A stretch of 48,055 bases of DNA from contig CAJPGC010000009.1 of NCBI GenBank assembly GCA_905339405.1, forward strand, positions 1 to 48,055, in the 5' to 3' direction. The translations under genes were made by a program, and so were the position numbers. Positions 1 to 48,055 of this stretch are shown piece after piece; the first letter of the stretch is position 1, and every line of letters starts with the position of its first letter. Below the pieces are notes generated by a model, which was not told the origin of the DNA, ran no database searches, and saw only the letters and a list, made by a program, of their open reading frames with translations. This DNA comes from an uncultured bacterium (lineage in GTDB: Bacteria; Desulfobacterota; GWC2-55-46).

Positions 1-85
1 TCCCCTCCCTCGATGGGAGGGGATTAAGGGGAGGGTGAGTTCTTTTCACCCTCTCCCCTGCCCTCCCCCATCAAGGGGGAGGGAG
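1..85. repeat. G/C-tract palindromic intergenic repeat
   Basis: Runs of CCCCTCCC and GGGAGGGG alternate in opposite orientation and can fold into long hairpins. The first 36 bases are, apart from two or three differences, the reverse complement of bases 3258-3294, and bases 46-83 are a third similar arm. No coding frame is credible. The left window edge cuts the element, so its full length is unknown. Confidence 0.7.
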
Positions 86-130
86 AAAAACCGCAGCAAG
101 CTGCGGGGTATTTGACCCTAAGAGGGAATA

Positions 131-167
131 AAAAAGGGGCAGGCCGTGAGGCCTGCCCCTTTTGGAA
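131..167 (-). terminator. Rho-independent terminator of the porin gene
   Basis: A stem AAAAGGGGCAGGC / GCCTGCCCCTTTT with a 6-nt loop lies about 25 nt downstream of the porin stop codon. Read on the minus strand, the stem is followed by a T-rich run (TTTTTTATT). This is the expected end of the porin transcript. Confidence 0.85.
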
Positions 168-189
168 GAGCTTCCAAACCCTTGCGGGA

Positions 190-1404
190 TTAGATGTTGC
201 CGGTGATCATTACGTACGCCCAATCATCGGCGTCATCAGGTGCACCAGCTCCAACGGTGCCCTCACCAGGCATGAAGCGGGCTGCGCCGGCTTCGAGGGT
301 CACGTTGTTGTTGTACTTGTAGGTGGCAACGAGGTCGATCTCGCTTCCGAGGTCGTCGTCAGCGCCAGCGGCCACTTCGTTAGCGGTGAAGTCCCAGTAG
401 GACACGAAGAGCCTGAGCTTCTCGTTGAGGTCAACGGAGGCGTTCACGTTCCAGGCCATGAGGTTCGACCAGTTGATGCCAGCGATATCGGCGATACCGA
501 AGTGGGCATGGTTGGTCGGGAACAGGTTCACAAATGCCTCGGTATCGGTGTCAAGGGCATTGTCATCGCCTGAGCCGTAATCGAACTCAGCACCAACCCT
601 GATCTTCATCGGGGTCGGGAGGGTGTAGCCAGCCTTGGCGGCGAAGGCATACGCGCTGATATCGCCACCGGCGGCCGAATCACCGAACTGGAAGGGCAGC
701 TCGACGGTGTAGTCAACGCCCGCAGCCGCGCCCTTGAGCCTGGCGCCAACGGTGTAGAGGTTGTTGGCGGTGCTGAGGCCGCTGGTCAGGTTGAGGAAGT
801 ACACGTCAAGAGTGTTGTTCGGTACGAGCTGCTTCAGGGTCGCGTAGATACCGTGGAGCGAGGTGTCGTCGTTCGAGGCGAGTGCGTCCTCGGTGATGAG
901 CGAGGTGAAGACGTCGACGTTAACGGCGTCGTTCGAGTACATGAACTTGAGGGCGTCGAACGCCTGGCCGTTGTTCGACCAGTTGATTGCGCCTATGAGC
1001 CTCTCATCGCCATACGCGAGCTCCTGACGGCCGGCCCTGAAATCAACAGGGGTGCCGAAGATGCCGGTGACGTTGAGGTAGGCTTCGTGCAGGTCAAGGT
1101 GGTTTCCACCAGCGGTATCAGTGTTGAGAGCAGCTAAGCCACCGCCCCACTGCCTGGTGTCCTGAACGGTTATCTTGGCGGAGACGTCATCGGCGGCCTT
1201 GACGTTGGCGGTCAGCCTGACCCTCTGAGTCCACGAATCGCTTTCGTCGGGCGTGGTGGAGTCGTCGTAGTCGGCGTCCGTGTTGTTCATGTACTCGCCC
1301 CTCAACCTGTACTGACCGCTGAAGGTCACATCACCTGCGTACGCGGGGATGGCCCACGCAGCCGTGACCGCTGCAGCGAAAACTGACAATATGATTCTTT
1401 TCAT
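190..1404 (-). CDS. Outer-membrane beta-barrel porin (alginate-export-like)
   Basis: This encodes a 404-residue secreted barrel protein. It starts with a signal peptide (MKRIILSVFAAAVTAAWA, cleavage near AYAG), followed by YRLRGEYMNN and alternating polar/hydrophobic strands rich in Asp, Asn and aromatic residues. RAGRQELAYGDERL around residue 145 resembles the conserved core of alginate-export/porin-type proteins. Start 1404 is chosen because an AGGAGG Shine-Dalgarno lies 8-13 nt upstream; a longer frame reaches 1506 but has no such site and would bury the signal peptide. The protein ends in Ile rather than the usual Phe. The gene is monocistronic, with its own promoter and terminator. The likely role is diffusion of small solutes across the outer membrane; the substrate is unknown. 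Confidence 0.8.
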   Translation of the reverse strand: MKRIILSVFAAAVTAAWAIPAYAGDVTFSGQYRLRGEYMNNTDADYDDSTTPDESDSWTQRVRLTANVKAADDVSAKITVQDTRQWGGGLAALNTDTAGGNHLDLHEAYLNVTGIFGTPVDFRAGRQELAYGDERLIGAINWSNNGQAFDALKFMYSNDAVNVDVFTSLITEDALASNDDTSLHGIYATLKQLVPNNTLDVYFLNLTSGLSTANNLYTVGARLKGAAAGVDYTVELPFQFGDSAAGGDISAYAFAAKAGYTLPTPMKIRVGAEFDYGSGDDNALDTDTEAFVNLFPTNHAHFGIADIAGINWSNLMAWNVNASVDLNEKLRLFVSYWDFTANEVAAGADDDLGSEIDLVATYKYNNNVTLEAGAARFMPGEGTVGAGAPDDADDWAYVMITGNI

Positions 1405-1677
1405 CCGTCTCTTCCTCCTTCGTCTTTTGAGAGTTAGTACTGCACTGCTGAAAGCGCCTGCCTTACAGGCACTCGGAAAACTCCGCGTTGTGAAGCAACC
1501 GTTCAATACCGCTTTTACAGACCTGCTTTTCTGCGTCGGACCTGCTTTGTGGCCGCTCGTGCTTTGATGTGCTTATCAACTCTTTTTTACGATGACTGCG
1601 ATGAAGACATGGCTTTGAGACTGGATTTTCTGGTGCGTGTCAGGGTTTTTTCATTTTTTTGGCTTAAATTTGCCCAC

Positions 1678-1706
1678 TTTATACCTTACATATGGCGTAC
1701 TGTCAA
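1678..1706 (-). promoter_or_regulatory. Sigma70-type promoter of the porin
   Basis: On the minus strand there is a perfect TTGACA (-35, bases 1706-1701), a 17-nt spacer and TATAAA (-10, bases 1683-1678). Transcription would start near 1671, giving a leader of about 267 nt before the porin start codon. The leader can form a small GCCTG/CAGGC-type hairpin near 1460-1475. Otherwise I see nothing coding in 1405-1677. Confidence 0.75.
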
Positions 1707-1844
1707 GTATTTTAAGTGATTTTTCTTGAAAATTTTATGATTAATATCACAAAAGGAACTTTAATTATGCATAAGCGTTGCTAAACGTTCCATTCCGGCT
1801 GTTCAAAGCTCCAAATGCCGGAGGCGGTACATCAACGCTGTCTC

Positions 1845-1966
1845 TAAAATTTGTTATTTTTTCTGAGATCAAGGAAGGGCGGAAATACAAAGCGGAGCAT
1901 ATATAAAAATATGTGAGCATTTTTATTTCCGCCCTGACGCAGAGGTCAGGAAAAAGAACAATTTTA
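1845..1966 (-). mobile_element. Palindromic MITE/REPIN-like element, copy 1
   Basis: The element is an imperfect nested palindrome. Outer arms are TAAAATTTGTTATTTTTTCTGA on the left and TCAGGAAAAAGAACAATTTTA on the right. An inner perfect pair, GGGCGGAAAT (1877-1886) and ATTTCCGCCC (1925-1934), flanks an A/T-rich centre. The first ~34 nt on the minus strand match the element at 36562-36716 at about 30 positions, in the same orientation relative to the neighbouring gene. It lies 8 nt beyond the kdsD stop. A 69-codon frame across it (1765-1974) is a by-product of the repeat. It may also end kdsD transcription. Confidence 0.65.
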
Positions 1967-1974
1967 AGCGGCAC

Positions 1975-2940
1975 CTAAACGACACCGGCCTTCAGAAGGT
2001 CGTGCATATGCAAAACGCCTGTGACTTCGCCGCTCTCGCCTGTCACGAAAAGCGCGGTTATGGAATGCTCCTCCATCACCTTGAGCGCTGCCTCGGCTAG
2101 AGCGTCGCCTGGGATGACCTTCGGGTTTTTCGTCATGAGCTCGGAGGACTTCATATTAAGTACGTCTCCGCCGCGCTCGAGGGCCCTTCTCAAGTCTCCG
2201 TCGGTTATTATGCCGAGGAGCCTTCCCTTGTCGAACACCCCGGTAAGGCCCATGCGCCCGGCGGTGATGACGAAGAGGGCTTCTCTCACCGGCGTATCTG
2301 GGCCGACCTTCGGCATCGCTTCGCCTGCGTGCATGAGCTCGGAGGCCTTCATGAGCCTCCTGCCGAGGCTTCCGGCCGGGTGGAGCCCTGCGAAGTCTTC
2401 AGTCCTGAAGCCCTTCTTCTCGATGAGCGCCACCGCGAGCGCGTCCCCCATCGCCAGAGTGGCCGTTGTCGAAGCGGTCGGCGCGAGCCCCAGCGGGCAG
2501 GCTTCCTCTGCCACGCCTACGTCCAGGACGGCGTCTCCGTACTTCGCCAGAGTGGAATCCATCCTGCCGGTCATCGCTATCATCTTCACGCCCATCCTTT
2601 TAATGACGGGCAGTATCTTGACGAGCTCTTCGGTCTCTCCGGAGTTCGAGATGGCTATTACGATGTCGTTCCTCATTATCATGCCGAGGTCGCCGTGCAT
2701 GCCCTCAGCCGGATGGAGAAAGAAAGAAGGCGTTCCTGTTGATGCCAGCGTGGACGATATCTTCTGGCCGATTATGCCGGATTTGCCCATGCCGCTGACG
2801 ACGCACTTGCCGGTCGCCTCGAAGATGAGGTCGACCGCCTTGGTGAAATTGCCGTCGAGCCTCGCAACAAGGGCCTTTACCGCTTCGGCCTCTATCTCAA
2901 GGACCTTTTTAGCTATGTCTAATGTCTGCCTGGTTATCAT
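1975..2940 (-). CDS. kdsD: Arabinose-5-phosphate isomerase
   Basis: KdsD interconverts D-ribulose 5-phosphate and D-arabinose 5-phosphate, the first step towards KDO for lipopolysaccharide, in the cytoplasm. The 321-residue protein has the standard layout. An N-terminal SIS sugar-isomerase domain (about 35-180) carries SGMGKSG and SNSGETEE phosphosugar-binding motifs and HPAEGMHGDLGM. Two CBS domains follow (about 205-265 and 270-321), ending in HMHDLLKAGVV. Length and domains match KdsD/KpsF. It lies downstream of kdsA on the same strand, but a 477-bp repeat block separates them, so co-transcription is uncertain. No kdsC phosphatase gene is visible in the window. Confidence 0.95.
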   Translation of the reverse strand: MITRQTLDIAKKVLEIEAEAVKALVARLDGNFTKAVDLIFEATGKCVVSGMGKSGIIGQKISSTLASTGTPSFFLHPAEGMHGDLGMIMRNDIVIAISNSGETEELVKILPVIKRMGVKMIAMTGRMDSTLAKYGDAVLDVGVAEEACPLGLAPTASTTATLAMGDALAVALIEKKGFRTEDFAGLHPAGSLGRRLMKASELMHAGEAMPKVGPDTPVREALFVITAGRMGLTGVFDKGRLLGIITDGDLRRALERGGDVLNMKSSELMTKNPKVIPGDALAEAALKVMEEHSITALFVTGESGEVTGVLHMHDLLKAGVV

Positions 2941-2951
2941 CCGCTATATCC

Positions 2952-3070
2952 GGTTGCTGAAAAAATTCCATCTGCTTTGTCGTCTTCGGCGCTTGTCATT
3001 GCAGCGTACTTGAAAGTACGCCTCACTCCTCGCTTCTCGACTCCTCGCATCTGGAACTTTTTGAGCAACC
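2952..3070. repeat. 119-bp palindromic repeat, GGTTGCTnAAAAA family, copy 1
   Basis: Ends are GGTTGCTGAAAAAATTCCA and TGGAACTTTTTGAGCAACC, an imperfect inverted repeat. The centre is GCGTACTTGAAAGTACGC, a small perfect hairpin. A second full copy in the same genome lies at 39719-39839 and a collapsed version at 36167-36215. It is non-coding and sits between kdsA and kdsD. Confidence 0.75.
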
Positions 3071-3109
3071 TTTCGCTGCTTTGAAATTTTCAGCAACCTG
3101 CAAAAATTG

Positions 3110-3190
3110 TCTTCGCTCCGGGCTCCTCAGAATGACAAAACTGAAAAAAAGTTATTCTTTCATTCTGAGCGAAGCGAAGAATCCCGGCAT
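3110..3190. repeat. CAGAATGAC / CATTCTGAGCGAAGCG palindromic repeat
   Basis: Two inverted arms, TCTTCGCTCCG..CTCAGAATGACA and CATTCTGAGCGAAGCGAAGA, face each other across an A-rich centre. The same arm sequence recurs several times in 7040-7480. It is non-coding and part of the 477-bp repeat block between kdsA and kdsD. Confidence 0.65.
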
Positions 3191-3216
3191 TTGTGAAGAG
3201 CCGCTTCGCTGCCATC

Positions 3217-3410
3217 CCCCTCGATTGAGGAGAGATGGATGGGGTGAACAGTCTTGTCACCCTCCCCTCAATCCCCTCCCATCAAGGGAGGGGACTTTAA
3301 GTAATTTGAGCGAAACCGGAGCGATTATCTCATCCCCTCTTTTCTAAAGAGGGGCAAGGGGAGATTAGAATAGTAGATAATCCCCCTCAGTCCCCCTTTA
3401 GAAAAGGGGG
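3217..3410. repeat. Two C/G-tract inverted-repeat elements side by side
   Basis: Bases 3217-3295 hold CCCCCTCGATTGAGG-type arms and an inverse copy of the window's first 36 bases. Bases 3333-3410 hold a related palindrome, TCCCCTCTTTTCTAAAGAGG facing CCCCCTTTAGAAAAGGGGG. The second lies within 10 nt of the kdsA stop and could form a strong terminator-like hairpin on either strand. No gene is supported here. Confidence 0.65.
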
Positions 3411-3417
3411 AAGTACA

Positions 3418-4245
3418 TTACAGCCCGGCCTTTTCCCTTCCAGCCCTGCTTATGTCCAGAAGCTCCCTTATTATCCCAGGCAGGTCCTTCAACGCGATAG
3501 AGTTCGGGCCGTCGCACAGGGCCTTGTCCGGGTCCGGGTGCACTTCCATGAAAAAGCCGTCGACGCCTACCGCGGCGGCGGCCCTCGCGAGGACACGCGC
3601 CATCGACCTGTCGCCGCCCGAGCATTCGCCCTGGCCGCTTGGGGCCTGCACGCTGTGCGTGGCGTCGAAGACTACGGGAAAGCCGAAGCCCCTCATTATG
3701 GGAAGGCTGCGGAAGTCGACCACGAGGTTGTTATAGCCGAAGCTCGAGCCCCTTTCAGTGACAAATATCCTGTCATTGCCGGTGCTGAGCGCTTTTTTGA
3801 TGGAATTGTTCATGTCGTGCGGGGCCATGAACTGCCCCTTCTTGATATTAATGACGCGCCCGGTCTTCGCAGCGGTCACGATGAGGTCGGTCTGCCTGCA
3901 GAGGAACGCCGGTATCTGGAGGATGTCGGCCACCTCGGCCGCTTCAACCGCCTCTCCTTCGGAATGGACGTCGGTCAAGATGGGCAGATTGAGCTCGTCC
4001 TTGACCTTCTTCAGTATGCGGAGGCCCTCTTTTATACCGGGGCCGCGAAAGGACTTCACGGAAGTCCTGTTCGCCTTGTCATATGACGACTTGAATACGA
4101 ACGGTATCTTAAGGGATGAAGCGATGGAAGCAAGCTCAGCGGCGGTGCTGAGCGTAAGCTCCTCGCTTTCGATGATGCAGGGGCCGAGTATGAAAAAGAG
4201 TTCGCCCCCGCCTATGGCGAAGTCCTTAAGACCTATCTGTCTCAT
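3418..4245 (-). CDS. kdsA: 3-deoxy-D-manno-octulosonate 8-phosphate synthase
   Basis: KdsA condenses arabinose 5-phosphate with phosphoenolpyruvate to give KDO 8-phosphate. At 275 residues it is of usual length. Visible family motifs are GPCIIESEE (about 20-28), [39 protein letters not shown] and [18 protein letters not shown]. The Cys in GPC, where E. coli KdsA has Asn, is the hallmark of the metal-dependent class. That assignment follows from family knowledge and was not tested. The start overlaps the end of pyrG by 20 nt, which implies translational coupling. Confidence 0.96.
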
Positions 4246-5956
4246 TAAGGACTACCTGCTTCGCTGCTTTCTTGGGCTTGGCCGCAACGCGCGCCGGGGC
4301 CTTCTTCGCCTTCGGGCTCTTCGGCTTTCTTATTGCCTGTGTCTTGTGCGAGATGACGGCCTTTATGAAGCCCTTGAATAGCGGGTGCGGCTCCATCGGC
4401 CTGCTCTTGAACTCGGGGTGGAACTGGCAGGCGACGAACCACGGGTGGCCCTTCAGCTCCATTATCTCGACCAGCGAGCCGTCAGGCGAGAGGCCGCTGA
4501 ACTCGACCCCGGCCTTCTCAAGCTCGGGCCTGAACATGTTGTTCACTTCGAAGCGGTGCCTGTGGCGCTCGCTTATCTCTGTGGCTCCGTAGACAGAGTA
4601 GGCCTTCGTGCCCTTTTTCACGGAACACGGGTACGCGCCGAGCCTCATCGTGCCGCCCTTTGCGTTTACCGACCTCTGCGCTTCCATTATATGGACGACC
4701 GGGTTCGGGGACTCCGGGTCGAACTCTGAAGAGTTCGCGTGCTTCATGCCGCACAGGTCCCTGGCTATCTCTATTATCGCGACCTGCATGCCGAGGCATA
4801 TGCCGAAGAACGGTATCCTGTTCTCTCTGGCGTACTTGATGGAAGTTATCTTGCCCTCCACTCCCCTTCCGCCGAAGCCGCCGGGGATAAGGATGCCGTC
4901 GACGCCCTTAAGTATCGACTGCGGCCCCTTCTTCTCGACCTCTTCGGAGTCTATGTACTGGAGGTTGACCTTGCAGTTGTTCGTGATGGCGGCGTGTATG
5001 AGAGATTCGTGCAGGCTCTTGTAGGAGTCCTGCATGTTGACGTACTTGCCGACGATGCCTATCGTTATCTCGCTCTTCTGGTTGCCCACTTTTTTAATGA
5101 GCGCTTCCCACGCGTCGAGCTTGGGCTGCCTGGTCCAGATGTTGAGGAGCTTTATTATCTTCTCGTCCAGCCCCTGGCTGTGGAAAACGAGCGGCACTTC
5201 GTAGATGCATTTGACGTCCTGGGCCGATATGACAGCGTCCTTGTCGACGTTGCAGAAGAGGGCTATCTTGGACTTGAGCTCTGCGGGGACTTCCCTGTCA
5301 GAGCGGCAAAGGAGGATGTCGGGCTGAATGCCTATCTCGCGGAGCTTGTTTACGCTGTGCTGCGTGGGCTTGGTCTTTACCTCGTGGGCGGTGGCTATAT
5401 AAGGAAGGAGCGTCAGGTGCATGTAAAGGACGTTCTCCTTGCCGAGGTCGAACCGGAGCTGCCTTATCGCCTCGAGGAACGGCAAGGATTCTATGTCGCC
5501 GACGGTGCCGCCTACTTCTATTATCGCTATGTCAACGCCGTTGCCAATGGCAAGGACCTTGCTTTTTATCTCGTCGGTCACGTGCGGTACGACCTGGACC
5601 GTGCAGCCGAGGTAGTCCCCCCTCCTCTCCTTCTGGATGATGGAGTCGTAGACCTGGCCGGTGGTGAAGTTGTTGCGCTTGGTCATGCGGGCCGTGGTGA
5701 ACCGCTCGTAGTGGCCCAGGTCGAGGTCTGTTTCCGCCCCGTCGTCCGTGACGAAGACCTCGCCGTGCTGGAAGGGGCTCATCGTGCCGGGGTCTACGTT
5801 TATGTACGGGTCGAGCTTCTGGATGGTGATGGTGAGGCCCCTTGATTCAAGGAGGGCCCCGATGGCCGCGCTCGCCAGGCCTTTTCCGAGGGAGGACACG
5901 ACGCCCCCGGTCACGAAAATGAACTTGGTCTTGATCTGTTTTTTGGTTTCGCTCAT
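4226..5956 (-). CDS. pyrG: CTP synthase
   Basis: PyrG makes CTP from UTP, ATP and glutamine; CTP is also the substrate of KdsB, which explains the company it keeps here. Residues 1 to about 270 form the synthetase domain ([40 protein letters not shown]). Residues about 295-540 form the class I glutamine amidotransferase with the Cys nucleophile in GICLGMQ and His/Glu in [10 protein letters not shown]. The protein is 576 residues, some 30-40 longer than usual. The extra is a Lys/Ala/Pro-rich tail ([20 protein letters not shown]) whose last codons overlap kdsA. The tail is probably disordered; its role is unknown. Confidence 0.97.
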
Positions 5957-6097
5957 CTGATATTTTGGGATAGTTTGGGTTGGGTTTGCGTTAAAAGGCT
6001 AATATAACCTGAAACCGCTCAGTTTGAAATACTTTTTACAGGTTCTTTTCATGCTTGCCGAAAATCAGGGAAACTCTGAATGATTCCCGTTTCTGCC

Positions 6098-6183
6098 GTC
6101 ATTGCGAGGAGCGAAGCGGCGTGGCAATCTCAAAACGCTTACTTTTCCAAAAGACAAGATTTCCACGCTTCGCTCGCAATGAC
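6098..6183. repeat. GTCATTGCGAGGAGCGAAGCG palindromic repeat
   Basis: The left arm GTCATTGCGAGGAGCGAAGC and the right arm CTTCGCTCGCAATGAC face each other, with a second inner pair around TGGCAATCTC / AGATTTCCA. Related arms recur at 7205-7240 and 7510-7545. It fills most of the 264-bp gap between kdsB and pyrG. No gene is seen there. Confidence 0.7.
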
Positions 6184-6220
6184 GAAATAGTGAGCCAACC
6201 AGAGATTCCTTAGATATTTT

Positions 6221-6958
6221 TCACAGCCCTTTCTCTTTTACTATCTTCCTGACCCTCTCCAGGTCTTCCGGGGTGTCGACCGAAACCGGGTTGTACCTGA
6301 CTTCCACCACCTTTATCCCGCGGCCGTTCTCCAATGCCCGGAGCTGCTCGAGGCTCTCTGAAATCTCCAGCGGCGTCGGCTTCATCTTCGTGAACTCGAA
6401 AAGGAACTCGCGCCTGAAGACGTAAAGGCCTATGTGCTTGTAAGCCGGAAGCGTAAGGCCCGCGAAACCCTTCCGGCAGAACGGAACCGGGCTCCTCGAA
6501 AAATAAAGGGCAAAGCCGTCGCTGTTGGTCACTACCTTCACGGCGTTAGGGTCGAGGTACTCTTCCTCATGGGTGATGGGCGTCTTGAGGGTAGACATCG
6601 CAAGGCCCGGGATGTGCCGCATCGGCTCAACCGCCGCTTCGATTAGGGCCGGGTCAATTAAAGGTTCGTCCCCCTGGAGGTTGACGATTATGTCGGCGTC
6701 GAGGTTGGAGGCCGCCTCGGCGACCCTGTCGGTGCCGGACGTATGCTTCGGCGAGGTCATGACAGCCTTGCCGCCGAAAGCCTCGACCGCCTTCAGGATG
6801 CGCTCGTCGTCGGTGGCGGCGACCACGTCGGACAACCCTGCTGCCAAGGCCCTCTCGTAGACGCGCTGGACCATCGTCTTTCCGCAAATGTCCGCCAGCG
6901 GCTTCCCCTCGAGACGGGTCGAGGCGAACCTTGCGGGGATGACGGCGGCGATTTTCAT
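6221..6958 (-). CDS. kdsB: 3-deoxy-manno-octulosonate cytidylyltransferase (CMP-KDO synthetase)
   Basis: KdsB activates KDO with CTP to CMP-KDO for transfer to lipid A. The 245-residue protein is of normal length. It opens with [15 protein letters not shown], the nucleotide-binding signature, and carries [16 protein letters not shown] and YFSRSPVPF. The ribosome-binding site is weak (GCGGGA). It is the most upstream gene of the kdsB-pyrG-kdsA-kdsD minus-strand group, separated from pyrG by a palindromic repeat. Confidence 0.96.
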
Positions 6959-7010
6959 TCCCGCAATATATCAAAACGGTTTTTTAAGTCAACAGGTTAG
7001 AAGAGCTCTA

Positions 7011-7553
7011 TTGCGAGAAACGAAGAGACACAGCAATCCCGCCTTGTCTGTCATTCTGAGGGAGCGGAGCGACCGAAGAATCCCGGAGCCATAATGACTG
7101 TCCAAAAAGCCGAGATTCTTCGCTTCGCTCAGAATGACAATGTTTTCTCCCATTTCTAAGGGGAACTGAGTTGGATTACATAAGTCATTCAGAAAGCATG
7201 AGCTGCATCGCGAGAAGCGGAGCGGCATAGCAATCTCGCCTTGTCTATCATTCTGAGGGAGCGAAGCGACCGAAGAATCCCGGATTAAAGCCATACGACT
7301 GTCCAAAAAGCCGAGATTCTTCGCTTCGCTCAGAATGACAATGTTTTCTCCCATTTCTAAGGGGAACTGAGTTGGATTACATAAGTCATTCAGAAAGCAT
7401 GAGCTGCATCGCGAGGAGCGGAGCGGCATAGCAAATCTCGCCTTGTCTGTCATTCTGAGTGAGCGGAGCTGCCGAAGAATCTCGGATATGAGCAAAACCA
7501 TCAACCGGAAACTGGATTGCCGCACTTCGCTCGCAATGACAGACAGTTGAAGC
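7011..7553. repeat. Repeat block with ~200-bp tandem duplication
   Basis: A unit of about 197-201 bp occurs twice (about 7014-7210 and 7211-7411), followed by a partial third (7412 to about 7485). Each unit contains inverted arms CATTCTGAGGGAGCGNAGCG and CTTCGCTTCGCTCAGAATGAC, then TTTTCTCCCATTTCTAAGGG and GTTGGATTACATAAGTCATT. The block ends with a reverse GTCATTGCGAG-type arm near 7520-7545. A long open frame on the minus strand runs through it and the tRNA, but it is a by-product of the repeat. There is no gene between kdsB and tRNA-Leu. Confidence 0.75.
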
Positions 7554-7641
7554 TCTTTAAAGCCTGTTTGCCGTTGACACGCAAGCCGGGCCTGTGTTAA
7601 TTTTTCCTTTGCCTTTCTTTCCCCGCATTCCAACCAAACAC

Positions 7642-7728
7642 GCCGGAGTGGTGAAACAGGCAGACGCGCGGGACTCAAAATCCCGTGGGAGCAATCCCGT
7701 GTGGGTTCGATTCCCACCTCCGGCACCA
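7642..7728 (+). tRNA. tRNA-Leu (anticodon CAA)
   Basis: The acceptor stem GCCGGAG pairs with CTCCGGC, followed by A and an encoded CCA. The anticodon stem GGGA/TCCC holds the loop CTCAAAA, so the anticodon is CAA, reading UUG. A long variable arm (TGGGAGCAATCCCG) marks a class II tRNA. The T-arm is GTGGGTTCGATTCCCAC. All helices close without mismatch. Confidence 0.97.
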
Positions 7729-7747
7729 AATACTCAGCTTCAGGAAT

Positions 7748-7764
7748 GGTGGGCACAGCCCACC
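7748..7764. repeat. Short GGTGGGC/GCCCACC hairpin
   Basis: GGTGGGC and GCCCACC are separated by ACA. The 139 bp between tRNA-Leu and the next gene also carry GGCCGGGC/GCCGGGCT-like arms. The segment resembles short intergenic palindromes and has no coding potential I would support. Confidence 0.4.
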
Positions 7765-7867
7765 CTGCGAAATTCAAAAACGACAGGCTCGGCCCGCCCT
7801 GCGAGATTATGCCGTTATCCGGCGTGCTCGTGGCCGGGCACAAGCCGGGCTGGCGCTGCGTCAGTTG

Positions 7868-8653
7868 CTACTTGCGATCGAAGAATGTCTCGTAAACGGC
7901 ACCAGTCGAGACTGTGCGGATCGTGCCCTTGAGCTTCACACCGTCGTCCGAGAGGGCAAGGCTGTAATGCGAACGGCAGTCAGGGCATGCGGGCTGGACG
8001 ATGGCAAACTCAACGCGGCCGCCGGAGATGGCCACGTTCTCGGCGAGCCAGTGGCCGATGGGTCCGACTTGGGTGTTGGGGACGAGGGTGAAGGCGCTCC
8101 CATCCTTGCGGATCTCGAACTCCACCGCGCCGTAGGAATTCCAGCGCCCCTCCAGGTTCGTGCGGCGCTTGGCATCCGCGGCAGCTGCCATGGTCTTCTT
8201 CGCGTCAATGGCGTAAAGACGCTCTTGGGCTTGCTCAGCGTCCTTGGGGTTGGTCAGGAGATAGAGTGTCAGCGCGCCCTTGGCCTCGTCGTAGCGCTTG
8301 GCTGACTCCAACGACACACTGAGATTGTAGTACGCGTCACCCCACCACGGCGCAGCCATGGTGGCATCCTGGAAGGATTTGACGGCCATCCCGAAATCTT
8401 CCAAGGATCTCGCTTCCTTCTGATAAGTGCCGCCCATGATGAATGCCCGCCTGGCTTCCGGCGAGATGGCGGGCGGCGGATTCACTTCGAGGGCGAGCTT
8501 GATGATCTTCTCGCGCAGGGCGTTGTCGCTCGGCGTCTTTTGTAACTGTTCGACCATCTGCTTAAGTTGCTCGCCTGTTGATTGGGCGTAGGCGCTCGCG
8601 GACAAAACCGCGATTGCGAAAACAAAAATTATTAGCTTACAGATAGACTTCAT
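7868..8653 (-). CDS. Secreted TPR-like protein of unknown function
   Basis: A 261-residue protein with a Sec signal peptide (about 1-23, ending AYAQ). A helical, TPR-like region (about 70-145) contains FGMAVKSFQDATMAAPWWGD, AYYNLSVSLESAKRYDEAKG and LYLLTNPKDAEQAQERL. A beta-rich tail (about 165-261) includes CPDC. It was probably exported to the periplasm. The next gene upstream (8675-9841) is similar in style and only 21 bp away, so the two are likely one operon. Codon use differs from the surroundings: Ile is mostly ATC and Arg often CGC, where neighbours prefer ATA and AGG. That, and the position just beyond a tRNA gene, suggests acquisition. The function is not recognised. Confidence 0.8.
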   Translation of the reverse strand: MKSICKLIIFVFAIAVLSASAYAQSTGEQLKQMVEQLQKTPSDNALREKIIKLALEVNPPPAISPEARRAFIMGGTYQKEARSLEDFGMAVKSFQDATMAAPWWGDAYYNLSVSLESAKRYDEAKGALTLYLLTNPKDAEQAQERLYAIDAKKTMAAAADAKRRTNLEGRWNSYGAVEFEIRKDGSAFTLVPNTQVGPIGHWLAENVAISGGRVEFAIVQPACPDCRSHYSLALSDDGVKLKGTIRTVSTGAVYETFFDRK

Positions 8654-8674
8654 GGTTCGTTCTCCTTCATTCGG

Positions 8675-9841
8675 TTATTTTGCTTTCCCGGATTTCTTCG
8701 CAGGCGGGTCTGGATAGAGGTCGAACAGAAGTTCAATATCGGAGTCCGTAGGCAACTGCAAGATCCTTCCGTCTGGGAGCGTTTTAAAGACCGGCGCCTC
8801 CTTTGTCTTCAATTTGTCTTCAATCGCTTTCAAGCCGGGGAACAGATAATAAATATCGTTCGGGTCGGGCAGCTGCAGGTTCGGGTCGGCCGCCGGCAAG
8901 TCAGTCCCGAACGGCAGATACATATCGTCCGGTCCAGGCAGTTGCAACTGCGTTTCGGCCGCCGATGTGGATTTTGTGTTGTTCGGCGGCGCACTCAACC
9001 CCTTCATTTCTGATTTGCCGCCGATGCCGGCCGGTTCGTTGCGCTCATCTACTGTGGCGGAGTTCTTGCCGAAAGGCTGCGAAATATCGGCAAGGGCTAC
9101 CAGGCGCTTGAGACCTGCGTTGCTTGGGTCGCGCTTGAGGGCGTCCTGAAACCAGGCTTTGGCGACTTTCCAATCGCGATCCATGACGGCCTGGAACCCT
9201 TTGCGGACGCGGTCACTTACGCCTGGCGGTGCATCTGCATAGGCGCTGGCAATGGCGTTTTCCAGGGCTTTCGCCAAACCCGTTGGGACATTGCGCGCAT
9301 CCACCACAGAGGTGCCGGTGTGTGGCGTAGGTTGCGAGACGGTCTTTTGGTCAGCGTTATCGCTGCCCCTGAGTTCTTTCAAGCCGGTGTTGTCGAATCC
9401 ACTGCCTTTGAGGCCGGAACTGTCCGGGCCCGAAAGGCCTTTCAACTGGTCCACCGCCGGGCCGGACGGTCCCTTAAGCGTGCCCGCCGCCGCGTCGCGA
9501 TCGCGAACGAACTCGGCGTCTTTTTGACGCTTTATTTCGACTTGACGTTCGCGCTCGATACGGTCTGCTGCTTCCTTCTGGCGTTGGAGTTCAGCCTCTA
9601 CCTCCTTGGCTCGACGCACGGCTTCGTAATCGTAGCTGGGCGTGGAAATAGAATCGCCGTTGGAGCTATTGCATTTCCCGTCCCAGTTGTTATAGGCAAG
9701 GCTAGAGGGTAAGCCACAGTCTCTTTTTTGCTGCGTCCACCATGCCGGCTCGCTCGCAATCGAAGGGGCGGAAGCGAGGCAGGCTGTACCCAGCATCGCT
9801 AAAAAAACCATGCGCCTTTTGATGTTATAAATATATTTCAT
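8675..9841 (-). CDS. Secreted low-complexity/TPR-like protein of unknown function
   Basis: A 388-residue protein with a signal peptide (hydrophobic MVFLAMLGTACLASAPSIAS near 11-30). A Cys-containing segment (WTQQKRDCGLPSSLAYNNW) follows, then a charged coiled-coil-like stretch (about 65-115). Next come LKGxSGP repeats (about 115-165) and a TPR-like helix pair (about 210-260). The C-terminal third has three spaced copies of a motif of the form LQLPxPxDIYxLF. Start 9841 has GGGGAG just upstream. Function is unknown; it probably acts with its downstream neighbour in the envelope. Codon use is unlike that of the surrounding genes. Confidence 0.75.
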   Translation of the reverse strand: MKYIYNIKRRMVFLAMLGTACLASAPSIASEPAWWTQQKRDCGLPSSLAYNNWDGKCNSSNGDSISTPSYDYEAVRRAKEVEAELQRQKEAADRIERERQVEIKRQKDAEFVRDRDAAAGTLKGPSGPAVDQLKGLSGPDSSGLKGSGFDNTGLKELRGSDNADQKTVSQPTPHTGTSVVDARNVPTGLAKALENAIASAYADAPPGVSDRVRKGFQAVMDRDWKVAKAWFQDALKRDPSNAGLKRLVALADISQPFGKNSATVDERNEPAGIGGKSEMKGLSAPPNNTKSTSAAETQLQLPGPDDMYLPFGTDLPAADPNLQLPDPNDIYYLFPGLKAIEDKLKTKEAPVFKTLPDGRILQLPTDSDIELLFDLYPDPPAKKSGKAK

Positions 9842-9992
9842 TTTCTCCCCTTCAGCCTTAATTTTAAAAAGTTCAGGCGGACTGCCGCCACCGCGACCTC
9901 AGCGATACCAAGGCATCCGCTTTTTACTAAAGTCAGCTTTTGCATACCCCAAACAATTCAAACCCCATTCCACCTGTGTAAATTCCCGCCGT

Positions 9993-10373
9993 TCACCCGT
10001 CCTCGTACTTTTCTATCTCTTCGTCGCTCAGGCCGAAGTAGTGGCCGACCTCATGCAGAACTGTCAGGTATATCTCCTCTATCAGCTCTTCCCTCGTAAA
10101 GCAGACCTCCTCGATGTTGCGCTTATAGAGGACGACCCTTTCTGGGAGCTGGCCCGAGGCATAGCTCCACTCGCGCTCAAGGCGTGAGGCGCCGTGGAAA
10201 AGCCCGAGAAGCTCATCCGGCGGTATGCCCGTGCTCTCGGCGTCCTCGGCCGTCGGGTAATCCTCGACGACCACGACGACGTTATCCATGCGCTCCCTGA
10301 ACTCGCCGGGGAGCGCATCGAGCGCCCTGGCGGCAATCTCCCTGAACTCGGCGTCTTTTACCCTGTAAGGCAT
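9993..10373 (-). CDS. Zincin-like metallopeptidase (PF06262-type)
   Basis: A 126-residue cytoplasmic protein with a C-terminal HEVGHYFGLSDEEIEKYE. This HExxHxxGxxDEE motif is the zinc-binding and catalytic signature of the small minimal-gluzincin family often annotated as 'metallopeptidase family protein'. Also visible are VVVVEDYP and LLGLFHG, both typical of that family. The length is normal for the family. Substrates are unknown. It is a single gene between the TPR-like pair and a cyclic-nucleotide-binding gene, with 113 bp to the latter. Confidence 0.9.
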   Translation of the reverse strand: MPYRVKDAEFREIAARALDALPGEFRERMDNVVVVVEDYPTAEDAESTGIPPDELLGLFHGASRLEREWSYASGQLPERVVLYKRNIEEVCFTREELIEEIYLTVLHEVGHYFGLSDEEIEKYEDG

Positions 10374-10487
10374 AATCCATAGACTTTATTATTCCTGCGG
10401 ACGGAATTCAAGCGTTCGTTTTTGACTTTTTTAAAAGGCGGTTTGAATGGCGGGCGTAAAGTGCGGGAGAGACTTCGAGCGGGCCGT

Positions 10488-10997
10488 TCAGCCCGGCTGA
10501 AGCATGGCGCTGGCAGCTTTGGCAAGCTCTTCTTTCGTCTTTATGAGCTCTTCGGTCGTCGAACGGAGCCTCTCCGAGAGGACCTCGGTGAATATCCTGT
10601 AGATGATGTACAGGTGCACTGCCTTATCTTTCTCCGGCAGCCTGTCCATGTAGGCGGCGTCCATCAAAATGCAGACCGTGTCCTCCTCTGCGTAGATGGA
10701 GGCAGGCCTGGGCTTCGCGTCGATTACCTCGACTATCCCGTAGGCGTCTCCGAGCCTCCTCAAAAAACCGAGCGCTATGCCGTTCCTCTCTAACCTTACC
10801 TTTCCGGAGACGAGGAAAAAGATGTAATTGTCAAAGGTGTTCTCCTCGAAGATGCGCTCGCCCTTTTCGTACTGACGGAGCTTGCAGAGCTTCAGGAGGT
10901 CTTTCAGGCGGAAGTCGTCGAGAGTATTGAATATCGGGAGTTTCTTCAGCGTGTCGATGAGCCTCAGGTTCTCGTCAGAGATGTCCGCCTGCTTCAT
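10488..10997 (-). CDS. Cyclic-nucleotide-binding-domain protein without DNA-binding domain
   Basis: A 169-residue protein with one Crp-type cNMP-binding fold (about 15-135). Visible are LPIFNTLDDFRLKDLLKLC, YEKGERIFEENTFDNYIFFL, SGKVRLER and the phosphate-cassette region FLRRLGDAYGIVEV. The tail after about 140 is a helix (ERLRSTTEELIKTKEEL), not a helix-turn-helix. It is therefore a sensor or adaptor, not a transcription factor. The canonical cassette residues (GE..R..) are only partly present, so nucleotide binding is uncertain. Confidence 0.85.
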   Translation of the reverse strand: MKQADISDENLRLIDTLKKLPIFNTLDDFRLKDLLKLCKLRQYEKGERIFEENTFDNYIFFLVSGKVRLERNGIALGFLRRLGDAYGIVEVIDAKPRPASIYAEEDTVCILMDAAYMDRLPEKDKAVHLYIIYRIFTEVLSERLRSTTEELIKTKEELAKAASAMLQPG

Positions 10998-11218
10998 GTC
11001 AAAAGCCTCCAGTAGTTACCAGCGTTGCGAGCTTCCACGAAATGCAGAAAAGCCGGCGCATCAAGGTGCATTTTGGAGCGGCTCCCCAGACCTTCGCGCA
11101 AAAGAACAGTCATGCAGATACTTTTACTCTTTTTCTGCTTTTCGGTTGTTTTACTTTAGAACTTTATAGGTAGAAGGGTTGATTTCGGGATGGACGAAAG
11201 GTTGAGCGGGCAGAAAAC

Positions 11219-11260
11219 AAAAGACCGGAGCAAGGCCAAAAGGCCTCGCCCCGGTCTTTT
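11219..11260 (-). terminator. Rho-independent terminator of the b561-YceI operon
   Basis: The stem AAAGACCGGaGCaAGGCC / GGCCTcGCcCCGGTCTTT has an AAAA loop. On the minus strand it is followed by TTTTGTTTT, about 12 nt past the stop of the last YceI gene. Confidence 0.85.
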
Positions 11261-11272
11261 AGAAAAAAAAGC

Positions 11273-11833
11273 TCAGTTTCTGAACGCCTCTATCTGGATG
11301 AAGAGCTTCACCTCGTCGCTTACGGCCGGTATGGCGTAGTTCATGCCGAAATCCGAGCGTTTGATTGAGGTTGACGCGTCCGCGCCGCAGACGAACTTCT
11401 TGTTCATCGGGTGTATCCTGCAGTTGAACGAGGCTATCGAAAGGGTCACGGGCTTCGTGACGCCGAGCAAAGTCAGCTCGCCGTGCGCGGCTTTCGGCTT
11501 GTCTCCCTCGAACTCGACATTGGCTGATTTGAAAGTTATCCTGGGGTGCTTCTCCACGTTGAAAAAGTCCTCTCCCTTCAGGTGCTTTTCAAGCTCCTTG
11601 AGGCCGGTATTCACGCTCGCCGCGTCGATCTCAATTGCGATGGCCCCGGTCTTCGCGGCGCTGTCGAGAGTTATCTTGCCGCCCGTGACGTCGAAGCGGC
11701 CCCGCTGAGTGGAAAGCCCCATGTGGTTCACTTCAAAACTCGGGAACGTGTGCCGGGCGTCTACTGTGAAGTCCTCGGCATTGGCGCTTGCCGCCAGGAA
11801 CACAAGGGCCAGGGCCGACAGAAGTTTACGCAT
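11273..11833 (-). CDS. YceI-family periplasmic lipid-binding protein (copy 1)
   Basis: A 186-residue protein with signal peptide MRKLLSALALVFLAASANA, then FTVDARHTFPSFEVNHMGLS, the conserved N-terminal strand of the YceI lipocalin-like barrel. HPRITFKSANVEF and HGELTLLGVTKPVTL match the family. YceI proteins bind isoprenoid/amide lipids in the periplasm. A perfect AAGGAGG lies upstream of the start. It is the last gene of a three-gene minus-strand operon after cytochrome b561 and a second YceI, 18 bp downstream of the latter. Confidence 0.93.
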   Translation of the reverse strand: MRKLLSALALVFLAASANAEDFTVDARHTFPSFEVNHMGLSTQRGRFDVTGGKITLDSAAKTGAIAIEIDAASVNTGLKELEKHLKGEDFFNVEKHPRITFKSANVEFEGDKPKAAHGELTLLGVTKPVTLSIASFNCRIHPMNKKFVCGADASTSIKRSDFGMNYAIPAVSDEVKLFIQIEAFRN

Positions 11834-11851
11834 GATACCTCCTTTAGGGTT

Positions 11852-12412
11852 TTATTTGTTTGCCGATTGAACAGGCACTGAAAAAACGTATGACACATCG
11901 ACTTCGTCGGCCACGGTGCCAATATCAGACCAGGCCCCCTCGCCTATCGCGAATTCGAGGCGCTTGAGAGTGAACTTCCCCTCGAATACCCTGTAGCCGC
12001 CCCTTTCCTTTACGGTGAAGTCCGAAAAAGCGGGGCGCGTCCTTCCCTTTATCGTCATGTTGCCGGAGACCCTGTACCTGCCGGGCCCGAAAAAAGAAAG
12101 AGACGCCGATTTGAACTCGGCCTTCGGGTGGTTCTTGACGTCGAACCAGGGCTTCCTCTTTATCTCAATCGAAGCCTCTTCAGAGCCTGCGTCAATGGAA
12201 TCGAGATAGATTGTGATAGAGGCACGGCTCTTTTTCGTCTCCTTCGGGTCGAACTCTACTTCAGCGTCGAACCTCTTGAAGCTCCCCTCCACCGGGACGC
12301 CCATCTGCCTGGAGACGAACGTTATTCTGCTCTGTTCCTTGATTACAGGAGCGGCATCAGCGGCGGCCGCGAACAGCAAGGCCGCCATGAAAACGAAAAA
12401 AAGCTTCATCAC
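11852..12412 (-). CDS. YceI-family periplasmic protein (copy 2)
   Basis: A 186-residue paralogue of the next gene, with signal peptide MMKLFFVFMAALLFAAAADA. The YceI fold is visible in SRITFVSRQMGVPVEGSFKR, HPKAEFKSASLSFFG and VSGNMTIKGRTRPA. It is more divergent than copy 1 and lacks the usual D.xHS.. opening, so its ligand may differ. Its ATG overlaps the stop of cytochrome b561 (ATGA), implying coupled translation. Confidence 0.9.
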   Translation of the reverse strand: MMKLFFVFMAALLFAAAADAAPVIKEQSRITFVSRQMGVPVEGSFKRFDAEVEFDPKETKKSRASITIYLDSIDAGSEEASIEIKRKPWFDVKNHPKAEFKSASLSFFGPGRYRVSGNMTIKGRTRPAFSDFTVKERGGYRVFEGKFTLKRLEFAIGEGAWSDIGTVADEVDVSYVFSVPVQSANK

Positions 12413-12981
12413 GGAAGGCCCCTCAACCCGAGCATCCTTCTTAATACGTTGTCCCTGTCAATGAAGTGGTGTTTTAAAGCTGCGGCGGCGTGCAGCGCGA
12501 CAAGCGCCATGAATGACAGGCTGAAGGCGGCGTGGACCTTCTCCAAAACCTCGGCCAGTTCCTTGTCTTTCCCGATGAGGTCTGGTATGGGCAGGACGCC
12601 CAAATAGACCGTCTGGAAACCGTGGGCCGAGCTCATGACCCAGCCTATGAGCGGCACGCAGAGCATGAAGGCGTAGAGGGCGGCGTGGCCGCCCCTTGCG
12701 GCGTTTTTCTCCCACGAGGGCATATTCGAAGGAAGAGCGGGGGCCGGGTGGGCAGAGCGCCAGGCAAGACGAATGAGCGCGAGCAGGAATATCGTGACGC
12801 CGAGCCACTTGTGGTAAGAATACAGCCTGAGCTTCGTCGGAGAGAAGGGGAGCTCATGCATATAAATGCCCAGCACAGCCGCTGATATGACAAGAACAGC
12901 GGTGGTCCAATGGAGCGCGACCGCAGTCAAAGTGTAGCAATCGTTTGCCGTTGCGTTAACGCCTGTTTCCAACTTGCTCAT
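12409..12981 (-). CDS. Cytochrome b561
   Basis: A 190-residue, four-helix inner-membrane di-heme cytochrome of the CybB type, moving electrons between quinol and periplasmic acceptors. Candidate heme-ligand histidines sit in VALHWTTAVLV, YSYHKWLGVTIF, GGHAALYAFMLCVPLIGW and LVALHAAAALKHHF. Start 12981 is chosen because AAGGGG lies 8 nt upstream and the family begins there. An open frame to 13503 adds an unrelated N-terminus and is not used. It heads the b561-yceI-yceI operon, a pairing also known from E. coli. Confidence 0.93.
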   Translation of the reverse strand: MSKLETGVNATANDCYTLTAVALHWTTAVLVISAAVLGIYMHELPFSPTKLRLYSYHKWLGVTIFLLALIRLAWRSAHPAPALPSNMPSWEKNAARGGHAALYAFMLCVPLIGWVMSSAHGFQTVYLGVLPIPDLIGKDKELAEVLEKVHAAFSLSFMALVALHAAAALKHHFIDRDNVLRRMLGLRGLP

Positions 12982-13179
12982 CCTGCACACCCCTTTTGGC
13001 CGTAAAAAAAACGCCCCATTCAGGAACACAAGCATATAACGATTTATATCGTATTTATGTTCCATCACGCAAGCAGCTGTCTGAAGGGTGTATTGCAGTT
13101 TTTTAGATTTCCCTTGAAATCTCATCAAGTTCCTGTTTATATCAACATATAATCCATTCATCGGCCTCTCAAAAACATA

Positions 13180-14115
13180 ATGCTTGAATTTGACCTTCGC
13201 CCGCTTAACGACAGCGACAGAAACGAGTATGCCTGCCTGGTCCACAGTTCCTTCAACGCGTGGTACTGGAAAAAGGGCTGGGGCGCGGATTATTTCAGGT
13301 GCCCTCCTGCCGAAGCGTCGGTTTTCTACGACATATACAGCGGCCTCACCTCCTCCAGCAGCGTAGCCGCAATTGACAGGAAGAGCGGCCGGTTGATAGG
13401 AGCGTGTTTCTATCACCCCAGAGAGCATCATGTCAGCCTCGGCATAATGAGCGTTCATCCGGACTATTTCGGCATGGGCATTGGCAAAGCCCTTGTCAGG
13501 CATATCGTAGATTTCACCGAGGCCAACGGCTACAAGTCGCTCCGGCTTGTCGGGAGCGCCATGAACATGGACTCTCTTTCCCTCTATAACAAGGCCGGTT
13601 TCGTGCCGGTAAAATCATATCACGACATGGTCGTCCAGGTGCCCGCCGACGCCAGCCTGCCTTTAGTGCCCGGCGCGGAGATGGTGCGGGACGCGGTTCC
13701 AAGCGACGTCGATTCAATGGGCGCGCTTGAGATGGAGGTCAGCGGCATAAGGCGTCTGCAGGACTATCTTTACGCCATCGAAAACGAGCGAGGCCTCTTT
13801 GAAGTGAAAGTCATCGAAAACGGCTCCGGAAGCCTCGACGGCTTCATGATGTCCATCAGGCACCCGGCCCTGAACATGATCGGCCCCGGGGTCGCGAGGA
13901 CAGAGGAGGCTTGCGCGGCCCTGATGCGCGCCTCGTTTGATAGGTTCAGGGGAGAACCGGTCCTTTCAGTCATTCCGATGGACTGCGGCAATCTGGTGCG
14001 GCAGATGTATTGCTGGAACGCGCGGAATGTCGAAACGCATCTTTTCCAGGTCCGGGGAGAGTTCAAACCGTTCAACGGAGTCAGCATACCGAGCTTTTTG
14101 CCGGAGACCGGCTGA
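13180..14115 (+). CDS. GNAT-family N-acetyltransferase
   Basis: A 311-residue cytoplasmic protein. The N-terminal half (about 1-155) is a full GNAT domain, with LGIMSVHPDYFGMGIGKALV (acetyl-CoA-binding motif A) and SLSLYNKAGFVPVK (motif B). The C-terminal half (about 160-311) looks like a second, degenerate acyltransferase-like lobe without a clear acetyl-CoA loop. The substrate is unknown. No good Shine-Dalgarno is seen, so the start is tentative. It is divergent from cytochrome b561 across 198 bp. Confidence 0.88.
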   Translation: MLEFDLRPLNDSDRNEYACLVHSSFNAWYWKKGWGADYFRCPPAEASVFYDIYSGLTSSSSVAAIDRKSGRLIGACFYHPREHHVSLGIMSVHPDYFGMGIGKALVRHIVDFTEANGYKSLRLVGSAMNMDSLSLYNKAGFVPVKSYHDMVVQVPADASLPLVPGAEMVRDAVPSDVDSMGALEMEVSGIRRLQDYLYAIENERGLFEVKVIENGSGSLDGFMMSIRHPALNMIGPGVARTEEACAALMRASFDRFRGEPVLSVIPMDCGNLVRQMYCWNARNVETHLFQVRGEFKPFNGVSIPSFLPETG

Positions 14116-14177
14116 CCGTACTTTTAAGCTTTAGCGCCAACGTCCCTTTTATTTTGAGAAGGGCGAGATATTCCAGG

Positions 14178-14432
14178 TTATTTTTTACCCTCTTCAATAG
14201 AGCCTGCCCTCTCCTCGCCGAACAGCTTCAACCCCTTGAGGCCTCTTTCGAGAATTTCCTTCGGTATCGCGCTTTCGTCGATTTCCGAATGCGGCTTGAA
14301 GTCCGTCGCGCCGCACGCGGCGCACTCCGTTGAAAACCAGAGCGCCGGGGCGAAATCAGGCAGGTCGCTGTCATATTCCTTTATCCAGCACTCCCACTTA
14401 ACTTCCAAGCATTTACAGCTCTTCTCTTCCAT
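14178..14432 (-). CDS. Small cysteine-containing protein of unknown function
   Basis: An 84-residue cytoplasmic protein beginning MEEKSCKCLEVKWECW and continuing to STECAACGATDFKPHSE. The paired cysteines (CxC..C and CAAC) suggest a metal site. I chose the ATG at 14432, with GGAG 8-11 nt upstream, over an in-frame TTG at 14453 that has no such site. No family is recognised. It is convergent with the GNAT gene. Confidence 0.6.
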   Translation of the reverse strand: MEEKSCKCLEVKWECWIKEYDSDLPDFAPALWFSTECAACGATDFKPHSEIDESAIPKEILERGLKGLKLFGEERAGSIEEGKK

Positions 14433-14487
14433 CTGGTCTCCAGTACTATTCAAGTCCTGTCAATTTAACCTTTTTCCCAAAAAAAAC

Positions 14488-14518
14488 AAAGCTCCACCCT
14501 TTCGAGGGAGGAGCTTTG
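14488..14518 (-). terminator. Rho-independent terminator of the 43-residue membrane protein
   Basis: AAAGCTCC and GGAGCTTT form the stem around a purine/pyrimidine-rich loop. Read on the minus strand, the stem is followed by TTTTTTTT. It lies about 80 nt downstream of the small gene at 14600-14731 and thus ends its transcript before 14178-14432. Confidence 0.8.
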
Positions 14519-14599
14519 CCGGAAACTTTCGGTGACGCTTACGCACAGTCCTCACCATGCGAACCATTCGGAGACGAACTCCACAAACGGGTTTCAGCT

Positions 14600-14731
14600 T
14601 CAGAACGATGAGAGCAACGCAGCGCCCAGAAGCATGACAATGGTCAGGGCAGCCACGACGGCGAGATAGACCTCGTCAGCGTGCCTGAACTCTTTGTCTT
14701 TCCAATCGAATATCCTGGTTGCGAGCGGCAT
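14600..14731 (-). CDS. Small single-pass membrane protein (43 residues)
   Basis: A short gene with a near-perfect ribosome-binding site (AAGGAGG, 8 nt before ATG). The product begins MPLATRIFDWKDKEFRHADE and ends with one hydrophobic helix (VYLAVVAALTIVMLLGAALL, about 21-40) and SSF. The N-terminal half is charged and probably cytoplasmic. A strong terminator lies downstream and DUF481 begins about 120 bp upstream. Function is unknown; size and layout resemble small regulatory or respiratory-complex membrane subunits, but nothing specific is recognised. Confidence 0.75.
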   Translation of the reverse strand: MPLATRIFDWKDKEFRHADEVYLAVVAALTIVMLLGAALLSSF

Positions 14732-14850
14732 GATATTCGCCTCCTTCTTGAACCGGAAAACGCCTACTTAGATTATACCGCTTTCGGCGAAAGCGCGCAT
14801 CTGGAAAAGAAAAAGGGCCACATACCGGCAATTCGGGCGATTTCAAGCGT

Positions 14851-15867
14851 TCAGAAAGTGTACTGCAGCCCGAGTATCCAGAACATGTCAGTGCTCTTGA
14901 AGCCGAGCGAAGGCTCGCTGTCGTACTCGGCGATGTTCGTGAGCTTCATCGCCCAGTTCGCGCCAAGCCCCGTTGTTATCGCTGCCTCATTCCTGAGCTG
15001 GAAGTCACCCGGGTCCTCCAGCCGGTTGTTAATGACCAGGCTGTCGGTGAACTTCAGGTTCTCCATCAGCTGCCAGGCAAAGGAGGCCGCAGCGCGCGTT
15101 GTCACCCACGAGTCGTCGACGCCGGCATACAGGTCCTCTGAAAAATAAGCCGCGCCAAGCTCCAGGAGGAGCGAGCTCGTTTTTTCATCCCACAACTGGT
15201 AGCCCACGCCGGGGCCGACCACGCTCCTGAGCTTTATGTCCCTGAACTTGTCAGAAAGCAGCTCGACGCTCACATACCCGTAGAACTTCTCGGTGAAAAA
15301 ATAATCGTACTTTATGGCGCCGAATATGTTCCGGGCGGTCATCTCACCGCCCTCCTCGGCATAATTGTAAAGCAGCTTAAAACTCGCGCGGTCTATCTCG
15401 CTCTGCTTTACGGCCTCGGCCCCGATAGAAGCGCTTGTCCTCTCGGTATTACCTGTCTGCAGATTGGCTCCGGCAGTGACGCTGCCCGTCCATTCAACAG
15501 ATACGGCAGGCGGGTTGACCGACTCGACCCTCTCCCAGCTTACCGCGACCGGCCCCCTGCCCTCGCCGCCGTCAATCACCACCTGCCCCGGCTCAGGGGA
15601 TGAGAGCTTCCCTTTTACGACTTCCCCGCCTGGCAGATGCACCTCAACTGGCTCGTCAGTAGTTATCCTCCTTACCTTCGAGGTCTGGACGCTTATCGGC
15701 CCGGAGAACCCGGTCGTCAGGGTCAGGCTGCCTTTTTCAAGCTTCACCACTTTGCCTGTGATAACGTTCCCGTTCTCAAGGACTACCTCGTCGGCATTGG
15801 CCGCGCCAGGCAGAAAAACCGAGGCAAAGAGCGAGAGGACGAAAATATGACCGGCATACCTTTTCAT
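14851..15867 (-). CDS. DUF481 outer-membrane protein
   Basis: A 338-residue secreted protein with signal peptide MKRYAGHIFVLSLFASVFL..ANA. An N-terminal portion (about 27-115) has VVLENGNVITGKVVKLEKGS and a second VHLPGGEVVKGKL, each an SH3-like 'G.v..G' strand pair. The DUF481 barrel (about 125-338) carries GSVTAGANLQTGNTERTSAS and LRSVVGPGVGYQLW and ends in LQYTF, an outer-membrane insertion signal with terminal Phe. AAGGAG lies 7 nt before the start. DUF481 proteins are known as salt-induced outer-membrane proteins; the exact role is unknown. Confidence 0.88.
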   Translation of the reverse strand: MKRYAGHIFVLSLFASVFLPGAANADEVVLENGNVITGKVVKLEKGSLTLTTGFSGPISVQTSKVRRITTDEPVEVHLPGGEVVKGKLSSPEPGQVVIDGGEGRGPVAVSWERVESVNPPAVSVEWTGSVTAGANLQTGNTERTSASIGAEAVKQSEIDRASFKLLYNYAEEGGEMTARNIFGAIKYDYFFTEKFYGYVSVELLSDKFRDIKLRSVVGPGVGYQLWDEKTSSLLLELGAAYFSEDLYAGVDDSWVTTRAAASFAWQLMENLKFTDSLVINNRLEDPGDFQLRNEAAITTGLGANWAMKLTNIAEYDSEPSLGFKSTDMFWILGLQYTF

Positions 15868-15906
15868 AAGGGCTCCTTTTCCATGTCTGCGTTACGTCCG
15901 CCGTTC

Positions 15907-18801
15907 TCACTCAAGCTTGAACTCGACGCGGCTTTCTTTCAATCCCTCTTTCTTTTCGGGCGTAAGCGACTTCGGCCAGCGCACGAAGACCCTCGAGGGG
16001 TCGACCCTGCCCGAGCGCAGGATATGCTCCTTCACCGCTTCAGCGCGCCTTAAGGCGAGGGCCCGGAGGTCTTCGTCAGTGACGGCCGTGTTCGCCCTCA
16101 AGAGCCTTTCGAGCTCCGGGGAGGGCAGCCTTTTTACGATGCCCAGGAAGTTCTTCTCCTTCGGGAAGTCCGCCTTCTTATACGCGAGGAAAAGGTACTT
16201 GTCGAACTCGTCTTTTCCGATGACGACCTCGTCAACCGGGAGAGCGCCCTTGCCGCCAGAGATCATCTCGCCGAGCTTTTCAGACTTAAGGGCCCTCATG
16301 AACTTGTACTCCTTGAGGCTCGCAGTATCTTCAGCCGCGCTCGCGAAGGCTTCGATGTCGAGCTTCAAGTCCGGTCTTTCATAGAGCGCGTTCTCGAGCG
16401 CGTCGAGCTTTTTGGCCCCGTCTTCAGTGACCGAGTAACCGCCGGAGGCGAATTCCACGTAACCGAGGTCTTCGCCTCCGCCGAAGACCGAGCCCAGGAG
16501 CGCGAACGGAGAGGTTACGGCCTTTTCCAGGAGGTTGAAGATGACCTGTATGACAAGGCCGCCTACGCTGAACTCCGGGTCGTCAATTGACCCGGAGAGC
16601 GGCACGTCGAGCCTTATCTCCCCTCTCCTGTCCTTTAAGAGGCTTATGGCGAACTTTATTGGCAGACTCGTGGCCTGCGGACTTTCCACCCGCTCCCCGA
16701 GGGTTATCTGGTCAATGAGGACGCCGTTTTTCGCCTCCAGCTTTCTTTTCTCTATGAAGTAGCTGAGGTCGAGGAATATCTTCCCCTTGTCTATGCTGTA
16801 GCCGATGTACCTGCCTGAATAGGGCGTCACTGAGCTCAGGTCGAAGCCGGAGAGCTGGAGGCGCATATCGACGAAGAGGTCGTCCTTTTTCGGGTTGAGC
16901 CTGCCAGTCACTTCGAACGGCGCGTACCTGTCTATCTTGCCGGTGAGGCTCAAATCAGCGAGCTTGCTGCCGTCGAGATAGAGCCCCTTGACCCTGCCGC
17001 TGAGGCCGTCGAGGCTCGAGGCGAATACAGGCTCTATCTTCCTGTCCCTGAAGTCCAGCTTCCCGCCGTTGAAGGTTATGGACTCTATCTTTATATCGGA
17101 AGGGGCTGCCCCGGGCTCTCCCGCCGCTGGCGCGTTGCCGCCTGCCTTCGGGGGCTTTACCATCGCCTCTGCCAAATTGAGCCTGCCGTCGCGCCCGACG
17201 GAGACGCTCGAGTAAAAATCGGAAAGGACCACAGATTTGACGAGCACGCGCCTGGGGGCGAGGTCGAACTCAAGCCCGTTCAAGGCGAGCGAGCCGAATT
17301 TGAAAAAATCGTCCTTATTGAGCTTGTCTATCGTGGAAAAGCCGGAAAGCGCCGCGGAGCCCCTGAACGACAGGCGAAGCCCGTCGGCCTGCCTGCTTGC
17401 GCTTACGGTGCCGTTGGCCGACGCCCGGCCCTTGACCAGGGTTATATTGAGGACGTCGTCAAGGTAAGGCTGAATAGACCTCAAATCAAGCGAGCCTGCC
17501 TTGAAGTCTACCGCCGCCTCGACAGGGTTGGCCGAGAACGCGCCTTCGGCTTGTATGCTTTCTCCGGCCGTGTTTTTAAAGTCGACAAGAAGGTCCGCTT
17601 TTCTGCCTTCGGCGTTGCTGAAACCCTTCACGGAGATATTCACCGGGTCGAGCGCGCGGCGAAAAGGCGTCTTTTTCCCGAGGTCGGTAAACGAAAGGCG
17701 GGCATTGTTGAGCTGGACCGAGTCGACGTCGAGCACGAACCCTGCCCCCTTCTTTTCAGCCCCAACGCTTTCTCCTCGTTCAGGCACGAGTGACATGACG
17801 TTCAATGAGCCGTCTTTTTTGCGGACGATTGAGAGCTCGGGCTTCTCGAAAACAACCGAGGATACGCGCGCCCTGGCGGCGAAAACCTCGGCAGAGGCGA
17901 TCTCAACGGCAAGGGACGGGACCCTCGTTATCAGTTCTCCGTCAGCTTCCCGAAACTCGAGACGGTCGAACCTGAGGCCGCCTTTCATGGAAAGCTCCGG
18001 GGCCCTGTCCCTGAACTGTACGTAGGTGAGCCCTGCTTTGGCGGTAAGAGTCCCGGAGGGCATCCTGAACTTCAGCGGGACAGGCGAGTACGCGAGGTAC
18101 TCGGGCAGGTTCAGCCCCTTGAGGTCTATGTCCAAAGAGGTCTCGAAGGAATCGGCGAAGGGCTTGCTCTCGCCCCTGAATTCAAAGGGCGTGCCGTTGA
18201 CAATGGCCGAAAAGAACGGCTTGACGAATATCTCGACCTCGCTCGGGATGCTCGAGATGAAAGGTATCTCGGCTGTCATATCCTTTATTGAATGGGCCTT
18301 GCCTTTCGGGAGGTCCTCGAAATCGACGCTGCCGTCCGTGACGCGGATGTTGTTGAAGGAGAACTTGAGCGGGGCTTTGGGAGCGGCTTCCTTTTTCTCC
18401 GGCGCGGCCCCCTTGGGTATGAGGTCGGAGAAGTTGTAGCTCAGGTCCTTGTTGTGCACTACCCTGACGTATGGCCGCTCCAGGGTCAGCGCCTTGACCG
18501 TGAGCCCGCCCTTTATGAGAGACCTGCCCTGGAGGTTTACCTTGAGAGCGCCGAAAGAGGCGAACACCTCTTTGCCGCCGGGCTCCAGCACCTTGAAGCC
18601 CGTCACGCTCAGGTTGAAGCTGTAAGGGTTGAAGCGGACCTCCTCGACGGAGGTCTGGCGCTTCAACATCTCCGTGAGCTTGCCCGCGGCAACGGACTTT
18701 ACGATATAGGGGACGAGGAAAAAACCTGCGAGCGAATAGACGGCGAAAGCCGCCAGAAGGCCAACCAGTATTTTTTTCGACCTGCCCACGAGCCTTTTCA
18801 T
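15907..18801 (-). CDS. DUF748/AsmA-like envelope protein
   Basis: A 964-residue protein anchored by one N-terminal membrane helix (ILVGLLAAFAVYSLAGFFLV, about 11-30), with the rest in the periplasm. It repeats AsmA-type beta modules, e.g. FKVLEPGGKEVFASFGALKV, ITFNGGKLDFRDRKIEP and DLSSVTPYSGRYIGYSIDKG. The last is the hallmark of DUF748. The C-terminal 170 residues (KLDALENALYERPDLKLDIE onward) look like a degenerate OmpA-type domain. AsmA-like proteins are implicated in lipid transport between membranes; that role is inferred here. It sits 39 bp upstream of the DUF481 gene, so an operon is likely. Confidence 0.9.
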   Translation of the reverse strand: MKRLVGRSKKILVGLLAAFAVYSLAGFFLVPYIVKSVAAGKLTEMLKRQTSVEEVRFNPYSFNLSVTGFKVLEPGGKEVFASFGALKVNLQGRSLIKGGLTVKALTLERPYVRVVHNKDLSYNFSDLIPKGAAPEKKEAAPKAPLKFSFNNIRVTDGSVDFEDLPKGKAHSIKDMTAEIPFISSIPSEVEIFVKPFFSAIVNGTPFEFRGESKPFADSFETSLDIDLKGLNLPEYLAYSPVPLKFRMPSGTLTAKAGLTYVQFRDRAPELSMKGGLRFDRLEFREADGELITRVPSLAVEIASAEVFAARARVSSVVFEKPELSIVRKKDGSLNVMSLVPERGESVGAEKKGAGFVLDVDSVQLNNARLSFTDLGKKTPFRRALDPVNISVKGFSNAEGRKADLLVDFKNTAGESIQAEGAFSANPVEAAVDFKAGSLDLRSIQPYLDDVLNITLVKGRASANGTVSASRQADGLRLSFRGSAALSGFSTIDKLNKDDFFKFGSLALNGLEFDLAPRRVLVKSVVLSDFYSSVSVGRDGRLNLAEAMVKPPKAGGNAPAAGEPGAAPSDIKIESITFNGGKLDFRDRKIEPVFASSLDGLSGRVKGLYLDGSKLADLSLTGKIDRYAPFEVTGRLNPKKDDLFVDMRLQLSGFDLSSVTPYSGRYIGYSIDKGKIFLDLSYFIEKRKLEAKNGVLIDQITLGERVESPQATSLPIKFAISLLKDRRGEIRLDVPLSGSIDDPEFSVGGLVIQVIFNLLEKAVTSPFALLGSVFGGGEDLGYVEFASGGYSVTEDGAKKLDALENALYERPDLKLDIEAFASAAEDTASLKEYKFMRALKSEKLGEMISGGKGALPVDEVVIGKDEFDKYLFLAYKKADFPKEKNFLGIVKRLPSPELERLLRANTAVTDEDLRALALRRAEAVKEHILRSGRVDPSRVFVRWPKSLTPEKKEGLKESRVEFKLE

Positions 18802-18843
18802 AGGGTCACGCCGTCCGAGGGATTGTATTCTCAGATGCGCGCA

Positions 18844-19287
18844 TCAGGCGATTGTCGAGGTGCAGTGGCTGCAGCGCGTCGCCTTCGCGGGCACCGAAGA
18901 AAGGCAGAACGGGCATTCTTTCATCGACGGGGCCGCCGGAGGAGGGGCTTCCGTCCAGATTCGTTTTACGATGCTTATGAGGACGAACATCGATACGGCG
19001 ACGATGAGGAAGTTCACGACGGTGTTTATGAACTGCCCGTAGTTGAGCGTCACGGCAGCGGCCTTTTTCGCTTCGGCCAGCGTAGTATACGGGCCGGCTT
19101 GCGCGCCATGCTTGAGCGTCACGAAAAGGTTCGTGAAGTCATAGCCGACGACAAGACCTATGGGCGGCATGAGCATATCGGCAACCAGCGAGCTCACTAT
19201 GCCGCTGAACGCCACGCCGATGATGATGCCGACGGCCATGTCTATTACATTGCCCCTGAGGGCAAAGGCTTTGAATTCTTTGAGCAT
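18844..19287 (-). CDS. mscL: Large-conductance mechanosensitive channel with C-terminal zinc ribbon
   Basis: A 147-residue inner-membrane channel that opens under osmotic downshock. The signature FKAFALRGNVIDMAVGIIIG is at 5-24 (TM1), TM2 is near VNFLIVAVSMFVLISIVKRI, and the periplasmic loop lies between. The usual C-terminal helical bundle is replaced or followed by ECPFCLSS and ATRCSHCTS, four cysteines in two CxxC knuckles, which form a probable zinc ribbon. The core is complete, so the channel should be functional. The ribbon's role is unknown. Confidence 0.95.
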   Translation of the reverse strand: MLKEFKAFALRGNVIDMAVGIIIGVAFSGIVSSLVADMLMPPIGLVVGYDFTNLFVTLKHGAQAGPYTTLAEAKKAAAVTLNYGQFINTVVNFLIVAVSMFVLISIVKRIWTEAPPPAAPSMKECPFCLSSVPAKATRCSHCTSTIA

Positions 19288-19324
19288 GGTGAGCCCCCGG
19301 CAAAGCTGATGTGTTATGGTTTGA

Positions 19325-19359
19325 CCTTGCCCGGCCCCAGCAGATGGGGCCGGGCAAGG
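19325..19359. other. Perfect GC-rich hairpin between ompA-like and mscL
   Basis: CCTTGCCCGGCCCC and GGGGCCGGGCAAGG pair perfectly over 14 bp with a 7-nt loop. It lies 10 nt beyond the ompA-like stop codon. There is no T-run on the minus strand, so it is not a classic terminator. It may protect the 3' end or cause partial read-through into mscL. Confidence 0.7.
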
Positions 19360-19368
19360 CCTCAGAAG

Positions 19369-20661
19369 CTATTTCTCGACCGTATAGTTTATGACCGCCT
19401 CTATCCTGCGGTTCTTCTGGCGTCCCTCGGGCGTCGTATTCTCGGCTATAGGCCTTGAGGGGCCGAACCCGGTCGCACTAAGGCGCTCCGCGGATATGCC
19501 GAAGTTTTCCACGAGGTAGCTCTTTACGCTCCCGGCGCGCATCGAGGAGAGCTTTTCGTTGTACTCGATTGACCCTACGTCATCGGTATGCCCTTCTATC
19601 GCAACCGAGATGTCAGGGTAGGCGTTCATCAGGTCGGCCACCTTCTTTATCTCGTCGAAGTACTGCGGCTTTATATCGGCCTTGTCCGTGTCGAACTCGA
19701 TATTGAGCCGCATGGACCTGTTCTCAAGCATCGGGGGGCAGCCGTTCGCGTCGACCGATACGCCCTTCGGCGTATTCGGGCACCTGTCGAGATAGTCGGC
19801 AACTCCGTCGCCGTCAGAATCAAGAGGGCAGCCGTTGACGTCGACCGGCACGCCCTTCGGGGTATTCGGACACCTGTCGAGATAGTCGGCAACTCCGTCG
19901 CCGTCAGAGTCCAACGGGCAGCCGTTCACGTCGACCGCTACGCCCTTCGGCGTATCGGGACACCTGTCGAGATAATCCGCCACTCCGTCGCCGTCAGAGT
20001 CTAGAGGGCAGCCGTTCGTGTCGACCGATACGCCCTTCGGCGTATCAGGGCATCTGTCGCGGCCGTCCATCACCCCGTCATTGTCAGAGTCTTTTTCCTC
20101 GGGCGCCGGCGCGGCCTGCCCGATGTAGTAGCTCAAGCCGACGGTATACTCGAAGTTGCCTATTGCCCTGTCCATTTTCTCGAGGACGAGTATATGCCTG
20201 AGGTCTCCTCTTACTGCCAGCGCGTCTGTTACGAAGTACTTGAGACCGCCGCCGTAGTTAAGGGCAGCCCTCGTCTTTGTGCCCCTGGCGGAATCGGGGT
20301 AATCGACCGTATTTCCGCCTGCTCCGGCTGCAAGGAAGGGCACGAACCTGTCGCCCATCGGAATATTATAAATGCCGTCGACCCTGTAGTTGTAGGCGTC
20401 CGCATCTCCGAGCCCGGTTTCCGAGGCGGTGGAGACGTAATCGAAGACGCCTTCGACCTCCCAGTTCCTGTCGAGGACGTACCCGAGCCTCAAGCCGTAT
20501 ACGATATCAATGTCCAGTTCCTGGCTGTTGTCGAACGTATATCCCCCCACGAACGGAGTGAGCGAGAACTTTCGCTCAGCCGTTTCGGCGGAAGACCATG
20601 ATACCGCGATAAATGTCTGAAGGAGAAGGATAATCGTCAGCAGGGCGGCTCGCTTTAGCAT
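19369..20661 (-). CDS. OmpA-family outer-membrane protein with thrombospondin type-3 repeats
   Basis: A 430-residue protein. Signal peptide (MLKRAALLTIILLLQTFIAV), an eight-strand-type barrel (about 30-190), four ~30-residue Asp-rich repeats with DSDGDGVADYLDRCPDTPKG (about 190-310), and an OmpA peptidoglycan-binding domain (SVAIEGHTDDVGSIEYNEKL, RMRI..GRQKNRRIEAVI). The repeats bind calcium in known proteins. Start 20661 has AGGAGA 5-10 nt upstream; an extension to 20715 has no such site. The role is to link outer membrane and cell wall. The repeat DNA has a near-perfect 90-bp period. Confidence 0.93.
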   Translation of the reverse strand: MLKRAALLTIILLLQTFIAVSWSSAETAERKFSLTPFVGGYTFDNSQELDIDIVYGLRLGYVLDRNWEVEGVFDYVSTASETGLGDADAYNYRVDGIYNIPMGDRFVPFLAAGAGGNTVDYPDSARGTKTRAALNYGGGLKYFVTDALAVRGDLRHILVLEKMDRAIGNFEYTVGLSYYIGQAAPAPEEKDSDNDGVMDGRDRCPDTPKGVSVDTNGCPLDSDGDGVADYLDRCPDTPKGVAVDVNGCPLDSDGDGVADYLDRCPNTPKGVPVDVNGCPLDSDGDGVADYLDRCPNTPKGVSVDANGCPPMLENRSMRLNIEFDTDKADIKPQYFDEIKKVADLMNAYPDISVAIEGHTDDVGSIEYNEKLSSMRAGSVKSYLVENFGISAERLSATGFGPSRPIAENTTPEGRQKNRRIEAVINYTVEK

Positions 20662-20863
20662 ACGGTCTCCTATTGGAAGGCTCCCGGAGGTGGCTTTCTT
20701 GCCTTGCCGGGGCAACCGAATTCTATCTTCTTAGGAGGCCCGTGTCAATCCGGAACAGCCGGGCCGGACCGGACCGCCTGAGAGGCAAACTTTACGGTTT
20801 TCAGAACCCTCATTCTCAGGTAAAGTATGTAGGTCGCAAAAACGGGAAACCCTCTGGGGGAAA

Positions 20864-22621
20864 ATGCACAACGGTTCAGTGATGCTCATAAACCTCTCGG
20901 CAGTACTCATAATAGCCCTCGTGCTGGGCCTTGTGACCGCGCGCCTCAGGCTTTCCCCCATTGTCGGGTACCTTCTGGCCGGCATCATCCTCGGCCCGCA
21001 GACCCCTGGTTTCATCGCCGACCCCAGGATGGCGCGCGAGTTCGCGGAGATAGGCGTCATCCTCCTCATGTTCGGCGTGGGGCTGCATTTCAAGGCGAAG
21101 GACCTCTGGGCGGTCCGCAAGATAGCCCTGCCCGGCGCGGTCGGCCAGATAATCGTATCCATAGCGCTTTCGGTACTCATCGTCCTGCCGTTCGGCCTCG
21201 ACCCGGGCCAGGGCCTCTTTATCGGCATCGCCATCTCGGTCGCGAGCACGGTCGTCCTCGTCCGCATGCTCACGGACAACGACGTCCTAAGCACGAGCCA
21301 GGGGCACGCGGCGGTCGGCTGGCTCCTCGTCGAGGACATCTTCACCGCCCTCGTCCTCGTCGTGCTGCCGAGCATAAGCGGCCTTATGCTCGGCCAGTCC
21401 GGCAGCGCCGGAAGTTTGGCGGAAAGCCTCGCTCTTTCAGCTTCAAAGATAGCCGCCCTGACGGTCATCCTCTTCGTTTTCGGAAAGACGCTCATACCCT
21501 GGCTCCTGACGCAGGTCGCGCGCACCAAATCAAGGGAGCTCTTCACTCTCACGGTCCTCGCCCTGGCACTCGCGATAGCCACGGGGTCTGCTGTCCTGTT
21601 CGGCGCGTCCATGGCCCTCGGAGCGTTCCTGGCGGGCATGGTCATGGGGCAGACGAAAGTCAGCCACCAGCTCGCGGCCGACGTCCTGCCGATGAAAGAC
21701 GCTTTCGCCGTCCTTTTCTTCGTCTCTGTCGGCATGCTCTTCGACCCCGGGGTCATCCTCGCCGAGCCGTATCTCCTCCTGGGCCTCCTCACCCTGGTGC
21801 TCGTCGCCAAGCCCCTGACGGCCCTCGTAATAGTGCTGGCTCTGCGCTACTCAATAAGGACGGCCCTTACGGTTGCCGTTGGGCTGGCGCAGATAGGCGA
21901 GTTTTCATTCATACTCGCCGAGGAAGCGCTCGGCCTGGGCCTGCTCTCTGCCGAGGGGCAGAGCCTCCTTATCGCGTGCGCCATCTTCTCTATAACTCTC
22001 AACCCGCTCCTGTTCCGCACCATCACGCCCATAGAAAGATGGCTCCGCTCAAACGAGCGTATGTGGAAGATAGCCGGGCGCTCCGAATACAAGGGAGCGG
22101 AGATGAACATCGAGGCCGACTCGAAGCTCAAGGAGATAGCGGAGGGCAGCGGGCAAAAACAGCTGGCCGTCGTCGTAGGCTACGGCCCGGTCGGGCAGAC
22201 AGCTTCGAGGATACTCCGCGAGTTCGGCATGGAAACGGTGGTCGTCGACCTGAACATAGACGTCGTCCGCCACCTTTCTGATTCGGGCCAGCTCGCCATC
22301 TACGGAGACGCCTCGAGGCACGACATCCTCGAAGCCGCGGGCATCCTGAACGCCAGGTATTTGCTCGTCACCATGCCGGACCTCCTTACGCGCACCGGCG
22401 TCATAATAGCCGCCAGGGAGTTGAACCCCGAGCTCCGCGTCTTCGTGCGCGCCCGTTACATACAGGAGCGGGCGTGGCTTGAGGAAGTAGGCGCGACCGA
22501 CATATGCACCGACGAGGCGGAGTCCGCAAGAGGCCTGGCGAGGCTGCTCCTCAGAGAAGTCGGCGCGGACGAGGCCAGGATAGAAAAAGAGATGCTCATA
22601 ATACAGGCGAACTTCAAGTAA
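20864..22621 (+). CDS. Kef-type monovalent cation:proton antiporter (CPA2) with TrkA-N domain
   Basis: A 585-residue inner-membrane transporter. About 1-395 is the Na+/H+-exchanger fold (VGYLLAGIILGPQTPGFIAD, FGVGLHFKAKDLWAVRK, GRIT..ASMALGAFLAGM, GLAQIGEFSFILAEEALGLG). A TrkA-N/RCK nucleotide-binding domain with VVGYGPVGQTASRIL begins at about 430. It probably exports K+ or Na+ in exchange for H+, controlled by NAD(H). Start 20864 has GGGGGA just upstream; the internal ATG at 20882 (MLINLSAVL) is an alternative. The gene is divergent from the ompA-like gene. Confidence 0.92.
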   Translation: MHNGSVMLINLSAVLIIALVLGLVTARLRLSPIVGYLLAGIILGPQTPGFIADPRMAREFAEIGVILLMFGVGLHFKAKDLWAVRKIALPGAVGQIIVSIALSVLIVLPFGLDPGQGLFIGIAISVASTVVLVRMLTDNDVLSTSQGHAAVGWLLVEDIFTALVLVVLPSISGLMLGQSGSAGSLAESLALSASKIAALTVILFVFGKTLIPWLLTQVARTKSRELFTLTVLALALAIATGSAVLFGASMALGAFLAGMVMGQTKVSHQLAADVLPMKDAFAVLFFVSVGMLFDPGVILAEPYLLLGLLTLVLVAKPLTALVIVLALRYSIRTALTVAVGLAQIGEFSFILAEEALGLGLLSAEGQSLLIACAIFSITLNPLLFRTITPIERWLRSNERMWKIAGRSEYKGAEMNIEADSKLKEIAEGSGQKQLAVVVGYGPVGQTASRILREFGMETVVVDLNIDVVRHLSDSGQLAIYGDASRHDILEAAGILNARYLLVTMPDLLTRTGVIIAARELNPELRVFVRARYIQERAWLEEVGATDICTDEAESARGLARLLLREVGADEARIEKEMLIIQANFK

Positions 22622-22711
22622 GAAACAAAGCCTCGCGGCTGACCGCTTTCAAGCTCTCAGGAAAAACGGTATACTGCAGTTCAGGGAAAAACATACCAGG
22701 AGGGTTTTTCA

Positions 22712-23215
22712 ATGCCGGACACCAAAGACAATCTGAAGGAGGCCTTCGCGGGCGAAAGCCAGGCTTTCCAGAAGTACAGGGCTTTCGCGAAGAAGGCGGA
22801 AAAGGACGGCTTTCCGAACATAGCCAGGCTCTTTCGCACCACGGCTGAGGCCGAAAAGATACACGCCGAAGGCCACCTCGGCGCGCTTGACGCCGTAGGC
22901 TCGACGGCGGAGAACCTGAAGAAGGCCATCGAAGGAGAGACTCACGAATTCATCGAGATGTACCCGCCCATGCTCGCGCAGGCCGAATCTGAAGGCTCGG
23001 GGGCCAGGCGCATGTTCGGCTTCGCGGTAAAAGCGGAAGAGGTGCACGCGCGCCTTTACAGGCTCGCGCTCGAGGCGGCGGAAAAAGGGATGGACCTTTC
23101 GGTCTCCGAATTCTATCTTTGCCCCGTATGCGGACACATCGAATTCGGCAAGCCCCCGGAAGCCTGCCCCATCTGCAAAGTAAAGGGAGACAGGTTCGTC
23201 CTCGTCGCAGCCTGA
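22712..23215 (+). CDS. Rubrerythrin
   Basis: A 167-residue cytoplasmic peroxide-scavenging diiron protein. The ferritin-like bundle (about 1-130) has the iron ligands in FAGESQAF, EAEKIHAEGH, IEGETHEFIE and AEEVHARLY. The C-terminal rubredoxin-like domain has CPVCGHIEFG and ACPICKVKGD. A strong AGGAGG precedes the ATG. Rubrerythrins take electrons from rubredoxin/NADH to reduce H2O2 and are typical of anaerobes and microaerophiles. Monocistronic, with its own terminator. Confidence 0.96.
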   Translation: MPDTKDNLKEAFAGESQAFQKYRAFAKKAEKDGFPNIARLFRTTAEAEKIHAEGHLGALDAVGSTAENLKKAIEGETHEFIEMYPPMLAQAESEGSGARRMFGFAVKAEEVHARLYRLALEAAEKGMDLSVSEFYLCPVCGHIEFGKPPEACPICKVKGDRFVLVAA

Positions 23216-23230
23216 AAAACCCTGAAATTA

Positions 23231-23270
23231 AAAAAGGCCCCCGCGCTCTCGCGCCGGGGCCTTTGCTTTT
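23231..23270. terminator. Bidirectional Rho-independent terminator
   Basis: AAAGGCCCCcGCGC / GCGCcGGGGCCTTT forms the stem. A T-run follows on the plus strand (GCTTTTTTT) and A-runs precede it, giving a T-run on the minus strand. It separates rubrerythrin (plus) and the convergent DEAD-box helicase (minus). Confidence 0.9.
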
Positions 23271-23274
23271 TTTA

Positions 23275-25137
23275 TTACTTCTTTTTCAGGAACTTCAAGA
23301 CCCTCTTGAGAAGTCCCGTCTTTTCCTTTTTCTCTACATGTGAAGGGGCTTCGTGCGCGTGGGGCTTCGGCCTGTGCTCTTCCGCCGGGGCGGAATGGGC
23401 ATGGCTTCTCGGCTCATGCTTTTCATGGCGGGTCCTGTCCTGCTGCCTTTTTTCGTCTGAAGAATGCCTTGCCGCAGAACCTTGACGCTCCGGTCTCTCA
23501 GCCGGATGTCCCGGAGCGGGCTTGCCTTCCTTGCGGCCCTTATGGTGCCTGGTCCTCTCAAACGGCCTGTTGTGGCGCGGCTGCTGCTCAGACTGGGTGG
23601 CCTGACGCTGCGGCTTTTTCTCTTCGTGGGCCGCGCCTTCCTCGCCGGAAGCGGCATTGGCTGCGTTCGGGGCCGCTTCCTTCTTCTCGCGGTTTTTGCC
23701 GCGCTCGCCCCTGCCGCGTCCGCGGTCGCGGCGGCGGCGCTGCTCCTTGCCATGCTCTTTTACTGCCGGAGCGCCCGGCGCGGCCTCAACCGGCTGTTCG
23801 GTCTTTTCTACGGGCTCGGCGCTCTGCGGCCGCTCTGCCTTTTCAGGCGCTTCGCTTTTTCTAGCGTGGCGCTCGGGGCCCTTCCTGTCTTTCGAGAAGC
23901 CTTTGTCCTTGTGCCTGCCCTCATGCCCCTTGCCCCTGCCCTGCTGCTGGGAAGGGCCGCCCCTTCTTTTCGGGTGGAAGGCCGGAGCGGTGTCTTTCAC
24001 GAGCTCGGAGTCGTCTATCCACTCGGGCTCGAGCTTGCGCTCTATGTACTTTTCTATTTCAGGGAGATTCAAGACGTGGTCTTCGCAGACGAGGCTGAAA
24101 GCTGTGCCGCTCTTGCCGGCCCTCGCGGTCCTTCCGATGCGGTGGACGTAGTTCGCCGCGTCGTCCGGGAGGTCGAAGTTGAAGACGTGCGTTATGCCGT
24201 CTATGTGTATGCCCCTGGCGGCCACGTCGGTGGCCACAAGCGTCTTTATCTTGCCGGACTTCATGCCGTCGATTATCTTCTGGCGTCTGTCCTGAGTGAT
24301 GTCGCCGGTCAGCACCTTCGCCGGTAGCCCGTTGCCCGTGAGCTTCACGCCGAGCATCTCTGCGGTGCGCTTCATGTTCGTGAAGATGATCGAGCGCTCG
24401 ACCTCGGCCCTCTTGAGGAGGGTTATCAGTACGTCGAGCTTCTCCTCGTTGGAGACGTAGATTATCTTCTGGTCGATGAGGTCGACTGTCACCTGCTCCG
24501 GCTCTATCTCTATCATGACCGGATCGGGTTTCATGTAGCGGGAGGCGAGCCTCCTGACGTTCTCGTCGATGGTGGCCGAGAAGAGCATCGTCTGCCTGGG
24601 CTTGCCCTTGGGGAGCTTCCCGGCTATGTACATTATGTCCGGGGCGAAACCCATGTCGAACATCCGGTCCGCCTCGTCGATGACGAATATCTCGATGGCG
24701 TCCAGCGAAAGCTGCCTGGATTTATAGAGGTCTATCATGCGCCCGGGGGTGGCCACAACGAGCTCCACGCCTTCCTTGAGCGCGTTTATCTGCTTGTTGT
24801 ACTCTACGCCTCCGTATATTGCGACGGTCTTGAACGGCAGGTGCTTGCCGAGCTTTTCGGAATCGTCGGCGACCTGGGTGGCGAGCTCCCTTGTGGGGAC
24901 CATCACGAGTGCCCTCGGCTTACCCGTGGTATTCGGCCCGGCTGCCAGAAGCCTTGTGAAGACCGTCAGCAGAAAGACTGCCGTCTTTCCGGAACCTGTC
25001 TGCGACTGCGCTATCACGTCGCTGCCAGTCATGCACTCAGGAAGGGCCTGTTCCTGTATGGGCGTGCATTGTACGAAGCCTGCGTCCTGTATTCCCTTCA
25101 GAATATCAGGGTGGAACTCCAGAGTCTCAAATTTCAT
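23275..25137 (-). CDS. DEAD-box RNA helicase (RhlE/CsdA type) with long basic tail
   Basis: A 620-residue ATP-dependent RNA helicase. The core (1 to about 370) has the Q motif (FVQCTPIQEQALP), motif I AQSQTGSGKT, Ia PTRELATQ, II IDEADRMFDMGF, III FSATID, V ATDVAARGIHI and VI HRIGRTARAGKSG. The remaining ~240 residues are low-complexity, rich in Lys, Arg, Glu, Pro and His (RRRRDRGRGRGERGKNREKK), probably a disordered RNA-binding tail. Likely roles are ribosome assembly or mRNA decay, often cold-induced. The 228 bp upstream are A+T-rich and could be a regulated leader. Confidence 0.95.
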   Translation of the reverse strand: MKFETLEFHPDILKGIQDAGFVQCTPIQEQALPECMTGSDVIAQSQTGSGKTAVFLLTVFTRLLAAGPNTTGKPRALVMVPTRELATQVADDSEKLGKHLPFKTVAIYGGVEYNKQINALKEGVELVVATPGRMIDLYKSRQLSLDAIEIFVIDEADRMFDMGFAPDIMYIAGKLPKGKPRQTMLFSATIDENVRRLASRYMKPDPVMIEIEPEQVTVDLIDQKIIYVSNEEKLDVLITLLKRAEVERSIIFTNMKRTAEMLGVKLTGNGLPAKVLTGDITQDRRQKIIDGMKSGKIKTLVATDVAARGIHIDGITHVFNFDLPDDAANYVHRIGRTARAGKSGTAFSLVCEDHVLNLPEIEKYIERKLEPEWIDDSELVKDTAPAFHPKRRGGPSQQQGRGKGHEGRHKDKGFSKDRKGPERHARKSEAPEKAERPQSAEPVEKTEQPVEAAPGAPAVKEHGKEQRRRRDRGRGRGERGKNREKKEAAPNAANAASGEEGAAHEEKKPQRQATQSEQQPRHNRPFERTRHHKGRKEGKPAPGHPAERPERQGSAARHSSDEKRQQDRTRHEKHEPRSHAHSAPAEEHRPKPHAHEAPSHVEKKEKTGLLKRVLKFLKKK

Positions 25138-25365
25138 GTGCTCTCAAAAACCTCTCTTCCATATCTCGCTTCCCTCTCCGGGAAACCTGCTTGTTGTTGA
25201 AAACGCGCCTATAAACCGAAACTAATATAATAGTACACCATTTATGACGGCCATTAGTCAAGTAGCTTGTAAAAGCTGCCTTGCAAGCGCTTTTTAAAGG
25301 AGACTCCGGAAAGGCTGAAAGAAACAGTAAATTAAAACCGGGGCATGGGGCTTTTGGGCAGTTTT

Positions 25366-25902
25366 TCAGCGTTGCTGACGGCCCTTCAGGGACGGCAGGC
25401 CCAGTACGCGCCCCCACCAGTCCATTAAGGATGCGGCCATGAAAAGCCTCCTTGATTTGAGAAGAACGCGTCCTCCTTCGACCCTCACCTGGCCCAGTGC
25501 CACGAGTCTTTCCATCCTCCTGTCGAGTATGGCGGCCGAGTTGTAGAAGGATTTCAGCTCCGCCTCGCTCAACTTACCGCGCTCCCTGAGCTCTGAAAGG
25601 ATGCGCACCCGCCGGGCTGTCTCGCCCATGTTGAAAATATGGAAGTACGAGTAGGCAAGAAGTGAGTAAGTCAAAGCGGCGTAAACGGAAGCGCCGAGGA
25701 GCTCCGGGCCGGAAAGCGTAGCAAGATATACCGCCCAGAGCGCGCTCCCCACAGGCGCGACCGCGCCGATCGAAGAGAGCATGGCAATGACCTGGCCGGA
25801 TGCCACGACAATGCCGAGGCGGATGACGCAGGCCTGAAGCGCCATTATCCAAACCGGGGTGAGCGCCAGGATAATTACGAAGGCGGCAAAACAGGCGTCC
25901 AT
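25366..25902 (-). CDS. Membrane protein of unknown function, second of a pair
   Basis: A 178-residue protein with three or four N-terminal membrane helices (AAFVIILALTPVWIMALQAC, VVASGQVIAMLSSIGAVAPV, LWAVYLATLSGPELLGASVY, LTYSLLAYSYFHIF). The cytoplasmic tail (about 95-178) resembles a winged helix: SELRERGKLSEAELKSFY, RMERLVALGQVRVEGGRVLL. No family is recognised. Its start codon shares one base with the stop of the gene before it, so the two are translationally coupled. It could be a membrane-bound regulator or assembly factor; this is inference only. Confidence 0.8.
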   Translation of the reverse strand: MDACFAAFVIILALTPVWIMALQACVIRLGIVVASGQVIAMLSSIGAVAPVGSALWAVYLATLSGPELLGASVYAALTYSLLAYSYFHIFNMGETARRVRILSELRERGKLSEAELKSFYNSAAILDRRMERLVALGQVRVEGGRVLLKSRRLFMAASLMDWWGRVLGLPSLKGRQQR

Positions 25903-26420
25903 CAGCCCCCTCCTTTCGTAAGGCCCAGGAAAGAGCGCATGAGCGCGAAAGAGCAGGCCATGAGCCTTCCTTTCGGCGTTATCGAAAGCACTCCGTCCCT
26001 TTCGAAGGCGAGCCTTGAAGCGAGAAGGTCTTTTACCCTCGGCCCGATGAGCGTCTCGTCGTTAAAAAAAAGCGGCAGGTCTTTCATGGCGACCCCGCCG
26101 GAGTCTCCGGCCAGAAGGACGATGACGAGAGACGGGGAGAGGGCCTCGAACGCGGGATAGGACAAAATATAGGCCGAAGCGAACGCCAACTGGAGGAGGG
26201 CCGCCGAAAGCCACTCCCCCTTATCAAGCGAAGGCAGCCAGAGAAGGCCCTTTGAGGCAAGGAGCGCCCATGCGCCTGCCGCTGCCGCCGGGAAGAGGAC
26301 GAAGATGGCCAACAGGCACACGGCCCTGTTGGGCGGGAACCTCAGGCGCCAGAGCGCGGCGTGGATGAAAAGGCACAGGATGAATGTCAACGCGGGAAAT
26401 GCGATTGTGAAAAGAGACAT
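25902..26420 (-). CDS. Membrane protein of unknown function, first of a pair
   Basis: A 172-residue protein with three or four membrane helices (IAFPALTFILCLFIHAALWR, AVCLLAIFVLFPAAAAGAWA, LQLAFASAYILSYPAFEALS). The C-terminal cytoplasmic part contains DETLIGPRVKDLLASRLAFE and GVLSITPKGRLMA, again winged-helix-like. The layout mirrors that of its partner downstream, suggesting a pair that forms a heterodimer or shares an ancestor. No family name can be given. Confidence 0.8.
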   Translation of the reverse strand: MSLFTIAFPALTFILCLFIHAALWRLRFPPNRAVCLLAIFVLFPAAAAGAWALLASKGLLWLPSLDKGEWLSAALLQLAFASAYILSYPAFEALSPSLVIVLLAGDSGGVAMKDLPLFFNDETLIGPRVKDLLASRLAFERDGVLSITPKGRLMACSFALMRSFLGLTKGGG

Positions 26421-26473
26421 TCAGAGATAATTAAAGCAGAGTCGGCTTTTTTTGACAAGCCGGGCTGGCGGGC

Positions 26474-26854
26474 TCACTGAGGCCCGGCCCAGCCGTGCAA
26501 ATGCAAACCGGTTTTTAACCAGCTCTTCACCGCGCTGACGAAAGCGGAGCTTTCGGACTTTTCGGGATGATTTTTTTCATCTGTCTTTTCAATCGGCTTC
26601 AGGACGGGCCCGCTGTCATAGCGGGCTGAATAAGCCTTTGAAAGCGCCTTAGGCGAACAGCCGGGGCCGCTCGAATCCCCGGGAGAGCACCTCGCAGAAG
26701 CGACCGCGGACGCGCTCCTGGAAGGGGCTATGGAGCTCACAGCCGCCTTGTCCGCCTTCCTGGGCTCTATGACGATGACCTGTTCGACGAGCGAGCAGCC
26801 TGAAAGAACCGTCACACCGAGCATGAGCGCCGCCATGTAGCTCCGTCCTGTCAT
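26474..26854 (-). CDS. Small lipoprotein of unknown function
   Basis: A 126-residue protein. The signal peptide MTGRSYMAALMLGVTVLSGC ends with an LSGC lipobox, so it is lipid-anchored to the inner or outer membrane. Start 26854 is chosen because GGAGAGGG lies just upstream and it yields a normal lipoprotein signal; a frame to 26926 does not. The mature part is Ser/Ala/Lys-rich (SSIAPSRSASAVASARC) and probably disordered, with two further cysteines. No family is recognised. Confidence 0.65.
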   Translation of the reverse strand: MTGRSYMAALMLGVTVLSGCSLVEQVIVIEPRKADKAAVSSIAPSRSASAVASARCSPGDSSGPGCSPKALSKAYSARYDSGPVLKPIEKTDEKNHPEKSESSAFVSAVKSWLKTGLHLHGWAGPQ

Positions 26855-27051
26855 GAACCCTCTCCGTTTTTGCAGTAAATGAAAAAACCGACAGATTGAG
26901 TATAGACCTGAAAACATGCCAGTCAAACCGGCGCTGCCTTTAAGGTGCGTCTCATGTTTTTTTATTCCGCCAGCGTTGACTGGGCCTTTTTTTGGGATAA
27001 CATTATTTCATGGGCGTCGAAACCTGGCGCAATAAAGCTTGTGACGGCTTC

Positions 27052-27079
27052 TTGACAGTGGATGGTTTTGGGTTAGGCT
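27052..27079 (+). promoter_or_regulatory. Possible promoter of the CBS-domain gene
   Basis: TTGACA (27052-27057) is followed after 16 nt by TAGGCT (27074-27079), with a weak -10. It is placed 50-80 nt upstream of the CBS-domain start codon. The -35 is perfect; the -10 match is poor. Confidence 0.4.
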
Positions 27080-27130
27080 TTAATCATGGCGTAAAAAGGC
27101 GTAAAAAGCCCCACAAGGGGGTGAGAAAAA

Positions 27131-27541
27131 ATGCTGGTCAAACAGATAATGCAGAAGAAGATAGTGACGGTAAACCCGGACGCGACCATAAGAGAGACCG
27201 CGAAGAAGATGAAGGATTACCGGGTCGGCTACCTTCTCGTGACGAACGGGGAATCGATAAAAGGTTGCGTTACCGACAGGGACCTGGTCATCTGGCTGGC
27301 GAGCGGAAAAGACCCGGACGCGACGAGGATCGACGGTATAATGCAATCGAGCGTAGTGACGGCTCCTCCGGACACAGATGTTTTCGACGCCTCGAAGCTG
27401 ATGGCGCGAAAGAAGGTAAGAAGGCTCCCGATAGTCGAGAACAGCAAACTCATCGGGCTGGTTTCGGTTTCAGACCTCGCGTCGGTCATCGAGGAGGAAG
27501 TGGACAACTTCCTCCATGTGGAAGAGGCTTACCAGATATAA
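27131..27541 (+). CDS. CBS-domain pair protein
   Basis: A 136-residue cytoplasmic protein made of two CBS domains (about 1-60 and 70-130). These form one Bateman module that binds adenine nucleotides such as AMP, ATP or SAM in known relatives. Visible motifs: ETAKKMKDYRVGYLLVTNGE, KGCVTDRDLVIWLASG, RKKVRRLPIVEN and LIGLVSVSDLASVI. GGGGGTGAG lies upstream of the ATG. It is a stand-alone sensor. The tandem RNA array begins 40-165 bp downstream on the same strand. Confidence 0.92.
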   Translation: MLVKQIMQKKIVTVNPDATIRETAKKMKDYRVGYLLVTNGESIKGCVTDRDLVIWLASGKDPDATRIDGIMQSSVVTAPPDTDVFDASKLMARKKVRRLPIVENSKLIGLVSVSDLASVIEEEVDNFLHVEEAYQI

Positions 27542-27580
27542 AGGCTTGGAAGTTGTTCCCCCGGGCTGGAAAGTCGGCTC

Positions 27581-27690
27581 TTAAGAGCAGAGATAAGGTG
27601 CTGTCTTCGTGATGGTTTCCGAAACCTGCTCTTTAAAGCCGGAAACCGGCCCAGGGAAACAAAAGCGGCAGAGCGTTAAACCTCTGCCGC
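27581..27690 (+). ncRNA. Leader hairpins of the tandem structured RNA
   Basis: Three stems precede the repeats. TTAAGAGCAG (27581-27590) pairs with CTGCTCTTTAA (27626-27636), one base bulged. GCCGG-AAA-CCGGC lies at 27638-27650. GCGGCAGAG (27665-27673) pairs perfectly with CTCTGCCGC (27682-27690). The last resembles the terminator at 28060-28095 in sequence but has no T-run. The loop of the first contains GTTTCCGAAAC, echoing the CCGAAAC of the repeats, so this may be a decayed fourth copy. No coding frame is credible. Confidence 0.45.
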
Positions 27691-27706
27691 TAATGAATCG
27701 ATGGTT

Positions 27707-27826
27707 GCCTCCGTGTCCGAAACTTGGTATCTCTAAGAAGGATCATAGTGTGATTACCTTCGGTTCGCCGAGTGGGGTCGCTCAAGGTCCTCCTTAGAGA
27801 GGCCAAGATAACCGAAGCGCGGGGGC
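27707..27826 (+). ncRNA. Tandem structured RNA motif, copy 1
   Basis: P1: GCCTCCGTG (27707-27715) pairs over 9 bp with CGCGGGGGC (27818-27826). Joining loop CCGAAAC. P2: CTTGG/CCAAG. P3: CTCTAAG/CTTAGAG, followed by an apical hairpin with CGG-TTCG-CCG. The 3' joining strand is GATAACCGAAG, then P1 and GCAAG. The layout is the same in copies 2 and 3, with different P1/P2 bases but kept pairing. It is the longest copy (120 nt). Orientation is set by the plus-strand terminator downstream. No known riboswitch class is recognised. Confidence 0.65.
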
Positions 27827-27833
27827 AAGAGTT

Positions 27834-27939
27834 GTCTCCGTGGCCGAAACTACGGTTTCTAAGAAGAGTGATAGGGCTTTCCTTCGGGAAGGTCCCGAAG
27901 CCTCTCCTTAGACACTGTAGATAACAGAGCCACGGAGGC
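27834..27939 (+). ncRNA. Tandem structured RNA motif, copy 2
   Basis: P1: GTCTCCGTGGC (27834-27844) pairs over all 11 positions with GCCACGGAGGC (27929-27939). Joining loop CGAAA. P2: CTACGGT/ACTGTAG. P3: TCTAAG/CTTAGA, then AAGAGTGAT. The apical hairpin has TTTCC-TTCG-GGAAG. 3' strand GATAACAGA. Eight nt (AAGAGTTG region) separate it from copy 1. It is the clearest of the three copies. Confidence 0.7.
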
Positions 27940-27946
27940 AAGAGCT

Positions 27947-28055
27947 GTCTTCGCGGGCCGAAACTCCGGTTTCTAAGAAGAGTGATAAGGGCTCATCCTA
28001 CGGGATGGTTCCGGGATTCTCCTTAGAGACTGGAGATAACCGAGTCCGTGAAGGC
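27947..28055 (+). ncRNA. Tandem structured RNA motif, copy 3
   Basis: P1: GTCTTCGCGG (27947-27956) pairs over 10 bp with CCGTGAAGGC (28046-28055). Joining loop CCGAAAC. P2: CTCCGGT/ACTGGAG. P3: TCTAAG/CTTAGA, then AAGAGTGAT as in copy 2. The apical hairpin has CATCC-TACG-GGATG, a UNCG-type loop. 3' strand GATAACCGAG. The terminator stem starts 5 nt later, so a structural switch between copy 3 and the terminator is conceivable. Confidence 0.7.
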
Positions 28056-28059
28056 AAAG

Positions 28060-28095
28060 GGCGGCAGGCGTCAAAACCTGCCGCCTTATTTTTTT
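28060..28095 (+). terminator. Rho-independent terminator of the structured RNA
   Basis: GGCGGCAGG (28060-28068) pairs perfectly with CCTGCCGCC (28077-28085), followed by TTATTTTTTT. On the minus strand there is no T-run, so it serves plus-strand transcription only. It ends 13 nt before the stop of the convergent YjdF-like gene. Confidence 0.88.
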
Positions 28096-28108
28096 ATGTC
28101 CGTCTCTT

Positions 28109-28870
28109 CTATTTAGGCTCCAGGTCCTTTCCGTTTTTAACACTCTTGGGCATACTCTCGGGCTTAGGCCTCAATATCTTCGGCTGCCTTTCAAGGCGTT
28201 CCTTGAGCCTGTCGATCCGCACGCCCATGCCGAAGACTTCCCCGAGGGGCATGGCGAGCCTTTTTCTGGTATCGGGGTTCGAGTACTTGACGTAGAGCAT
28301 GCCGATGGCAGCCGTTATCAGCCCGCCCAAAAAGTCGTTGATGAGGTCCCACATAGTGTCAGCGAGGCCGTCCTGCGTGGTCTTGCCGAAGAGGTTGTCG
28401 ACGGCGAACTCCATTATCTCCCAGATGCCTCCCATGGCCATGGCGAAGGTCACGGTGAAAAAGCCTATGAACGGGAGCGAGAGGCGCACTTTACGGGTAT
28501 AATTTAGCGTGTAGACGACCACGAAGGCCAGAAGGCCCACAACGGCGCTGCCGTATATGTGCAGGGCCTTGTCATAGAGGCGCACCTTCTGGTAGAAGTC
28601 CATCCCCTCTCCCATGAAGGTATTCAGGAATATCGAGAGCGTAATGAGGAGGTCGAGCTCGAAAGGGAGCGTTACCCTGTAGCTCCTTTCCACGAGGCTC
28701 GGGACCAGGGAAAGTATGACGGAGAAGACGAGCAGTATGGAAAAAAGATACTCCCCCTTGTAAAGCTCCACCGGCAGGAGGAGCACCATAAGGAGCTTCA
28801 TGAACCAGGAAAGGCCCGTCGTCACAGACAGGCTCCGCCAGTTCCTCAGCATGTTAAAAAGGTTCAACAT
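28109..28870 (-). CDS. YjdF-like (DUF2238-type) integral membrane protein
   Basis: A 253-residue inner-membrane protein with about six helices. Conserved acidic/His motifs in or near the membrane are YDKALHIYGSAVVGLL, GGIWEIMEFAVDNLFG and DTMWDLINDFLGGLITAAIG, which resemble the YjdF/DUF2238 family. The tail (about 215-253) is Lys/Pro-rich and cytoplasmic. Start 28870 is an ATG with GAGG 5 nt upstream; the TTG three codons earlier is less likely. A strong promoter precedes it. Function is unknown. Confidence 0.75.
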   Translation of the reverse strand: MLNLFNMLRNWRSLSVTTGLSWFMKLLMVLLLPVELYKGEYLFSILLVFSVILSLVPSLVERSYRVTLPFELDLLITLSIFLNTFMGEGMDFYQKVRLYDKALHIYGSAVVGLLAFVVVYTLNYTRKVRLSLPFIGFFTVTFAMAMGGIWEIMEFAVDNLFGKTTQDGLADTMWDLINDFLGGLITAAIGMLYVKYSNPDTRKRLAMPLGEVFGMGVRIDRLKERLERQPKILRPKPESMPKSVKNGKDLEPK

Positions 28871-28910
28871 GGCCCTCAACCGCTTTCATGGTTGGAAAAA
28901 CGACCTTTTA

Positions 28911-28938
28911 ATTATATACAAGGCAGGGCCTTTGGCAA
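28911..28938 (-). promoter_or_regulatory. Sigma70-type promoter of the YjdF-like gene
   Basis: On the minus strand TTGCCA (bases 28938-28933), a 16-nt spacer and a perfect TATAAT (28916-28911) lie about 40-70 nt before the start codon at 28870. It overlaps the possible plus-strand gene that follows. Confidence 0.7.
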
Positions 28939-29474
28939 CAGCCAATTTCACGCTGGCGGCAAAGGCCGTAGCGGCGGCAGCCGCGGCGTTTTCGCCGTCG
29001 CTCGCGCACTCCGCGGTGCACTGGGCAGCCCCCCCTGCGGCAGGGGCCGAGAGCGCCTTCGAGCGCTCCTTGTCTCCAGCGGCGGCCGGCCATGGAGAGG
29101 CCATCTTACGTGAATGGGCCCCCGATGAAGACGTGCCAGCCTCACTGTGCGAGCTTGTCGAAACCATGCACGCCAACGACCTGCCTCTGGACAACAATGA
29201 CAGCCGCCTGCCGCCGGAGTTGCCTGAACTGCTCGACGGCGGCTCCAGCCCCTTCGGCACCGGAGTGGGCTACGACCTCGGCCCGAGCATGCGCTTTCAG
29301 GGAGTGGGCGTGTTCGACCTCGACAGCAACTACGCCTCCCTGGGCCCCGCCCTGACGTTGAACATCGAAGGAGAACTCGCCATCACCACCGGCATGCAGC
29401 TCCCGGTCGCCGGAGGCGCGGGGCCCGAGAAGCTCTCCGAACTCTTCTACGCCGGAATCAAACTGCTCTTCTGA
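28932..29474 (+). CDS. Possible secreted/outer-membrane protein, start uncertain
   Basis: An open frame whose last ~85 residues look like outer-membrane strands: FGTGVGYDLGPSMRFQGVGV, ASLGPALTLNIEGELAITTG, ending LSELFYAGIKLLF with the terminal Phe of barrel proteins. The upstream part is Ala-rich (AKAVAAAAAAFSPSLAHSA) and could be a signal peptide from a TTG at 28932, but no good ribosome-binding site is seen. An ATG at 28869 would lie beyond the divergent promoter. It may be a short secreted protein or a remnant of a larger barrel. Not recognised. Confidence 0.4.
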   Translation: MATANFTLAAKAVAAAAAAFSPSLAHSAVHWAAPPAAGAESAFERSLSPAAAGHGEAILREWAPDEDVPASLCELVETMHANDLPLDNNDSRLPPELPELLDGGSSPFGTGVGYDLGPSMRFQGVGVFDLDSNYASLGPALTLNIEGELAITTGMQLPVAGGAGPEKLSELFYAGIKLLF

Positions 29475-29543
29475 CAGAAGCAAAGAGAATTGAAAGCCGG
29501 ATAAGCGTTATAATCTATTATAATTGTTATTGGAGAGGCGTTT

Positions 29544-29705
29544 ATGGAAAAAAAGAGAACTGACGCTCCGGAAGAAGGCTTCTGCCCGGTGTGCACATAT
29601 CCTCTTTCCGAATGCGTATGCTGCACCGAATGCGGCCACGACTGCCCGCTCGACGCTGGCGAGCCGTTCTGCCCGGTTTGCAGCCCGGTCCCCAAAGAAG
29701 GCTGA
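29544..29705 (+). CDS. Small cysteine-rich zinc-ribbon protein (53 residues)
   Basis: A short gene with a good ribosome-binding site (GGAGAGG, 6 nt before ATG). The product begins MEKKRTDAPEEGFCPVCTY and has nine cysteines: FCPVC, ECVCC, ECGHDC and FCPVC. It probably holds two zinc knuckles. It is convergent with the uracil-DNA glycosylase gene, only 6 bp between stops. No family name can be given. Confidence 0.75.
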   Translation: MEKKRTDAPEEGFCPVCTYPLSECVCCTECGHDCPLDAGEPFCPVCSPVPKEG

Positions 29706-29711
29706 CCGGTT

Positions 29712-30293
29712 TCAACGGCCTTTTATCTTCGCCGCCACTTCGATTATCGCGAGTTCGAGCTCCCTGGCGCTTTCAGCGAGGCTTTTTTGCCGCCTCAAAA
29801 GATAAGACGGGTGGTAGACTGCCATGACGCTTCTTTCCTTGAAGCTCGTCCACTTCCCGGCCTCGAAAGGCTCTTCAGGAAGAAGGCTTGAAAAGGCGGT
29901 CTTGCCAACGGCGAGTATGACCACCGGGTCGACTATCCGAATCTCTTCCATGAGGAACGGCAGGAAAAGCTCCTGCTCCGCCCTTAGAGGCTTTCGTGTT
30001 TTTTTTCTTTGTGTAGCGAGCGTGGGCCAGACTTTGACGGCGTTCGAGATGTAGACTTCATCCCTTTTCAACCCCGAAGCCCTTTCAAAGACCTCGATGA
30101 AAAAAGAGCCGCCTTTCCCGACGAAGGGCCGCCCGGCCTTTGTCTCGTCCCGGCCCGGGGCCTCTCCTATCACCATGAGAGGAGACGGAACCGGCCCCTC
30201 GCCGCACACTGCCCTCGCGTCGGGGAACGCGGAGGCGCACGCGGCCCTTATCCTCTTGTTGAGGATTTCCATCTCACTTTTTTTATTGTCCAT
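29712..30293 (-). CDS. Uracil-DNA glycosylase superfamily protein lacking Fe-S cysteines
   Basis: A 193-residue cytoplasmic protein of the family 4-like uracil-DNA glycosylases, which remove uracil from DNA. Motif 1 is IGEAPGRDETKAGRPFVGKG (about 41-60), the central VYISNAVKVWP corresponds to the NVVKCRPP of family 4, and motif 2 is YHPSYLLRR (about 165-173). The [4Fe-4S] ligands of family 4 appear lost: the N-terminal CxxC is not complete, the mid-protein Cys is Val, and the fourth is absent. It lies 13 bp downstream of the YhaM-like gene, so an operon is likely. Confidence 0.85.
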   Translation of the reverse strand: MDNKKSEMEILNKRIRAACASAFPDARAVCGEGPVPSPLMVIGEAPGRDETKAGRPFVGKGGSFFIEVFERASGLKRDEVYISNAVKVWPTLATQRKKTRKPLRAEQELFLPFLMEEIRIVDPVVILAVGKTAFSSLLPEEPFEAGKWTSFKERSVMAVYHPSYLLRRQKSLAESARELELAIIEVAAKIKGR

Positions 30294-30306
30294 AAAGGGG
30301 AAAGCT

Positions 30307-31347
30307 TTACTTGAAAAGGCTCATGGTACCTGGGCCGTTGTCGTCGGCTGGTTCCGTCTTCTTTGCCGCAGGGTCTTGAACTTCCTCATGCGACGGCACC
30401 ATTCCGGTATAGATGTACCTTTCAAAAAGCCTCTGGTAAGGGGTCCAGTTCGACCCGTCGGAAGACTTGCCGTTCAAAAGGGCCCTTACGGTATTGACCT
30501 TGGCGTCCAGGTCGTCGAGGTAGGAAAGTATTATCGATTCTATGGTCTTCGGCCTCTTCGGAGAGCCGAATTCGAGCTGCCCGTGATGCGACAAGACCAT
30601 GTGCTTGACGAGGACTGCGAGCTCCCGCGGGAACTCGGGGAGAGAAGAAAGCTTCCTGTCTATGAGCTCCACTCCCATGGTTATGTGCCCCAGGAGCCTG
30701 CCCTCGTCGGAATAATCAAAGGAGCGCTCGTAAGTGAGCTCGTATATCTTGCCGATATCGTGGAGCATGGCCCCGGAGATGAGAAGGTCACGGCTCACCG
30801 CCGAGCCGTAATGGCCTGCGACCTTGTCCGCAAGCCCGCAAATCGAGAAGACGTGCTCGGCGAGCCCGCCGAGGTACGAATGGTGCATCGCCTTTGCGGC
30901 CGGGGCCATGAGGAACCTGCCCCTTATCTCCCTGTCGGTGAAAATCGAGTCCATGAGGGCCTTCAGGTGCCTGTCTTTCATGGAGGCCAGAATGGAGTCG
31001 AGCTCGGCTTCAAGGGAAGCCTGGTCCCTCTCGGACGAGGGCAGGAAGTCGCGTAGCGAATACGACCCCTCGGGCAGCTGCTTCACGCCGGTGACGTTGA
31101 GCTGCACGCCGCCCTGGTAGGCAACGCCAAAGCCCTTTATCGATACGACGTCGTTCTTGTTGAAGCCCTTCGCCAGCTCCTCGGCGTCGTCCCAGACGCG
31201 GGCCTCTATCTCGCCGGTTGAATCCATAAGCTTGAGGTTTAGGTATGCCTTGCCGGACTTCGATATGCCGGTTTCTTTACGCACGACTAGGAAAGCGCCG
31301 GTGACGCTGTCCCTCTCTTTTATGTCCTTGATAAATATTTTTTTCAA
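30307..31347 (-). CDS. YhaM-like 3'-5' exoribonuclease (OB-fold plus HD domain)
   Basis: A 346-residue cytoplasmic protein. The N-terminal OB-fold (about 10-90) has KSGKAYLNLKLMDSTGEIEA. The HD domain (about 155-300) carries HHSYLGGLAEHVFSICGLAD, SGAMLHDIGKIYELTYERSF and VLSHHGQLEFGSPKRPKTIE, all metal-binding histidines and aspartates in place. The layout matches YhaM/CBF1-type nucleases that trim RNA and single-stranded DNA. The C-terminus is short and charged (KKTEPADDNGPG). It is followed by the UDG gene, which fits a nucleic-acid maintenance pair. Confidence 0.9.
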   Translation of the reverse strand: MKKIFIKDIKERDSVTGAFLVVRKETGISKSGKAYLNLKLMDSTGEIEARVWDDAEELAKGFNKNDVVSIKGFGVAYQGGVQLNVTGVKQLPEGSYSLRDFLPSSERDQASLEAELDSILASMKDRHLKALMDSIFTDREIRGRFLMAPAAKAMHHSYLGGLAEHVFSICGLADKVAGHYGSAVSRDLLISGAMLHDIGKIYELTYERSFDYSDEGRLLGHITMGVELIDRKLSSLPEFPRELAVLVKHMVLSHHGQLEFGSPKRPKTIESIILSYLDDLDAKVNTVRALLNGKSSDGSNWTPYQRLFERYIYTGMVPSHEEVQDPAAKKTEPADDNGPGTMSLFK

Positions 31348-31363
31348 AGTTCTGCCCCGTGTC

Positions 31364-32329
31364 TCATGTTGACTGGCCGCGCCGTTCCCTTTGAAGGAAC
31401 CAGTTCACGTATCTCCCGACGCCTTCGTCTATCCTGACAGTAGCGGTAAACCCTAAAAGCTCTTTCGCCTTCGCGGCGTCGGCGTAGGTTATTGGCACGT
31501 CTCCGGGCACGGGAGGCAGATACCTGATGTCGGCCTTCCTGCCGAGAGCGCCCTCTATGAGCTCGATCAATCTCCTGACCTCGATGGTGTTGGCCCCGCC
31601 GAGGTTTACGATCTCGTACCTCGAAGGCGTGTAGACGGCCTTCATGAGCCCATCTATTATGTCCTTGACGTAAGTAAAGTCCCTTCTCGCGCTTCCGTCC
31701 CCGTAGACCTCGATGGGCTTGCCGCCGTTGATGAGGCTGGTGAACTTGGCGACCGCCATGTCCGGCCTGCCGCGCTCCCCGTAGACCGTGAAGAACCTCA
31801 GGCAGGTCGAAGGGAGCCCGTACAGGTGCGAGTAGGTATAGCACATTAGCTCGCCGGCCCTCTTGGTTGTCGCGTACGGAGAAATCGGGCAGGTTATCGG
31901 GTCGCTTTCAGCGAAAGGGACCTTGCTGTTTATCCCGTAGACCGAAGAAGAGGAAGCGAAGACGAAGTTCCTGACGCCCGTCTTCCGCGCGGCTTCCAGC
32001 AGGTTCAGTGTCCCAACGCAGTTGACCTGCTCGTACAAAAGAGGCTCTATGATTGATGGGCGCACACCGGCTCGGGCCGCCAGGTGGACGACGGCGTCGA
32101 ACCTTGCCCTCTCGAAAAGCTCAAGGACTTTCCCTGTATCGCGTATGTCGCCCTCGACAAGAGTGTACGCCGGGTTTGAAAGGTGCTGCGCGACGTTCTC
32201 CCTCTTGAGCTTCGGGTCGTAAAAATCGTTGAATTCGTCTATTACTGTAATTTTTTCGCCCCTGGCGATGAGGGAATCGGCCAGGTGCGAGCCTATGAAG
32301 CCTGCCCCGCCTGTAATGAGTATATGCAT
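31364..32329 (-). CDS. NAD-dependent sugar-nucleotide epimerase (UDP-glucuronate 4-epimerase-like)
   Basis: A 321-residue short-chain dehydrogenase/reductase. NAD-binding GGAGFIGSHLADSL is near 8-21, with TVIDEFNDFYDPKLKR following. The catalytic region has SSSSVYGINSKVPF and SPYATTKRAGELMCY (Tyr and Lys of YxxxK). VYGERGRPDMAVAKF resembles UDP-glucuronate/UDP-galacturonate epimerases. The product would feed surface polysaccharide. Start 32329 is the family-typical MHILITGG; the longer frame to 32413 runs through a terminator and is rejected. No strong ribosome-binding site is visible. Confidence 0.92.
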   Translation of the reverse strand: MHILITGGAGFIGSHLADSLIARGEKITVIDEFNDFYDPKLKRENVAQHLSNPAYTLVEGDIRDTGKVLELFERARFDAVVHLAARAGVRPSIIEPLLYEQVNCVGTLNLLEAARKTGVRNFVFASSSSVYGINSKVPFAESDPITCPISPYATTKRAGELMCYTYSHLYGLPSTCLRFFTVYGERGRPDMAVAKFTSLINGGKPIEVYGDGSARRDFTYVKDIIDGLMKAVYTPSRYEIVNLGGANTIEVRRLIELIEGALGRKADIRYLPPVPGDVPITYADAAKAKELLGFTATVRIDEGVGRYVNWFLQRERRGQST

Positions 32330-32393
32330 GCGTAAAAAACTATCATAGATGGAAAAAGCGGTCAAGGGAGATAAGGCACGGCTTCGAAGCCAA

Positions 32394-32431
32394 AAAAACA
32401 TGGGAAAGCTCAATGAGCCTCCCCATGTTTT
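32394..32431 (-). terminator. Rho-independent terminator of the paralogue cluster
   Basis: AAAAACATGGG and CCCATGTTTTT form a stem around a GAG-rich centre. On the minus strand TTTTTTT follows. It lies about 25 nt past the stop of the gene at 32455-32892. Confidence 0.85.
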
Positions 32432-32454
32432 TACCGCCGTTTACAACCGCCGCC

Positions 32455-32892
32455 TCAGGGCGTCTGTCCGTTCAATTCGGCGATGAGCGCTATGTGCAGG
32501 TTCGCCAATTTCCTCGGGTCGCCTTCGGGATGGTACGCGACTTCGAGCTTCTGCCAGTCCTCTACCTCCGAGCTCGGTACTTTCGCGCTGAAGACCCCGT
32601 TTCCGTCGCGGTCGGTCTTGAAGCTGTTCCCCTGCCCGACGCCCTGCACGTCCACCCTGGGCTGCTCGTTCACGAACCAGACCGTAAAGACTGAATCAGG
32701 CACCATGTTCTCAACCTCTATGGTTATCTCCTTGGTGCCGGATTCGACGTCCTTTATCGACGCCTCGCCCTTTGCCTCTTCCCAGAGGCTGCTCTGCATC
32801 TCGATCTTCTCTGCAGCCGCCCACGAGTATGAAGCGGACAGGCTCAAGGCCAGGGCCGCCGCGATTGCCGCTGCCGCCGTTCTGAAGTCCAT
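32455..32892 (-). CDS. Secreted paralogue A of a three-gene family
   Basis: A 145-residue exported protein with signal peptide (MDFRTAAAAIAAALALSLSA..). The mature part has WEEAKGEASIKDVESGTKEI, PDSVFTVWFVNEQP, GNSFKTDRDGNGVFSAKVP and KLEVAYHPEGDPRKLANLHI. The same blocks, in the same order, occur in the two genes upstream. AAAGGAGG precedes the ATG. The fold is probably a small beta-sandwich. The family is not recognised. It is 15 bp downstream of paralogue B. Confidence 0.8.
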   Translation of the reverse strand: MDFRTAAAAIAAALALSLSASYSWAAAEKIEMQSSLWEEAKGEASIKDVESGTKEITIEVENMVPDSVFTVWFVNEQPRVDVQGVGQGNSFKTDRDGNGVFSAKVPSSEVEDWQKLEVAYHPEGDPRKLANLHIALIAELNGQTP

Positions 32893-32907
32893 TCATCCCT
32901 CCTTTGC

Positions 32908-33330
32908 CTACCGCTCTGACAAAAGTACGCCGGTCAAGGTCAGCTCGGCGCTTTCCACATCCTCTGTGTCCCTGTTGGGGTGGTGCATCACCTCTATCTT
33001 GTCCCAGTCCTTGAACTGTTCAGAGGGTATCCTCACCACGGAATAGCCCCTTCCGAGCTCGTCGGACTCGAAAATAAGGTCGCCGGAGCCTATGCCCATC
33101 TCGCCCATTAGAGGGGCGTCGTTTATGAGCCAGACCGAGTAGGTCGCGTTGGGCTCAAGCCCGCTGGCGTCTATCCTTATCTCCTTCTCGTCGTCCTGCA
33201 CGTCGGTTATCACTGCCTCTCCCCTCGCGTCGTCCCAGTCCTCGCCCCTCAGGTCCACGGTGCTCTCATCCGGTGCCTGGACTGACACGCCTAGCGCGAG
33301 GGCAGCAGCCAAAGTCAACTCCTTGAACAT
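32908..33330 (-). CDS. Secreted paralogue B of a three-gene family
   Basis: A 140-residue protein with a short signal peptide (MFKELTLAAALALGVSVQAP). The shared blocks are WDDARGEAVITDVQDDEKEI, PNATYSVWLINDAP, LIFESDELGRGYSVVRIP and KIEVMHHPNRDTEDVESAEL. The ATG at 33330 is preferred, with GAGG 8 nt upstream; the GTG three codons earlier overlaps that site. It forms a likely two-gene operon with A. Confidence 0.8.
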   Translation of the reverse strand: MFKELTLAAALALGVSVQAPDESTVDLRGEDWDDARGEAVITDVQDDEKEIRIDASGLEPNATYSVWLINDAPLMGEMGIGSGDLIFESDELGRGYSVVRIPSEQFKDWDKIEVMHHPNRDTEDVESAELTLTGVLLSER

Positions 33331-33359
33331 CACGCTCACCTCTTGTCAGGGTTAAAACG

Positions 33360-33391
33360 AAAAGGGCCTCCTTCCCTGAATCGGAGGCCCC
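33360..33391 (-). terminator. Rho-independent terminator after paralogue C
   Basis: GGGGCCTCCGATTC faces GGAGGCCC with a short loop; on the minus strand it is followed by TTTTCGTTTT. It ends paralogue C's transcript before paralogue B, so C is transcribed separately. Confidence 0.8.
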
Positions 33392-33416
33392 TTGTTTTGC
33401 GCTCTCCATTAGAGCC

Positions 33417-33863
33417 TTAGTCGAAGATCCCGCCAAGATCCCCTCTCAAGGCTATCTGAGAGTTCTGCAGGTCGCTCGGGTCGTTGTTGGGGTGATGGGC
33501 TATCTCGATGACGTCCCACCTGTTGAGCTCGCCTTCCCCAACGGTCGCGACGAAGGTCCCGCTGCCGGACGCGTCGGTCCTGAACGAATAGGGATCGACG
33601 CCAAGCCCCTGGAGCCTCTCTCCAGGCTCGTCCTTGGCGAGCCATGCCGTATAGACGGAATTGGGCTTGAGCCCGCCGACGTTGATGGTTATCTGCTCCT
33701 GCTCGTAAATCGTATCGACCCCTTCCTCGATTATCGCCGTGCCTTTCGCGTCCTTGAATCCCATGGAACCTTCAAGCGGCAGTTCATAAGATGCGAAGGC
33801 GGCTGTAGAGAAAAGGGCAGCCGCCGCTAGAGATAACGCGGCCCCTATAAAACTCCTTTTCAT
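33417..33863 (-). CDS. Secreted paralogue C of a three-gene family
   Basis: A 148-residue protein with signal peptide MKRSFIGAALSLAAAALFST..FA. Shared blocks: FKDAKGTAIIEEGVDTIYEQ, PNSVYTAWLAKDEP, YSFRTDASGSGTFVATVG and VIEIAHHPNNDPSDLQNSQI. AAAGGAGG precedes the ATG. The HHPN.D motif and the PNSVYT.WL motif define the family in this window. Function is unknown; envelope location is inferred from the signal peptide. Confidence 0.8.
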   Translation of the reverse strand: MKRSFIGAALSLAAAALFSTAAFASYELPLEGSMGFKDAKGTAIIEEGVDTIYEQEQITINVGGLKPNSVYTAWLAKDEPGERLQGLGVDPYSFRTDASGSGTFVATVGEGELNRWDVIEIAHHPNNDPSDLQNSQIALRGDLGGIFD

Positions 33864-34057
33864 GGTCGTGCCTCCTTTTATTCGCTTATACCCGCGGGCC
33901 AGCGGAACACCGTAAGCTTCCGCATACTCTGCCCATATTTTGATTGTAGACCCCGGGCCTTGCTTGTCAAGAAGCTGGCCCGGAGCGGCAAAAAACCTTT
34001 CGGCCCCGGCGCGCTTTTTCTGCTAAAGTAGAAAGTAAAAGCGCAACGGAGAACAGG

Positions 34058-35515
34058 ATGGCCCAGCCTTCCGCATTGAAGAGGGTCTCTGATACGATAT
34101 GGGAGCTGCCCAGGAGCTACAAGGCCGGGATGCTCGTCCCTGCCCGCGTATTCGGGACGGAGAAGCTCATAAGGGAGATGGACGACGGCGTCTTCGAGCA
34201 GGTCTCGAACGTGGCCTGCCTGCCCGGAATAGTAGACTACGCATTCTGCATGCCTGACGGACACTGGGGCTACGGCTTTCCCATCGGCGGGGTTGCAGCC
34301 ATGGACCCTGAAAAGGGCGTCATCTCCCCCGGCGGCATAGGCTTCGACATAAACTGCGGGATGAGGCTCGTGAGGACTTCCCTCACTTACGAGGAGGTCA
34401 GGCCCAGGCTCAAGGAACTCGTCGACGCGATGTTCTACCGCATCCCCTCGGGCGTCGGCTCTACGGGGCTTGTGCGCCTTTCACACGACGAGTTCAGGCA
34501 AGTGGTCGAGGAAGGCTCGAAGTGGTGCCTCAAGAAAGGCTACGCCTGGTCAGAGGACCTGAAGTTCACCGAAGAACAGGGCTGCTTCAAGGGCGCGAAG
34601 GCCTCCAAGGTGAGCCAGCGGGCAATAGAGCGCGGCTTCGACCAGGTCGGCACCCTGGGCAGCGGCAACCATTACTGCGAGATACAGGTCGCCAGGCCGG
34701 AGAACGTCTTCGACGAAGCGCTGGCGGCTTCCTACGGCTTCACCATCCCGAACCAGGTTGCGGTGATGTTCCATTGCGGCTCGCGCGGGTTCGGCCACCA
34801 GGTCGCGACCGACTACCTCCAGCTCTTCCTCAAGGTCATGGAAAAAAAGTACGGCATCAAGGCGCTGGACCGGGAGCTCGCGTGCGCACCCTTTAATTCT
34901 GAGGAGGGGCAGGCCTACTTCGCGGCGATGAAATGCGCCGCCAACATGGCTTTCGTCAACAGGCAGGTCATCCTCCATATGCTCCGGCAGGTCTTCTCGG
35001 AGGTATTCGGCCGCTCTCCCGAAGAACTGGGTATGTCGATGGTCTATGACGTCACACACAACACGGCCAAGCTCGAAAAGCACCTCGTAAAGGGCAAGGC
35101 ACGGGAGCTCCTTGTGCACAGGAAGGGCGCTACCAGGGCCTACGGGCCAGGCATGGAGGGTCTGCCGCCTGAATACATGGAAGCAGGCCAGCCGGTCATA
35201 ATAGGCGGCTCGATGGAGACGGGTTCGTACCTTCTCGCCGGGCTTCCCACCGGAGGAAAAGCCTTTTACACGACGGCCCACGGCAGCGGCAGGACGATGA
35301 GCAGGCACCAGGCGAAGAAGATGTACAGGGGCACGAAGCTCCAGCACGATATGGAAGAACGCGGCATATACGTAAGGAGCGTCACCTGGGGCGGGCTCGC
35401 CGAAGAGGCAGGGGCGGCGTACAAGGAGATTGACGAAGTTGTAAAGGCGACCGAGCTCGCGGGCCTGAGTAAGCGGGTCCTCCGGCTGACCCCCATCGGC
35501 AACATAAAGGGATAG
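34058..35515 (+). CDS. rtcB: RNA-splicing ligase RtcB
   Basis: RtcB joins RNA 2',3'-cyclic phosphate or 3'-phosphate ends to 5'-OH ends, using GTP and manganese; it repairs or splices RNA. At 485 residues it is of usual length. Metal- and GMP-binding motifs are visible: PDGHWGYGFPIGGVAA, GGIGFDINCGMRLVRT (catalytic Cys), GTLGSGNHYCEIQVA, FHCGSRGFGHQVATD, VYDVTHNTAK and TTAHGSGRTMSRHQAK. It forms a two-gene operon with archease (2 bp between stop and start). Confidence 0.97.
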   Translation: MAQPSALKRVSDTIWELPRSYKAGMLVPARVFGTEKLIREMDDGVFEQVSNVACLPGIVDYAFCMPDGHWGYGFPIGGVAAMDPEKGVISPGGIGFDINCGMRLVRTSLTYEEVRPRLKELVDAMFYRIPSGVGSTGLVRLSHDEFRQVVEEGSKWCLKKGYAWSEDLKFTEEQGCFKGAKASKVSQRAIERGFDQVGTLGSGNHYCEIQVARPENVFDEALAASYGFTIPNQVAVMFHCGSRGFGHQVATDYLQLFLKVMEKKYGIKALDRELACAPFNSEEGQAYFAAMKCAANMAFVNRQVILHMLRQVFSEVFGRSPEELGMSMVYDVTHNTAKLEKHLVKGKARELLVHRKGATRAYGPGMEGLPPEYMEAGQPVIIGGSMETGSYLLAGLPTGGKAFYTTAHGSGRTMSRHQAKKMYRGTKLQHDMEERGIYVRSVTWGGLAEEAGAAYKEIDEVVKATELAGLSKRVLRLTPIGNIKG

Positions 35516-35517
35516 AT

Positions 35518-35949
35518 ATGCCGTACAGGTACCTTGACGATATTGCTACCGCGGACGTCGCCTTCGAGGCGACCGGCGCCACCCTCGAAGAGCTCTTCGC
35601 TTCGGCAGCGGAGGCCGCTACAAACGTGATGGTCGAGGAGCCGGAGAGGGTCGAAAGAAAAAAGAAGGTGGACGTAAGCTTGAAGAACGAGGATGCCGAT
35701 ATGCTGCTCTTCGACTTCCTGGGCGAGCTCATATATTATAAAGACGCGAAAAAACTTCTCCTGCTGGTAGAGGGGATAAGAATAACAGAAGGTGCGGACG
35801 GGTACAGCCTCGAGGCCACGCTTTCAGGCGAGGAGCTCGATCCGAAGCGCCACCCTCTCGGGGCCGACGTAAAAGCGGTGACGCTGCATAGGTTCAGCCT
35901 CACGCGCACCAACGAAGGCTGGAGGGCGACGGCAATACTCGACATATGA
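35518..35949 (+). CDS. Archease (RtcB activator)
   Basis: A 143-residue protein that accelerates guanylation of RtcB and broadens its nucleotide use. The family pattern is clear: YLDDIATADVAFEATGATLE at the start, LLFDFLGELIYYKDAKKLLL in the middle and TNEGWRATAILDI at the end. The metal-binding Asp residues near the N-terminus (DD/D) and at the C-terminus (LDI) are present. It directly follows rtcB, as expected. Confidence 0.95.
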   Translation: MPYRYLDDIATADVAFEATGATLEELFASAAEAATNVMVEEPERVERKKKVDVSLKNEDADMLLFDFLGELIYYKDAKKLLLLVEGIRITEGADGYSLEATLSGEELDPKRHPLGADVKAVTLHRFSLTRTNEGWRATAILDI

Positions 35950-35964
35950 GCACGCAGAGACGGC

Positions 35965-36135
35965 CTAAAAATCCTCTTCGAGATATACCTCGTCTGCTTT
36001 TGTCTTGCGGACTGCAAGTGGGGTCTGGCAGTACGGGCAGTAGACCTGCTCGCCTATTTTCTCGTCGCCTGCCATAGGTATCTCGACGTCGCACATCGGG
36101 CAGGTGAGATAATTGTAAGAGCCTTTAGCGGTCAT
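35965..36135 (-). CDS. LysW-like small zinc-ribbon protein (56 residues)
   Basis: A short gene with GAGGTG upstream of its ATG. The product has CPMC (about 12-15) and CPYC (about 33-36), 17 residues apart, and ends in an acidic tail VYLEEDF. This CPxC-x17-CPxC plus acidic C-terminus layout recalls amino-group carrier proteins (LysW/ArgW), but the characteristic final EDWGE is missing. It is convergent with archease, 15 bp away. Function is unknown. Confidence 0.75.
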   Translation of the reverse strand: MTAKGSYNYLTCPMCDVEIPMAGDEKIGEQVYCPYCQTPLAVRKTKADEVYLEEDF

Positions 36136-36166
36136 GGCGCACCTCTTGTAAGGATATTAAAGCTTA

Positions 36167-36215
36167 ACCAGGCTGTTCAAAAAAGTCCACAGATGGGCTT
36201 TTTCAACAGCCTGGT
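36167..36215. repeat. Short GGTTGCTnAAAAA-family palindrome
   Basis: ACCAGGCTGTT and AACAGCCTGGT form a perfect 11-bp outer stem; the inside (cAAAAAaGTCCa / GGgCTTTTTc) matches the ends of the longer copies at 2952-3070 and 39719-39839. The long centre is missing, so this looks like a collapsed copy. It may work as a terminator between two small genes. Confidence 0.65.
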
Positions 36216-36308
36216 AATATTCTCATTTCTTTTCGCCTTCTTCAAGCGGGCCTTGAGCATAATCGATTTTTCCCTTGAACGTATTTTGCAATAGGCGGAA
36301 AATCAATC

Positions 36309-36545
36309 ATGAACAGGATGAGGAGTGAAATAAGAAAACTCTATCTCTCCGTAGGAGAGGTGGTAGTGCACCTCAGACACCCGGAATGGGGCCAGGGTGA
36401 GGTCGTGGAGGAGATGAACTCGACCATCCCGGGCGGCTTTTCGTTCATAAGGATAGAGTTCAAGTACGCCGGAAGAAGGACTTTCGACAACAACCTCGAG
36501 AGCCTGTGGTGCTGTTATCACGCGGGCGTAAGAAGGGTCGGTTGA
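36309..36545 (+). CDS. DUF3553-like small protein
   Basis: A 78-residue cytoplasmic protein. The core, LSVGEVVVHLRHPEWGQGEV, resembles DUF3553, a Tudor/CarD-like small barrel domain; IRIEFKYAGRRTFDNNLESL continues it. The ATGs at 36309 and 36318 are both possible and neither has a strong ribosome-binding site. A palindromic element starts 16 bp after its stop. Function is unknown. Confidence 0.65.
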   Translation: MNRMRSEIRKLYLSVGEVVVHLRHPEWGQGEVVEEMNSTIPGGFSFIRIEFKYAGRRTFDNNLESLWCCYHAGVRRVG

Positions 36546-36561
36546 TTTTTATTTAAAGTTG

Positions 36562-36716
36562 AAAATTGCTATTTTTTTCTCTACCTCGGAAAAAATATCT
36601 AATTTTGTGATTTATTCACTGTGACGTACCCTGAAATAGAAAAATGGCGGGATAATTTTTATTCCGCCATTTTTTATTCACAGCCTGACACTGAGATCAG
36701 GAAAAATAGCAATTTT
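36562..36716 (-). mobile_element. Palindromic MITE/REPIN-like element, copy 2
   Basis: Perfect 15-bp terminal inverted repeats, AAAATTGCTATTTTT (36562-36576) and AAAAATAGCAATTTT (36702-36716), enclose a nested hairpin AAAAATGGCGG / CCGCCATTTTT (36640-36650 and 36664-36674). Read on the minus strand, its first 34 nt match copy 1 (1845-1966) at about 30 positions. It starts 3 nt beyond the gpmI stop, in the same relation as copy 1 to kdsD. No transposase is encoded, so it would be non-autonomous. Confidence 0.75.
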
Positions 36717-36719
36717 ACA

Positions 36720-38249
36720 TCAGAAAAGCGGCTTGCCAGTCATATCCGGCGGCTGCGCCAGCCCCATGGCTTTCAGGACCGTCGGGGCCACGTCCTGAAG
36801 CCCGCCGCCTGAAAGCTGCACGCCTTTTTTTTCATTGTCAGCGAATATGAACGGCACGACGTTGGTCGTATGGGCGGTGAAAGGCCCGCCGTTGCCGGGG
36901 TCTTTCATCTGCTCGGCGTTGCCGTGGTCTGCAGTGACGATTACTGCCCATCCGGCTTCCAGCGCGGCGTCCGCGACCGTGCCCACCGCCCTGTCGACAG
37001 CCTCGCAGGCCTTCACAGCCGCGTCGATGACGCCGGTATGGCCGACCATGTCGCCGTTCGCGAAGTTCATCAACATGAACGAGTAGGAGCCTTCCTTTAT
37101 CTTCTCGACGGCAGCCTCTGCTATCTCGATGGCGCGCATCTCCGGCTTGAGGTCGTAGGTCGGCACGTCCTTAACGGACGGTATGAGGAGCCTGTCCTCG
37201 CCGTCGAATGGGGTCTCATTCCCTCCGTTGAAGAAGAAGGTCACGTGCGCGTACTTTTCTGTCTCGCTCACCCTGAACTGCCTCACGCCGTTCCTGCTCA
37301 AGACCTCGCCCAGTATGTTTTTGAGGTCCTGCGGCTTGAAAAGGACAGGCACGCCGAGAGAGGCGTCGTACTCTGTCATGCACACGAAGCCGGAAAGTGC
37401 TGGCTTCACGGCGCGCTCAAAGCCGTCGAAGCCTCCATCTACAAAGGCCCTGGTTATCTCCCTTGCCCTGTCCGCCCTGAAGTTGAAGAAGACCACGGCG
37501 TCTCCGTCTGAAAGCGGCCCCACCGGTACCCCGCCGTCTGTGATGGCAACGGGCTTCAAGAACTCGTCGGTCTCTCCTTTTTCGTAGCTTTCCCTTATCG
37601 CCTCAGCCGGGCCTGAAGCTGCCCCGGAGACCCCGGTAATCGCGTCATAGGCTTTTTTTACCCTGTCCCAGCGGTTGTCCCTGTCCATGGCGTAGTACCT
37701 GCCCATGACGGAGGCCACCTTTGCTTTCGAGCCGCTTTTTTTGATGTAGGAAAGGAGCTCGTCCATGTACTTCGCCCCGCTCGAAGGGGGCGTGTCCCTG
37801 CCGTCGAGGAAAGCGTGGATGTATATCTTCTCAAGCCCCTTTTTCCTGAATATGTCGAGGAGGCCGAATAGGTGGCTTATGTGGCTGTGAACTCCGCCGT
37901 CGGAAAGAAGGCCCATGAGGTGCAACGCCCTTCCCGAACTCTTAAGGGTAGATGAGAGCCTTTCTATCTCGGGGTGATTTTCGAGCCCGCCCTCCTTCAT
38001 GACCTTGCCTATCCTCGTAAGCTCCTGGTATACGATCCGCCCGGAGCCCATTGTGAGGTGCCCCACCTCGGAGTTGCCCATCTGCCCCTCGGGGAGGCCG
38101 ACCGACATCCCGGAAGTGTCTATGCCGGTTGAAGGGTACTCCTTCAAGAGCCTGTCCAGGTTCGGGGTCGACGCAAGACGCGTGGCGTTGCCGTCTTTTT
38201 CAGGGTTAATCCCCCACCCGTCCATGACGATAAGGCAGACCTTTTTCAC
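36720..38249 (-). CDS. gpmI: 2,3-bisphosphoglycerate-independent phosphoglycerate mutase
   Basis: GpmI interconverts 3- and 2-phosphoglycerate in glycolysis and gluconeogenesis, using two manganese ions. The 509-residue protein is of normal length. Motifs: VMDGWGIN at the start, catalytic Ser in GQMGNSEVGHLTMGSGRIVY, HAFLDGRDTPPSSG, FNFRADRAREITRAF, NFANGDMVGHTGV and TADHGNAEQM with HTTNVVPF. It lies at the end of the minus-strand nadD-rsfS-rlmH-lapB-gpmI group, with 64 bp to the gene before it. Confidence 0.97.
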   Translation of the reverse strand: MKKVCLIVMDGWGINPEKDGNATRLASTPNLDRLLKEYPSTGIDTSGMSVGLPEGQMGNSEVGHLTMGSGRIVYQELTRIGKVMKEGGLENHPEIERLSSTLKSSGRALHLMGLLSDGGVHSHISHLFGLLDIFRKKGLEKIYIHAFLDGRDTPPSSGAKYMDELLSYIKKSGSKAKVASVMGRYYAMDRDNRWDRVKKAYDAITGVSGAASGPAEAIRESYEKGETDEFLKPVAITDGGVPVGPLSDGDAVVFFNFRADRAREITRAFVDGGFDGFERAVKPALSGFVCMTEYDASLGVPVLFKPQDLKNILGEVLSRNGVRQFRVSETEKYAHVTFFFNGGNETPFDGEDRLLIPSVKDVPTYDLKPEMRAIEIAEAAVEKIKEGSYSFMLMNFANGDMVGHTGVIDAAVKACEAVDRAVGTVADAALEAGWAVIVTADHGNAEQMKDPGNGGPFTAHTTNVVPFIFADNEKKGVQLSGGGLQDVAPTVLKAMGLAQPPDMTGKPLF

Positions 38250-38313
38250 TTGAGCTGTTCTCCGGGATGTTTTTATGAGAGCGGGCGCCTGCCCTCTTCG
38301 GCAGGCCGCCTCG

Positions 38314-39660
38314 TCAGAAGAGCTTTCTTTGAGCGTTAAGAAGCTTCGCCGGGGCAGGCACGCCCTTCATGGCAAGACTGTTCCACTCGCCGCATGACGG
38401 GCACCTCGGAGCCCACGCCTGCGAGCTCCCGGCGCAGCCGGAACACGCGAACGCCGGGCTGAACTCCCTGTCCATGCCGAGCGCCTTCTGGAAAAGGTGC
38501 GCCGCCTTGCCCGACTGCTTCCTCCTCAGGTAGGCCTCGCCCAGGAGGACGTGGTGATAGTAGCCCTCGACCCCTTCGTTCGCGAGCGCCTCGAGCTCCT
38601 CTATGGCGTTGTCGACCATCTCGAGCCTCAGGTAAAGCCTGGCAAGGAGCAGCCTCAGGTTGTAATCGGCGTGGTTGGCGTGTATCTCCTTCTTGTACTT
38701 CTCCAGTATCCGCTCGGGAGCGGACTCGCTTATGTAGATGTCCTCGAGCCTCAGGATTATGGCCTCGGCCTTCGGGAACTTGACCCTTGCCTTCTCCCAT
38801 ACCTTTATCGCGTTGGCGGGGTTGCCCTGCCTGGCGAGCACGTCGCCCAGCAGGAGGTGCGCCGGCATGAAGGCGTCGTCGTTCCGAAGGACCTCCTTGA
38901 GCTTAAGGAGCGCGTCCGAAAGCTTCCCGTCCGAGCAGTACCTTGACGCGGACTCGAAGAGAAGGCCCGTCAGGAGCTTCTTCTCTTTTTTCCTGGCTGC
39001 CTCGTCCTTTTCGCTTTCGACTATCTTTTTCTGGAGGTCGGCCGCGTCAACCCAGAGGGCTTCCTTTATTCTTATGTCGCGGAGCTTCCTCAGCGCGTAA
39101 AGGTTCCTCGGGTCGAGCCTCACGACCTCTTCGAGGGCCTTCGTGGCCCTCATTACGTCGCCTGAATCGGCGGCGCAGCGGGCAAGCGAGCTCAGTATGC
39201 CGATAGAGGACGAATTGCCGGCAAAGCCGCTCTCCAGCACCTTCACCGCGTCGGCGGGCCTGTTCTCCCTCATATAGGTCTCGGAGAGGCTGATTATGAA
39301 GCCTGTCTCCGAAGGCTTCGCTTTCATGGCCTTTTCAATAAGCTCCCTCGCGCCGGCAGTCTCTCCCTTCACGAGGAGCTCAGTGCCCTTCCTGTAGTTC
39401 TCGTCGGCCTGGACAAGGAGCTTTTTCTCCTTCCTCGACTGCATGTCTCTCCAGGCCCTGCGGCCGTCAGCCAGCAGAGAGTTAAGTACGGCCACGACGA
39501 CTCCCGCGAAAAACCCGGCGAAAAGCAGCATCGTCGCCGGAAGGACATAGACGTGCTTGGAAGAGACTACGTAAGTCACCTCGCCCGGGTTGTTCGTATG
39601 GAGGTAGAAGAACGCGCTCAGGATGACGATTATTATTACGAGGAGTATCTTGGTGTACAT
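38314..39660 (-). CDS. LapB/YciM-like TPR protein with LapA-like N-terminus
   Basis: A 448-residue inner-membrane protein. About 1-75 has two membrane helices (KILLVIIIVILSAFFYLHTN, VLPATMLLFAGFFAGVVVAV) in a layout like LapA (DUF1049). About 85-395 consists of TPR repeats (ENYRKGTELLVKGETAGARE, FMPAHLLLGDVLARQGNPAN). The C-terminus has a rubredoxin-like knuckle, ACSGC and CPSCGEW, as in LapB. In E. coli LapA and LapB are separate and regulate LpxC and LPS synthesis. Here one chain appears to combine both. Start by family comparison. Confidence 0.85.
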   Translation of the reverse strand: MYTKILLVIIIVILSAFFYLHTNNPGEVTYVVSSKHVYVLPATMLLFAGFFAGVVVAVLNSLLADGRRAWRDMQSRKEKKLLVQADENYRKGTELLVKGETAGARELIEKAMKAKPSETGFIISLSETYMRENRPADAVKVLESGFAGNSSSIGILSSLARCAADSGDVMRATKALEEVVRLDPRNLYALRKLRDIRIKEALWVDAADLQKKIVESEKDEAARKKEKKLLTGLLFESASRYCSDGKLSDALLKLKEVLRNDDAFMPAHLLLGDVLARQGNPANAIKVWEKARVKFPKAEAIILRLEDIYISESAPERILEKYKKEIHANHADYNLRLLLARLYLRLEMVDNAIEELEALANEGVEGYYHHVLLGEAYLRRKQSGKAAHLFQKALGMDREFSPAFACSGCAGSSQAWAPRCPSCGEWNSLAMKGVPAPAKLLNAQRKLF

Positions 39661-39718
39661 AGGCCCGCTCAGGTTAAGGTTGATTTACTCTTTAACAATT
39701 AAAAAAGCATTTTAGTCC

Positions 39719-39839
39719 CGGCTGCTCAAAAAGTTCCATATGCAAGGCGTCGAGGAGCGAGGAATGAGGCGTACTCTGTTTGTACGCCGCAATTACGAGC
39801 GACGCTGACAACGCCGCAGATGGACTTTTGGAGCAGCCG
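39719..39839. repeat. 121-bp palindromic repeat, GGTTGCTnAAAAA family, copy 2
   Basis: CGGCTGCTCAAAAAGTTCCA faces TGGACTTTTGGAGCAGCCG. The centre has GCGTAC-tctgttt-GTACGC. Internal GAGGAGCGAGGAATGAGGCG matches copy 1 (2952-3070) in reverse orientation. It fills the gap between rlmH and the lapB-like gene and ends 1 nt from the rlmH stop. Confidence 0.75.
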
Positions 39840-39840
39840 G

Positions 39841-40311
39841 TCAGTGGGAATACGGCTCGCCTCTCATTATGGTGAACGCCCTGTAGACCTGCTCGTACAG
39901 TACGAGGCGCGCGAGGTCATGGGGCAGCGTCATAGCCGAGAGCGACAATACGAGGTCGGCCGCGTCATAAACGTCCTTGTGGAGCCCGTAGGCCCCGCCG
40001 ACCACGAAAGTAACGTTCTTTCTCCCCTGGTTCATGAGCCCTTCGATGAACTTCGAGAAGGCGGCCGAGCTCATTGAAGAGCCGGTATCAGCCAGGGCGA
40101 CCGTGTAGCCGCCGCCAGCGAGCGCGGAAAGAATCCGCTGCCCTTCTTTACGTAGGACGTCTTCCCTGGGGACCTTCGGGGAAGCGCCTTCGTCCCTCAC
40201 CTCCACCGTCTCAGCCGGAACGTACCTTCTGATCCTCTTGAGGTAGTCTGAAGAGGCCTCCGAGATGGCTGCCTTCTTGACCGGGCCGACGCAGACGAAG
40301 GTTATCTTCAA
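39841..40311 (-). CDS. rlmH: 23S rRNA (pseudouridine1915-N3)-methyltransferase
   Basis: RlmH methylates pseudouridine 1915 in helix 69 of 23S rRNA with SAM, as a knotted dimer. The 156-residue protein is of normal length. Family motifs: MKITFVCVGPVKKAAISEAS, FVVGGAYGLHKDVYDAADLV (SAM-binding knot) and LPHDLARLVLYEQVYRAFTI, ending RGEPYSH. It lies 6 bp downstream of rsfS. Confidence 0.97.
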   Translation of the reverse strand: MKITFVCVGPVKKAAISEASSDYLKRIRRYVPAETVEVRDEGASPKVPREDVLRKEGQRILSALAGGGYTVALADTGSSMSSAAFSKFIEGLMNQGRKNVTFVVGGAYGLHKDVYDAADLVLSLSAMTLPHDLARLVLYEQVYRAFTIMRGEPYSH

Positions 40312-40317
40312 CTGCCG

Positions 40318-40803
40318 CTACCCGTTCTTCTTTTTTCCGGCCTTTGCCGCGGCGGGTTTTTTAACCGCCTTTTTCGGCGCGGCTGGCTTTTTGGCAGCGG
40401 CCTTTTTAGCGGCCGGCTTCGCTTTGGGTGCTGGTGTTGTCTTCGGCTTTGGCGCGGGCTTGTCCTTCACTTCCGTTGAAGGGGCTTCTGCCCAGAGGCC
40501 TTCGAGGTCGTAGAACGACCTTACCGGCTCGAGGAAGATATGGACGACCACGTCGACGTAGTCGATGAGCGCCCACCTGCCTTCGGTTGCTCCTTCGATC
40601 CCGAGCGGCCTCTCGCCCTTTTTCCTCAGCCCCGCGTCTATCGCGTCCGCTATGGCCTGGACCTGCCGTTCGGACTCCGCGCTGCATATGAGGAGGTAGT
40701 CCGAGACTGATGAAAGCTTCTTTATGGTGAGTATGACGACCTTGTCTGCCTTTTTCTCGAGGGCTATTCTTGCGATCTCGAGCGCTTTTTTCTTCGGTTC
40801 CAG
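40318..40803 (-). CDS. rsfS: Ribosomal silencing factor RsfS, apparently starting at CTG
   Basis: RsfS binds ribosomal protein uL14 and blocks subunit joining under starvation. The translated core (KKALEIARIALEKKADKVVI, SSVSDYLLICSAESERQVQA, GIEGATEGRWALIDYVDVVV, HIFLEPVRSFYDLEGLW) is complete and in one frame. Between the upstream in-frame stop and the core there is no ATG, GTG or TTG. The only good start is CTG at 40803, with AGGAG 7 nt before it. The 161-residue product carries a ~55-residue Lys/Ala/Pro-rich tail (PAPKPKTTPAPKAKPAAKK), longer than usual. An ATG at 40551 exists but would remove most of the domain. Confidence 0.85.
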   Translation of the reverse strand: MEPKKKALEIARIALEKKADKVVILTIKKLSSVSDYLLICSAESERQVQAIADAIDAGLRKKGERPLGIEGATEGRWALIDYVDVVVHIFLEPVRSFYDLEGLWAEAPSTEVKDKPAPKPKTTPAPKAKPAAKKAAAKKPAAPKKAVKKPAAAKAGKKKNG

Positions 40804-40831
40804 TTGACTGCTCCTTTTGCTTTATTCAGGG

Positions 40832-41467
40832 CTATTTGTAGAGCCCCTCGTTTTTTATGAACTCTATCGCGCTGTCCGGCAGGAGGTACCTGACGCTTCG
40901 CCCCTTCCTGACGCGCTCCCTTATGGCTGATGAAGATATGTCAATGGGCGTGGTGTCGAGGTAAGTGATAGAATTTCCGCCGGAATTGACGTATGCCGCA
41001 ACCCCGGCATCATACCAGAACTCTCTGGCCAGTTCAACCGGAAGCACCTCTTCAAGGGGCCTTGACGGATGGTTCGGCCTCGGGGCCACTATGAAGCTTG
41101 AAAGCCTGAGCAGTTCCCTGTATTCATGCCAGCTCGCGATGTCGTTGAAGGAGTCGCTGCCGAGTATGAGCGACACTTTTGCGCCGTCCTTCATGAGCTC
41201 CCTTACGGTATCGACCGTGAACGACCTGCCTTCGCGCCTTATCTCGAGGTCTGAGACGGTAAAGCCGGGGTTGTCCTCGATGGCGCGCTTCACGAGCTCG
41301 AAGCGCACCCTCGCTGGCGTGAGCGATTCCGTCAACTTGTGCGGCGTGATATGGGAGGGCATGAAGACCACGCTGTCGAGGCCGCAGCTCTCCCTTACCT
41401 CTTCGGCGAGCCTGAGGTGTCCGTAATGGACAGGGTTGAAAGTGCCTCCAAATACCGCTACGCGCAT
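40832..41467 (-). CDS. nadD: Nicotinate-nucleotide adenylyltransferase
   Basis: NadD joins nicotinate mononucleotide and ATP to deamido-NAD in NAD synthesis. The 211-residue protein has FGGTFNPVHYGHLRLAEEV (nucleotide-binding HxGH) near the start, ILGSDSFNDIASWHEYRELL in the middle and ISSSAIRERVRKGRSVRYLL near the end (ISSTxIR motif). It heads the nadD-rsfS-rlmH order common in bacteria, with 28 bp to rsfS. Confidence 0.96.
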   Translation of the reverse strand: MRVAVFGGTFNPVHYGHLRLAEEVRESCGLDSVVFMPSHITPHKLTESLTPARVRFELVKRAIEDNPGFTVSDLEIRREGRSFTVDTVRELMKDGAKVSLILGSDSFNDIASWHEYRELLRLSSFIVAPRPNHPSRPLEEVLPVELAREFWYDAGVAAYVNSGGNSITYLDTTPIDISSSAIRERVRKGRSVRYLLPDSAIEFIKNEGLYK

Positions 41468-41588
41468 CAGTTCCCCTTAAGGAGGGATCAAAAAAAGATA
41501 TGCTATCCCATTGAATTTACTGTGTCAACCGTTTAAGGCGCTTGTACCGCCTCCCTTCCATTTCCAATGCCCCTGTAGTAGAATTGAA

Positions 41589-42929
41589 ATGATTATGAAG
41601 GAAATGGACCTTTTCGGAAAAAACGGAACAGGGGTGAACCCTGCCCCCCTTGCCGAGAGGATGAGGCCGTCAACTCTTTCAGGCTTCGTCGGGCAGGAAC
41701 ACCTCGTCGGCGAAGGCAAGATACTGGACAGGGTGATAAAAAGGGGAGAGCTCCCCTCGCTCATACTCTGGGGCCCTCCCGGGACCGGCAAGACGACGCT
41801 GGCGCGGATAGTCGCGGAGGCCTCCAAGGCCGACTTCGTCGAGTTCTCCGCCGTGCTCTCCGGGGTCAAGGAGATAAGAGAGGTCATAAAGGCCGCGAAG
41901 GACAGCCTGAGGCTCGGCAGGAAGACCGTCCTTTTCGTCGACGAGATACACAGGTTCAACAAGTCCCAGCAGGACGCTTTTTTGCACAGCGTTGAGGACG
42001 GCACCATTACACTCATCGGCGCAACCACGGAGAACCCGTCATTCGAGGTCAACGCGCCGCTCCTTTCGCGGTGCAAGGTCCTTGTGTTGGAGGCCCTCAC
42101 TGACGAAGCCATAAAAAAGATACTCACGGAAGCCCTCTCCGACAACGAGCGGGGGCTGGGTGGCTCGAAGGTTGAGATAAGCGGCGACGTCATCGATTTC
42201 ATAGCCGGCAGCTCGGCAGGTGACGCAAGAAGCGCCCTCAACTCCCTTGAGGCCGCCTTCATGATAACCGAGCCCGGCCCCGATGGCATCAAGAGGATAA
42301 CCCTCGAATCCGCAACCGAAGCCATGCAGAAAAAGGCGCTCCTCTATGACAAGTCGGGCGAAGAGCATTACAACGTAATATCGGCCTTCATAAAATCGAT
42401 GCGCGGGTCGGACGCCGACGCCGCGCTCTATTGGCTGGCGCGCATGGTCGAGGCCGGGGAAGACCCTTTATTCATAGCGAGACGGATGGTCATATTCGCC
42501 TCAGAGGACATAGGGAACGCCGACCCGAGGGCCATAATGGTCGCCAACGCCGTAAAGGACTCGGTCGATTTCATAGGCATGCCGGAGGGCTGGATACCCT
42601 TGGCGCAGGGAGTAGCCTACCTGGCCACTGCCCCCAAGTCCAACGCCTCGTACATGGCCTACATGGAAGCGGCTGACGACGTCAAAAAACACGGAGCCCT
42701 GCCGGTGCCGCTGCACATAAGGAACGCGCCGACGAAGCTCATGAAAGGGCTCGGCTACGGAAAAGGCTACAAGTACCCGCACAGCTTCAAGGACGCCGTT
42801 GCCGACCAGGACTACCTGCCCGACTCCCTGAAGGGCCGCGCCTACTACAGACCGACCGACAGGGGATACGACAGGAACATAGCCCAGATGATGCGGGAAA
42901 GAAAGGAGAAGAAAAAAGAGAGCAAATAA
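41589..42929 (+). CDS. rarA: Replication-associated recombination protein RarA/MgsA
   Basis: An AAA+ ATPase acting at stalled replication forks with SSB. The 446-residue product has Walker A GPPGTGKTTLAR, Walker B LFVDEIHRFNKSQQDAFLH and sensor GATTENPSFEVN, followed by the C-terminal tetramerisation region (AYMAYMEAADDVKKHGALPV, LKGRAYYRPTDRG). Several ATGs lie at 41589, 41595 and 41604, none with a good ribosome-binding site. I give the first that keeps the family N-terminus. It is divergent from nadD. Confidence 0.94.
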   Translation: MIMKEMDLFGKNGTGVNPAPLAERMRPSTLSGFVGQEHLVGEGKILDRVIKRGELPSLILWGPPGTGKTTLARIVAEASKADFVEFSAVLSGVKEIREVIKAAKDSLRLGRKTVLFVDEIHRFNKSQQDAFLHSVEDGTITLIGATTENPSFEVNAPLLSRCKVLVLEALTDEAIKKILTEALSDNERGLGGSKVEISGDVIDFIAGSSAGDARSALNSLEAAFMITEPGPDGIKRITLESATEAMQKKALLYDKSGEEHYNVISAFIKSMRGSDADAALYWLARMVEAGEDPLFIARRMVIFASEDIGNADPRAIMVANAVKDSVDFIGMPEGWIPLAQGVAYLATAPKSNASYMAYMEAADDVKKHGALPVPLHIRNAPTKLMKGLGYGKGYKYPHSFKDAVADQDYLPDSLKGRAYYRPTDRGYDRNIAQMMRERKEKKKESK

Positions 42930-43037
42930 AAAGCCGCCCCTGCCGCCCAAACAAAACCGCTCCAGCACAGCATTAAACTTCCTGGCACATACCTTCCTTG
43001 ATAAAATAATGGTGTAAAGGGGCTGAGCCTCCGGACA

Positions 43038-43055
43038 TTGTGACAAAAGTCACTG
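43038..43055. promoter_or_regulatory. CRP/FNR-family-type operator
   Basis: TTGTGA-CAAAAG-TCACTG is a dyad of the TGTGA-N6-TCACA type used by CRP, HcpR and related regulators. It lies about 130 bp upstream of the ACT-domain gene. The other bases in 42930-43182 show nothing I can name. Confidence 0.4.
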
Positions 43056-43182
43056 CCAAAACTGCCCGCTGAGGAGAAGAATCAAAAAGCTGCCCGGGAG
43101 CGGACAACCTTTCACCAAAAGACCTCCCGATAAAACTCCCCGTGGAATCCAGCTGGTCTTTCCCATGAAGGAAGGAGAAGGA

Positions 43183-43677
43183 ATGAAGCGTTATGCTCTT
43201 GTGGCCTTCGGGCCTGGACGCGGAGAGATAGGGGAACTTTTCAACTCATTATTTAAAAACGGCTGCACGATCGATTCGTGCCTGCTGACCTCGACAGGAA
43301 AAGGGTTCTCCGCCTCGATACTTGTGCTCGGCAGGAAAAGCGGCGTTTCAAAGGCCGTAAGTTCCCTTAAAAACCGGCTGGTAATAAAGGCGAGTCCCGT
43401 TGAAAAGGACGGCCAGGCCCTTCCCGGCAACCTCCAGATAACGCTCTACGGCCCGAACAGGCCGGAGACCATATCTCTCCTTTCAGAACTTATCGCCTCA
43501 GAGGACGGGGAGATAACCGAAATAGAGTCCAGGTCTGTCGGCGACATGAGCGTCGTAGCCCTGCAGGCCTGCTGTCCTGGAAGACCCTCCGGCATACGCG
43601 CCCGGCTCATGAAACTCTCCAAAAAGCTAGGGCTCAAGGCTTCCATCGAACGGATAAAGCCGGAAGACCTCATCTGA
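43183..43677 (+). CDS. ACT-domain protein (GcvR-like)
   Basis: A 164-residue cytoplasmic protein with two ACT domains (about 1-75 and 85-160). KRYALVAFGPGRGEIGELFN opens the first, NLQITLYGPNRPETISLLSE the second. ACT pairs of this type bind amino acids; the closest named relatives are the glycine-cleavage repressor GcvR and similar small regulators. Start 43183 has GGAG 6-9 nt upstream; the ATG at 43165 is less likely. Confidence 0.8.
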   Translation: MKRYALVAFGPGRGEIGELFNSLFKNGCTIDSCLLTSTGKGFSASILVLGRKSGVSKAVSSLKNRLVIKASPVEKDGQALPGNLQITLYGPNRPETISLLSELIASEDGEITEIESRSVGDMSVVALQACCPGRPSGIRARLMKLSKKLGLKASIERIKPEDLI

Positions 43678-43691
43678 AGCGGCCGAAGAGC

Positions 43692-43723
43692 TTGTCAACC
43701 AAAGGGCATGATTGAGTTGACAA
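43692..43723. promoter_or_regulatory. BirA-type biotin operator with the bioB -35 element
   Basis: TTGTCAAC (43692-43699) and GTTGACAA (43716-43723) are perfect inverted half-sites separated by 16 nt. Known BirA operators have TTGTnAAC-N16-GTTnACAA, the same geometry. The right half contains TTGACA (43717-43722), a perfect -35 that would serve bioB; the -10 is weak (TATTCC region, 18 nt on). The operator sits between the ACT-domain gene and bioB. The birA gene is not in the window. Confidence 0.75.
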
Positions 43724-43734
43724 TCATGCCCTTT
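43701..43734 (+). terminator. Terminator-like hairpin after the ACT-domain gene
   Basis: AAAGGGCATGATTG pairs perfectly over 14 bp with CAATCATGCCCTTT, loop AGTTGA. A T-rich stretch (CTGTGTTATT) follows rather than a clean T-run. It overlaps the right half of the BirA-type operator. Confidence 0.65.
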
Positions 43735-43780
43735 CTGTGTTATTCCAAAATATTGAAAGTACCCATAAAAGGTGAAGAAA

Positions 43781-44770
43781 ATGAAAAACGGCATACTCGC
43801 GCTCGCCCTTGAAAAGGGGCTCGAAGGCACAGGGGTCACTCCGGCCGAGGCATTGGCTATCACGGAACTTCCAGAGACTTCCATTTACGAGCTCCTGGCC
43901 GTCTCGGAGCGCGTAAGAAGGACCCACCTCGGGGTCGAGGTAAACCTCTGCTCGATAGTGAACGCCAAAAGCGGCCTGTGCAAGGAGGATTGCTCGTTCT
44001 GCGCCCAGTCGGTAAAATACTCGACCGGCGTGACCGAATACCCAATGTCTGAGCCGGGGAAGATCGTCGGGGCCGCCAAGGAGGCTGCCGCCTTCGGCGC
44101 GAGGGAATTCTCGATAGTCACGAGCGGCACGGCCATAGAAAAAGAGCGCGACATAGCGGCCCTGACCTCTGCCCTTCGGTCGATGAAGGAGAGCGTTGCG
44201 ATGGAACGGTGCGCCTCCCTCGGCATTCTCTCCCGCGACACCCTCATGAAGCTCAAGGAGAGCGGGCTGGAGAGCTATCACCACAACCTCGAGACCGGGA
44301 GGAGCTTTTTCCCGAAGGTCTGCACGACCCACGAGTACGACGAAGACGTAGAGGTCGTAAGGACGGCCAAAGAACTCGGATTCCATGTATGCTCCGGCGG
44401 GATATTCGGCCTGGGCGAAGGCTGGGACGTAAGGGTCGAACTCTTTGCGACTTTAAAAGAGCTCGGCGCGGATTCCGTACCCATAAACTTCCTCAACCCC
44501 AGGCCCGGCACCCCTCTTGAGAATGCGCAAAACTTGAAGCCTGTCGAATGCCTCAAGATAATCGCGCTGGGGCGTCTCATGATGCCAAAAACCGACATAG
44601 TCGTCTGCGGAGGAAGGCAGGTGAACCTGCGCGACCTGCAGCCGCTCATTTTCGCCGCCGGAGCCAACGGCATGATGATAGGCAACTACCTCACCACCCC
44701 TGGCAGGGAGCCCGGCGACGACCTACAGATGCTCGCCGACCTGGGATTGAGACCCAGGGGCTACAAATAA
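43781..44770 (+). CDS. bioB: Biotin synthase
   Basis: BioB inserts sulfur into dethiobiotin, the last biotin step, as a radical-SAM enzyme. The 329-residue product has the cluster-binding CKEDCSFCAQS (CxxxCxxC), then YHHNLETG, CSGGIFGLGEGWD and LNPRPGTPLEN. All catalytic cysteines are present, and the Arg of the second cluster lies in the C-terminal part. ATG 43781 follows AGGTGA at 6 nt; a GTG at 43772 is less likely. It is first in the bio operon. Confidence 0.97.
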   Translation: MKNGILALALEKGLEGTGVTPAEALAITELPETSIYELLAVSERVRRTHLGVEVNLCSIVNAKSGLCKEDCSFCAQSVKYSTGVTEYPMSEPGKIVGAAKEAAAFGAREFSIVTSGTAIEKERDIAALTSALRSMKESVAMERCASLGILSRDTLMKLKESGLESYHHNLETGRSFFPKVCTTHEYDEDVEVVRTAKELGFHVCSGGIFGLGEGWDVRVELFATLKELGADSVPINFLNPRPGTPLENAQNLKPVECLKIIALGRLMMPKTDIVVCGGRQVNLRDLQPLIFAAGANGMMIGNYLTTPGREPGDDLQMLADLGLRPRGYK

Positions 44771-44772
44771 CG

Positions 44773-45930
44773 ATGCGCGATGAGATTATCGAAGAGATAT
44801 CTAAACTTACGGCCCTTGGCTTAAAGAGGACTTTAAGGCTTGTGGAAGGCCCGCAAGGCCCCCGGGTCACCATGGACGGTACCGAAGTAGTGCTCATGTG
44901 CTCTAACGACTACCTGGGCCTTGCCAACCACCCGCTCGTAAAAGAAGCTGCGATAAAGGCCATCGAAAAGTGGGGCACGGGGGCCGGGGCCTCGAGGCTC
45001 GTCTCCGGCAACATGGAAGCCCATGTCATCCTCGAAGAGCGCATAAGGGAGTTCAAACGCTCTCCCTCGGCGCTCCTCTTCAACTCCGGCTATAATGCGA
45101 ATATGGGGCTCATAACCGCTCTGGCCGACAGGGGGACAGAAGTCTTCTCGGACAGGCTCAATCACGCCTCTATAGTAGACGCCTGCGTCCTGAGCCGCGC
45201 CAAAGTGAAAAGGTACGCCAACAGGGACGTCGACGCCCTCGAGGGGCTTCTCAAGGCTTCGAAGGCCAAGAAAAAGCTCATAGTCACCGACAGCGTCTTC
45301 AGCATGGACGGCACCATGGCACCGCTGCCGGAGATAACAGGCCTGCTTGAAAAACATAACGCCATGCTCGTACTAGACGACGCGCACGCCACCGGCGTGC
45401 TCGGCGAACGCGGCCGGGGGAGCCTCGAGCACTTCAATATCAAGGAACACCCCTCCATAATACAGATGGGCACGCTCGGCAAGGCCCTCGGCTCGTTCGG
45501 GGCGTTCGTCACAGCCGGGCAGGAGATAATCGACCTTCTCATATCGAGGTCAAGGCCGTTCATCTATACGACGGCTCTGCCGCCGTCTGTCTGCGCCGCC
45601 GCCACAAAGGCTATAGATATTATAGATAAAGACCAGGCACTTATAAGAAAACTCTGGGAAAATACTTTAATAGTTACAAAGGGGCTGAAAGAAGCCGGTT
45701 TCGATACGATGGGAAGCCGGACGCCAATTATCCCCGTTAAGGTCGGCGGCAATCAAAAGGCAATGGAGGCCTCAAGAAGGCTCCTCGAGCATGGCGTATT
45801 CGTGCAAGGAATAAGGCCTCCTACCGTCCCTGAAGGCACAGCGAGGCTCCGGGTGACGGTCACGGCAGCACATACCGGAGAAGACCTTAAAACAGCTCTT
45901 AACGCGTTCAAGGAGGCCCTCAGTGCCTGA
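44773..45930 (+). CDS. bioF: 8-amino-7-oxononanoate synthase
   Basis: BioF joins pimeloyl-ACP and L-alanine with PLP. The 385-residue product has VLMCSNDYLGLANHP, GAGASRLVSGNMEAH, DDAHATGVLGERGRG and the PLP-lysine in MGTLGKALGSFGAF. The start lies 2 nt after the bioB stop and begins MRDEIIEEI. Length and motifs match the alpha-oxoamine synthases; the BioF assignment rests on the operon context as well. Confidence 0.96.
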   Translation: MRDEIIEEISKLTALGLKRTLRLVEGPQGPRVTMDGTEVVLMCSNDYLGLANHPLVKEAAIKAIEKWGTGAGASRLVSGNMEAHVILEERIREFKRSPSALLFNSGYNANMGLITALADRGTEVFSDRLNHASIVDACVLSRAKVKRYANRDVDALEGLLKASKAKKKLIVTDSVFSMDGTMAPLPEITGLLEKHNAMLVLDDAHATGVLGERGRGSLEHFNIKEHPSIIQMGTLGKALGSFGAFVTAGQEIIDLLISRSRPFIYTTALPPSVCAAATKAIDIIDKDQALIRKLWENTLIVTKGLKEAGFDTMGSRTPIIPVKVGGNQKAMEASRRLLEHGVFVQGIRPPTVPEGTARLRVTVTAAHTGEDLKTALNAFKEALSA

Positions 45931-46711
45931 CGAGCCGCTCTTTTTCGTACACGGATGGGCAACCGACAGCTGGACATGGAACGAGGCCGCGAAGGGCTAC
46001 GGGAAAAGGGCCGTCATGGTCGACCTGCCCGGACATGGTGGCCCGGGGAGATGGGACGAACCTTCACTCAAGCCAGCCGTCCTGGAGATAAAAGAGCGCC
46101 TCAAGACAATCGGCAGAGGCAAGGCCGTCGGGGTGGGCTGGTCTCTTGGCTCGATGGCGCTCGTCGCGTCCCTTTCCGAGCTGAAGGATTCTTTCAGGGC
46201 GCTCGTGCTGGTCGGGGCGACTCCCTGTTTCGTTGAAAAAGAGGACTTCCCCTGGGGCCAGCCAAAGGCGCTGGTCAAGAGGATGATTATGGACATGAAA
46301 AAAGACCCGGGAGCGGCCCTCGAAAGGTTCTATTGCCTGAACTTTACGGATGAAGAGAAAAAGACGAAAGCCGCGGCCTCGATGGTCGAAAGGTACGCCT
46401 TTCCAGGGCCGATTTCATGCGAAGGAGATGTGCCGGGCTGCTTTCCTTCTTTCAAATACGACGAGATAACAAAAGCCCTCGAGGCGCTCTACATGACGGA
46501 CCTGAGGGAAGAGCTTAAGGCAATCGACATCCCGGTCCTCCTTGTCCACGGTGAGGAGGACGCCGTCTGCCCCATGGGCGCGGCGGAGTACATGGGAAGC
46601 AGGATACGGAACGCCAGGCTCGAGGTCTTTGGGAAAGCCGGGCACGCCCCCCATGTCACCGAACCGGAACTATTTCAGAGGACGGTTAATGATTTCCTCG
46701 CAACACTCTGA
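45923..46711 (+). CDS. bioH: Pimeloyl-ACP methyl ester esterase
   Basis: BioH removes the methyl group from pimeloyl-ACP methyl ester to end the BioC-started pathway. The 262-residue alpha/beta hydrolase has HGWATDSWTWN, nucleophile GWSLGS, Asp in VHGEEDAVCP and His in GKAGHAPHVTEP. The start is GTG at 45923, preceded by AAGGAGG at 6 nt, and it overlaps the bioF end by 8 nt. Other carboxylesterases (BioG, BioJ) can do this step; the fold and motifs fit BioH best. Confidence 0.88.
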   Translation: MPDEPLFFVHGWATDSWTWNEAAKGYGKRAVMVDLPGHGGPGRWDEPSLKPAVLEIKERLKTIGRGKAVGVGWSLGSMALVASLSELKDSFRALVLVGATPCFVEKEDFPWGQPKALVKRMIMDMKKDPGAALERFYCLNFTDEEKKTKAAASMVERYAFPGPISCEGDVPGCFPSFKYDEITKALEALYMTDLREELKAIDIPVLLVHGEEDAVCPMGAAEYMGSRIRNARLEVFGKAGHAPHVTEPELFQRTVNDFLATL

Positions 46712-46725
46712 TTTTATAAAATAAT

Positions 46726-47544
46726 ATGACTTTTGACAAAGACGCCATAAAACGTTCCTTCTCGAAAGCCGCCTCAACCTACGACGAGTTCTCCGGTTTC
46801 CAGAAGGACGTTGCCTTCGAGGTATTCGAGAAGCTCTCGGGGCTGCTCCAGAAAAAGGAGCCTGCCTTCGTGAATGCGCCAGCGGTCCCGGCAATGGCCG
46901 AAGGCTTCAGCTTCCTCGACGTCGGCTCTGGCACCGGCAGGCTCGCCGCACTGGTTGCGGAATCAATACCCGGCTCAAGGGTCGTCGCCTCTGACATCGC
47001 TCTTACGATGCTTCAGAAGGCGAGAGAGAAGAACGGGTCTTTGGGACTGGCGGCAGCTGACTGCTGCTCCCTGCCTTTCAGGGACGGGCTCTTCGATTTG
47101 GTCGGCTCGTCGCTGGCCCTCCAGTGGGCTCGGGAGCTGAAAGCGGCCTTTCAGGAAGCGGCGCGGGTCATGAAGCCGGGCGGGCTCTTCGTCTTCTCCA
47201 CGCTCGGCCCTTCAACCCTTTGGGAGCTGAGAGAGTGCTATAAGGCATACCGGGCGGTCGAGTTCAAGGACAGGGCGGCAATCGAAGCCGCTATTGCCGC
47301 CTCGGGGCTCGAACTCGTCTTCATCGAAGACAGGCTCATAAAGAGACGCTACGAAAGCTTCTCCGGTCTTCTGAAGGCATTGAAGAACATAGGCGCGACG
47401 CCACCAATGGAGTGCGGCAAGGGGCTCTCCCCAGGAAGGCAGCTGCGGGAAGCTGGCAGACTCTACCACGAACAATTCCCCTCCCCTCAGGGCGGGGTCG
47501 AGGCAAGCTACGAACTCATACTCGCCGCAGCGAGAAAGGTATGA
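46726..47544 (+). CDS. bioC: Malonyl-ACP O-methyltransferase
   Basis: BioC methylates malonyl-ACP with SAM to begin pimelate synthesis on the fatty-acid cycle. The 272-residue product has [20 protein letters not shown] at the start, SAM-binding [13 protein letters not shown], and [20 protein letters not shown] and [13 protein letters not shown], as in BioC. The gap to bioH is only 14 bp and A+T-rich. Confidence 0.94.
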
Positions 47545-48055
47545 CGCGGAAGATGGCTGACAGAACACAAAAACTCAAGAAACTCGACAAGGCCCACGTG
47601 TGGCACCCGTTCACGCAGATGAAGGAATGGGAGGCGGGCGACCCGCTCATAATCGAGCGAGGTCTTGGAAACTACCTCATCGATACCGACGGGAACAGGT
47701 ACCTCGACGGTGTATCTTCCCTCTGGGTCAACGTGCACGGCCACAGGAAAAAGGAGATAGACAGGGCGGTAAAGGCCCAGCTCGGCAAAATAGCCCACTC
47801 GACTCTCCTCGGCCTCGGGAATGCCCCGTCAATCGAGCTGGCCGAAAGGCTCACCCAAATCGTCCCTAAGGGCCTCGACAGGGTCTTTTTCTCGGACAAC
47901 GGCTCTACCGCGGTCGAAATAGCCCTCAAGATGGCCTTCCAGTACTGGGAGCAGAAGGGGGTGGAGGGAAAAAAGAAGTTCGTCGCCTTCACGGGGGCCT
48001 ACCACGGCGACACCTTCGGCTCGATGAGCGTAGGCGAGATAGACATATTCGTAAA
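47541..48055 (+). CDS. bioA: Adenosylmethionine-8-amino-7-oxononanoate aminotransferase (partial)
   Basis: BioA transfers an amino group from SAM to KAPA to give DAPA. Only the first ~171 residues are in the window; the right edge cuts the gene. Visible are [60 protein letters not shown] (the PLP phosphate loop) and [16 protein letters not shown]. The ATG at 47541 overlaps the bioC stop (ATGA). The ATG at 47553 is an alternative. bioD is expected next but is not in view. Confidence 0.95.

Follow-up and report, generated by a model that had tools for sequence, protein, structure and literature searches.

Introduction

Bacterial RNAs built from repeated or extended hairpins include the protein-titrating small RNAs CsrB, CsrC and RsmY/Z, of which the CsrB-like ones carry repeated hairpins with GGA in their loops, and 6S RNA, a single-copy hairpin of ~180 nt with a central open bubble. 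CBS modules are regulatory, and the function of stand-alone CBS proteins is mostly unknown. A CBS module binds ribosomal RNA in archaeal hibernating ribosomes (PMC13324472), and the CBS protein MJ0729 has been reported as DNA-binding, as cited in PMC3795697. Long bacterial 3′ UTRs are presented in PMC7821165 as able to govern how stable their own mRNA is and how it is translated, or to yield small RNAs; pairing between the 5′ and 3′ UTRs of icaR is described there, and the hilD 3′ UTR figures as a long regulatory 3′ UTR in PMC4027200. Here we compare with these systems a tandem array of structured units that follows a CBS-domain gene in the window, by which we mean the whole stretch of 48,055 nt of an uncultured member of the Desulfobacterota that was analysed.

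Results and Discussion

Array layout and fold

An earlier note on this DNA had described three tandem units of a folded RNA preceded by simple leader hairpins. All three units were found on the plus strand, as U1 (27705–27828; covariance model 79.6 bits, E 2.4e-17), U2 (27832–27941; 103.5 bits, E 9e-24) and U3 (27945–28057; 94.1 bits, E 3e-21). The leader, on the other hand, is not made of simple hairpins: it contains a fourth plus-strand unit that the note had missed, U0 (27553–27662; 92.4 bits, E 9e-21), and a spacer hairpin between U0 and U1 (AGCGGCAGAG...CTCTGCCGCT, 27664–27691, plus strand) that lacks a plus-strand T-tract and has equivalents 3′ of U0 in three other genomes (G001, G029 and G023). 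The covariance model was seeded with 13 units from five genomes, and since U0 of the window is one of these, its 92-bit score holds by construction and its independent support comes from its orthologues in seven other genomes. When the model was searched against the bacterium's own genome, all matches with E < 1 sat at the array locus. The stems quoted in the note, its UNCG-type apical loops and its plus-strand terminator were likewise present, the last identified by a terminator scan at 28058–28094 as GGCGGCAGG...CCTGCCGCC followed by TTATTTTTTT. Folding was far beyond chance, with z-scores of −6.0 (U1), −7.2 (U2) and −7.1 (U3) and none of 200 shuffles equally good. The region was also rightly described as free of any credible gene: open reading frames across the array are short and lie in differing frames and strands. 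We rejected a coding region on this ground and because the lengths of homologous units differ by non-multiples of three.

Each unit is an interrupted hairpin of 110–124 nt, a rod of three stems (P1, P2/P3 and an apical stem) into which two A-rich internal loops are set. The base of P1 is conserved in U1–U3 (YUGYCU...AGGCAA), the purine strand of P2/P3 (UAAGARRAG) is strongly conserved, and the apical loops are mainly of the UNCG or GNRA type; a recurrent GGA loop pattern was not found in the units. U0 has an internal loop of the form UAA/GAA (GAUAAG/CGAAAC) as its loop 2, and U1–U3 have it in inverted orientation as their loop 1. Such loops make up 8 of 33 same-size internal loops in the units, whereas background folds of this genome gave 104 of ~17,300 (~0.6%). 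Judged by its letters alone, this loop is a candidate for the UAA/GAN internal-loop motif: it is small and has a UAA strand opposite a GAA strand. The joining-loop letters that had been described as fixed (CCGAAAC and GATAACnGA) hold in the copies of the window and in sister species; in other genera only a looser motif is found, and the form GNUAN/NAAAC is kept in G005, G019, G024 and G026. An anti-Shine-Dalgarno role of the CCUCC strand of P3 was rejected, as this strand is buried in a stable stem and no test supported the role.

Selection, covariation and strand

Covariation in homologues bore out the proposal of a folded, functional RNA. In the 13-unit alignment, to which we limited the pair statistics because MAFFT had aligned the most distant ones unreliably in P2/P3, 21 of 35 stem pairs had changed on both sides with pairing kept. 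Pair counts for these 13 homologous units lay above all 500 shuffles, and each slid control was far lower; expressed as paired cells, the units reached 92%, shuffles 79% and slid controls 40–54%. When genera g1 and g6 were compared, the loops of U0 were 78–90% identical, the stems of U0 64–67% and the third positions of codons in the neighbouring CBS gene 50–58%. Identity of the U0 loops above that of both stems and third codon positions indicates a selected RNA and not slow drift. The loops of U3 gave a lower identity between the same genera (45–53%).

With orientation set by the CBS gene, the fold of the plus strand was the better one in 28 of 28 units (by a mean of 11.5 kcal/mol), and single mismatches were G-U in 67 cases versus A-C in 25. 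Because the units share descent, these counts are not of independent cases. An RNA from the minus strand was rejected, its fold being the worse one in every unit. On the evidence of sequence and predicted fold, the array is a genuine, selected plus-strand RNA.

The CBS gene and its transcription unit

The array starts 11 nt past the stop of a gene for a two-CBS-domain protein of 136 aa (27131–27541, plus strand; Pfam CBS E 1e-30, two stretches), and the link to this gene, like the fourth unit, was absent from the earlier note. A sigma-70-like promoter, TTGACA-16-TAGGCT (27052–27079, plus strand), precedes the gene and is kept upstream of nearly all CBS orthologues aligned, in the form TTGACA-16/17-TAnnnT; the stretch CTTGACA...TTTTGGGnTAnnnT is conserved across 19 aligned regions upstream of CBS. 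A simple promoter scan missed 27052–27079 because its −10 element is non-consensus. The distance from the CBS stop to the first unit is mostly 9–51 nt, which leaves no room for a promoter, and a conserved promoter was found only upstream of CBS and not in this gap. A promoter of the array may lie within the CBS coding region, at the 3′ end of which synonymous conservation shows only a slight rise. The 5′ UTR carries a hairpin over the CBS ribosome-binding site (GCCCC-ACAA-GGGGG, 27108–27121, plus strand), and a C-run opposite the Shine-Dalgarno G-run recurs, with variable spacing, in RNA-bearing relatives. This is a hint, drawn from the predicted pairing, that the same CBS mRNA may be under translational control.

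The array thus has the layout of a structured 3′ UTR, following the CBS coding region with no terminator between and with a terminator at its end. The gene beyond it (28109–28879, minus strand) encodes a membrane-protein-like product of 256 aa with no Pfam or NCBIfam match, so that no co-directional gene lies 3′ of the array; in the window and all relatives examined, the gene that follows the array points towards it. At five loci in other genera (L046–L049 and L052) a gene of ~300–450 aa, convergent to CBS, stands between the array and the membrane-protein gene. The same gene faces CBS in another family of the taxonomic order (L057) and is absent from this place in the window's genus and in g6. 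Elsewhere in the window (32455–33863, minus strand) lie three tandem paralogous genes for small secreted-type proteins of 143–148 aa that have a VW-containing core in common.

Distribution and history

The relatives are uncultured Deltaproteobacteria from groundwater and other metagenomes (e.g., GWA2_54_12, GWA2_55_10 and UBA5799), and sister genomes have similar DNA at the corresponding position. Of 30 family genomes, 15 carry a gene closely related to the CBS gene of the window, and in 14 of these 15 an array of one to four copies lies directly 3′ of it: four units in the window, three each in G001 and G005, two in G026 and in each of six g6 genomes, and a single unit in G014, G021, G019 and G024. 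The covariance model did not detect the units of G019 and G024 or units 2 and 3 of G005, which were assigned from their position and fold. G015, the remaining family member with the CBS gene, has short ordinary hairpins only, and more distant CBS orthologues of the class (53–57% identical) have ordinary terminators or unrelated sequence behind them; the CBS gene therefore does not need the array. In a search of 63 class genomes, none that lacks the CBS gene gave an array match, nor did a sample of 395 phylum members give one outside the family, and these large-set searches used stricter filters that could miss diverged copies. Given this distribution, the array arose within the family and travels with the CBS gene. 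In a tree of the units, with weak support at several forks, the U0 units of genera g1 and g6 cluster together, as do U1, U2 and U3 of the window's genus. Read from this tree, an array of two units seems to have expanded to three and four within the window's genus.

Other repeats of the genome were noted alongside. An imperfect palindrome of ~110 nt (AAAAAGATCCAGATGCGAGG...GGTCTTTTTCAGC; e.g., L071 9381–9495) is dispersed in the bacterium's own genome, and a similar repeat of >100 nt lies between CBS and U0 in three g6 genomes (L032, L036 and L038); by its sequence, the dispersed palindrome looks like a MITE or REP-type repeat. Long CCCTC-rich hairpin repeats (CTCCCTCCCCCTTGATGGGGGAGGG) recur at 1–235 and 3181–3415 of the window and at L063 17741–17915. 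A genome-wide hairpin scan by energy only was not informative, as GC-rich coding DNA also folds strongly, and a scan with z-scores brought up, for the most part, ordinary terminators and dispersed repeats. Two pattern scans of viral contigs gave no match, and an association with phages was rejected.

Interpretation

We tentatively favour the reading that the array is a specific, cis-acting structured 3′ UTR of a single-gene CBS mRNA, which on synteny, fold and the single conserved promoter we place somewhat short of an even chance. Transcription from the promoter at 27052–27079 would run through the CBS gene and the four hairpins to the terminator, giving one transcript of ~1 kb in which the CBS mRNA carries a structured 3′ UTR of ~550 nt. 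Each unit would form a rigid rod with UAA/GAA loops in either orientation and a stable tetraloop cap. Because the conserved internal loops repeat on a rigid rod, a multivalent protein-binding platform is suggested, and the repeated UAA/GAA-type loops are probably such a platform, as a candidate. An RNA-binding protein, perhaps the CBS protein, could then dock at each of the repeated loops, and either occupancy or dsRNA processing of the array would determine how stable the CBS mRNA is or how well it is translated; as an alternative output, the array might be released as a stable small RNA. The loss of the exact loop letters in distant genera counts against the 3′ UTR reading, as do G015 and the more distant orthologues, in which the CBS gene stands without the array; against the protein-binding proposal, no RNA-binding feature is known in the CBS protein itself. 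A more specific version, in which the CBS protein and the array form one ligand-gated RNA–protein system, with the protein translated from the very mRNA that carries the array, sensing an adenylate through its CBS pair and binding the loops, appears to us improbable. If true, it would amount to a previously undescribed regulatory RNP, multivalent and tuned by copy number.

Much of the same evidence could also be read as an independent or processed RNA acting in trans: an abundant multi-domain small RNA, either freed from the CBS transcript or transcribed from a promoter of its own, that would titrate a protein as CsrB-type sponges do. The modules are repeated and have one recurrent internal-loop type, the loops are conserved beyond the stems, the array has its own terminator, and its copy number varies between one and four much as the valency of a sponge might. 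This reading has to contend, however, with the strict linkage to the CBS gene, with the 9–51 nt after the CBS stop, where no promoter is conserved, and with the species that have one copy, which would be poor for a sponge; overall, we regard it as unlikely, if still a serious contender.

The array could instead consist of unspecific 3′-end hairpins, either expanded terminators or BIME-like palindromes, that only block exonucleases and read-through. Such a role would suit the convergent-gene setting seen in all relatives, both strands do fold to some extent, and in genus g10 the single units carry a terminator T-run directly after the unit itself. The window's fold, however, is much larger than that of ordinary terminators in its own genome and is followed by a separate ordinary terminator, and neither the plus-strand bias nor the covariation and loop conservation between genera would be expected of plain hairpins. 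REP/BIME elements (PMC3116915, PMC12306157) are similarly palindromic, intergenic and 3′ of genes, but they are dispersed, whereas the array is confined to one genomic locus, and its conserved orthologous copies show compensatory changes and keep their internal loops. We rejected a REP/BIME, MITE or other mobile palindrome because the array matches (E < 1) are restricted to this locus, and we consider unspecific hairpins in general unlikely, if only slightly more so than the trans-acting reading. Tandem riboswitch aptamers that would regulate a downstream gene in cis, which the earlier note had entertained and which the tandem copies and conserved joining loops do resemble in architecture, are hardly credible given loops that diverge between genera and the lack of any Rfam riboswitch match, and a classical riboswitch is effectively excluded because the array ends in a terminator beyond which all downstream genes, in the window and in all relatives examined, are convergent and so leave nothing to control.

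Comparison with known RNA families

The statement that the units match no known class stood up in Rfam 15, where searches of the window, of the array alone (to E 10) and of 10 homologous loci returned no family above the gathering threshold; a match of the array to CsrC (E 2.6) covers the terminator part only. The bacterium has a proper 6S gene elsewhere in its genome (L059, contig C48; 69 bits), and we rejected 6S RNA as an identity for the tandem units of ~110 nt. A second 6S-like match (L060, contig C8; 32 bits) lies at a contig end and is below the cut-off. In the open-access literature we found no paper that joins a CBS domain with a structured noncoding RNA.

We file the array, on its sequence features, as a new and narrowly distributed family of structured 3′-UTR RNA with an unusual tandem, modular build, in which a single regulatory-type gene is extended at its 3′ end by one to four diverged rod-like modules. 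It offers a concrete candidate RNA partner for stand-alone CBS proteins and suggests that bacterial 3′ UTRs are able to carry modular, repeated and selected RNA structures. Like CsrB, CsrC and RsmY/Z, the array repeats hairpin modules in tandem and could thereby offer a binding motif in several copies; it differs from them in its long interrupted rods, in being without the GGA-loop pattern and in its linkage to a protein gene. With 3′ UTRs of the hilD and icaR type, as these are portrayed in PMC4027200 and PMC7821165, it has in common a long noncoding stretch between a regulator-type gene and a terminator and a possible action in cis on the fate of the mRNA. What sets it apart from the hilD type, in so far as the account in PMC4027200 does not describe hilD in such terms, is its composition of one to four covarying modular hairpins under structural selection.
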